Source of the DNA: a bacterium
Lineage (GTDB): Bacteria > B130-G9
Direction of reading: 5' to 3'
DNA length: 38,837 nucleotides
NCBI GenBank assembly: GCA_035527515.1
Contig: DATLAJ010000023.1
Coordinates: forward strand, 1 to 38,837
Shown here: positions 1 through 38,837 of the stretch, one piece after another
Position numbering within the stretch: the stretch's first letter is position 1
Layout of the letters: every line of letters starts with the position of its first letter
Made by a program: the position numbers and the translations under genes
The notes under the pieces: model-generated
Databases searched by the model: none
Told to the model about the DNA's origin: nothing
What the model saw: the letters and a program-made list of their open reading frames with translations, nothing else

Positions 1-937
1 TCAGCTCCACCTGTATCGCCGGGTTGTTGGGTTTGTCGGACCTCGAGCTCGCCTGCATGTTTTGGCCGATCACAAAGTCGGGAACGTATCGGAGTATTTT
101 GAGGCTGCCCATTTGGTCGGCAAAGACCTCCCGAAAGCCCACTTTCGCCTGACCAGGCTTGAGATTCACAGTCCGTTGCCCTGAGGCGGTGGTGATGATC
201 AGGCTCTCTCTCGTGGGCGTCGGCAGCGAGACCCCTGCAGTTGTCGCCGGCTGCATGAGCTTCGAGACGAATCCCTTGTATTTGTCCTTCTGACGCAAGA
301 AGACGAACTTGAAGTTGAATCCACCGGCCGTGCCGTGCGATTCCTCGGGGCAATTGGCAAACATCGTAACATGGTTGCCCGTATCGCCATTGAAGACCGA
401 AAGCTCTATCGCCGGCTCGCTGTATCCCTCACCCAGTTGACGGACTGCCGGCAGGACATCCTCGGGATCAGGCACGTATCTTTCAAGCGAGACGAGCAAG
501 TTGTCGTGGGCGAGCGCGAGCTGCGCATTCAGGTCAGTTCGCCGAGATTCACGTCCCAAAAAAGCGCTCAGAGAGAGCGAGCGTTCCTCTAGGCCGCGGC
601 TCGCTGTGAAAACCATGTCATCGAGCTCAAATAGCCCTCTCGTCTCTCCTTCCTCAATCCTGAGCGTGCCATTGACCGCGAAACCCCATGTTAGGAAGCC
701 TCCCACGATGACGACGAGAATCCCGAAATGGGTCAAGAGCAGGCCCAGACTACGAGACCGCCTGATGACAAGAACGCCCACAAGCGCCGCCGCAACCACC
801 ACAAAGAGCCCGGCGAACCATGTCTTCCCATAGACAAGAGCCATGGCCCGCTCGTAGGGGAGAAACGTGGCGCCATAAATGACTACGCTCGCAACTACGG
901 CGAGTAAAATGACCGGGAGCCACAGGCCAGCCTTCAT
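1..937 (-). CDS. ResB-like cytochrome c biogenesis protein, N-terminal part (cut by window edge)
   Basis: An open frame runs from an ATG at 937 down to base 2 with no stop, so at least 312 residues are present and the C-terminus lies outside the window. Three hydrophobic segments occupy about residues 4-24, 40-58 and 64-87. The third contains THFGILVVIVGG and is followed by NGTLRIEEGE, which resembles the membrane-to-soluble transition of ResB/Ccs1 proteins (haem delivery in system II cytochrome c maturation). The soluble part ends near the edge with NPAIQVEL, also typical of ResB-like proteins. In many bacteria this module is followed by, or fused to, CcsA; that cannot be seen here. The ATG overlaps the TGA of a very short open frame (ATGA), and no strong ribosome site precedes it. 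The ResB-like call comes from motif recall, not a search. Confidence 0.7.
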   Translation of the reverse strand, partial: MKAGLWLPVILLAVVASVVIYGATFLPYERAMALVYGKTWFAGLFVVVAAALVGVLVIRRSRSLGLLLTHFGILVVIVGGFLTWGFAVNGTLRIEEGETRGLFELDDMVFTASRGLEERSLSLSAFLGRESRRTDLNAQLALAHDNLLVSLERYVPDPEDVLPAVRQLGEGYSEPAIELSVFNGDTGNHVTMFANCPEESHGTAGGFNFKFVFLRQKDKYKGFVSKLMQPATTAGVSLPTPTRESLIITTASGQRTVNLKPGQAKVGFREVFADQMGSLKILRYVPDFVIGQNMQASSRSDKPNNPAIQVEL

Positions 938-981
938 TTCTTGCCGGAAAAGGCCACCTCGTCAATCATTATCGTGCGAAC

Positions 982-997
982 AGGTCCGATCGGACCT
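982..997. repeat. 16-bp perfect palindrome
   Basis: AGGTCCGATCGGACCT is a perfect 16-bp palindrome between the Kelch gene and the ResB-like gene, both on the minus strand. As RNA it could form a 6-bp stem with a GATC loop, but no U-run follows on either strand, so an intrinsic terminator is not supported. It could be a protein-binding site or an attenuating hairpin. Confidence 0.5.
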
Positions 998-1057
998 TAA
1001 CCTACGGATCGGCCTCCTTCTGCCGCCCGTCGCCCAGAGAAACGAGAAAAGCAAAAC

Positions 1058-2125
1058 TTACTTCTGGGCAATCTCCCAGACAGCATTCATCATTATCCGT
1101 CCCGGCTGGATACCACCAAACACAAGCATTCGATTTGCATTAGAATCCCAGGCCGCCGCCGCACCCGACAGCTGAAGCGTGACCGGCAGCTTCGTCCGAA
1201 CTCGGGACCAAGTGTATGTGTCAAGGTCGAGGGCCAGAAGGTCGGAGAATTGCTTGTCCATCATCGCCCCTCCGCCGAAGACGATCATCCGATGCTTCAC
1301 GGGGTCGTAAACGCCACAATGACTACATCGCGGCTCGATCTTTATACCCTTAGCCTCTACCTTCTTCCATTGGAGCTTCGTCAGGTCAAGCACCCACACA
1401 TCGTTGAACACCAGCTCTTTGCCAGTCTTGTCCGTCCCGATACCGCCGTACATCACAAGCGAGTGCGTTTTCGGATCATATATCTCCACTTGCCCGCTGC
1501 GCGGCAGCGGCGACTCGCCGGTGGCAGCGAGCTTCTTCCACTTCAGGTCCTTTAGAGACAGGGAATACAAGTCCTTGTAATACACGGTTCTATAATGTGT
1601 GTTATCGGGGTTCTCCCAAGCCGACCCTCCGAAAACGACTATCGAATCGGCCTTCGGATCGTAGATCGGCGTCGTTCTAAACATCACTTTAGGAAAGTCC
1701 CCGACCGGCGCCACACTGTTCCACTTGTTCTCGGCAAAACTATACGAGAACGTCTCGAGCTTGCCCGAAATCTCCTGAACAATAACTACCAACCGGTCTC
1801 GCTTCTCATCGTATATGCCAGCCGCCATCGCTATCTTCTGCAGGTCACCGTTCGCCGGCTTGATCTTTGACCATTCCCTCGTCTTGAGGTCAAGCGCCCA
1901 CAGATCGCCCTGAGGGTTCAGCGTCTCGAGCCCTCCCCCACAGATGAGGAGCTGGTTGCCTTTGTTCCGGAAAAACGCCGCGGACATGATGCGGGGTTTG
2001 GGACCCAGCTTTTTAGTGGTCATCTCCGAGAACGTCGCGAGCGAAATCTCTTTCTTGGCCGCCCATGCGGACGAAAGGCACAGAACAAGACTCAAAACAA
2101 CTAGCAAACAAGCCATACGCTTCAT
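1058..2125 (-). CDS. Secreted Kelch-repeat beta-propeller protein
   Basis: This is a 355-residue protein with a clear Sec signal peptide (charged MKR start, hydrophobic core, predicted cleavage after AWA at about residue 22). The mature part has five Kelch-type blades, recognisable by hydrophobic-GG doublets followed by a D-x-W-x-L-D-L-x-x-x-x-W pattern: ICGGG, VVFGGS, VMYGGI, VFGGG and VFGGI, with W residues about 25-35 residues after each. Kelch propellers are usually binding scaffolds and have no catalytic motif here. GGAGG lies ten bases before the ATG. The gene follows the 901-residue secreted propeller gene on the same strand, so the two probably serve an extracytoplasmic binding or display role. 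The exact ligand cannot be predicted. Confidence 0.85.
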   Translation of the reverse strand: MKRMACLLVVLSLVLCLSSAWAAKKEISLATFSEMTTKKLGPKPRIMSAAFFRNKGNQLLICGGGLETLNPQGDLWALDLKTREWSKIKPANGDLQKIAMAAGIYDEKRDRLVVIVQEISGKLETFSYSFAENKWNSVAPVGDFPKVMFRTTPIYDPKADSIVVFGGSAWENPDNTHYRTVYYKDLYSLSLKDLKWKKLAATGESPLPRSGQVEIYDPKTHSLVMYGGIGTDKTGKELVFNDVWVLDLTKLQWKKVEAKGIKIEPRCSHCGVYDPVKHRMIVFGGGAMMDKQFSDLLALDLDTYTWSRVRTKLPVTLQLSGAAAAWDSNANRMLVFGGIQPGRIMMNAVWEIAQK

Positions 2126-2244
2126 AATCTTCGCACCTCCATTAAACGTTCTTAGCTACCAACACAGGATTGAGATCAACTACGCCAATTGTGAAAGAGG
2201 CTCTGCCACGAGTCAAGTCTTGTCCGAGAGCCCGAAAAATCAGA

Positions 2245-4950
2245 CTACCTATATGGGCAGTCTTGGGGGACAGCCTTTCTGCCTGCCACAATATCAAACT
2301 CGGCGGAGGCGGTGAAGCCCAGGCCCAGCCACGTCGAATCGCCGGCGCGAGTGAAGCCCGTCTTCCACTTGTAGTGGCCTGGCGCGATGCCGTCCGGTAT
2401 CGTGATCGCGTCGAGCGGCAGGATGAACGCCGTGTCGGTCGGGACCAGGAGACCCGCAAACGCCGGCGTCTTCTCTTGCGTGTAGCTCGGCCAGTAGAAC
2501 AGGTTGCCCTGCTCGTCCTCGATTGCGGCGAACCAATCTATCGGCACGCTACCCGCCTGATTCGCAAAACAGGCCTCGACCCGCATCGCCTCACCGGACG
2601 AATACGCATCTTTGTCCAGGAGCATCTGTGTGCGAGGCGCAAGGTTGACCCTCTTGGGCCCGTTGTGGCCACACCACAGGACGCCATATCTTGACATCGA
2701 CCTGTCCAGCATCAAGCTGTACTGCAAAGCCAGGTTCCGGAAAGCCCAGTCAGGAATGAGCCCAGCTTCCCATGGGATTTCGGCAAATGTCTCCGTGCCG
2801 GGGTTGTATATTATGGTCCTGGCCGCAAGGTTGGCAGTTTGAGTTAGTATCCACGCCCTGTCTTCTAGGTCGAACGTGACGCCGACGATCTTGTAAGTCG
2901 GGAAACCAATGTCCTCAAGCCAATATGAGGTCGCAGTGAAGTCCTGGACATTGACTATGGTCAGGTAGTGTCTGCCGGTATCCTCGACACTCCCATGCAC
3001 GTAAAGCAAGCCCAACTCTGAGAGGCTGAAATTCTCGGGTTCGGCCGGAAGCAGGTTGGACGTGTCTATCCGCGTCCAGCTGCCCTGGGCATCGCGCACC
3101 TCGATGCCGCTGTCGGTATCGCAGAGGAATATCCGGCCAGAATGATCGATCATCAAGCCATTATACCCGAATAGCCCAGTAGGCGGCGGCACATCGACTG
3201 TTGCCCAAGTCCCGCCCCGAAAGCTCAGCAGCCCTCGTTCTCGTCCTTGGCTCATCAGAAGATATGGATTGCCGTCGTCATCCTCCATCACGCATTTGAT
3301 GTTGCTGCCGAACTGGCCAAGTGAGCATCCCTCGGTAGTGTCGAGCCAACCGCTCTCGGTCTGGCGATATGCTGCTCCAGGTCGGGGAGACGAGGACCAT
3401 GCCCAGAGCCCCATCTTGCCCTCGAACATGCCTGTTACCTTAATCGGCAACGAGCCATCATCTCCGACCCGTTGCCAGACTTCGCCTTCGAGCAACTCAT
3501 ATCCCAGGCTGCTTTTGCCATTGTCAGCGCACGCGATCGCCCCTCCATCGACAAGGCCGAGGATGAATTGGTAGTCCGCGTAGGAGACCTCCGGGTTCGG
3601 GTTCTGATAGTCCAACCACATCCCATCCTTGAGAACCTGGATGCCTGACTCCCTTGTGCCACAGAAGATGGTGTTGTCGAAACCCACGGCGATCGAGTCG
3701 GCCCAGATATCTGCCGGAAACGCGATGAATCCGGTGCCGTCGAACATCGCCACGCCAGAGCCGCGCACTGACAGCCAGACGTTCCCCATTGGATCGGACG
3801 TTATGGCTTCTACGGGGTTATTACCAAGGCCCGGCGTGCCGAGGCCGTAAACGGTCATCTCGCGAGCGTCAAGATCGTATCTACACAGCTTGCACCTATC
3901 TTGACCGCCCCAGATAACCATCCAGATGTTGCCCTGAAGGTCCCCGTGAGCGTCCGTGCACAAGATACTCGAGGACTCTTGGAGTTCGACGATCTCGTGA
4001 AACTCGAAGGACTCACCGTTGTGAACGTTCAGCCCGTCAGTCCCGACAGCGCAAGCCCGCCCGTCGCCAGTGAGGCAGAGATGACGCGTCAGCCCGACGA
4101 TGGAGCTGTAGTCCTCCACAAAACCGGACGGATAGCACCGGAGAAGGCTGCCATCTTGATCGTTTGAATACAAGCACCCGTGGCAAGTCCATATCGTGCC
4201 CTCTGCATCGGTTACTGCTGCACGGACGCCGTACGTGTACCAAGGAGTCCCGGGGCTGTTCAGCAGGGTCCGCCAGCCATAGGGATGCTTCAGCGAGATG
4301 CCGATAGACGTCCCACCGACTCCCAGCGCCCTGTCGAAGCCCCAGAAAAGGTAGGACCCCGCAGAACGAACGCCGTCCTCACCCCGAAAGAGTCTGCGTA
4401 CCAAGCCGTCATAAGCTATGAGCTCGAGACCGTCCTTCAGGCCGGCCCAAATCCCTTCCTCAGTAAGCCCCAGGCTCAAGATATAGTTGTCGTTGACCCA
4501 GCTCTTGCGGTCGCACGGCGCGATCGTGAATGCCTCGCTGCTGCCGAGTGTGATCGGCTCGTCGGTCCCCGCCGCGTAGAGCCGTAGCGAGGCCATATAT
4601 TGACCTGGCGTGGCGAGCGGGAACGCTATTGAGGGCAGCGCGTAGGCGTAGATCAGCGTCCAGTCCATACTGAACCCCTGCGGCAGCACGACGTTCGGCA
4701 TCCAGGGATGCGCCATCTCGTTGAAGTCCGGCGCGAAAAGCTCCCTCCCATCGGGTGTTCCTATGGACAGATAAACATCGACTTCCGTCTCAAGCCCCGG
4801 ATTCGCGCCTCGAACCCATATCTCGAACTGGTCTGGCGGATAGAAGATGTCCTTGTTCAGCCCAATGTCGGCGAACACGGCCACCTGACCGAACGCCGCG
4901 GTTGACATGCAAAGAAGCAAGATTGAAGCAAAGATTATCAAACGAGTCAT
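2245..4950 (-). CDS. Large secreted propeller-type protein of unknown function
   Basis: The protein has 901 residues, with a signal peptide (MTRLIIFASILLLCMSTAAFG, cleavage probably before Q22). Residues about 25-140 look like a beta-sandwich (FYPPDQFEIWVRGANPG). The middle, about 150-740, has repeated short units such as DPMGNVWLSVRGSGVAMFDG and GNIWMVIWGG, with a D/G-x-x-W/I-x-C/S-x-x-x-G-I pattern like the NHL or two-component-regulator propeller blades. A second sandwich-like segment near the C-terminus (about 770-890, PDGIAPGHYKWKTGF) mirrors the N-terminal one. No transmembrane helix, lipobox, catalytic motif or known sorting signal was seen. AGGAG sits nine bases before the ATG. The architecture suggests a secreted or periplasmic sensor or binding protein; there is no family name I can defend. 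Confidence 0.8.
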   Translation of the reverse strand: MTRLIIFASILLLCMSTAAFGQVAVFADIGLNKDIFYPPDQFEIWVRGANPGLETEVDVYLSIGTPDGRELFAPDFNEMAHPWMPNVVLPQGFSMDWTLIYAYALPSIAFPLATPGQYMASLRLYAAGTDEPITLGSSEAFTIAPCDRKSWVNDNYILSLGLTEEGIWAGLKDGLELIAYDGLVRRLFRGEDGVRSAGSYLFWGFDRALGVGGTSIGISLKHPYGWRTLLNSPGTPWYTYGVRAAVTDAEGTIWTCHGCLYSNDQDGSLLRCYPSGFVEDYSSIVGLTRHLCLTGDGRACAVGTDGLNVHNGESFEFHEIVELQESSSILCTDAHGDLQGNIWMVIWGGQDRCKLCRYDLDAREMTVYGLGTPGLGNNPVEAITSDPMGNVWLSVRGSGVAMFDGTGFIAFPADIWADSIAVGFDNTIFCGTRESGIQVLKDGMWLDYQNPNPEVSYADYQFILGLVDGGAIACADNGKSSLGYELLEGEVWQRVGDDGSLPIKVTGMFEGKMGLWAWSSSPRPGAAYRQTESGWLDTTEGCSLGQFGSNIKCVMEDDDGNPYLLMSQGRERGLLSFRGGTWATVDVPPPTGLFGYNGLMIDHSGRIFLCDTDSGIEVRDAQGSWTRIDTSNLLPAEPENFSLSELGLLYVHGSVEDTGRHYLTIVNVQDFTATSYWLEDIGFPTYKIVGVTFDLEDRAWILTQTANLAARTIIYNPGTETFAEIPWEAGLIPDWAFRNLALQYSLMLDRSMSRYGVLWCGHNGPKRVNLAPRTQMLLDKDAYSSGEAMRVEACFANQAGSVPIDWFAAIEDEQGNLFYWPSYTQEKTPAFAGLLVPTDTAFILPLDAITIPDGIAPGHYKWKTGFTRAGDSTWLGLGFTASAEFDIVAGRKAVPQDCPYR

Positions 4951-5035
4951 AAGTTGAAACTCCTATCATTATAGTGTGTTTTGCTGCAATTGGTGTGTGA
5001 ATCTTTCGTTAGTGGTCCAATCATAATCGCGTTCC

Positions 5036-5110
5036 TGTAGGGGTGCCGCTTGCTGCACACTCCTTCAATCTGTCGAATGGACACAGGGCGGGGCAAGCAC
5101 CGCCCCTACA
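5036..5110. repeat. REP/BIME-like element, copy 1
   Basis: The left end reads TGTAGGGG and the right end CCCCTACA; inner flanks TGCCGCTTGCTGC and GGGGCAAGCACCG are imperfect inverted repeats. The minus-strand segment TAGGGGCGGTGCTTG also occurs at 14380-14394. It lies in the 709-bp gene-free stretch 4951-5659. It is one of three elements in the window with these ends (see 14426 and 25504). Confidence 0.7.
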
Positions 5111-5149
5111 TACCCAGTTTATTGGTATTCATTCGTGGTTCCTTTCAAA

Positions 5150-5170
5150 CGGGCGAATGCAATTCGCCCG
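5150..5170. repeat. Hairpin with 9-bp stem
   Basis: Arms CGGGCGAAT and ATTCGCCCG are separated by three bases. It lies 40 bp beyond REP copy 1 and resembles the arm type of the same repeat class. No T-run follows, so it is not called a terminator. The rest of 5171-5573 shows no gene or clear structure. Confidence 0.6.
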
Positions 5171-5573
5171 ACACAATTGCACGGCGTCATGTTTCTGGGC
5201 TGGCACGAGGCGGAGAGCGGGCCTTCAATGTGGCTGCCGTTGAAATAACTATCCCCCCACTTCTGGCGGCAAGGAGGCGACACTCGAGCACACTTCCTTC
5301 TGGCATGATCGCCCCGCCCTCACATTGTCATTGCATCACGCGCCCCGGGCTTGCGCCACTAACCTCCGCTCCGCCCTTAGTGAGTAATACGCAGATTCGG
5401 TGCCACACTGCCCACTGTTCTACTTGGCTGCCGTCCTAAAGCCGCGTCTTGGAGACTCCGGGTCATCTTGACTCCTAAGCTGGCCCTGAATCCGAACGAC
5501 CGTGCATCTAGCACATTTGCCCACTTGTTACCGTCTTTGTGCACTTTATGGCGGGACTACGCTGTATTTCTCT

Positions 5574-5623
5574 TTGTCCCATTTGGGACAGCAAATCCGG
5601 GCCAGTTGTCCCATTTGGGACAG
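5574..5623. promoter_or_regulatory. Twin 18-bp palindromic sites, 32 bp apart
   Basis: The sequence TTGTCCCATTTGGGACAG occurs identically at 5574-5591 and 5606-5623. Each copy has 7-bp inverted arms (TGTCCCA/TGGGACA) around a 2-bp centre. The 32-bp offset equals about three helical turns, putting both sites on the same DNA face as expected for cooperative repressor or activator binding. They lie just downstream of the O-antigen-ligase gene and about 620 bp upstream of the 901-residue secreted protein. A role as mRNA hairpins is possible but no U-run follows. Confidence 0.5.
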
Positions 5624-5659
5624 TTCTACCAAAGAACACAACCACAGAGGCGCAAAGGC

Positions 5660-8059
5660 CTATTGCGCTGCCTTCACCATTTTGGCCTTGACACGCCTAA
5701 GTGCTGCGGCGAACTCCTTGCTCTTTCCCCTGCTGATCTTCAAGAGCGCCTCATACTGCTCGATTGCGCAGTCCCAGTCGCGCTGCCGCTCGCACACGGC
5801 GGCCAAGTTCATTCTGGCCGATACGTGCTCTGGGATAATCGAGATCGCCTTCTCGAAATACCTGCGCGCATCGGTCGGATTTCCCAGCGAGTAACTGACC
5901 GTGCCCAGGTTGTTGAGCACCTTTATGTTCTCCTCCTTGATCTTGAGGCAGCGCTCATAGATGGCCTTCGCATCCGTCAGTAGTTTTCTCGCCTTCTCGA
6001 CGTTACCGCCGCTCCGCAAGAGCTGCTCGCCGATGTTCTGAAAGACCAAAGCCCTATTGAAAAGGGGTGTGGCGTCCTTTGGGTCAGTCTTCTGTGCCTT
6101 AGCATAGTATTTCAAGGCCGACTCGTAGTCACCCATCTCCCGATAGGTGTTCCCGAGCCTCAGCATCGCATCCTCGTACACTGGATTGAGTTCAAGCGCA
6201 CGCTTGAACTGAATCATCGCCTCGGCAAACTTCTTCTCGTTGTAGAGGATGTTGCCATAGTTGTTGACGATATGGTCGAAATAGGGCGCAAGCCGCACCG
6301 CCATCCTGCTGTCCACATCCGCTATCGCGTAGTTGCCGGCCATGTTCTCCATGATAGACGAGAAATATCTGATCTCGTAGTTGCGAGGCGACGCCCACAC
6401 GGCACTGCGGAGGTGCTCAAGAGAGAGATCGATGCGCATCTTCCATTCCTCGGCATTCTTGGCGTCGCGCGACAGACTCTCGTGATACTGGCCCTTCCCG
6501 AAGTGGTAGTTGGCCAAAAGCGCGCGAAGCGGGATCGTCGCTCCCATAAACAGGATCGCCATCAGAAGGAATCGCACGAGGATAACGCCCACCGCCATCG
6601 ATCGTTGGTCATCGTGCTCTCCCTGGGTCCTGCCGACCTTCCCGAAAGCGTCGATCACCTTCGTTCTAAGGCAGGGCCCGATGCTGCCAGTGGTTATCCC
6701 ATAGACCGCAGCGAACAGGCCGAGCACGACGAAGAACGAGTGTGCCGAGCCGGGGAGCTGAAAGTTAGAGGAGAAGATGGAATGCACGAACATGCCCACG
6801 ATGCCGCCGAAAAGGCCCAGCCAGGCCGCCCGGAGGAAACTGTCATCGCAGCCGCGCGTCATTCGCCGTGCCATCTTAAGAACAACGAGGATGAACCAGA
6901 TGTAGGCGGCAAAGCCAAGTATGCCCACCTCGACAAAGGTCTGAACGTAGTCGTTGTGGGCTTTGTAGATCACCTTGTCCCAGCCGGTGTTTCTGCGCTC
7001 CTCGACGGTCCTGTGTTTGGGGTATATCACCTTGAAGTTGCCCACCCCGGCGCCCAGCGGCTCCTCCCGGACAACGCGCAGAGAGGATTTCCAGACCAGA
7101 AACCGAAACTGCGTCGGCCTGTCCTTGACGTCGAATATGGTCAAGAACTTGTGGGCCATGCTTTTGCCCTCGTCGTCCTTGATCAGAGGACTCAACGCAC
7201 CGAATAACGCGAGCGCGACCACCGCTACCGTCAAGAACAGCTTTCGACGAGGCGAGAAGAAAAGCATCAGCGCGATTGCGGCGATCGTTCCCACCCAGGC
7301 GCCTCGGCAGAATGTTATCCCGAGGTAGATGACGACCACGATTGCGGTCGCAATGCTGAGGAGTGGCGCGAGGCGCCTACGTCGCCACTGGCCCAGTCCC
7401 CATGCGGCCATGCTGAGCGCAAGCGGAACGACCGTAACCAGATACTGCCCCGCGAAGTTGGCGTGGCCGAACATCGAGCAGTATGTCTCCTGGTTATATG
7501 TATCGCGCCCTGGGATAAGCTGGGGGATGCCGATCGCCGCGAGGACCCTGTTGAGGACCGCCACAGGAGCCGAGTCGTGGTAGAACTGGAGGATGCCGAT
7601 TACCGAGATGATGAACGCCGTCCCAAGAGCCACAGGTATGATTCTCGTCAGCGCCGACTTGGTCTTGACCAGGTTTATGGCGCCGAGAAAGAACACGAGG
7701 CAGGTGAGAAGGAAGAACAGACGGTCAAAGCCCGCCCAGATGTTTGTGGCGTAGAGAAGCGTAAGCAGGCCAATCGTCATGAAGACCCCGAGAGGGAGGC
7801 CAAGCGGCGAGAAGCATATCCGGGCAACAGGCTTGCCGGTCAGGCCCATTGTGAAGAAGACAAACAGGGCGAGCCCGAGCAGCTCTACGGCGGCTTCCTT
7901 GGGCGCAGTGTATATATCATAAGTCTCGTGGTCCGCGCACAGGGGGACCACGACAACGGAGAGCATTAAGATCAGAAAGGCGAGGCGGTTGGAGAAGACC
8001 ATGCCTCGGACAGTTGCCAGAGATTCAGAGAATGAGTGTCGCGCCACGATATCAACCAT
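5660..8059 (-). CDS. O-antigen ligase-like membrane protein with C-terminal TPR domain (second of tandem pair)
   Basis: The protein has 799 residues. The N-terminal two thirds contain about ten to twelve hydrophobic helices. The Wzy_C/WaaL-like hallmarks are a periplasmic loop with GHANFAGQYLV, an ITFCRGAWVG helix start, and AHNDYVQTFVEVGILG; the H-N-D-Y and R-G-A-W elements are typical of this ligase/polymerase superfamily. From about residue 590 to the end are TPR units (NNYGNILYNEKKFAEAMIQF, LGNTYREMGDYESALKYYAK and others). Such hybrids are thought to join glycan chains at the periplasmic face of the inner membrane, sometimes onto protein, but the substrate cannot be read from sequence. 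The ATG overlaps the TAA of the upstream paralogue (TAATG), implying translational coupling. Confidence 0.85.
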   Translation of the reverse strand: MVDIVARHSFSESLATVRGMVFSNRLAFLILMLSVVVVPLCADHETYDIYTAPKEAAVELLGLALFVFFTMGLTGKPVARICFSPLGLPLGVFMTIGLLTLLYATNIWAGFDRLFFLLTCLVFFLGAINLVKTKSALTRIIPVALGTAFIISVIGILQFYHDSAPVAVLNRVLAAIGIPQLIPGRDTYNQETYCSMFGHANFAGQYLVTVVPLALSMAAWGLGQWRRRRLAPLLSIATAIVVVIYLGITFCRGAWVGTIAAIALMLFFSPRRKLFLTVAVVALALFGALSPLIKDDEGKSMAHKFLTIFDVKDRPTQFRFLVWKSSLRVVREEPLGAGVGNFKVIYPKHRTVEERRNTGWDKVIYKAHNDYVQTFVEVGILGFAAYIWFILVVLKMARRMTRGCDDSFLRAAWLGLFGGIVGMFVHSIFSSNFQLPGSAHSFFVVLGLFAAVYGITTGSIGPCLRTKVIDAFGKVGRTQGEHDDQRSMAVGVILVRFLLMAILFMGATIPLRALLANYHFGKGQYHESLSRDAKNAEEWKMRIDLSLEHLRSAVWASPRNYEIRYFSSIMENMAGNYAIADVDSRMAVRLAPYFDHIVNNYGNILYNEKKFAEAMIQFKRALELNPVYEDAMLRLGNTYREMGDYESALKYYAKAQKTDPKDATPLFNRALVFQNIGEQLLRSGGNVEKARKLLTDAKAIYERCLKIKEENIKVLNNLGTVSYSLGNPTDARRYFEKAISIIPEHVSARMNLAAVCERQRDWDCAIEQYEALLKISRGKSKEFAAALRRVKAKMVKAAQ

Positions 8060-10275
8060 TATTGGGCTTTGACAAGCCGCTTAAGAGCGTCAGCTGCAAC
8101 TTCCAGATCGGGCTTTATCTCGAGCGCCATCTTATATTGACGTATCGCCTTGTCAATCTCGGAACGCTTCTCGTATAGCCGGGCGAGATTGAGATGCGGC
8201 TGGAACAGACCACCTGAGACACTCACGGCGCTCTTGAAGGCAGAGATAGCGTCATCCTCCTTGCCTTGCGCCACAAGAACCGTTCCGAGGTTATTGAGCA
8301 GGTTAGCGTTCTTCGGATTCTGCACAAGCGCTCTCTCAAGCACCTTCTGGGCCGCCTCAGGCTGGTTGTCTGCCATGAGCGCCTGGGCGAGCTTTGAGGA
8401 GGCGACAACGTCGTCTGGAAAGAGCTCAAGCGCCCTTTGATATGCCTTCTGTGCCTCCTTGTTCCTGCCCAGTGAATCCAGCGTCCCGCCGAGGTTGAGC
8501 CAGGCCCTCTGGAACTCCGGGTCGAGCTTGACAGCCCTGCTAAACGCCAGATATGCGTCCATGAGAGAGCCGGGGTCCTTTTTATGGCTGGCTCTCTGTA
8601 GATACGCAACCCCGATGTTGTTCTGAATCTGCGGCCAGAATGGCGAGAGCTCCGCCGCTGGCTTGAGCACGTCAATCGCTTGCTGAAACTGTTGATTCAA
8701 GAGGTAGAGGTTGCCCAAGAGTATCCTCGGCTCAAGGTAGTAGCCTGCAAAGAAAATCGACTTCTGCAGCTCCTCGATCGCGCCTGCGTTGTTCCCGCGA
8801 GCGATCAGGGTGCGAGCCTGACGCAGCTTGTAGTCCGCCGCGAGTAACGATACAGGCCTGACGATGAGCAGCACCCCGATTGCAGCGAGGACGACCGCGG
8901 CGACGGCCTTGGTGGGTTTGGACACTATCAAGGCCCCAGATTCTTTTGCGGAAAGGCATCCGGCCACGAGGCCGAGGTTGATCGCAAACATCGTGGACGA
9001 GGCGGGCATTGTGAGGTTGCTACTGAAGAATGCGTGGACGAGCGTTGCGGCCACGGCGCCTGCTCCGCCGAGGGCAACCATCGGGATGCCGTTTGGCGAG
9101 GCTTTATTACGAGGCCTTTTCAGAAGCGGCCAGATAGACGCGCCCAACAGGTAGATGAACGCCGTCAACCCCAAGAAGCCAGTCTCTACGGCGAGCCTGA
9201 TGTAGTCATTGTGCGGGGAACGAACGCTGATGCCGGCGCCGGCTATTCGGTGCTCCTGAGCGAGGCGGACCGAGGGGTAATAGAGTGCGAAGGCTCCACA
9301 CCCGACCCCGAAGGCAGGGTGCTGCCTGACCAGAGAAAGCGACCCCTGCCAGAGCTTGAGCCTAAACGCAATCGGGGCGTCGGACATATCTATGGCCTTC
9401 TCGGCTTTTTGGATTGCTGATGTGCCACTTTCCCTCTTGCTCAGAGAGAACGATAGCGCTGCCGCGGCGATCAATATCGCGACGAAGGCCGCCCCGGTAA
9501 GGCGTTTAGTGAGGCCGGCCGTTTGTGAGACGGCATTCCGGGACAGAAGACGGCTTCTTCGCCAGAGCACGACAGCAAAAACAACAATAGACGCACCGAG
9601 CCCCGCCCATGCTCCCCTGCTGAACGTGATCGAGAGGAAAACCAGCATGACACAGCAAGCGGCCAGCAAAAGCCACGTGGCCACGCGTCTCCCCTTCTCT
9701 ATGGCCCCAAAGCCGAGCGCCAATCCCAGCGGGATCACGGTGATTAGGTATTGCCCGGCGAAATTGTCGTGCCCTAGCGTTGCTCCGAACATTTCAAAAC
9801 CGTAGCTGTCGTGAATCGCCGGGAAGATTGCGCCCGTCAGGAAATTGATTATCCCTAACACGGAGATACAGGATGCAACGAGGATGGCGGCATAAGCGAC
9901 AGTTTTTGCGTGCCGGGAGCTTGCGACGCACGTGGCGACTGCGAAAATTGCAAGCAATGCGCAGACTCGTAGGAACTCGTTAAGCGATATGCCTGGGCTT
10001 GACGTGGCTGGTATTGAGGCGATTAGAGATAGTGGGAGAATGACAATCGGCGCGATCAGCCGTCGTGGGAACTGAAACCAATTGCCGCTTATGCCGAGTA
10101 TTATTGCTAGAATTGCCGCTGCGCCCAAGAGCATCAGGGCAGTGTTCTTGACTAGTATGTAGCCGTCTGAGGTGAGCGAGTTGGAGAAAACCGACGGCAC
10201 CACGAGGACCGCGGCCAGCAGTATGAGGGTGAGAACCTGAAAGTTTGAGAGCGGAGGCCCTTTTGCCACATCCAT
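8059..10275 (-). CDS. O-antigen ligase-like membrane protein with C-terminal TPR domain (first of tandem pair)
   Basis: This 738-residue paralogue of the next gene has the same order of elements: many membrane helices, GHDNFAGQYLITVIPLGL, ITFSRGAWAG, SPHNDYIRLAVETGFLGL, then VHAFFSSNL matching VHSIFSSNF in the partner. TPR units fill about residues 490-735 (LLGNLYLLNQQFQQAIDVLK, WLNLGGTLDSLGRNKEAQKA, LLNNLGTVLVAQGKEDDAIS). Family knowledge suggests glycan ligation or polymerisation in the inner membrane, with the TPR part binding partners or acceptors. No strong ribosome site precedes the ATG at 10275. The pair most likely arose by tandem duplication followed by divergence, so they may handle different glycans or acceptors. 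Confidence 0.85.
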   Translation of the reverse strand: MDVAKGPPLSNFQVLTLILLAAVLVVPSVFSNSLTSDGYILVKNTALMLLGAAAILAIILGISGNWFQFPRRLIAPIVILPLSLIASIPATSSPGISLNEFLRVCALLAIFAVATCVASSRHAKTVAYAAILVASCISVLGIINFLTGAIFPAIHDSYGFEMFGATLGHDNFAGQYLITVIPLGLALGFGAIEKGRRVATWLLLAACCVMLVFLSITFSRGAWAGLGASIVVFAVVLWRRSRLLSRNAVSQTAGLTKRLTGAAFVAILIAAAALSFSLSKRESGTSAIQKAEKAIDMSDAPIAFRLKLWQGSLSLVRQHPAFGVGCGAFALYYPSVRLAQEHRIAGAGISVRSPHNDYIRLAVETGFLGLTAFIYLLGASIWPLLKRPRNKASPNGIPMVALGGAGAVAATLVHAFFSSNLTMPASSTMFAINLGLVAGCLSAKESGALIVSKPTKAVAAVVLAAIGVLLIVRPVSLLAADYKLRQARTLIARGNNAGAIEELQKSIFFAGYYLEPRILLGNLYLLNQQFQQAIDVLKPAAELSPFWPQIQNNIGVAYLQRASHKKDPGSLMDAYLAFSRAVKLDPEFQRAWLNLGGTLDSLGRNKEAQKAYQRALELFPDDVVASSKLAQALMADNQPEAAQKVLERALVQNPKNANLLNNLGTVLVAQGKEDDAISAFKSAVSVSGGLFQPHLNLARLYEKRSEIDKAIRQYKMALEIKPDLEVAADALKRLVKAQ

Positions 10276-10323
10276 CCCGATACTTGCGATCCGCGAAAAA
10301 TGTTCTGGGGCCTTCGCCCCGTT

Positions 10324-10539
10324 CTACTCACCCGGAACCATTACGATCTGGTCGTAATACTGCGTGGCCTGCTCAACTATTGCAAGGTATGCCGAGTAGC
10401 AACGGCCGCATGGGCAGAGGATTGTCCCACTGTTCTTACCGATCCTTAGAAGCTGCCCACACTTGCACTTTAATATGTATTCCTCTGACTTCGAGGTCGC
10501 GACATACTCAGAATCTCGAAGTATCCGGTCGATTCTCAT
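10324..10539 (-). CDS. Small cysteine-rich (zinc-ribbon-like) protein
   Basis: The protein has 71 residues from the ATG at 10539, which is preceded by AAGGAG with five bases of spacing. A longer frame starts at 10566 but lacks such a site, so the shorter start is preferred. Five cysteines occur in KCKCG and LCPCGRC, spaced about 17 residues apart, which is compatible with a single zinc-binding ribbon or treble clef. The rest is charged and probably soluble. The gene is 48 bp upstream of the O-antigen-ligase pair on the same strand and may be co-transcribed. The family is not recognised; a regulatory or nucleic-acid-binding role is only a guess from the cysteine pattern. Confidence 0.65.
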   Translation of the reverse strand: MRIDRILRDSEYVATSKSEEYILKCKCGQLLRIGKNSGTILCPCGRCYSAYLAIVEQATQYYDQIVMVPGE

Positions 10540-10662
10540 GCGTGCTCCTTCAACTGATTTGCCCATCCATTACCGATTTTCCACCCGATAGGATAAATCG
10601 AACGAACCGCCCACAATATATAGTGCCGATTAGGGTGAGCAACGCAGTCGGGATGGACGGCG

Positions 10663-12078
10663 CTAGCGGATGTTGATGCTCGGAAACCTGAAGAGGTCGA
10701 ACTGCGAGGTTTTGGAAGCCCTGTGCGCGACCGGATACTTACCGGAAAAGCAGGCCGTGCAATAGCCCCTCGCGTCCTTGCCCAGAACGGAAAGCAGGCC
10801 TTTCATCGATAGATAAGAAAGCGTGTCTGCGCCGATGAACTTCCTGATCTCCTCAACTGAATACTGGTTGGCGATCAGCTCTTCCTCGCTAGGGGTGTCG
10901 ATCCCATACACGCAGGGGTGCTTGTATGGGGGCGAAGTAACTCCATAGTGGATTTTCTTGGCGCCGGCCCCTCGCAACATGTCGATTATTTTCTTGCACG
11001 TTGTGCCCCTGACGATCGAATCGTCGATCACTATCACACTTTTGCCCGCAACGGCGTCCCGGATCGGGTTCAGCTTCAGCTTGACGCCGAAATGCCGTAT
11101 CGATTGCTTCGGCTCGATGAACGTCCTACCAACGTAATGGTTTCTCGTAAACCCCTTCTCGCGAAATATGCCCGACCTCTCTGAATAGCCGATCGACGCG
11201 CAGGTGCCCGAATCGGGCACAGGGATAACGATGTCGCCCAAGACACCGGTCTCCTCGGCAAGCATCGCACCGAACCCCTTGCGAACGATGTGCGTCGGCT
11301 TGGAGAAGACCACACTGTCCGGCCGGGCGAAATAGATGAGCTCGAACACGCAGCGCGCCTCGCGCCTCGGCGGGAACGGGAAGTAGCTTCTTAATTCGCC
11401 ATCGCTGATGACGACCACCTCGCCGGGCTCCACCTCGCGGGAATACTCCGCACCTATCAGGTCGAACGCGCACGTCTCGGAGGCGATGACGTAGCCATCC
11501 CCCAGCGTGCCGAGCACCAGTGGCCTGAAGCCTCTCGGGTCTCTGGCCGCCACCAGCGTGTCCTGAGACATGACGACAAGGCTGTAGGAGCCTCTCAACT
11601 TCGAGAGCGCGTCAACCACGGCGTCCTCGAAACTCGACATTCTTGATTTCGCGATGAGGTGGACGATCGTCTCGCTGTCGGAGGTCGATTGAAAGATCGA
11701 GCCGCGATTCTCGAGCTCGGTGCGCACGTCGAGCGAGTTGATGAGGTTGCCGTTGTGTGCGACCGCGACCGAGCCCTTGGCGCAGTCCACGAGGATCGGC
11801 TGGGCGTTCTCGAGTCGCGATGAGCCTGTGGTTGAGTATCTCACATGGCCGAGCGCCGAATCGCCTATCAGTTGATCGAGTTTTGCCTGATCGAAAACGT
11901 CCGCCACCAGGCCCATCCCTTTCGCCACCTTCATGCGATGGTTTCTCCTGGAGACGATGCCGCAGCTCTCCTGTCCCCGGTGCTGAAGCGCATAAAGTCC
12001 AAGATAGACGAGATTAGGAGCCTCGGGATGACCCGAGACAGCGATAATGCCGCAGCTGTGGTGTATTTCGTCAATCAT
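10663..12078 (-). CDS. purF: Amidophosphoribosyltransferase PurF (4Fe-4S type)
   Basis: PurF catalyses the first committed step of purine synthesis, forming phosphoribosylamine from PRPP and glutamine. The 471-residue protein starts MIDEIHHSCG: eight residues precede C9, which would become the N-terminal nucleophile after propeptide cleavage, as in Bacillus PurF and unlike E. coli. The class II glutaminase domain shows LQHRGQESCG and VAHNGNLIN. The phosphoribosyltransferase domain carries the PRPP loop VIVIDDSIVRGTT at about 348-360. C243, C389, C440 and C443 fit the positions of the structural 4Fe-4S cluster in the Bacillus enzyme. It is last in the purS-purQ-purL-purF order, 39 bp after purL. 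The ATG has only a weak ribosome site. Confidence 0.97.
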   Translation of the reverse strand: MIDEIHHSCGIIAVSGHPEAPNLVYLGLYALQHRGQESCGIVSRRNHRMKVAKGMGLVADVFDQAKLDQLIGDSALGHVRYSTTGSSRLENAQPILVDCAKGSVAVAHNGNLINSLDVRTELENRGSIFQSTSDSETIVHLIAKSRMSSFEDAVVDALSKLRGSYSLVVMSQDTLVAARDPRGFRPLVLGTLGDGYVIASETCAFDLIGAEYSREVEPGEVVVISDGELRSYFPFPPRREARCVFELIYFARPDSVVFSKPTHIVRKGFGAMLAEETGVLGDIVIPVPDSGTCASIGYSERSGIFREKGFTRNHYVGRTFIEPKQSIRHFGVKLKLNPIRDAVAGKSVIVIDDSIVRGTTCKKIIDMLRGAGAKKIHYGVTSPPYKHPCVYGIDTPSEEELIANQYSVEEIRKFIGADTLSYLSMKGLLSVLGKDARGYCTACFSGKYPVAHRASKTSQFDLFRFPSINIR

Positions 12079-12117
12079 GGCTTTCCCACGCCCGGACCAG
12101 TTCCTCGCATCGGCTTG

Positions 12118-14334
12118 TCATTTAGACTCTCCAGTTAGCAGCTCTTCTAGCTTTGACGCCCAGATTCGCCATAGATGCTCAACTGTTGCCCGAAGCAGCG
12201 AACTATGGCCACTTTGAACCTCGAACGCATCCTCGCGGACATCGCCCAAGACTAGATGCTCAAGGTCCTGCCTATCAAGATAACGCACAACTTTCCGAAC
12301 ATCCTCCCGCTTAACGGAGATTAACGCGCGGGAAGACGTCTCTGCAAACAGCCAGACCACCGGATCGACATCGCTGGGCACCGAGACCCTGACGCCCGGC
12401 CACGAGCCATTCCCAGAGACGAAACAGCACTCCAGCAGCGCCAGCGCAACTCCGCCCTCAGAGCAATCGTGAGCAGATTGCAGCAGGCCATCGCGCCCCA
12501 GGTTCAAGACCGCTTGCGAGACCCGCTTATGAGACTCAAGATCGATCGGAGTGAGCTCGCCTCGGCGCTCTCCGGTCACTATGCTCGCCAGCTCCGAAGC
12601 CCCCAGCCTCGAATCAGTCTTGCCGAGCAACAGGACAAAGTCGCCTGCTCGCTTGAACGCCGGTCGCACCACCAACCGCACATCCTCAACTAGGCCGGCC
12701 ATCCCGACGATCGGCGTCGGAAAGATGCTCTCGCCAAGCGTCTCGTTGTAGAAGCTGACGTTGCCGCCCGTTACGGGCACTTCAAGGAACTCGCAGGCAT
12801 CCCTCAGCCCTCTGGCGGCCTCGGCAAACTGCCACATGACGACCGGCTGCTCGGGATTCCCGAAGTTGAGGCAGTTGGTCACCGCAAGTGGCTCCCCGCC
12901 AGTGCAGCACACGTTGAGATACGACTCAGCAACGGCGGAAACCCCAGCCCAATAGGGGTCAATGGCGGCCTTGGCCCCGTTGCCGTCCAGACAAAGCGCC
13001 ACGGCCTTCTTGGTGCCCTTGATCCGCAGCACAGCCGCGTCCGCCCCAGGACCTACAACAGTGTTCGTCCCGATGAGGTGATCATATTGCTCAAACACCC
13101 AACGCTTGTCGCACAGGTTGGGCGAGCCGACCAACTTCTCAATCGCATCCTTCAGGCTGATGTCAGCGCGCTTAGCCCCAGCTGGCCTTACCCGAGCCAG
13201 TGGTTTCGAGGTCGGCCGGTCAGAAACGGGACACCGATCGATTAAAAGCGCAAGAGGCACCTCTGCCACCCTCTTCGGCCCCTCATCGATGACGAGCGTG
13301 CCGTCTCCCGTGACGGCACCTATGGCAACTGCCTTGACGCCCCATTTGCTGAAAACGTCGAGCACCTCCTCTTCGCGCTGCGGTGTAACCACAAGCAGCA
13401 TCCGCTCCTGCGACTCGGACAACATCATCTCGTAGGGCGTGAGGTTGCCAGCTCGCCTCGGCACTTTGCTAAGATCGATCCTGACGCCTGTCCCGCCCCT
13501 CGCAGCCATCTCCGAGGTTGAACACGTAAGCCCCGCCGCACCCATGTCCTGAATCCCGACGATGAGCCCCCTGTCCATCAGCTCGAGGCAGCCCTCCATA
13601 ACCAGCTTCTCAGCAAAAGGGTCGCCCACCTGCACAGTCGGGCGCCTCTGCTCACTTGTCTCATCGAACGCCGATGACGCCATAGTCGCTCCGTGCAGCC
13701 CATCGCGGCCGGTGCTGGAGCCTGCGTATATCACGACGTTGCCCGGCCCTCGCGCCTTGCCATAGAAGACCTTGTCCTTTCTCGCAATTCCTGCGCACAT
13801 CACATTTACCAGCGGATTCTTGCTGTAACAGTCAGCGAACAGCGTCTGACCGCCGACCGTGGGCACGCCGATGCAGTTCCCGTAAGAGGATATTCCTGAG
13901 ACCACGCCGCGCATAATGTAGCGATTCCTCGGGCTATCGAGATTGCCGAAGTGAAGCGAATCGAGAATCGCGAACGGCCGTGCGCCCATCGTGAAGATGT
14001 CGCGCAGTATCCCGCCAACGCCCGTCGCCGCACCCTGAAAAGGCTCTATGAACGAAGGGTGGTTATGAGATTCGATCTTGAAGACAAGCGCGATCCCGTC
14101 CCCAAGGTCGATCACGCCCGCGTTCTCGCCCGGCCCCTGGATGACCCGCTCGCCCGAAGTCGGAAACGTGCCAAGATAGCGCTTCGAGCTCTTGTAGCAG
14201 CAATGCTCAGACCACATGACAGAGAACATACCGAGCTCCAGGCGGTTTGGCGTCCTGCCGAGTCCCTCAACAATGCGCTCGTATTCCTCCCTGGTGAGGC
14301 TCTGCTCCCTCAGAAGCTCTGATAGGTCAGTCAT
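12118..14334 (-). CDS. purL: Phosphoribosylformylglycinamidine synthase subunit PurL (small form)
   Basis: PurL is the ATP-dependent synthase subunit that converts FGAR to FGAM with ammonia delivered from PurQ, assembled through PurS. At 738 residues it matches the small PurL of Bacillus and archaea, not the ~1300-residue fused enzyme, and the separate purS and purQ genes agree. Visible signatures are [15 protein letters not shown] near residue 40 (the conserved histidine region), [24 protein letters not shown] and the repeated AIR-synthase-like halves ([11 protein letters not shown] in the second half). It ends 39 bp before purF. The 239-bp gap between purQ and purL is filled by a MITE-like element that leaves 56 bp before the ATG. 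Confidence 0.97.
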
Positions 14335-14390
14335 GTTGTTCTTGATTCTTCCGTGAGAATGGCTGCGGATACATCAACGTAGGGGCGGTG

Positions 14391-14547
14391 CTTGGAGGCT
14401 GTCCAATAAGTAGGGTCTGAGGTTGTGTAGGGGCGGGGCTTGTCTCCGCCCATCTATATATTCGGGCAGACACAAGGCCTGCCCCTACATGTGGCATACC
14501 CCGCTGCGCCATCCCCGTTGAAATCGACTTATTAGACAGCCTCCAAG
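14391..14547. mobile_element. MITE-like element in the purQ-purL gap
   Basis: The ends are 21-bp inverted repeats with one mismatch: CTTGGAGGCTGTCCAATAAG at 14391 and its partner ending at 14547 (variant CTGTCTAATAAG). The 157-bp unit has no coding capacity and encloses a double-hairpin REP element (14426-14489). No obvious target-site duplication was found. It lies inside an apparent operon, transcribed as spacer between purQ and purL. This arrangement fits a non-autonomous element mobilised by a transposase encoded elsewhere. Confidence 0.6.
14426..14489. repeat. REP/BIME-like element, copy 2 (inside the MITE-like element)
   Basis: The ends are TGTAGGGGC and GCCCCTACA. The two halves form hairpins GGGCGG...CCGCCC and GGGCAG...CTGCCC separated by an AT-rich 12-bp linker, and the halves align to each other as inverted copies with four mismatches in 26. 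This is the two-hairpin layout of REP doublets. Confidence 0.75.
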
Positions 14548-14573
14548 CCCCTCCCTTCATACGTTCGGTCATA

Positions 14574-15290
14574 TCATCCCGCTTGGCCAATTGAACGCCC
14601 CGAAACAAGCCCTGCTATCGACTCAAAGATCAGCCTGCCATCAGCCGAACCCAGAAGCGCCTCCGAGGCGCGCTCCGGATGTGGCATTAGGCCGAAAACG
14701 TTGCGACTTGCGTTGCATATTCCTGCGATGTTAAACGTTGCGCCATTAGGATTCGACTCGGGCGTGCAGTTGCCCTCAGCATCACAATACCTCAGCACAA
14801 TCTGATTGTTCTGCACAAGGCGATTCAATCCCGCCTCATCGATGTAGTAGTTGCCCTCGAAATGGCTGATTGGCATGCGCAGGACCTGCTTGGGGGCGCA
14901 GTTCCTAGTGAAGGGCGTATCGACCTGCTCGACCAACACGTGGACGAAGCGACATATAAAGCGAAGGCTCCGATTCCGCATCATCGCGCCCGGCAGAACG
15001 CCCATCTCTAAAAGCACCTGGAACCCGTTACATATCCCGATCACGAGGCCACCAGCCTCTATGTGCCGCCTCATGGCCGGGATTATGGGAGAGAAGGCCG
15101 CAATCGCGCCCGTTCGCAGGTAGTCCCCATGGGCAAAACCCCCCGGCACAATCACGCATTCAAAACCATCCAGCCGAGTTGCAGTGTGCCACACAAACTC
15201 GCTCTCTGCGCCGAGCGCCTCGAGCGCCGCCTTCGTGTCGAGGTCGCAGTTAGTTCCAGGAAAAACTACGATTCCAAACCTGAAAGACAA
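14574..15290 (-). CDS. purQ: Phosphoribosylformylglycinamidine synthase, glutaminase subunit PurQ
   Basis: PurQ is the class I glutamine amidotransferase that supplies ammonia to PurL. Visible are FGIVVFPGTNCD at the start, the nucleophile region VIGICNGFQVL, and the histidine-glutamate pair in LMPHPERA near the C-terminus. The protein has about 238 residues, close to the usual length. A GTG at 15299 is possible, but AAGAGG would then sit only one base away. The TTG at 15290 has eight bases of spacing and gives M-SFRFGIVVFPG, closer to other PurQ starts, so it is preferred. The last ~10 residues (GRSIGQAG) are unconserved. The gene lies about 73 bp after purS. Confidence 0.95.
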   Translation of the reverse strand: MSFRFGIVVFPGTNCDLDTKAALEALGAESEFVWHTATRLDGFECVIVPGGFAHGDYLRTGAIAAFSPIIPAMRRHIEAGGLVIGICNGFQVLLEMGVLPGAMMRNRSLRFICRFVHVLVEQVDTPFTRNCAPKQVLRMPISHFEGNYYIDEAGLNRLVQNNQIVLRYCDAEGNCTPESNPNGATFNIAGICNASRNVFGLMPHPERASEALLGSADGRLIFESIAGLVSGRSIGQAG

Positions 15291-15363
15291 CTGGGACACC
15301 TCTTAAATGGACCAACTAAGGGCACTCTCCGCCGACGGAAGACGACTGAGAGAGCAAACAACC

Positions 15364-15615
15364 TCATTCCAAGAGCTCTATCCTGTAGTCCTCGATCACA
15401 GGATTGGACAACAACCGCCTCGACATCTCGGACAGAACCGCAACTAACCCCTCATCATCCACGCCATCGTCATCCAGCTTGATGTCGAACGCCTTGCCCT
15501 GCCGAACGTCCTCGACCAGATCATATCCAAGCCCGTGCAGCGCCTCGTTTATCGTTCGCCCCTGAGTGTCAAGAACGTCCTTTTTGAGCCAGACCAGAAC
15601 CCTTGCCCTACGCAT
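15364..15615 (-). CDS. purS: Phosphoribosylformylglycinamidine synthase subunit PurS
   Basis: PurS is the small bridging subunit of the PurSQL complex; it holds PurQ to PurL and helps ammonia transfer. The 83-residue protein begins MRRARVLVWLKKDVLDTQG and contains INEALHGLGY, VRQGKAFDI and LLSNPVIEDYRIE, all characteristic of PurS. The ATG at 15615 has GGAG four bases upstream. A TTG at 15627 would add four residues and remove that site. It is the first gene of the purine operon on the minus strand. A hairpin-rich stretch lies upstream, and the promoter cannot be placed with confidence (a weak TATAGT at 15661-15656 is possible). Confidence 0.95.
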   Translation of the reverse strand: MRRARVLVWLKKDVLDTQGRTINEALHGLGYDLVEDVRQGKAFDIKLDDDGVDDEGLVAVLSEMSRRLLSNPVIEDYRIELLE

Positions 15616-15750
15616 TTCGCTCCCCAATCAAAGGTCTATCATTCAACGATATAACACTATATGCGCCGCAGCATCTGATCAAGCAACTCCGAAGCCCAAG
15701 GTCAACAGGACGAAAGGCTGTGTCGGGCTCGTGCTTCGTAGCTTCGCAGA

Positions 15751-15779
15751 GTAGCAGAGGACGTTACCTCTGTTGCTAC
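15751..15779. repeat. Imperfect hairpin upstream of purS
   Basis: GTAGCAGAGG pairs with CCTCTGTTGCTAC with a 3-base bulge and an ACGTTA loop. It lies about 140 bp upstream of purS. It might be a leader structure or part of the repeat-rich stretch; there is no recognised riboswitch core. Confidence 0.35.
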
Positions 15780-15894
15780 GTTGACATGAGTTTTCCCCAA
15801 AAGCGTAGCTCACTTGCTGGGATTGTGGCTGTGGGGAGGTGTTGTGGGCGATAAGAAAGTGGAATCAGGGTTGACGTCATCCTGCGTTTTAGTT

Positions 15895-16106
15895 CCCCGA
15901 AGGGGGGCCACAATGGTAGCCGTAGGTGGAACCTACGGAATCCGTTCACATCGGTATCCTCGCGACCCTGAAAGGGGTCGAACAGCCCGTCCACAGGGTC
16001 ATGTGCAGCCCGCTCAGGGCTGATGATGTTTCTTTCTGTCTTCGGTCCGTAGGCTGGGCCTTCGGCCGGCGCCTACGGCTACTCACGTTAATCCCCTTGC
16101 GGGGAT
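15895..16106. repeat. Array of six hairpins with ~43-bp period
   Basis: Six short inverted repeats follow one another: CCCC-GAA-GGGG (15895), CCGTAGGT-GGA-ACCTACGG (15920), CGACCC-N6-GGGTCG (15963), AGCCC-N5-GGGCT (16007), CCGTAGGC...GCCTACGG with an inner GGCC-TTC-GGCC (16047), and ATCCCC-TTGC-GGGGAT (16091). From the second onward the starts are 43, 44, 40 and 44 bp apart. Stems differ in sequence but two share CCGTAGG. No convincing gene covers the stretch; the open frames here are chance. The rest of 15616-16282 shows no gene. Confidence 0.65.
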
Positions 16107-16282
16107 ACGGGGATTCGCAGCCGGTGTCAAGTCCCCTGAAACAAAAACGGCGCCCTGAAGCACTCCAAGATAGAATTACGAAAACTCCTCAAGAAAAACA
16201 ACTTGATTCAGTCATCATTCCCATGCTATCGTCTGTGCTTACCATATAGTCTGAGCACAGGGCTTTAAAATGGAGAAGACCT

Positions 16283-17158
16283 ATGAATCAGGATGACGCC
16301 AAACGAAAAAGCCGAAGGTTTTGGTCGCTCGACATCCTCTGGCTCCTGCCCTGGGGGATCTTGCTGTTTGTGTGCGCTTTTCTCTATATTGACGGTTGGA
16401 TTTCGAGCTCAATCCCAATGTTGAATCCATGTAGGATGTCGCCGGAGACAATGACAGCGAAAGCGAGAATAGGCGAGATCATGCGCCTTAGCGCCCCGGT
16501 GCTCAAAGTGCTAATCGCCGCGATGCTCATACCTCTGTTCTTCTTGCGTTGGTGGCTTCGGAAGAGAGGATTGGGGCTCCTGTGGCGCCTTGCTGGCATC
16601 GCCGCTGCTGGCGGGATGATCTTGATTCTCTATAGCCTCACGTTCACATATATGGAGGAGGGCATCAGGACACGGGCACTCGGCGACTGCCGGAACATTT
16701 CAACGGGAATCTTGCTCTTCCACGAAGACACCGGCGAGTGGCCATACTACTGCTTGCCGTTCGACGATCCTGACCGGAAGCCGTGCATTGACTACCTGTA
16801 TGGGAACATGGGCGACATGCCGGACCTATATGAGCCAGCCTGGGAGACGTGGGGCACCGTCAGCGACGATATGTTCTTCCATCTAGTGAAAAATGGGCGG
16901 GAACGCCCGTTTTACTTCCCCGTAGCGACCGAATCCACAATGGCCAGCTCAACACGAGGCTGGAAGCAGCCATATCTGCCGTATGTTGTAGATGACCCAT
17001 GGGCGAATAAGTATCTTGTCTCCGTTGGCGCATTCGAGGGCGGAAGGCTGAAGGGCTCTTATGTTTGGTGCATCAGCGCCGGCCCCAACGAGTGCCTCGA
17101 GACGCCAACGACGGCCTCCGAGACACAGGGCGACGACATCGGCTACCGAACGAAATGA
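16283..17158 (+). CDS. Membrane protein with C-terminal type II secretion GspG-like domain
   Basis: The 291-residue protein has three hydrophobic segments at about 16-38, 70-91 and 100-122. Residues about 130-290 resemble the soluble part of major pseudopilins: GDCRNISTGILLFHEDTGEWP (D...I..A...Y..DTG.yP pattern), then DDPWANKYLVS at 237, WCISAGPNE and GDDIGY near the end, equivalent to the DPWG.pY, S.GPDG and DDI motifs of GspG. No prepilin cleavage site (G-FTLIE type) is present, so it is not a normal pseudopilin. GGAG sits seven bases before the ATG, and a 7-bp inverted repeat (16233-16239/16254-16260) with TATAGT in its loop lies upstream. It appears to be a stand-alone gene; the function is unknown. 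Confidence 0.75.
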   Translation: MNQDDAKRKSRRFWSLDILWLLPWGILLFVCAFLYIDGWISSSIPMLNPCRMSPETMTAKARIGEIMRLSAPVLKVLIAAMLIPLFFLRWWLRKRGLGLLWRLAGIAAAGGMILILYSLTFTYMEEGIRTRALGDCRNISTGILLFHEDTGEWPYYCLPFDDPDRKPCIDYLYGNMGDMPDLYEPAWETWGTVSDDMFFHLVKNGRERPFYFPVATESTMASSTRGWKQPYLPYVVDDPWANKYLVSVGAFEGGRLKGSYVWCISAGPNECLETPTTASETQGDDIGYRTK

Positions 17159-17387
17159 GGAGGGGCGATGCACAGAGTGCGCTCATCACGCTCGTCCAGC
17201 CAGCCAGCAGATATCCGTTGCCAGAATCGACAGGAATGCCACTGCCACCGCTTACGCCGGGCGATTAAGGAGGCATCAAGTCATCGCGTGTCACAGACCA
17301 TAACGTGCGCGGCATCCTTTGCCGTTCCCATGACATAAGAGCAACATTACCTACAATGCAGAGTCCCCTCCATAATCCGAGGGATGG

Positions 17388-17416
17388 TTTACAAATGTTG
17401 CTGACAACAGAATAAT
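17388..17416 (+). promoter_or_regulatory. Predicted sigma70-type promoter of rsmG
   Basis: TTTACA (17388-17393), a 17-bp spacer and AATAAT (17411-17416), five of six matches to each consensus. The expected start of transcription (about 17422-17424) coincides with the GTG of rsmG, implying a leaderless or nearly leaderless message. The remainder of 17159-17387 shows no gene. Confidence 0.5.
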
Positions 17417-17423
17417 ATGAGCT

Positions 17424-18095
17424 GTGAATCCGGAGAAGCTAATATCCAGGCGGGCCGGGCAGATGGGGCTTCAGCTTGACGCTACCATGCTATCCAAGCT
17501 GGCCAAGTTTGTGGCGCTGGTGCTCAAATACAGACGAGGCGCCTCGTTGACTTCCCTCAAGAGCGCGTCGGCTATCATTGAGCAACTGTTGGTCGATTCG
17601 CTCGCAGTCTCCATGGTGGAGGGTGTCGATGAGGCGCGATGGTGTGCCGATATCGGTGCAGGAGGCGGATTCCCATCGGTTGCGGTGGCGATCGTCTTGC
17701 CTCGGACGGGTTGGGTGGCTGTCGATAGCTCGCCTAGCAAGGTAGCGTTTCTTAAGAAGATGAGCCGTGAGATAGGCCTCTCGAACTATAGCCCGGTCTG
17801 CGCCAGCTTCCTGGAGTTCGCATCATCCCGCGAGCCGTCAGGAGAGTTCGAGCTGGTGGTCATGAGAGGGCTGAAACTCAACAGAAGGCTCCTGCGAGCG
17901 GTCCGGAGTGTGCTCTCAGACTCCGGCCAGGTAGTTCTCTATCAGCACACGGAGCGATATTCTCAGCTCGACATTTACGGCCAGTTGGCCCACGGGGCGG
18001 CCCAGATGCGAGAGACCGTGCTCGAGGAGGGCGTTCGTTCGCTTCGTTTTGAATACCATCGTTTTGACGAGTTGGCTGAGCGATTGATTTGTTAG
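17424..18095 (+). CDS. rsmG: 16S rRNA (guanine-N7) methyltransferase RsmG
   Basis: RsmG (GidB) methylates G527 of 16S rRNA using S-adenosylmethionine. The 223-residue protein, of usual length, starts at a GTG. The SAM-binding glycine-rich loop is CADIGAGGGFPSVAVAI at about 73-89; LLVDSLA precedes it, where other members have HxxDSL. A Rossmann acidic end (VAVDSSPSKVAFLKK) follows. No good ribosome site lies before the GTG, in line with the predicted leaderless transcript. The order rsmG-parS-parA-parB is a conserved replication-origin-proximal arrangement in many bacteria. Frame and composition are normal throughout. Confidence 0.93.
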   Translation: MNPEKLISRRAGQMGLQLDATMLSKLAKFVALVLKYRRGASLTSLKSASAIIEQLLVDSLAVSMVEGVDEARWCADIGAGGGFPSVAVAIVLPRTGWVAVDSSPSKVAFLKKMSREIGLSNYSPVCASFLEFASSREPSGEFELVVMRGLKLNRRLLRAVRSVLSDSGQVVLYQHTERYSQLDIYGQLAHGAAQMRETVLEEGVRSLRFEYHRFDELAERLIC

Positions 18096-18124
18096 AGTTT
18101 TGGTGTTGTGATTCGCTATGTAGT

Positions 18125-18133
18125 TGTGGATAA
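18125..18133 (-). promoter_or_regulatory. Single consensus DnaA box
   Basis: On the minus strand the sequence is TTATCCACA, the consensus 9-mer bound by DnaA. It lies 30 bp after rsmG and about 190 bp before parA. Only one perfect box was found, so this is not by itself an origin, but the rsmG-parAB neighbourhood makes it worth noting. Confidence 0.4.
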
Positions 18134-18146
18134 ATGGTATGAGGGA

Positions 18147-18288
18147 GTCCGCAGATTACACAGATTGAACGGATTAGAGGCACAACCTAAGAAGCCATAA
18201 CAGGATGGCTTGCATTCAGAACACACGGCCCGGCTGTGCTTGCGAGCGACTCTTCCTTTAATCTGTGTAATCTGTGTAATCTGCGGAC
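18147..18288. mobile_element. 142-bp element with 20-bp perfect terminal inverted repeats
   Basis: GTCCGCAGATTACACAGATT at 18147-18166 and its exact reverse complement at 18269-18288 bound a non-coding 102-bp interior. Next to the right end the unit AATCTGTGT is repeated in tandem. The layout fits a small non-autonomous mobile or REP-type element between rsmG and parS. No target duplication was identified. Confidence 0.55.
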
Positions 18289-18310
18289 AGAGGTCTCTTA
18301 GCCAGTTGGG

Positions 18311-18336
18311 AGATATGTTTCACGTGAAACATATCT
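18311..18336. promoter_or_regulatory. parS: parS centromere site
   Basis: The core TGTTTCACGTGAAACA (18316-18331) is an exact match to the bacterial chromosomal parS consensus, the ParB nucleation site. Symmetry extends five bases on each side, giving a 26-bp perfect palindrome. It lies 17 bp before the parA start, so ParB loaded here may also influence parA transcription. Confidence 0.95.
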
Positions 18337-18352
18337 GCGCTATTGTTCGGGG

Positions 18353-19171
18353 ATGCGTGTGAGCAGAACAATTGCAATAGTCAATCAGAAGGGCGGCGTT
18401 GGTAAAACGACGACCGCTGTCAACTTCGCCACTGGCCTCGCTCTCGCTGAGCAGCAGACACTCCTTGTAGATATGGACCCCCAGGCAAACGCGACGATGA
18501 GCCTCGGCCTGACGCCTGCAAAGCTCGAGAGCACGGTCTTCGACGTTCTTCTAAAGCCCGAAGTCCTTCACAAGGCCATCTGCTCAACATCAGTCACAAA
18601 CCTCGCGGTCCTGCCCGCAAACACAGACCTCGTCTCCGCAGAAATCGAACTGGTCAACGATAAGAAGCGTGTGTTTAGGCTTAGGGAGGCTTTAGCAACT
18701 GCCCGCGAGCGGTTTTCATATATCATCATCGATTGCCCCCCGTCCCTCGGGATGCTCACCGTCAACGCCATCTGCGCATCCAGCAGCATCATCATTCCGC
18801 TACAGTGCGAATACTACTCGCTTGAGGGTCTGTCCAGGACGCTGGAGGCCGTCCGCATCTTTCGGGAGACGCTAGGCCTTGATATCGAGATAGCAGGGCT
18901 TCTGCTAACGATGTTCGATTCCAGGACTAATCTCTCTAGGGAGGTCGCCTCCGATGTCAGAAAACACTTCCCAGACAAGGTTTTCTCGACAGTGATCCCC
19001 CGGAACGTGCGTGTCGCCGAGGCGCCGGGTTACGGCAAGCCGGTCATGCTATATGATGTTGCGTCGCGAGGTTCGCAGGCGTTCTTAGAATTAACAGAGG
19101 AGTTTCTGACAAGTGAAGCAAGAAAAGCGGCTAGGTCGAGGGTTAGAGGCGATACTCGGCGAGTCGGGTAG
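18353..19171 (+). CDS. parA: Chromosome-partitioning ATPase ParA (Soj)
   Basis: ParA is the deviant-Walker ATPase that moves ParB-parS complexes along the nucleoid. The 272-residue protein has the Walker A loop KGGVGKTT at 13-20 with the signature lysine at 13, followed by LLVDMDPQANATMSLG and YIIIDCPPSLGMLT (Walker B). It is short at the N-terminus, like chromosomal Soj and unlike plasmid ParA with its HTH extension. The ATG at 18353 is close to a GGGG run; a GTG at 18359 is an alternative. The C-terminal 59 bases overlap parB. The parS site immediately upstream supports a chromosomal segregation role. Confidence 0.95.
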   Translation: MRVSRTIAIVNQKGGVGKTTTAVNFATGLALAEQQTLLVDMDPQANATMSLGLTPAKLESTVFDVLLKPEVLHKAICSTSVTNLAVLPANTDLVSAEIELVNDKKRVFRLREALATARERFSYIIIDCPPSLGMLTVNAICASSSIIIPLQCEYYSLEGLSRTLEAVRIFRETLGLDIEIAGLLLTMFDSRTNLSREVASDVRKHFPDKVFSTVIPRNVRVAEAPGYGKPVMLYDVASRGSQAFLELTEEFLTSEARKAARSRVRGDTRRVG

Positions 19172-19955
19172 AGAGGCGATGCGGCCTGGGCTCGTTGAGA
19201 TCGCTCTTGATTTGCTGACGCCAAACAGCCTGCAGCCGAGACAGCGTTTTGACAAGGAGAAGCTCGCGCACCTTGCGGAATCCATCAAGGCCAGAGGAGT
19301 CGTTCAGCCGATAGTTGTTCGGAGAACGGATGATGGGTATGAGATAGTAGTCGGCGAGCGGCGTTGGCGGGCAGCGCAGATGGCGGGGCTCTCCAGCATC
19401 CCTGCGATCGTAAAGGACTTGTCGCGCTCCGATATTCTGGCGACAGCGCTTGTCGAGAACATCCAGCGAGCTGACTTAAACGCTCTGGAGATCGCATTTG
19501 CGTTTGAGAAGCTACTGAACGAGGCGGGGCTTTCGCACGCGCAGATAGCAAAGATAGTGGGGATGAACAGGAGCTCCGTCACGAACTACCTGCGGCTTCT
19601 GTCATTGCCGGAGAGCATCAAGAGCGACCTTCTGGACAGTAAGGTCTCGATGGGGCACGCACGGGCGCTTCTTGCGGTCAGCGACAGCAGCACGCAGCGG
19701 GCGCTTGCGGACATGATAATCTCGCGGGGCCTTTCGGTTCGGCAGGCGGAGGCGATGGCGGGGCGGATGGCGGAGCGAAGGCCCAGTCGCGCGCGCGAGC
19801 AATTGCCTGAGCTGGCCGCGCTCGAGGAGCAGCTATGTGCCTCACTGGGCACGAAGGTTGTGATCAGAACTAGCAAGAAAGGCAGCGGTAAGATACTGAT
19901 CGAGTATTATTCGGGAGACGATCTCGAAAGGCTTTTGTCAATACTGAAGGGCTAA
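19113..19955 (+). CDS. parB: Chromosome-partitioning protein ParB (Spo0J)
   Basis: ParB binds parS, is a CTP-dependent clamp, and stimulates ParA. The 280-residue protein from a GTG start reads MKQEKRLGRGLEAILG, the usual ParB beginning. N-terminal CTPase-domain motifs are visible (VVGERRWRAAQMAG and LVENIQRADLNALE), followed by the HTH LSHAQIAKIVGMNRSSVTNY and a C-terminal dimerisation segment ending DDLERLLSILKG. GAGGAG lies ten bases before the GTG. It starts 59 bases inside parA, a long overlap but with both frames clearly coding, so the pair is translationally linked. The bactofilin gene follows after four bases. Confidence 0.95.
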   Translation: MKQEKRLGRGLEAILGESGREAMRPGLVEIALDLLTPNSLQPRQRFDKEKLAHLAESIKARGVVQPIVVRRTDDGYEIVVGERRWRAAQMAGLSSIPAIVKDLSRSDILATALVENIQRADLNALEIAFAFEKLLNEAGLSHAQIAKIVGMNRSSVTNYLRLLSLPESIKSDLLDSKVSMGHARALLAVSDSSTQRALADMIISRGLSVRQAEAMAGRMAERRPSRAREQLPELAALEEQLCASLGTKVVIRTSKKGSGKILIEYYSGDDLERLLSILKG

Positions 19956-19959
19956 CATC

Positions 19960-20358
19960 ATGGGCACAGGATCGAAAACGGAACTCAATGCTTACTTGGC
20001 CAAGGGCACGAACTTCAAGGGCGAGCTCCGCTTCTCCGGCATCGTGCGACTGGACGGGATATTCGATGGGACAATTATCTCCGATGGGACGCTCGTTGTG
20101 GGCGATACGGGCGTCTTGAAGGGCGAAATCAATGTTGGTGAGCTTCTTTCTAGCGGCATTGTAGAAGGCACAATCAAGGCGACAAAGGCCATCGATGTGA
20201 GTGGGCAAGGGAAACTCTTGGGCGAGGTATTCACGCCCTCGCTCAACGTGGCGCCCGGCGTGCTGGTTGAGGCGCAGCTTCGTGTCGGCACAGGCTCCGG
20301 GACGAGCTCTTCAAAAGGCTCGGTCGTTGGCTCCTCAAGGCCCAAAGATGACCGCTGA
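19960..20358 (+). CDS. Bactofilin (polymer-forming cytoskeletal protein)
   Basis: The 132-residue protein contains a bactofilin core at about residues 14-105, rich in regularly spaced G and V/I residues typical of a right-handed beta-helix (GELRFSGIVRLDGIFDGTI, GVLKGEINVGELLSSG, GTIKATKAIDV). The Ser/Gly-rich tail after residue 110 is disordered. Bactofilins form nucleotide-free membrane-associated filaments that place cell-wall or segregation proteins. In Myxococcus bactofilins scaffold ParB-parS and ParA-binding proteins, and the position here, four bases after parB, suggests a similar link (inference). The TGA overlaps the next ATG (TGATG). Confidence 0.9.
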   Translation: MGTGSKTELNAYLAKGTNFKGELRFSGIVRLDGIFDGTIISDGTLVVGDTGVLKGEINVGELLSSGIVEGTIKATKAIDVSGQGKLLGEVFTPSLNVAPGVLVEAQLRVGTGSGTSSSKGSVVGSSRPKDDR

Positions 20359-21443
20359 TGAGCCAGTGCCCGAGCGTCTGCGCGATCGTCGTCCGGTATG
20401 CCTCGGACTCTCCCCTTGAGGCGTGCGTCGCCTCGTTGAAGCAATCGAGCGTGCCGCCTGACGAGGTCTGTATTATTGATAACAGACCTTCTGATGGTCT
20501 TGTCGCTCGCGTTAAGCAGAGGTTCCCCGACGTGGCCGTGTATCCCCAGGAGCACAACATAGGCTTTGCGGCCGGCTGCAACGAGGGCGTCCGGCGGACG
20601 AAGTCCGACCTGATATTCATAGTCAACGACGATACAAACGTTGATGCGGACTGTGTCAGGCGTCTTGTCGCCGCGTTCCAGAGGTATCCGCGGCTCGGGG
20701 CATGCCAGCCGAAGATACTCTCCGCGCAAGACCCCAGCTGCTTCGAGTATGCTGGCTCGTCGGGCGGGTTCCTGGACATGTTCGGCGTGCCATTCTTGAG
20801 GGGACGAATTATCGACACGGTCGAAAAGGACCGGGGTCAATACGACGAGGAGCGCGAGGTCTTCTGGGCCTCAGGCGCGGCCTTGATGCTAAGGCGATCG
20901 GTGCTTGATGTCGTCGGCCTCTTTGACGAGGCGTTCTTCGCGCATCAGGAGGAGATCGACCTTTGCTGGCGGATGCATATTATGGGCTTTTCTGTGAGAG
21001 CTGTGCCCCAAGCGATAGCCTATCACATTGGCGGTGGGACGCTTCCGTACTCCAGCCCTCTCAAGACGTTCTATAACTACCGAAACAGCTGGAGACTAAT
21101 GGTGAAGAACTTCTGCCTGTGGCCGCTGGTCATAGTCCTGCCGTCGAGGCTTCTTCTGGACCTGGGGACCATTTTTTACTTCTTCGCCAAGGGCAGGCCC
21201 CGGCACGCATTTGCCCTGGCCAAGGCACTTATCTGCGCGCTCGCCTCGCTCCGGTCAACGCTTCGCGCCAGGGCCCGGGTTCAGTCGGTTCGCAAGATGA
21301 GCGAGAGCGGACTGCACGACTTGATCTACCGCCGGCCGCTGCTAATCGATTATTTCTTCTGGCGCAAGCGAACGTTCTCACAGCTGCACTTTCCTCAAAG
21401 CGACCTTTTGATAGAAGGGACATCGGGTAAAAACAGGCATTGA
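20358..21443 (+). CDS. Family 2 glycosyltransferase (rhamnosyltransferase-like)
   Basis: The 361-residue protein has a GT-A fold: VCAIVVRYASDSPLEACVAS at the start, EHNIGFAAGCNEGV, the metal-binding VNDDTNVD (DxD-type), GAALMLRRSVLDVVGLFDEAFF and the acceptor-side EEIDLCWRMHIMGF. These match GT2 enzymes related to rhamnosyltransferases and WbbL-type enzymes that build O-antigen or cell-surface polysaccharide. Hydrophobic segments near 250-310 (WPLVIVLPSRLLLDL) suggest membrane association. It overlaps the bactofilin by one base. The nucleotide sugar and acceptor cannot be predicted. Its place in a segregation operon is unusual. Confidence 0.85.
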   Translation: MSQCPSVCAIVVRYASDSPLEACVASLKQSSVPPDEVCIIDNRPSDGLVARVKQRFPDVAVYPQEHNIGFAAGCNEGVRRTKSDLIFIVNDDTNVDADCVRRLVAAFQRYPRLGACQPKILSAQDPSCFEYAGSSGGFLDMFGVPFLRGRIIDTVEKDRGQYDEEREVFWASGAALMLRRSVLDVVGLFDEAFFAHQEEIDLCWRMHIMGFSVRAVPQAIAYHIGGGTLPYSSPLKTFYNYRNSWRLMVKNFCLWPLVIVLPSRLLLDLGTIFYFFAKGRPRHAFALAKALICALASLRSTLRARARVQSVRKMSESGLHDLIYRRPLLIDYFFWRKRTFSQLHFPQSDLLIEGTSGKNRH

Positions 21444-21520
21444 CCGGGACACAACACGTGCATAATATAGACTGTGCAACAAACTGTGGAATAACCAACC
21501 AAGCAAATGGAGGCAACAGC

Positions 21521-21826
21521 ATGAATCAACACCGTGGGTTCTTTGGGGCGCTTTTTGACCTTTCATTCTCGGAGCTGATTACGACCAGAGTAATCAAGTT
21601 CCTATTTGTGCTCGCGATTATTGGCTCAGCAATTGCATCGATCTTTTACATCGGGGTGGCGTTCGCGCACTCAACCGGCGCAGGCGTTTTGGTGCTGATC
21701 ATCTCGCCGTTGATTTTCATCGTTTACGTGACAGTTGCGCGGATATGGCTTGAGGTGCTCATTGTCGTGTTCCGGATATCGGAGGACGTGAAGAGGATCG
21801 CCAACAAGGACGCGGGCGAAGCGTAG
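21521..21826 (+). CDS. DUF4282 membrane protein
   Basis: The 101-residue protein starts at the ATG at 21521, preceded by GGAGG with seven bases of spacing. A frame opening at 21440 has no such site and would read through a poor N-terminus. FGALFDLSFSELITTRVIKFLFVLAII followed by a second helix (GVLVLIISPLIFIVYVTVARI) and VVFRISEDVKRI is typical of DUF4282, a two-helix inner-membrane family of unknown function. It is the last gene of the parA-parB-bactofilin-GT2 run, 77 bp after GT2. Confidence 0.8.
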   Translation: MNQHRGFFGALFDLSFSELITTRVIKFLFVLAIIGSAIASIFYIGVAFAHSTGAGVLVLIISPLIFIVYVTVARIWLEVLIVVFRISEDVKRIANKDAGEA

Positions 21827-21840
21827 GACATCATCAACGA

Positions 21841-21858
21841 CCGGGCGATTTGGCCCGG
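21841..21858. terminator. Hairpin after the DUF4282 gene
   Basis: CCGGGC-GATTTG-GCCCGG is a 6-bp GC stem with a 6-base loop, 15 bp after the stop. No T-run follows, so it is a weak candidate for the end of the par operon. Confidence 0.35.
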
Positions 21859-21867
21859 GGCTTCTGA

Positions 21868-22002
21868 CTATTCTATGATTTTTATGCTTTCGCGGCGCAG
21901 GGCGAGCCGGTAGCCGACGCCATACTTGGCGACGAGGAGGTCCCTGACCTCTTGTTCAGAGATGGCCTGTGAGTGCCTCGCTGCCTCCGAATGCTCATGC
22001 CG
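21868..22002 (-). pseudogene. Remnant of a second copy of the helicase winged-helix C-terminus
   Basis: Read on the minus strand, the segment encodes AISEQEVRDLLVAKYGVGYR and then ends KIIE with a TAG at 21870-21868. This aligns with the last ~40 residues of the helicase gene at 22713 (AISEQEVKDLLVAKYGVGYR...QIIE). At the DNA level 21899-21966 and 22744-22811 match at 66 of 68 bases. Upstream the frame is blocked by a TAG at 22005-22003 and no further similarity continues, so only the 3' end is left. The remnant and the intact gene flank the brnTA pair. Confidence 0.8.
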
Positions 22003-22117
22003 CTAGACGGAGTAATCCCCTCCGGAGACCTGATAGCGCCTTATACGGGCAGGAAGTCAGCATCCTGCATCTTTACGGATCAATCTGATCATATTTAGAA
22101 TCGGAAAAAATGATCGC

Positions 22118-22145
22118 TTGACAACAGGTATAATTAAGGTATAGT
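22118..22145 (+). promoter_or_regulatory. Promoter of brnTA
   Basis: TTGACA (22118-22123), a 16-bp spacer and TATAGT (22140-22145). The predicted start of transcription is around 22151-22153, two to four bases before the brnT ATG, so the message would be leaderless. The stretch is markedly AT-rich compared with its surroundings. Confidence 0.65.
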
Positions 22146-22153
22146 AATTATAC
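22128..22153. promoter_or_regulatory. Putative BrnA operator
   Basis: GTATAATTA (22128-22136) and TAATTATAC (22145-22153) are perfect 9-bp inverted repeats separated by eight bases. They bracket the -10 element and transcription start. BrnA-type antitoxins repress their own operons, so this is the natural candidate site. Confidence 0.6.
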
Positions 22154-22154
22154 A

Positions 22155-22415
22155 ATGGAATTGGAATTCGACCCAGTCAAGAGCGATAGCAACCAGAAGA
22201 AACATGGGATCGACTTCTACGAAGCCCGGTCCCTTTGGGATGACACTGATTTAATTGAGGTTCCTATAAAAACGAGCGACGAGGCAAGTTGCTTGGTGAT
22301 CGGGAAGATTCTAGGAAGGCACTGGTCAGGAATTATTACGTATAGGGGCGAGAAGACGAGGATTATTTCCGTGCGATGTTCTCGGAAGGAGGAGGTTGAT
22401 CTTTATGAAAGCTGA
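22155..22415 (+). CDS. brnT: BrnT-family ribonuclease toxin
   Basis: The 86-residue protein begins MELEFDPVKSDSNQKKHGID, the signature of BrnT (F-D-P-x-K...N..KHGI), followed by FYEARSLWDD. It also contains WSGIITYRGEKTRIISVRCS, matching the R-I-I-S-x-R strand typical of the family. BrnT has a RelE-like fold and cleaves RNA, arresting growth unless bound by BrnA. Length is typical. Its end overlaps the antitoxin start by 11 bases, and the antitoxin ribosome site (GGAGG) lies within it. Toxin-first order is the BrnTA norm. The pair is inserted between duplicated helicase gene ends. Confidence 0.88.
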   Translation: MELEFDPVKSDSNQKKHGIDFYEARSLWDDTDLIEVPIKTSDEASCLVIGKILGRHWSGIITYRGEKTRIISVRCSRKEEVDLYES

Positions 22416-22629
22416 TGAACTTGATAAGCGATTTGATGAAGGCAAGGATGTTTCTGAATACCTCGATTTGTCAAAAGCGAGGAGACCTGGACAAGAACAG
22501 AAAAGGGTAAATGTCGATTTCCCTATATGGATGATCCGCCTATTGGATAAGGAGGCAAAGCGTCTGGGTGTGACTCGACAATCAGTCATCAAGATCTGGT
22601 TAGCGGAGCGATTAGAAAAGGCGATTTAG
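22405..22629 (+). CDS. brnA: BrnA/CopG-type antitoxin
   Basis: The 74-residue protein starts at the ATG at 22405, with GGAGG nine bases upstream; an upstream TTG at 22396 would abut that site and is rejected. MKADELDKRFDEGKDVSEYL is an acidic, helical N-terminus likely to neutralise the toxin. VNVDFPIWMIRLLDKEAKRLGVTRQSVIKIWL has the ribbon-helix-helix layout (beta strand V-N-V-D-F-P, then two helices) of CopG/BrnA antitoxins, and would bind the inverted repeat upstream of brnT. It is coupled to brnT by an 11-base overlap. Confidence 0.85.
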   Translation: MKADELDKRFDEGKDVSEYLDLSKARRPGQEQKRVNVDFPIWMIRLLDKEAKRLGVTRQSVIKIWLAERLEKAI

Positions 22630-22683
22630 GAGTATCTGATTCTAACAATGCAATCCAGTGGACGACCAAGAACGCTTCGGAGG

Positions 22684-22701
22684 CCGCGTTAACGGACGCG
22701 G
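22684..22701. terminator. Hairpin between convergent brnA and helicase genes
   Basis: CCGCGT-TAACGG-ACGCGG is a 6-bp stem in the 83-bp convergent gap. It has no T-run on either strand; weak support as a bidirectional terminator. Confidence 0.3.
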
Positions 22702-22712
22702 ATGAGATCGGG

Positions 22713-25427
22713 TTATTCAATGATTTGTATGTTCTCCTGCGGGAGGGCGAGCCGGTAGCCGACTCCATACTTGGCGACGAGGAGGTCCTTGACCTCTTGT
22801 TCAGAGATGGCTGTTGAGCGTTTCGCAGCTTCCACGAAGGCTTTCTTCAGCCTCGTCTTGTGGTCGCTGATCTGCTTCTCGTAGGGATAGGAATCGGGGT
22901 GGCTCTGTCCCCAGAGCGCCTGGTATATGATCTCCTTGTGGACGAAATTGGGCGCGTGTCTTGCGAGCACCAGAAGGAGATTGAAGCACTTGCGCGTAAG
23001 CGTTATCTCGGTGCCCCTGAAGGTTACGGACAGGTTCCGGGTATCGATGATCAGACCGTGCGTGCTCGCCCGGCGCATCTGATCGCTCGAGGCAGCCACG
23101 CGGGGACGTTCAACGGACGATGCGGAGCCTTTCGTGGCAGGTTTCGGCGACTTCAGGTGCAGCGCTGAGGCGAGGTTTTTGGCCGTGTGATGCCCGATTA
23201 GCTCCGATAGCCGCTCGAACGACGCTGCCCTGATTTTTTGGACTGACGTTATGCCGCCGTCAACGAGCTTTCTGGCAATGGCACGCGTGCAATGAGCCGT
23301 GATATGTTCATAAAGTGGTATTGCGTCGTCGAGGAGCCCAAACTTAAGCCGCTTGGCCAGCGAAGAGAAGTCCTCGAGGGCCGTGGCCGGCCAGTTAAGA
23401 AGCCTGCATATTCCAAGCAGCGATTCGCAGAGCCAGGCGTCGGTCTCGCCCACATTTTGGACCAACCCTGGCCACGCCTGGTAGAACTTCTGCTCGATCT
23501 CGCCGAGTGGGACCTCGCTGATCCAGTCCAGCAAGATGAGTGCTCGTTTGATGGCTCGCGTTTGCTCGAAGGATGGCCTCTTCTCTTGGTCGATGAGCTT
23601 GCCGACGATGGGTCTTTCAAGGACGCCTTCGAGGGTTGCGGCATCTCTCAACCAGTGCAGGTAGCGGTCATCTTGCCATTCGGAGCGGGCGAGCGGGACG
23701 TGAACGGACTGTGCGTCCTTTGTCTGAGCAAGAAGAAGGAGTGCCTCAAGTGGGGACAGTTTTGAGCCTCGGTTCTTACTAGCCCATTCTGAGAGCGTGG
23801 CCCCGGTCTCGGCGAGGATGCACGACTTGGCGACGAGGTGGCCGAGCTCCGATGCGGCGAGAGAGCCGCGGTCGGCCTGGGTCAGCAGTCGATTTGCCAG
23901 CAGGCACTCTAGGGAGTCGTGGAGGACGTTTTGGAATCTGTTCCTGGCTGCATGCGGCGTTGGCGTCTGTTCCTTTGCCCAGAGATTCCGACCCGTGAAC
24001 GTCTTTAGCAGAAACTCAACCAGCTCCTGCTCAGTGCCGGCGATGTGCGAGGCGCAGAGGTTCAGGACGATGTCCTCAAGCGGCATCTTGGCGAGAGTCG
24101 GCGTTGCCTCCTCAAAGCCGCCGTTGATGTAGATGTCCTTTAGCCTCTTCTCCTCGAATTCCGACGAAGTGATCAGGATGGACCGCCCAAAGTCAGGCTC
24201 AAGCGAGAGCCTGCCGGCCCGGCCGCCGAGGTTCTCGTATTCGCCCTTGCTGATATCGATGAGGTGCATTTGCTGGAACTCTTTGGAGAACTGCCAGCGC
24301 TTGTGGTCGATTATGACGTTCTTGGCGGGAAGGTTGATGCCCATGCCGAGGGTTGTTGTGGAGAAAATCGCCCTGATCTCGCCTCTTCTGAAGCCGTTCT
24401 CAATTGCCCGCCGCTGGGCGTAGCCCAAGTCCGCGTTGTGGAAGGCCACGCCGCTTGATAGAAGCGAGGTAAGCACTTCCGTCGAGGGCGAGGCCTCCGC
24501 AAGGTCCACAAGCTCGGCAAGCGCTGCCTCGGCAGGCGGCAGCATGGTGTGTTTGGCAAACATCCTGGCCATTTCTACGGTGCTGGTCTTGTCCCGCAAG
24601 AAGACGATGCACTGCTCATCGCGGCCGACAAGCTGCTCAACGAGGCTGAGTGCAGCATGCCCCATCGACCCGGAGAAGGTGACCTCGAAGCGCTCCTGTC
24701 CCTGAGTGCCCGCGTTGTGCAACACGTAGTAGAACGTGCCGTTGCAGAAGACGCCCTTGCGCAGCTCCACCGGGCGCATGTTATCCTGAAGCAGCCTCGC
24801 CCCGATCCAGTCGCGTATGCTCTCCGACTTCGCGAGAACCGCCGACAGCCCGATGATCTGCGTCCTCTTCGCGAACGCCAACACCTTTGACAGGAGAAGC
24901 TCGAGCCGCGGCCCGCGCGATGCGTCCGTCAACATCTGCATCTCATCGATGATGATAACGCCAATGTCAGCAAGCAGCGTCGGCTTCGAGATCAGAAGTG
25001 AGTCCATCTTCTCAAAGACAATGATCGCGATGTCGAAATCGCCCCTCTCGATCGCCCGGTCGTGCTCCTTTCTGTCGCGCGATGACACGGCGATCTTGAG
25101 GCCCAAGGCGCTGTAACGCTTGTGGAATTGCTCGAATTTCTCCTCGGCGAGGGACTTGAGCGGCAGGAGGTAGAAGGCTCGTCTGTTCTTTCTTGCGGCC
25201 GCCACCGCTGCCATCTCTCCGACGAACGTCTTGCCGGACGACGTGGGCGCAAAGATGAGCAAGTTCTGGCCAGAAAACAGGTCGAATTCGGCAACCGCTC
25301 GCGACTGAATCGGCAGCAGCCGCGGGAACGCCTCGCGCCACACTTTCAGGACTGCGTCATCCACTCCGTAGGCGGACAGCAAGGAAGTGTCTATCCCCGA
25401 CAGGCTGCCGGGCGAGCTATTTCCCAT
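22713..25427 (-). CDS. Ski2-like superfamily 2 helicase fused to an OmpR/PhoB-type winged helix
   Basis: The 904-residue protein has a helicase core with Walker A APTSSGKT (60-67), IIIDEMQML (DExQ box at 161-164), GLSA (motif III), TTTLGMGINLPA (motif V, ~357-368) and GGRAGR (motif VI, ~401-406), as in Ski2/Hel308 helicases. A degraded-winged-helix and helical region follows, with an HhH-like stretch (VDGGITSVQKIRAASFERL, near 735-770). After a polar linker, residues ~797-895 form an OmpR/PhoB-type winged helix: LSVTFRGTEITLTRKCFNLL, KEIIYQALWG and AKYGVGYRL. No receiver domain is present. The ATP-driven helicase may be directed to DNA by the winged helix (inference). The function is unknown: repair, regulation or defence are open. 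A truncated second copy of its 3' end lies at 21868. Confidence 0.85.
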   Translation of the reverse strand: MGNSSPGSLSGIDTSLLSAYGVDDAVLKVWREAFPRLLPIQSRAVAEFDLFSGQNLLIFAPTSSGKTFVGEMAAVAAARKNRRAFYLLPLKSLAEEKFEQFHKRYSALGLKIAVSSRDRKEHDRAIERGDFDIAIIVFEKMDSLLISKPTLLADIGVIIIDEMQMLTDASRGPRLELLLSKVLAFAKRTQIIGLSAVLAKSESIRDWIGARLLQDNMRPVELRKGVFCNGTFYYVLHNAGTQGQERFEVTFSGSMGHAALSLVEQLVGRDEQCIVFLRDKTSTVEMARMFAKHTMLPPAEAALAELVDLAEASPSTEVLTSLLSSGVAFHNADLGYAQRRAIENGFRRGEIRAIFSTTTLGMGINLPAKNVIIDHKRWQFSKEFQQMHLIDISKGEYENLGGRAGRLSLEPDFGRSILITSSEFEEKRLKDIYINGGFEEATPTLAKMPLEDIVLNLCASHIAGTEQELVEFLLKTFTGRNLWAKEQTPTPHAARNRFQNVLHDSLECLLANRLLTQADRGSLAASELGHLVAKSCILAETGATLSEWASKNRGSKLSPLEALLLLAQTKDAQSVHVPLARSEWQDDRYLHWLRDAATLEGVLERPIVGKLIDQEKRPSFEQTRAIKRALILLDWISEVPLGEIEQKFYQAWPGLVQNVGETDAWLCESLLGICRLLNWPATALEDFSSLAKRLKFGLLDDAIPLYEHITAHCTRAIARKLVDGGITSVQKIRAASFERLSELIGHHTAKNLASALHLKSPKPATKGSASSVERPRVAASSDQMRRASTHGLIIDTRNLSVTFRGTEITLTRKCFNLLLVLARHAPNFVHKEIIYQALWGQSHPDSYPYEKQISDHKTRLKKAFVEAAKRSTAISEQEVKDLLVAKYGVGYRLALPQENIQIIE

Positions 25428-25503
25428 GTCGCCCGTCTTGTTTCACATCATTGGAAGCATGAATTATGAACGCAACTGTCCACAGATGAGGTTGAATTGA
25501 CGT

Positions 25504-25580
25504 TGTAGGGGCGGTTCACGAACCGCCCAAAAAGAATGTAAATCAAAACATAGAAGGGCGCTTCGTGAAGCGCCCCTACA
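25504..25580. repeat. REP/BIME-like element, copy 3
   Basis: Two strong hairpins, TGTAGGGGCGGTTCACGAAC followed by CGCCC (25504-25528) and GGGCGCTTCGTGAAGCGCCC plus CTACA (25556-25580), are separated by a 27-bp AT-rich linker. Outer ends TGTAGGGGC and GCCCCTACA are inverted. It lies in the 541-bp gene-free stretch 25428-25968 between helicase and lptD; the remainder of that stretch shows no supported gene. Confidence 0.8.
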
Positions 25581-25968
25581 AACCGCGATGTCTGCATGTG
25601 AGCTGCCATGTATCTATCAGCGATGTAAAGCTGCAACAGGGTTCATCCAAACATTTCGTGGACGAGGCCACTCGCTCTCTTCTGCCTCCACGCCTCCGCC
25701 CTTCTGGGCAATCGTCCGACACCATAGGCTTTGGCCGACGGCTGTCTGCTTAATCTGCGGATAACTAGAAGGTGGAGCATCACGGCTGTCAAGCGACAAT
25801 CAATTGAGAAGGAGCTCGCCGAGGCAGAAACGATGAAGGGTTACGTTAAGAAGGCCGTGGAGATACTGGCCACGGCAGATCAGAACACGCTGAAGGGACG
25901 GGATGATCGCGGCTACGGATCGCGATGTCTGCTGGGCGGACGTGTAATCGCCTCGTGGCGGCTGGGCG

Positions 25969-28521
25969 CTACAAGAAGGGGACCTTGCTGCTGCCGACAT
26001 TTTTGAGGGTTATCGATAACGAGAACTGCGTGTCGCGGTGCGTTGCCTCCTGCCAAGCGGCGTTTTTGTATTCCCACGCTACCTTTGATTCCTGACCCGC
26101 AAAGAACATGAGCGACCAGCACTGGGAGTGATACACCACGGTGTAGTTGTTCTGGTTGAAGAGGTTGTCAGCAATGTTGTAGTTGACGGTCGTGTTCAGC
26201 TCCCACTTCGGGTGAGGCGCACATCCGAGCTCAGCGGTGAGGTAGCGGGTGTCGGCATAGGAACTATCGTCGTAGCTCGTAACGGTGCTCGGACGGAACA
26301 GGTCGATGCAGCGGTAGCGGAGCGATGCATGCCAGCTTTGTTTATTGTAGTTGGCTGCTAGCGTGTAGTTGGAGATGCGATTTTTGTGCGGATTGTAGTT
26401 GAGTTGGAGGTTAGCATCGAGCGTCTCGGTCGGCCGCATAGTCATTGACGCCATAACGTCGGAGAAGGGGCTATAGTCAATCCGGTATGGGTTGAGCTCG
26501 GCTTTTTTGAGAATCATTGCCTGTCGGAAGTCGTAGCTCTGTCGGAAAGTGAGCTCGAGGAGGTCTCGATATGTGGTCTTGGGCTGCCCATCGTCGCCGG
26601 GTTTCACGATCTTGGCCCTGAGGCGGTTAGTGAGCGAGTATGTCGTGGCGCTTCTTCCCCACAGGCCGGGGGTTATCATGCCGATATAATCCATGCCATC
26701 GTAAGTAAGGTCGTAGTAGCGCCCTGAGCGGTCGCCGGAGAGATCGATGCTGCAAAGCAGCGATTGGTTGACGGCGGGGACATAATCGAAGTTCACAGAG
26801 GGCGTGATGAGGTGTTCCACCTTGTCGATGTTGCCCCAACCTGAGACGGAGAAGATTCTGTGGACAGCGGGCCCGGAACAGCTCAGGCTACAGTCGTATA
26901 TCTCCCTCCTGACGTCATTGCCGTGGCGCACCACTCTCTCGAACGGTCGCTCCTTGTCGAATATGTCTTCGTCCTTGCGGCCGGTCATGAGCTCCGAATT
27001 GTCCGCGATGAACGAGTAGGTCTTGACCTTGCCCAGGCCCTCGACGCCGAGCTCGGACAGGTCAAGCGCCGAATCGATATACCAAGTGGTGCGGAGGCCC
27101 ACGCGGCCTGTGAGCGAAAGCCACCGGCCAATGTTGAAGGGGTAGATGAGTTGGGGATAGACATCGAACCTGTTAGTCGTCCTCTTGATCGGGACCTCGA
27201 CGCCTGTGGCGTAGCTCCAGAAGCCGGACTCCTGAGTGAGGCGGGAGGCCTGAAGCGAGAACTGATAGAACAAAGGCGTGTGGGATATGGGTCGCCTCAT
27301 GCCCATGAAGCTGATCTCGGGCAGCTTTTGCAGGGTGGTGTCTATGTGGGTGTCTTTGTCGAGGCCCTCCACGTGCTTCACGTTCGCTGAAAAGTAGTAT
27401 TGCGACCAGCTCTTGATCAAGGAGACCTCCGAGACGATCTCCTGGGGGCGGTTATAGATGTTCCATATATAATCCTCGCCAAACTGCTTGTCGCTGATGT
27501 AGTTGATGTTCGCCGTCGCCTTGAAGCCCTTGCTGAGGTCTTGGGTGTGCTGCCACTTGAGCCGCCAGCGCTCGGAGGGGTTGTTGAATATGGTGGTGGT
27601 CTCCTCCGGCTCTTCGCCTGGCCTCTTGGAGGCATGGTAGGCGTAGAAGTTGCCGCCCGACGTGGGCGAGAGCACATACCGGAACTCTAGCGACTGCGCG
27701 CAGGTCCCCTCGTCGTAGCACTCCAGTGAAAACGTTGCGTCCGTGTTCTCTGTCGTCGCCCAGAAGAACGAGGTCTTCACGAAGTTGCCCAAGAGCGAGC
27801 TGCTACCGACCTCGGGCATCAAGAATCCCGTCGTCCTCGCGGGCGTGATCGGATATATCCAGTAGGGCAGATAGGCCACCGGGAACTTCTTGACCCACAT
27901 CGAGCCGCGGCGCAGGTAGATGTACTTATCGACATGGATGGTCGCACGCTTCATCTTGAAGGACCAATCCGGCACCTCTTGCGAGCAGGACGAAAACGTC
28001 GCGTCATATACTCTATATCTGTCGAGCTTGAAGCGGTCAAGCTCGCGGGCCTTGAGGAAGTATGACGGCTCCAGGTATGCCTCCGCCGAATACACCTTCC
28101 CGAGGCGCGTTCCGAGGTTCATCTCGAGCTTGTCCCCGACGATCCTACTCTTCTGGTACTCAAGGATGATGTTGCCGGTCGCTACGGTCTCCATGGTTTG
28201 CCTGTTGAAGGTTATCTTGTCGGCTCGCAGCCTGATCTCGCCGAAGCGGATATCGACGTCGCCCTCGAGCGTTGCGACGCCCGTTTTGGCGTCATAGTGC
28301 TGGTGGACCGCATAGACCTGGACGGTGTCCTCTTTCTTGACCATTTCCATCAGTTTCTTCTGTGTCTCTTCTGCCGCCGAGAAGATCTTTTCCTGTGCGC
28401 GGGCCTGAGGGCATAGGAACAGGAATGAAACCAGCGTTAGACAAGCGAAAGAGATGTCCCGCGCCCAGCCCAAACGCCCCTTGGGATGGATTAGCCTTGG
28501 GGTTCTAATCTGGCAGCTCAA
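25969..28521 (-). CDS. lptD: LPS-assembly outer-membrane protein LptD
   Basis: LptD is the outer-membrane barrel that, with LptE, inserts LPS into the outer leaflet. The protein has 850 residues with a signal peptide (cleavage after RAQ, ~43), an OstA/LptA-like jellyroll at ~70-145 (GVATLEGDVDIRFGEIRLRA, DKITFNRQ) and C179 in the conserved FSSCSQEVPDWSF segment. PVAYLPYWIYPI (~214-225) is another family hallmark. The rest is a long beta-barrel of alternating aromatic strands ending VPFL. The start is uncertain: TTG at 28521 overlaps accD by 17 bases with no good ribosome site, and a TTG at 28473 would still leave the signal peptide. It is the last gene of the vanZ-rSAM-pncC-MBL-accD-lptD run. 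Its presence shows a diderm envelope. Confidence 0.93.
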   Translation of the reverse strand: MSCQIRTPRLIHPKGRLGWARDISFACLTLVSFLFLCPQARAQEKIFSAAEETQKKLMEMVKKEDTVQVYAVHQHYDAKTGVATLEGDVDIRFGEIRLRADKITFNRQTMETVATGNIILEYQKSRIVGDKLEMNLGTRLGKVYSAEAYLEPSYFLKARELDRFKLDRYRVYDATFSSCSQEVPDWSFKMKRATIHVDKYIYLRRGSMWVKKFPVAYLPYWIYPITPARTTGFLMPEVGSSSLLGNFVKTSFFWATTENTDATFSLECYDEGTCAQSLEFRYVLSPTSGGNFYAYHASKRPGEEPEETTTIFNNPSERWRLKWQHTQDLSKGFKATANINYISDKQFGEDYIWNIYNRPQEIVSEVSLIKSWSQYYFSANVKHVEGLDKDTHIDTTLQKLPEISFMGMRRPISHTPLFYQFSLQASRLTQESGFWSYATGVEVPIKRTTNRFDVYPQLIYPFNIGRWLSLTGRVGLRTTWYIDSALDLSELGVEGLGKVKTYSFIADNSELMTGRKDEDIFDKERPFERVVRHGNDVRREIYDCSLSCSGPAVHRIFSVSGWGNIDKVEHLITPSVNFDYVPAVNQSLLCSIDLSGDRSGRYYDLTYDGMDYIGMITPGLWGRSATTYSLTNRLRAKIVKPGDDGQPKTTYRDLLELTFRQSYDFRQAMILKKAELNPYRIDYSPFSDVMASMTMRPTETLDANLQLNYNPHKNRISNYTLAANYNKQSWHASLRYRCIDLFRPSTVTSYDDSSYADTRYLTAELGCAPHPKWELNTTVNYNIADNLFNQNNYTVVYHSQCWSLMFFAGQESKVAWEYKNAAWQEATHRDTQFSLSITLKNVGSSKVPFL

Positions 28522-29443
28522 TCGTCTGCTTTGGGGTTGCGGGGACTTTTTGTGCGGTCGGAGCGGCCTCTTTCGCTCCTTCGTCGGGACTCACCCTTTG
28601 GTCCGGCGCGAAGAACGTGAGCAAGTCCCCAAGCACTTGTTTGAGGCGTTTGCGTTCCACTACGATGTCGATAAAGCCATGTTCCTGGACGAACTCCGCG
28701 CTCTGGAAGCCTTCCGGGAGCTCCTCGCCGATGGTCTCCTTTATCACGCGTGGCCCCGCGAAGCCGACCAGCGCCTTTGGCTCCGCGACAATTATATCTC
28801 CAAGCATTGCGAAGGAGGCCATGACGCCGGCTGTTGATGGATCGGCCAGAACCGAGATGAAGAGGTTGCCCGTTAGGCCGAACCTTGCCGCTGCCTGGGA
28901 TGTCTTGGCCATTTGCATCAGGGAGAGCATGCCCTCCTGCATCCTTGCACCTCCGGTGCTTGCGATGGTGATCATGGGGATGTTTTTCTTGCCGGCTCGC
29001 TCGAAGCCTCGTGTAACCTTCTCGCCTACGACCGAGCCCATACTGCCCCCCATGAACCTGAAGTCCATCGCTGAGACCATCACCGGCAATCCTCCTATCT
29101 TGCCTCGAGCATTCAGGACGGCATCTGCCATGTTGGTCTTGGCCTGATTTTCCCTGAGCCGGTCCCTGTATTTCTTGCTGTCCACGAACTTCAGTGGGTC
29201 GGTCGGATAAAGCTCCGCGTCAACCTCGGTGTATTCACCGTTGTCAAAGATGAGGTGGCAGCGTTCCGTGGCGGTGAGCTTGAAGTGGTAGTTGCACTTG
29301 GGGCAGACCTTGAGGTTATCTTGAACCTCTCGCCTATAAACGATCTCGCCGCAGCCGGGGCACTTGAGCCACATCCCATCGGGCATCTCGATCTTCGTGC
29401 CCTGGGCTGGCCTTTGGATGCCCTTTCGTTTCTTAAACCACAT
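28505..29443 (-). CDS. accD: Acetyl-CoA carboxylase carboxyltransferase beta subunit AccD
   Basis: AccD, with AccA, transfers CO2 from carboxybiotin to acetyl-CoA to give malonyl-CoA, the first step of fatty acid synthesis. The 312-residue protein has the N-terminal zinc finger formed by C28, C31, C47 and C50 (CPGC...CPKC). The crotonase-like core includes AMDFRFMGGSMGSVVGEK, TIASTGGARMQEGMLSLMQM and GFAGPRVIKETIGEELPEGF. The C-terminal ~30 residues are variable. accA is not in the window. AGAGG lies 12 bases before the ATG. The gene sits 59 bp after the MBL gene and overlaps the proposed lptD start, linking lipid precursor and LPS export genes. Confidence 0.96.
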   Translation of the reverse strand: MWFKKRKGIQRPAQGTKIEMPDGMWLKCPGCGEIVYRREVQDNLKVCPKCNYHFKLTATERCHLIFDNGEYTEVDAELYPTDPLKFVDSKKYRDRLRENQAKTNMADAVLNARGKIGGLPVMVSAMDFRFMGGSMGSVVGEKVTRGFERAGKKNIPMITIASTGGARMQEGMLSLMQMAKTSQAAARFGLTGNLFISVLADPSTAGVMASFAMLGDIIVAEPKALVGFAGPRVIKETIGEELPEGFQSAEFVQEHGFIDIVVERKRLKQVLGDLLTFFAPDQRVSPDEGAKEAAPTAQKVPATPKQTIELPD

Positions 29444-29502
29444 GACCGATAAACACCTCTACGCCGCTCACGTTCCCGTATCGCACCTTGCATGGCCCCT
29501 TG

Positions 29503-30261
29503 TCAGAACTCAATGACCTCGCCCTGTTCAAGTAGTGCTACGTCCCCACCGAGCGCAGCAGCCTCCCTCGCAATCCGCTCCACGTAACCGGGCTTCATGT
29601 GGAACAATCGTATAGGAACATCCTTCCCAACCAACGAGACAAGACCCTCAAGCTGCTCCGGGACGAGATGACCGGTCTTGCTGGCCAACTCCCTCAACTT
29701 GTTGGGGAAGGATGCCTCGATGAGCACGAGCTTTAGGTTCTCGGTTTCGCGAGCGCGTTGGATGATGGGGCCGATCTCTCGCGTATCGGCGGAGTAGAGC
29801 ATAGCGTTTCTGCCCTCAGAGATGACGAAGCCAACCGTCGGAACGCTGTGTTCGACGCTGAAGGGGGTTACGACGAGCTCGCCGACCCTCTTGGGCTCCC
29901 CGGGCCTGAGGGTCTCAATCACCGCCACCGAACTTCCAGTCCGCTTGATGGCCGTGAAGTCAGGCCACATGGTGCCGTTGAGGAGATGGCGCTGAATTGC
30001 GTCGGCGGTCTCCAAAGTCGCTATGATCCTAAGAGGCGCCTTGGCGTCAGCAAAGATGTTGTCCGTCAAGAAAGCGAGGCTGGCGCAGTGATCGAGATGC
30101 GAGTGGCTGATTACCGCGGCGTCGATGCGCCTTTGCGCCTCGAGGGGAAGCGACTCAGCGGCCGAGCCAGCATCCAGGAGGATGTGGTCGTTGACGAGAA
30201 AGCCGGTTACCCTATGATATTGAGTAACGCCTCCATAGCAGCCCAACACGCGCAGCTTCAT
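29503..30261 (-). CDS. Metallo-beta-lactamase-fold hydrolase, class II cyclic-nucleotide phosphodiesterase-like
   Basis: The 252-residue protein has the metal-binding motif HSHLDHCAS, matching the H-x-H-L-D-H of class II cNMP phosphodiesterases, preceded by HILLDAGSAAESL. Further metal ligands are plausible in FSVEHSVPTVGF, YSADTREIGPI and the late histidine in FHMKPGY. Family members hydrolyse cyclic nucleotides or other phosphodiesters; the substrate here is not known. GGAGG lies seven bases before the ATG. It is inside the minus-strand envelope/lipid operon, 102 bp after the pncC-like gene and 59 bp before accD. Confidence 0.8.
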   Translation of the reverse strand: MKLRVLGCYGGVTQYHRVTGFLVNDHILLDAGSAAESLPLEAQRRIDAAVISHSHLDHCASLAFLTDNIFADAKAPLRIIATLETADAIQRHLLNGTMWPDFTAIKRTGSSVAVIETLRPGEPKRVGELVVTPFSVEHSVPTVGFVISEGRNAMLYSADTREIGPIIQRARETENLKLVLIEASFPNKLRELASKTGHLVPEQLEGLVSLVGKDVPIRLFHMKPGYVERIAREAAALGGDVALLEQGEVIEF

Positions 30262-30363
30262 GGTTTATCCTCCGCTATCTTCAAAGCAGCGGCAACGCCC
30301 GACATCGCCTACCCATCTTTTGCCTTTCTGTGCAACCAGCTGACGCCCCCAGTCGATGCAATC

Positions 30364-30867
30364 CTACTTGAGGACAGCGTAGCGAATCAAGCACAGCGCG
30401 TCGATGGCGGCAGATAGCTTCGTCCCGACGCGGTCTGAGTGGTAGTGGAACCGATGCGCCACGGTCGCCGTCTTGGTCGCCGTGGCTATAAACACTGTGC
30501 CCACTTCTAGCTTCTCTGTCCCCGTCGCCGGGCCCGCAAGCCCCGTCGTGCCCAAACCCACGTCAGAGCCGCACAACTGCATCACTCGCTCGGCCATCCT
30601 TTTTGCCACCTCGGGGCTGACCACGCTGTGCCGCTGAATGAGCTCGCGAGGCACACCGAGCACGTTCACCTTTGCCTCAACGCCATAGACGCAGAGGCCA
30701 GCCAGGAAAAACCGTGAACTGCCGGGCACATTCGTCAACGAGTGTGCAATCAGGCCGCCGGTGCATGACTCAGCAACCGCCAGCGTGAGTTGCCTCGAAA
30801 CGAAGAGCTGCGCTATCTCCTCGGCCAAACGAGCAATCTCAAGCTCAAGCTTTGCCCGGTCAGACAC
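30364..30867 (-). CDS. pncC: CinA C-terminal domain protein, probable nicotinamide-nucleotide amidohydrolase PncC
   Basis: PncC deamidates nicotinamide mononucleotide to nicotinate mononucleotide in pyridine-nucleotide recycling. The 167-residue stand-alone CinA-C domain shows LAVAESCTGGLIAHSLTNVPGSS, FLAGLCVYGVEAKVNVLGV (with the conserved Y-x-x-x-x-K) and GLGTTGLAGP, all typical. The N-terminal MoCo-binding half of CinA is absent. A GTG at 30867 has GGAGG about seven bases upstream and overlaps the previous gene by eight bases. The TTG at 30882 would place that site inside the coding region, so the shorter start is preferred. Confidence 0.85.
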   Translation of the reverse strand: MSDRAKLELEIARLAEEIAQLFVSRQLTLAVAESCTGGLIAHSLTNVPGSSRFFLAGLCVYGVEAKVNVLGVPRELIQRHSVVSPEVAKRMAERVMQLCGSDVGLGTTGLAGPATGTEKLEVGTVFIATATKTATVAHRFHYHSDRVGTKLSAAIDALCLIRYAVLK

Positions 30868-32206
30868 CAGTCTCCCTCCCAAGCAAACGCCTCAACATTT
30901 TCTTGAAGGCGTAGATTGCGCCGAAGAGATTTCCCCAAAGCCTCGTCTGCTTGTTCATGTAAAACAAGCGCCTTAACCCGCTCTGCGTCGCCGGCAGAAG
31001 CACATCATCCGCCGACAATACCCCCTCACGGACCGCAACCTTGTGAACTGCGGTGTGCGGCTCAATCCTAATGTAACTCGCAAAAACCCTACAACGAGAG
31101 CGCAGCTTGAGCTTCGAGCCTACGAAAAACCTGAGCAGCTTGAAAAAATCACTCCACCTCTCACCAGGGGGGCTTATGAAAAAATTGTAGGAAACTGAGG
31201 CGCGGGCGTCCTGTTGGGCCATCTGGAAAGTCCTCTCAATATCTTTCTGCCTGGAGACCTTCCCCATTTTGGCCAGAACCGAGTCAGTCAGAGCGTCCGG
31301 GGAAAACGCAAACTCCGCACACCCCGCCTCGAGCGCAAGGTCCCACTGTTCCTTGCTCAGGAAACGCTCCGAGAACCACGCGATCCAACGCGCTCTCCTG
31401 CCGAGGCCACGCCGGACCATCTCACTGCAAATCGCCTCACAGTGAGCGGGAGGGATATTGAAGACCGGGGCGATGAACTGGAACGTCTTGAGCCCATGCT
31501 GCTCAATCAGCGTCTTGACCTCGTCAACGACCTTCATTGGCTCTCTCAGCCTCACCCCGGGCCCGTTCAGGAAAGGATATACGCAATAAGTGCACTTCTG
31601 TGCGCAGCCGCGGGAGCTCTCCACTCCCATGGAGAATGGGACCTCCAGATATGGCTTGGGAGATACAACGAACGGCGCCTCGTTCGGATAGCCGGATAGG
31701 TCGAACAGCTCTCCGGGGCCGGTGCTTTCGATCAGTCCGTTTTTGCGGAAGAGAATCCCGGGGACAGAGCGCGGGTCATCGAGGCTCTCGAGAAGCGAGG
31801 CAAATGTTCGCTCACCCTCGGAGACCACCCCGAAGTCAATGGCATCTACGGCCTGCATAATCTCACGAGCATAGATTGAAAAGCCCGGCCCGCCCATTAC
31901 TAAAGGCAAGCTCGGCCTCTTATGTTTTATGGCCTTGACTGTCTTGGGGACCTCGGCGAAGTAGTAGAAGCGGTCTCGGTATTGCGTTGTATCGACGTTT
32001 CGCAAAGAGAGCCCGACCACGTCCGGACCTTGCTCGAGAAGGGCCTGATCAAGTGCTCGGTATGGGTCCTCTTCGACGTTCATGTCGAGCACCGAGATGC
32101 TGTGTTTGGTTGTCAGGGCAAGATAACGTCCCAGCGCGTTAAGCCCCGCTGGGAATATGGGAGGCTCGAGGCGGCCCAAGTAGGCTTGGACGAGCAGGAC
32201 CTTCAA
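30860..32206 (-). CDS. B12-binding-domain radical SAM protein
   Basis: The 448-residue protein has an N-terminal Rossmann, B12-binding-like domain (residues ~1-140: KVLLVQAYLG, DVVGLSLRN, LVMGGPGFS). It lacks the DxHxxG cobalt ligand (DMNVEED in its place), so cobalamin may bind base-on, or not at all. The radical SAM cluster motif is C201-x3-C205-x2-C208 (SSRGCAQKCTYC). The C-terminal region is basic. Reactions in this family include methylations and ring formations on lipids, antibiotics and tRNA; no substrate is indicated. It begins at a TTG overlapping the vanZ-like TGA and ends inside the pncC-like gene. The operon context suggests an envelope or lipid link only weakly. Confidence 0.8.
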   Translation of the reverse strand: MKVLLVQAYLGRLEPPIFPAGLNALGRYLALTTKHSISVLDMNVEEDPYRALDQALLEQGPDVVGLSLRNVDTTQYRDRFYYFAEVPKTVKAIKHKRPSLPLVMGGPGFSIYAREIMQAVDAIDFGVVSEGERTFASLLESLDDPRSVPGILFRKNGLIESTGPGELFDLSGYPNEAPFVVSPKPYLEVPFSMGVESSRGCAQKCTYCVYPFLNGPGVRLREPMKVVDEVKTLIEQHGLKTFQFIAPVFNIPPAHCEAICSEMVRRGLGRRARWIAWFSERFLSKEQWDLALEAGCAEFAFSPDALTDSVLAKMGKVSRQKDIERTFQMAQQDARASVSYNFFISPPGERWSDFFKLLRFFVGSKLKLRSRCRVFASYIRIEPHTAVHKVAVREGVLSADDVLLPATQSGLRRLFYMNKQTRLWGNLFGAIYAFKKMLRRLLGRETGV

Positions 32207-32673
32207 CGCTCGCGTCTCTTTCTGGGTGTCCTGACACGCCAGATGAGAAGGGCAACGAGCTGGGCGACGGCCGCCCCGGCGAGGTCCGAGCCTATGTCCG
32301 AGAGACTCGCGAATCTGCCCTGCACGAAGTATTGGTGAAACTCATCGCTCACGCCGTAGGTGAGACAGAAAAGAGCGGCGATGATAGACGCCATCTTGAC
32401 GCTGAACAGAAGCGGCTTTGTTCTGAAGGCCATGTTGGCCAAGAGGCCCATTATGAAATACTCAAAGAAGTGCAGGACGTAGTCAGGGACCTCGCCAAGC
32501 TCCTCGGGCACGTTAGAGATGGACGAGCCGATGAACACCAGCCCACAATATATGGCCAAAAGACCCCAAACCAAGACCGGCCGGTTTATCAAACCTTGCT
32601 GCTTGCCAAACGGGGTCTGAGCGCTTGACCTGCCGGCCCTCTTGCCCAACTTCGTATTCACCAGACTGAGCAT
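32203..32673 (-). CDS. VanZ-like membrane protein
   Basis: The 156-residue protein has four hydrophobic segments. The features VLVWGLLAIYCGLVFIGSS, VLHFFEYFIMGLLANMAF, SDEFHQYFVQGRFASLSDIG (conserved D-E-x-H-Q-x-F-x-x-x-R) and AGAAVAQLVALLIW are typical of VanZ. The family confers low-level teicoplanin resistance in one plasmid context but is mostly of unknown function in environmental bacteria. It is the first gene of the minus-strand run to lptD, and its TGA overlaps the next TTG by two bases. A poor ribosome site precedes the ATG, and the region upstream (32674-32881) shows no gene. Confidence 0.8.
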   Translation of the reverse strand: MLSLVNTKLGKRAGRSSAQTPFGKQQGLINRPVLVWGLLAIYCGLVFIGSSISNVPEELGEVPDYVLHFFEYFIMGLLANMAFRTKPLLFSVKMASIIAALFCLTYGVSDEFHQYFVQGRFASLSDIGSDLAGAAVAQLVALLIWRVRTPRKRRER

Positions 32674-32881
32674 CCTTGAGCGTTCATTGCGGCGAAATCC
32701 TCGACTAACCTGCCGGCCCTGAGGCCTAAAGCAAAGCTCTTTTCGCTAAGCGATAGCGTCTAAGATTATATGCGAGCGAAGCGTTTGAGCAAGTTCTGCG
32801 CTTACTGTGGTCTGGTGTTGGGATTGATGCAGACGCCGAAACCAGTTGCAGGGGTTTTCTCAATGGCTTACTTTTGGTTGT

Positions 32882-32973
32882 GGAGAGATGCCGGAGAGGT
32901 CGAACGGGGCCGACTCGAAATCGGCTGTGCGGCTTAAACCGCACCGGGGGTTCGAATCCCTCTCTCTCCGCCA
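32882..32973 (+). tRNA. tRNA-Ser (CGA)
   Basis: Acceptor GGAGAGA pairs with TCTCTCC, followed by discriminator G and an encoded CCA (32971-32973). The anticodon stem GCCGA/TCGGC holds the loop CTCGAAA with anticodon CGA at 32916-32918. A long variable arm (class II) and a T-arm GGGGG-TTCGAAT-CCCTC are present. It reads the UCG serine codon. Confidence 0.97.
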
Positions 32974-33049
32974 AGTATTTGGACGCGCGTGCTCGATACC
33001 GCGGTCGGAGACCTATCATCCAGGGTCTTTCGGTGGTTGAGCTCATTTG

Positions 33050-33138
33050 GGAGAGGTGTCCGAGAGGCCGAAGGAGCACGATTGGAAATCGTGTAGGCGG
33101 CGAATACCGTCTCGGGGGTTCGAATCCCCCCCTCTCCG
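33050..33138 (+). tRNA. tRNA-Ser (GGA)
   Basis: Acceptor GGAGAGG pairs with CCTCTCC, with discriminator G at 33138; the next bases are AAC, so CCA is not encoded. The anticodon stem CACGA/TCGTG holds TTGGAAA with GGA at 33084-33086. A long variable arm and T-arm GGGGG-TTCGAAT-CCCCC are present. It reads UCC and UCU and sits 76 bp after tRNA-Ser(CGA), probably in one transcript. Confidence 0.97.
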
Positions 33139-33231
33139 AACCAACCTAAGTCCTACAACCTATGTTGGAACATGGTCGGCGGGTATGCTATTGTGGCCGA
33201 AAATCTAACTTGATGCTGTCAGGGGAGAGGG

Positions 33232-34785
33232 ATGCAGCGAAAGAAGCTAGCGGTTGTGGTAATTATGGATGGTTGGGGTCTGAGCGACGTGAAGGAGTAT
33301 AACGCCGTGTATCAGGCCAACACGCCCAACTTCGACCGGCTTTGCAGGGAATACCCATGCACGACGTTGCAGGCATCGGGCGAGGCCGTGGGCCTCCCAG
33401 AAGGCCAGATGGGCAACTCCGAGGTAGGCCATCTGAATCTCGGCACTGGCAGAATCGTCTATCAGGAGCTCGTGCGGATATCCAAAGCGATACGCGACGG
33501 GTCATTCTTCGAGAACGAGGCGCTCGTTCAGTCGGCCGAGAAGGCCAAGGAGAACAGCTCGCCGGTTCACATATTGGGGCTGCTCTCGGATGGCGGCGTT
33601 CATGCGCATATAGATCACCTTCACGCCCTGATCAAGCTGTTCAAGGAGCGAGGCGTAGGACAGGTGTTTGTGCACTGTTTTCTGGATGGTCGCGACACGC
33701 CGCCTCAGAGCGCTCTCAAGTTCATTGAGCAGACCCAGCGGTGTTTGAAGGGGTACGAGGATGCCAGGATTGCGAGCGTCGGGGGCCGGTATTATGGAAT
33801 GGACCGCGACAACCGTTGGGCGCGGGTAGAGAAGGCCTACAACGCGATGGTTCTCGGCAAGGGGTTGACCGCCTCGAGTGCGGAGGAAGCGGTTCGGCTT
33901 GGCTACGGCCGGGGCGAGGTGGATGAGTTCCTGCTCCCGACCGTCATCGTTGATAGTAATGGCGAGCCGGTGGGCACAATGCGAGACGGCGACGTCTGTG
34001 CTTTTGCCAATTTCAGGGCAGACAGGGCGAGGGAGATAACGGCGGCGCTCATCGATGCCGGCTTTGATCGGTTTGAGCGGGAACGGTTCCCGAAGCTCTC
34101 GAGCTTCGTCTGCATGACTGATTACAAGGAGGAGTTCAACGAGGTGGGGATTGTGGGCGTTGCGTTTCCGGCTCAGAAGCTCGAGCGTGTCTTGGGAGCT
34201 GAGATCGAGGCGGCCGGCAAGAAGCAGTTTCATACGGCGGAGACGGAGAAGTATGCCCATGTGACGTTTTTCTTCAACGGTGGTGTTGAGGAGCCTTTTG
34301 AGCACGAGGACAGGGCATTAATCCCCTCACCTTCTGTTCCGACTTACGATCTTAAGCCCGAGATGAGCGCCTACGAGGTGAAGGACATCGTAATCAATCA
34401 CATACTATCGCGGCAATATGCCTTTGTGGTCGTGAACTTCGCCAACGCCGACATGGTCGGACACACGGGCGTCATGGCCGCGGCGGTCAAGGCGGTGGAG
34501 GTCGTTGACGAGTGTGTTGGCGAGGTGGTCAAGGCGACGCTCTCGGTCGGCGGATGTGCGATCATCACGGCTGACCACGGCAACGCGGAGAAGATGTGGG
34601 ACAAGCAGACCAACTCACCTCACACGGCGCACACCACAAACCCGGTTCCATGTGTGGTGGTGGGCGATGATTGCGGACCTCTAATTGAGCGGGGGAAGCT
34701 TGCAGACATCGCTCCCACTGTGCTCAAGATGCTTGGGCTTGAGATTCCCGAGCAGATGAACGGAGAAGTCCTGTTCGCAACGTGA
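33232..34785 (+). CDS. gpmI: 2,3-bisphosphoglycerate-independent phosphoglycerate mutase GpmI
   Basis: GpmI interconverts 3- and 2-phosphoglycerate in glycolysis and gluconeogenesis through a phosphoserine intermediate. The 517-residue protein, of usual length, has the metal-binding D13 in VIMDGWGLSD and the catalytic serine S63 in GQMGNSEVGHLN. Also present are FLDGRDTPPQSA, CAFANFRADRAREI and TADHGNAEKMWD (metal site) near the C-terminus. GGGGAGAGGG directly precedes the ATG. The gene follows the two tRNA-Ser genes on the plus strand and ends 5 bp before the first copy of a 16-bp direct repeat. No anomaly in frame or composition was seen. Confidence 0.97.
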   Translation: MQRKKLAVVVIMDGWGLSDVKEYNAVYQANTPNFDRLCREYPCTTLQASGEAVGLPEGQMGNSEVGHLNLGTGRIVYQELVRISKAIRDGSFFENEALVQSAEKAKENSSPVHILGLLSDGGVHAHIDHLHALIKLFKERGVGQVFVHCFLDGRDTPPQSALKFIEQTQRCLKGYEDARIASVGGRYYGMDRDNRWARVEKAYNAMVLGKGLTASSAEEAVRLGYGRGEVDEFLLPTVIVDSNGEPVGTMRDGDVCAFANFRADRAREITAALIDAGFDRFERERFPKLSSFVCMTDYKEEFNEVGIVGVAFPAQKLERVLGAEIEAAGKKQFHTAETEKYAHVTFFFNGGVEEPFEHEDRALIPSPSVPTYDLKPEMSAYEVKDIVINHILSRQYAFVVVNFANADMVGHTGVMAAAVKAVEVVDECVGEVVKATLSVGGCAIITADHGNAEKMWDKQTNSPHTAHTTNPVPCVVVGDDCGPLIERGKLADIAPTVLKMLGLEIPEQMNGEVLFAT

Positions 34786-34790
34786 CACCT

Positions 34791-34826
34791 AAAGCACTTG
34801 ACATTGAATACCACAGGAACCATATT
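34791..34826 (+). promoter_or_regulatory. Promoter-like sequence with direct-repeat copy 1
   Basis: AAAGCACTTGACATTG (34791-34806) contains a consensus -35 TTGACA (34798-34803); a 17-bp spacer leads to CATATT (34821-34826), four of six matches. It would drive the HTH gene. The same 16 bases recur at 35560. Confidence 0.45.
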
Positions 34827-34848
34827 AGTATATAGATAGGCACTCAGA

Positions 34849-35055
34849 ATGAAGAATGTGGATCGACATGAAGTATGGATCAACTCTAGTCAGGCGACCG
34901 AACACTTGGGATTGTCAAATGTCAAGGTGCTCTATCGGCATATTCGATTGGGGATTATTCCCCAGAAATTCGTTCATCGATATGCGGGGCGGCTGCGGTT
35001 CAAACGGAGCGAGCTTGACCAGCTAATCAATTCGGAAACGGAGAAACAGAGATGA
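34849..35055 (+). CDS. Small helix-turn-helix DNA-binding protein (excisionase-like)
   Basis: The 68-residue protein reads WINSSQATEHLGLSNVKVLY followed by RHIRLGIIPQKF and RLRFKRSELDQLI. This is the layout of MerR/excisionase-like winged HTH domains (S-x-x-x-A-x-x-L-G-x-S...V..x-I.x.I.P, then K/R-x-S-E-L). Such proteins regulate promoters or act with recombinases; no integrase is nearby. The start has no strong ribosome site, and the predicted promoter leaves only a very short leader. The TGA overlaps the ATG of the following gene (ATGA), so the two are coupled. The HTH may regulate its own operon; this is inference. Confidence 0.75.
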   Translation: MKNVDRHEVWINSSQATEHLGLSNVKVLYRHIRLGIIPQKFVHRYAGRLRFKRSELDQLINSETEKQR

Positions 35056-35552
35056 GAGGAAGGCACTGTTTGTGGATACTGGCGGTCTTGGCGGTTCTGA
35101 TTGCGAGCCAGGGTCTGTTGTTTGCTGGGAGCGCAGACGACTCTGTCGAACGCTCGTGCAACATATCGGTCAAGGGTGTGGAGCTAGAAGCTCTGATTCG
35201 CTCGATACTGAGCGATACCGGCGCAGTGTTTTACCCGATGTGCCCCGTCAACCGAGAGCTGGACCCGCCAGACTGTGAGGTGTTCACATACACTGATACC
35301 TACGGCCGCGAGGTAATAACGATGGATTGCGTTAAACCAACCATCATGACGATAACCTACTCCACGCACGGGGACCAGAAGATACGGGATGTGCTGGACG
35401 CCTTGCTGCGCAGCCGGGGCTATTGCTGGTGGACGCTAGGCCGCCGGGTATGCATCGACTGGGAGCTTAAACTCCTCTGTGTAGCGGAAGGGTGGGGATA
35501 CGTCCACAATCAACATCTGCCTAAAACAACGATATTCGTCCCATGCAGATAA
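35052..35552 (+). CDS. Secreted cysteine-rich protein with STN-like domain
   Basis: The 166-residue protein has a signal peptide (MRGRHCLWILAVLAVLIASQ; cleavage near 25). The mature part contains eight cysteines (36, 64, 75, 93, 125, 134, 143, 165), enough for four disulfides, consistent with life outside the cytoplasm. SCNISVKGVELEALIRSILS and DQKIRDVLDALLRSRGYCWW, followed by RRVCI, resemble the beta-alpha-beta-alpha-beta of the short N-terminal (STN) domain of secretins and TonB receptors, here without any barrel or secretin domain. This is a fold-level guess. It overlaps the HTH gene by four bases. Function unknown. Confidence 0.6.
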   Translation: MRGRHCLWILAVLAVLIASQGLLFAGSADDSVERSCNISVKGVELEALIRSILSDTGAVFYPMCPVNRELDPPDCEVFTYTDTYGREVITMDCVKPTIMTITYSTHGDQKIRDVLDALLRSRGYCWWTLGRRVCIDWELKLLCVAEGWGYVHNQHLPKTTIFVPCR

Positions 35553-35559
35553 GCCTGAG

Positions 35560-35575
35560 AAAGCACTTGACATTG
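35560..35575 (+). promoter_or_regulatory. Direct-repeat copy 2 with -35-like TTGACA, upstream of the methyltransferase gene
   Basis: AAAGCACTTGACATTG is identical to 34791-34806. TTGACA (35567-35572) is followed by TATGAT (35587-35592) at a sub-optimal 14-bp spacing, so promoter activity is less certain than for copy 1. The two copies bracket the HTH/STN gene pair. Confidence 0.4.
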
Positions 35576-35646
35576 GTATTTTGCGCTATGATATGACAAG
35601 ATACGTGGGCTATGACGAGTCTTTCGAAGTGCGCTGAGACGGATAA

Positions 35647-37290
<1,644 letters not shown>

Positions 37291-37325
37291 TCATCTAGCA
37301 AGAGCCTGGTTGATGCTGTGGTCCT

Positions 37326-38459
37326 ATGAAAGTTAAGAGTTATTCCGATCTATATCGCAGGCTCATAGGGCTATACGCCAAGCTGCCATACTACCTCTCG
37401 CCGAAGAAGGCGCTCCCGCCGCTTCAGGCGTTTTTTGAGGTTACTTATCGCTGCAACCTGAGATGCGAGATGTGTCAGTTCACTGACTTTTTCGAGCAGA
37501 ATCTCAAGGCCGTGAAAACGCTCGTTGAGCTGAGCCTTGACGAGATCAGGGGCATCATCCAGCAGGTCCCGAGATACTCGCTTCTGTCGTTCAGCGGCGG
37601 CGAGCCGTTCGTGCGACATGATATCATGGACATTCTGACGGCCGCCTCGTCCCGCAACCCCACGCACGTCATCACCAACGGGACTTTGGTGGACGAGGAC
37701 AAGGCGAGGAGGCTGGTGGAGCTAGGCGCGGGCGCACTTGGCCGTAAGGGACTTATCCTCGTCGGAGTCTCCATTCACGGTGACGAGGCCCTGCACGACG
37801 AAATAACCGGCACGAGAGGCTCTTATGCGAAGGCCATAAGGACGCTGGAAATGCTCCGTTACTACCGCGACAGAAGGGGGAAGAGATACCCGCTGATCAA
37901 CCTCAAGACTGTCATAACGCACAAGACCCTTCCCCACCTTGGCTACATGTTTGACCTCGCAAATAGGCTCGGCGCCGACATCTGCAACCTGCTGACGATG
38001 AACAGCGCCCTGGACTTCTACTGCCGCTTGGCCCGGCTCGAGAACGTTGACCGGATACGGGCGTGGGCAAACACGCCGGCCGTCCCGGAGAAGCTGGACG
38101 AAGAGCTGCTCGATTCGACGCTGCGTTCGCTCGAAGAACGGGCGGCTGCGTCCCCAGTTCAGCTCCGGCTCTCGCCTCAGGGCATCCCCCGGCAAGAGCT
38201 TGTCGATTTCCACAAGGGACGTCTCAACCTCGCCCGTTACGTGTGCTATATGCCGTGGTCGAAGGTATTTATCTCCGCCTACGGAGATGTTCTCATCTGT
38301 TTCAACCAGTGGGTGGGCAACCTGCGCGAGAGCAGCCTGAAAGAGCTTTGGACTGCCCCCAAAATGATGCGGTTTCGCCAGATGCTCAAGGACGCCGGCA
38401 TCTTCCCCGCCTGCGCCGGCTGCTGCCAGTCAGAGTACTCCGCGGGTCCGCCGTCTTGA
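37326..38459 (+). CDS. Radical SAM protein with SPASM-like C-terminus
   Basis: The 377-residue protein has the cluster motif C43-x3-C47-x2-C50 (TYRCNLRCEMC), followed by LLSFSGGEPFVRHDIMDIL (the GGEP loop binding SAM) and VITNGTLVDEDKA. The C-terminal part has cysteines in RYVCYMPWSKVFISAYGDVL, ICFNQWVGNL and ACAGCC, the pattern of SPASM or twitch auxiliary-cluster domains, with the usual VGNLRESSLKELW region. Members modify peptides, sugars or cell-envelope components; no peptide substrate gene was seen beside it. It is followed directly by a PMT-type glycosyltransferase start, which hints at a surface-glycan or lipid context (inference). Confidence 0.82.
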   Translation: MKVKSYSDLYRRLIGLYAKLPYYLSPKKALPPLQAFFEVTYRCNLRCEMCQFTDFFEQNLKAVKTLVELSLDEIRGIIQQVPRYSLLSFSGGEPFVRHDIMDILTAASSRNPTHVITNGTLVDEDKARRLVELGAGALGRKGLILVGVSIHGDEALHDEITGTRGSYAKAIRTLEMLRYYRDRRGKRYPLINLKTVITHKTLPHLGYMFDLANRLGADICNLLTMNSALDFYCRLARLENVDRIRAWANTPAVPEKLDEELLDSTLRSLEERAAASPVQLRLSPQGIPRQELVDFHKGRLNLARYVCYMPWSKVFISAYGDVLICFNQWVGNLRESSLKELWTAPKMMRFRQMLKDAGIFPACAGCCQSEYSAGPPS

Positions 38460-38512
38460 GACCGCTGCCTCGCCAAGCACGCACCGCGTCCAGCGCCGAC
38501 GCCAAAGTGCCA

Positions 38513-38837
38513 ATGAATGCTCGCTTGCCGCTCCTGCTAATCACGCTCATCGCGGCTGCCCTCAGGCTATATCATCTCGGGCACCTCTCACTTTGGTACG
38601 ACGAGGCGGCCACAGTTATTCTCTCCAAGAACCTAGCGCAGCTACCGCAGTCGCTTACGACCTCCGCCCCACTTCCTTTCGTTGTCGCTCACTACTGGGA
38701 CCTTCTCGGCCAGTCGGAGTTCTGGGTCAGGCTGTGGGCTGCGCTTCTCGGGACCGCAATAGTGCCGCTGGTCTGGGCGCTCGGCAGACGCCTGTTCGGC
38801 AGCAGAGCAGGGCTATTCGCGGCAGCGCTCATCGCCG
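38513..38837 (+). CDS. ArnT/PMT-type membrane glycosyltransferase, N-terminal part (cut by window edge)
   Basis: An open frame continues to the right edge. From the ATG at 38513 it reads MNARLPLLLITLIAAALRLY followed by HLGHLSLWYDEA. The R-x-x-x-L-x-x-x-S-L-W-Y-D-E segment is the first periplasmic loop of PMT_2/ArnT-family enzymes, where the Asp-Glu pair takes part in catalysis with polyprenyl-phosphate sugars. Hydrophobic segments follow (WAALLGTAIVPLVWALGRRL). An in-frame TTG at 38456, overlapping the previous stop codon, could add 19 residues. No ribosome site is evident for either start. The C-terminus and the sugar transferred cannot be known from this window. Confidence 0.75.
   Translation, partial: MNARLPLLLITLIAAALRLYHLGHLSLWYDEAATVILSKNLAQLPQSLTTSAPLPFVVAHYWDLLGQSEFWVRLWAALLGTAIVPLVWALGRRLFGSRAGLFAAALIA

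Follow-up and report, generated by a model that had tools for sequence, protein, structure and literature searches.

The gene on the reverse strand at positions 22713-25427 of the window, the whole 38,837-nucleotide stretch of bacterial DNA that was analysed, encodes a protein of 904 amino acids that is probably a chromosomal genome-maintenance helicase of Hel308/PolQ-like build, in which a tethered OmpR/PhoB-type winged helix (wHTH) would hold on to duplex DNA close to where the motor acts. The reading frame begins at an ATG, ends at a stop codon after residue 904 and is defined by the ORF call, Pfam and a structure model. The role in genome maintenance is favoured because the fold and the domain order match those of Hel308 across the whole core, and because the gene has the distribution of a core gene, forms one group per phylum and retains a conserved wHTH. 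It is weakened by a motif IVa and a box II that differ from those of Hel308, and by relatives that are located in defence islands or fused to a caspase. The analysis establishes how the protein is built from its domains and which fold is predicted for it, together with its conservation, distribution and phylogeny.

In the structure model, a complete Hel308-type SF2 core is followed by a linker and a true OmpR/PhoB-type wHTH; all of these parts are encoded on the reverse strand. The first motor domain, RecA1 (residues 35-215, positions 24783-25325), is recognised by alignment and by the Pfam DEAD profile (9e-25) and contains the Walker A motif APTSSGKT and the DEMQ box, while RecA2 (residues 216-425, positions 24153-24782) is recognised by Helicase_C (7e-9) and by its fold match to Hel308. 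Motif IVa, FHNADL (residues 329-334, positions 24426-24443), is placed within RecA2 by alignment. The full SF2 motif set listed in the preliminary description, which also includes GMGINLPA and GGRAGR, is present and its positions align across 23 homologues. The internal winged-helix domain 3 of the Hel308 ring (residues 426-540, positions 23808-24152, with approximate boundaries) is seen in the structure model and in the fold match, and the ratchet domain 4 (residues 541-697, positions 23337-23807) matches Helicase_dom4_arc (“archaeal helicase domain 4”, 2e-12) and aligns with the ratchet of Hel308, with W635, E645, G654 and W665 invariant in the alignment of 23 proteins. For the HhH domain 5 (residues 698-757, positions 23157-23336), the HHH_5 profile stays below its cut-off (6e-5, 23.8 bits against 27), yet the structure model and the alignment with domain 5 of Hel308 agree with the HhH-like stretch noted earlier. 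The AlphaFold model of the whole protein, built with 23 family sequences, has a pLDDT of 87, and a linker of low identity (residues 758-790, positions 23058-23156) is disordered, with pLDDT below 50 at residues 761-789.

The C-terminal domain (residues 791-904, positions 22716-23057) is identified as an OmpR/PhoB-type winged helix by profile, model, fold search and conservation. Trans_reg_C matches residues 805-873 (9e-7) with 29.3 bits, above the curated cut-off of 26.2. Folded alone by AlphaFold, the domain reaches a pLDDT of 88 and a pTM of 0.82 and consists of three strands, three helices, a short fourth helix and a two-strand wing. All of the best 50 PDB fold matches listed are OmpR/PhoB-type regulators, including the PhoB-DNA and GlnR-DNA complexes, and the tail shares its fold, its Trans_reg_C profile and its wing signature with the effector domains of such regulators (1gxp, 8hml, ArlR). 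The window protein differs from these regulators by the flexible linker that joins its wHTH to a helicase and by the lack of a receiver, as no receiver domain is found in it by Pfam scan; a two-component regulator is thereby ruled out. The matches of both core and tail in AlphaFold and Foldseek show that the preliminary description was correct in reporting a helicase fused to an OmpR/PhoB-type wHTH without a receiver domain. This architecture is not peculiar to the window genome and is the rule across a widespread bacterial family.

The preliminary description had called the helicase Ski2-like, which holds at the level of the superfamily and can be narrowed to Hel308/PolQ-like by the best sequence and fold matches. 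The window protein resembles archaeal Hel308/Hjm and metazoan HELQ (2p6r, 2zj8, 2va8) in fold and in the order RecA1, RecA2, winged helix, ratchet and HhH. Foldseek ranks Hel308 crystal structures first for the whole-protein model (24-28% identity across the complete core, with TM scores of 0.84-0.90 by target), followed by PolQ and then Brr2, and the best PDB sequence matches are archaeal Hel308/Hjm (7e-73), again followed by PolQ. Archaeal Hel308-type helicases are also the best NCBIfam models; they span residues 22-773 and score far below their equivalog cut-offs (NF040935, 254 against 1200 bits; PRK02362, the best, 360 against 887 bits). The helicase domain of polymerase theta has the same fold as the window core (TM about 0.76 by target), but the window protein is bacterial and lacks the polymerase domain, and motif IVa of PolQ is FHHAGL.

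Several features set the family apart from Hel308/HELQ: it is bacterial, has the extra C-terminal OmpR-type wHTH, forms a separate clade and mostly has DExQ instead of DExH in box II. Motif IVa is mostly FHNADL in the family, and D333 does not vary among the 23 aligned proteins, whereas all Hel308 and PolQ sequences compared have FHHAGL or YHHAGL. As motif IVa switches archaeal Hel308 between unwinding and annealing (PMC10484726), this change may matter biochemically. Both trees, one made with IQ-TREE and one of 80 sequences, place the family as a separate clade beside Hel308, PolQ and DpdF, although the basal support is weak (UFBoot 42-61), and the family is therefore not filed as Hel308. Judged from these sequences, it is probably a bacterial clade of Hel308 build that is sister to Hel308. 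Hel308 has been reported as absent from bacteria (PMC12278908), and a literature search, incomplete in its coverage, found no described bacterial Hel308 family; an earlier description elsewhere is possible.

Pfam, NCBIfam and PADLOC contain no curated model that matches the family. Each of the four species sampled from the window's phylum has it; the phylum is identified as Coatesbacteria by a contig scan, which detected a truncated copy with 91% identity in a Candidatus Coatesbacteria record. Among the 386 genomes sampled, 20 of the 382 outside this phylum (about 5%) contain the family at E <= 1e-30. When the family profile was used as the query, 57 of 68 genomes of a second phylum, here called phylum A, proved to have the gene (35 of the 38 near-complete ones), as did 25 of 40 genomes of a third (phylum B) and two of seven genomes of a fourth further phylum; a single-protein search detected it in four of seven genomes of phylum C, the nearest other phylum. 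In the tree of 80 sequences, phyla A, B and C and Coatesbacteria are each monophyletic (30/30, 18/18, 3/3 and 3/3). Monophyly within each phylum combined with high occurrence is the pattern of a core gene and not the patchy pattern of a defence gene, and the gene is apparently inherited vertically, at least in phylum A and Coatesbacteria. A phage origin was considered and rejected, as only weak phage matches turned up (none above 49% coverage or 30% identity), most of them to archaeal lipothrixvirus helicases, and the viral fold library gave nothing closer.

The wHTH belongs to what is conserved. Within phylum A its mean identity is 58%, comparable to that of domains 3 and 4 (57% and 53%), while the linker falls to 17%, which shows that the wHTH is under purifying selection. 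An OmpR-like C-terminal tail is seen in 20 of the 23 aligned proteins, some of which are incomplete at contig ends, and single-sequence Pfam scans detect Trans_reg_C in 11 of the 23. Two sequence types of wHTH can be read by eye: type A is window-like, and the profile of type B also picks up OmpR-type domains, for example that of ArlR (6e-5). In one lineage (L059, L060 and L062) the wHTH is replaced by an unrelated tail, without a Pfam match in L059, the only one scanned.

The proposed mechanism draws on analogy with Hel308 for the DNA (rather than RNA) substrate, the polarity and the role in repair. The RecA pair, the ratchet helix and the HhH domain would bring the protein onto single-stranded DNA where forks have stalled, at gaps or at recombination intermediates, and the loaded motor would unwind or remodel these structures, probably in the 3' to 5' direction as in Hel308. 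The flexibly tethered OmpR-type wHTH would act as a second module whose presumed target is duplex DNA, recruiting the motor to the duplex beside the junction or keeping it there, and it may also permit autoregulation. Targeting of DNA by the tail, as suggested in the preliminary description, is plausible.

The main alternative is that the protein is a defence sensor, in which the helicase would sense damaged DNA or phage DNA and set off an effector, similar to HamB in Hachiman. HamB has been compared functionally to Hel308 (PMC12278908), shares an SF2 Ski2-like motor with the window protein, and its models match the window motor. The best of these models covers only residues 51-426, however, so that a full-length HamB including its N-terminal helical bundle is not found, and HamB-like proteins fall outside the family in the IQ-TREE tree (UFBoot 99). 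HamA (DUF1837, PF08878) has no match anywhere in the four genomes of the window's phylum, the window's own genome included. Hachiman can be discarded on these grounds, in line with the preliminary description, which saw no adjacent HamA-type partner and no obvious known system, and no effector is fused or adjacent to the helicase within the window. Type-2 BREX offers another comparison, as its BrxHI is reported to combine a Ski2-like helicase with a wHTH behind it (PMC12839542); in the window protein, models of BrxHI match the motor alone (residues 34-291, 3e-21), while the whole-length match is to Hel308, and no BREX genes were recognised among the scanned neighbours of the window gene.

Relatives of the family do bring the motor close to defence. 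Five plasmid relatives (L042-L046, from Rhizobium, Fibrella, Bradyrhizobium, Hymenobacter and Manganitrophus) have the FHN-type motor of the family, no wHTH and a related N-terminal extension, in which a Peptidase_C14 caspase domain is found in L043 and L045, the two scanned by Pfam (3e-19 and 1e-8); the others start similarly by eye. Two of these caspase-helicase fusions are located near pAgo, restriction-modification or SAVED genes. The fusions are a candidate single-protein defence system in their own right, of which a literature search, incomplete in its coverage, found no description. One family member is found beside a DruE-like gene, and another adjoins a complete hamAB pair, in a stretch (L055, 7625-19000) that also contains a HEC-05-like gene, a pAgo fragment and a serine recombinase. 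The caspase fusions show that the motor lineage has been recruited into defence-like proteins, and the window gene, in which the Pfam scan finds no Peptidase_C14 domain, lies outside the caspase branch. When the neighbours of the homologues were tabulated (clustered in 30 loci, with short flanks in 34), no recurrent partner gene common to the family emerged, and the defence link is confined to side branches, namely the caspase fusions and the one copy beside Hachiman. As two phyla have the gene almost universally and apparently by vertical inheritance, and its flanks are mostly housekeeping genes, the defence role considered in the preliminary description is unsupported for the window member, and we regard it as unlikely.

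It is quite unlikely that the protein is a transcription factor equipped with a motor, in which the wHTH would bind specific promoters and the helicase would remodel DNA or evict polymerase there, a reading that includes the regulator role raised in the preliminary description. The intact and conserved OmpR-type wHTH is consistent with it, as are two 9-bp GACAGCCGT direct repeats on the reverse strand upstream of the helicase (25738-25746 and 25782-25790, 44 bp apart), which are part of a block that is also conserved in the sister species and may form an operator or autoregulatory site. Against promoter specificity, the recognition helix is no more conserved than the wHTH as a whole (mean identity 53% versus 58% within phylum A), the protein has neither a receiver nor a sensor domain, and the family contains two wHTH types and a lineage in which the domain was replaced. 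wHTH domains have often been co-opted to contact proteins, and the analysis could predict no specific DNA target for this one; a role in protein interaction or dimerisation only is nevertheless very unlikely, given a recognition helix with seven K/R versus three D/E and the retained OmpR wing signature GVGYRL. The Ski2-like superfamily contains many RNA helicases, several of which appear among the weaker PDB sequence and fold matches, but an RNA helicase of the Ski2/Mtr4 type, to which the wHTH would add RNA or protein binding, is highly improbable, as the DNA helicases Hel308 and PolQ match best along the full length, ratchet and HhH included, and the Mtr4/Ski2-specific DSHCT domain matches in only one of 23 members (E 0.046).

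The surroundings of the gene vary within Coatesbacteria. The helicase follows lptD and accD in the genus of the window and its sister species (G001), and an acyl-CoA dehydrogenase gene in two other genera (G002 and G003), with more beta-oxidation-type genes beyond; a DUF4282 gene is found on its 3' side in G000 and G003. A palindromic REP-like element (25503-25581) between lptD and the helicase is missing from the sister species. At 17424-20355, 2-8 kb from the helicase, rsmG-like, parA, parB and bactofilin genes stand in a row, an arrangement characteristic of the vicinity of the replication origin. In phylum C, a lexA-type repressor gene directly precedes the helicase in all three members with upstream sequence (L050, L051 and L103, from three genera). 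Two of these repressors are confirmed by Pfam, and the sequences have the Ala-Gly cleavage site, the SM serine and the VKRF lysine. This neighbour hints that expression of the helicase may be damage-inducible in phylum C. A large serine recombinase gene lies a few kb upstream of the lexA-linked copies and two of the three genomes have further strong LexA copies, so the lexA-helicase operon may be mobile. A LexA box upstream of the Coatesbacteria helicase was sought by eye, comparing the promoters of lexA and of the helicase in G001 and G003, with nothing convincing found, and no strong LexA match was detected in G000 or G002.

The toxin-antitoxin pair reported nearby is BrnT/BrnA, two bystander genes in tandem on the forward strand (BrnT toxin, 22155-22415, PF04365, 2e-20; BrnA antitoxin, 22396-22629, NF047399, 4e-38). 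The supposed remnant of a second helicase copy is real but limited to a 120-bp duplication of the 3' end, displaced beyond BrnTA on the reverse strand (21869-21988) and corresponding to residues 866-904. It shares 84% identity with the final 120 bp of the gene (22714-22833), and the two direct copies bracket BrnTA. In G003, about 140 bp without toxin-antitoxin genes separate DUF4282 from the helicase stop. Our interpretation is that a segment with BrnTA on it inserted at the 3' end of the helicase and supplied a replacement end.

Taken together, these findings lead to a wider reading, held tentatively and with slightly less than even confidence, in which several bacterial phyla would have a fork-repair core gene of Hel308/PolQ type steered by a tethered OmpR-type wHTH, and this bacterial branch would also have been recruited into caspase-armed defence by loss of the wHTH and gain of an N-terminal protease. 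If true, this would contradict the published absence of Hel308 from bacteria. A near-universal clade in poorly studied phyla provides a bacterial setting for testing Hel308/PolQ-type repair, and it raises the question of how a domain type that binds promoters came to serve a repair motor, while the caspase-fused relatives connect genome maintenance with defence.
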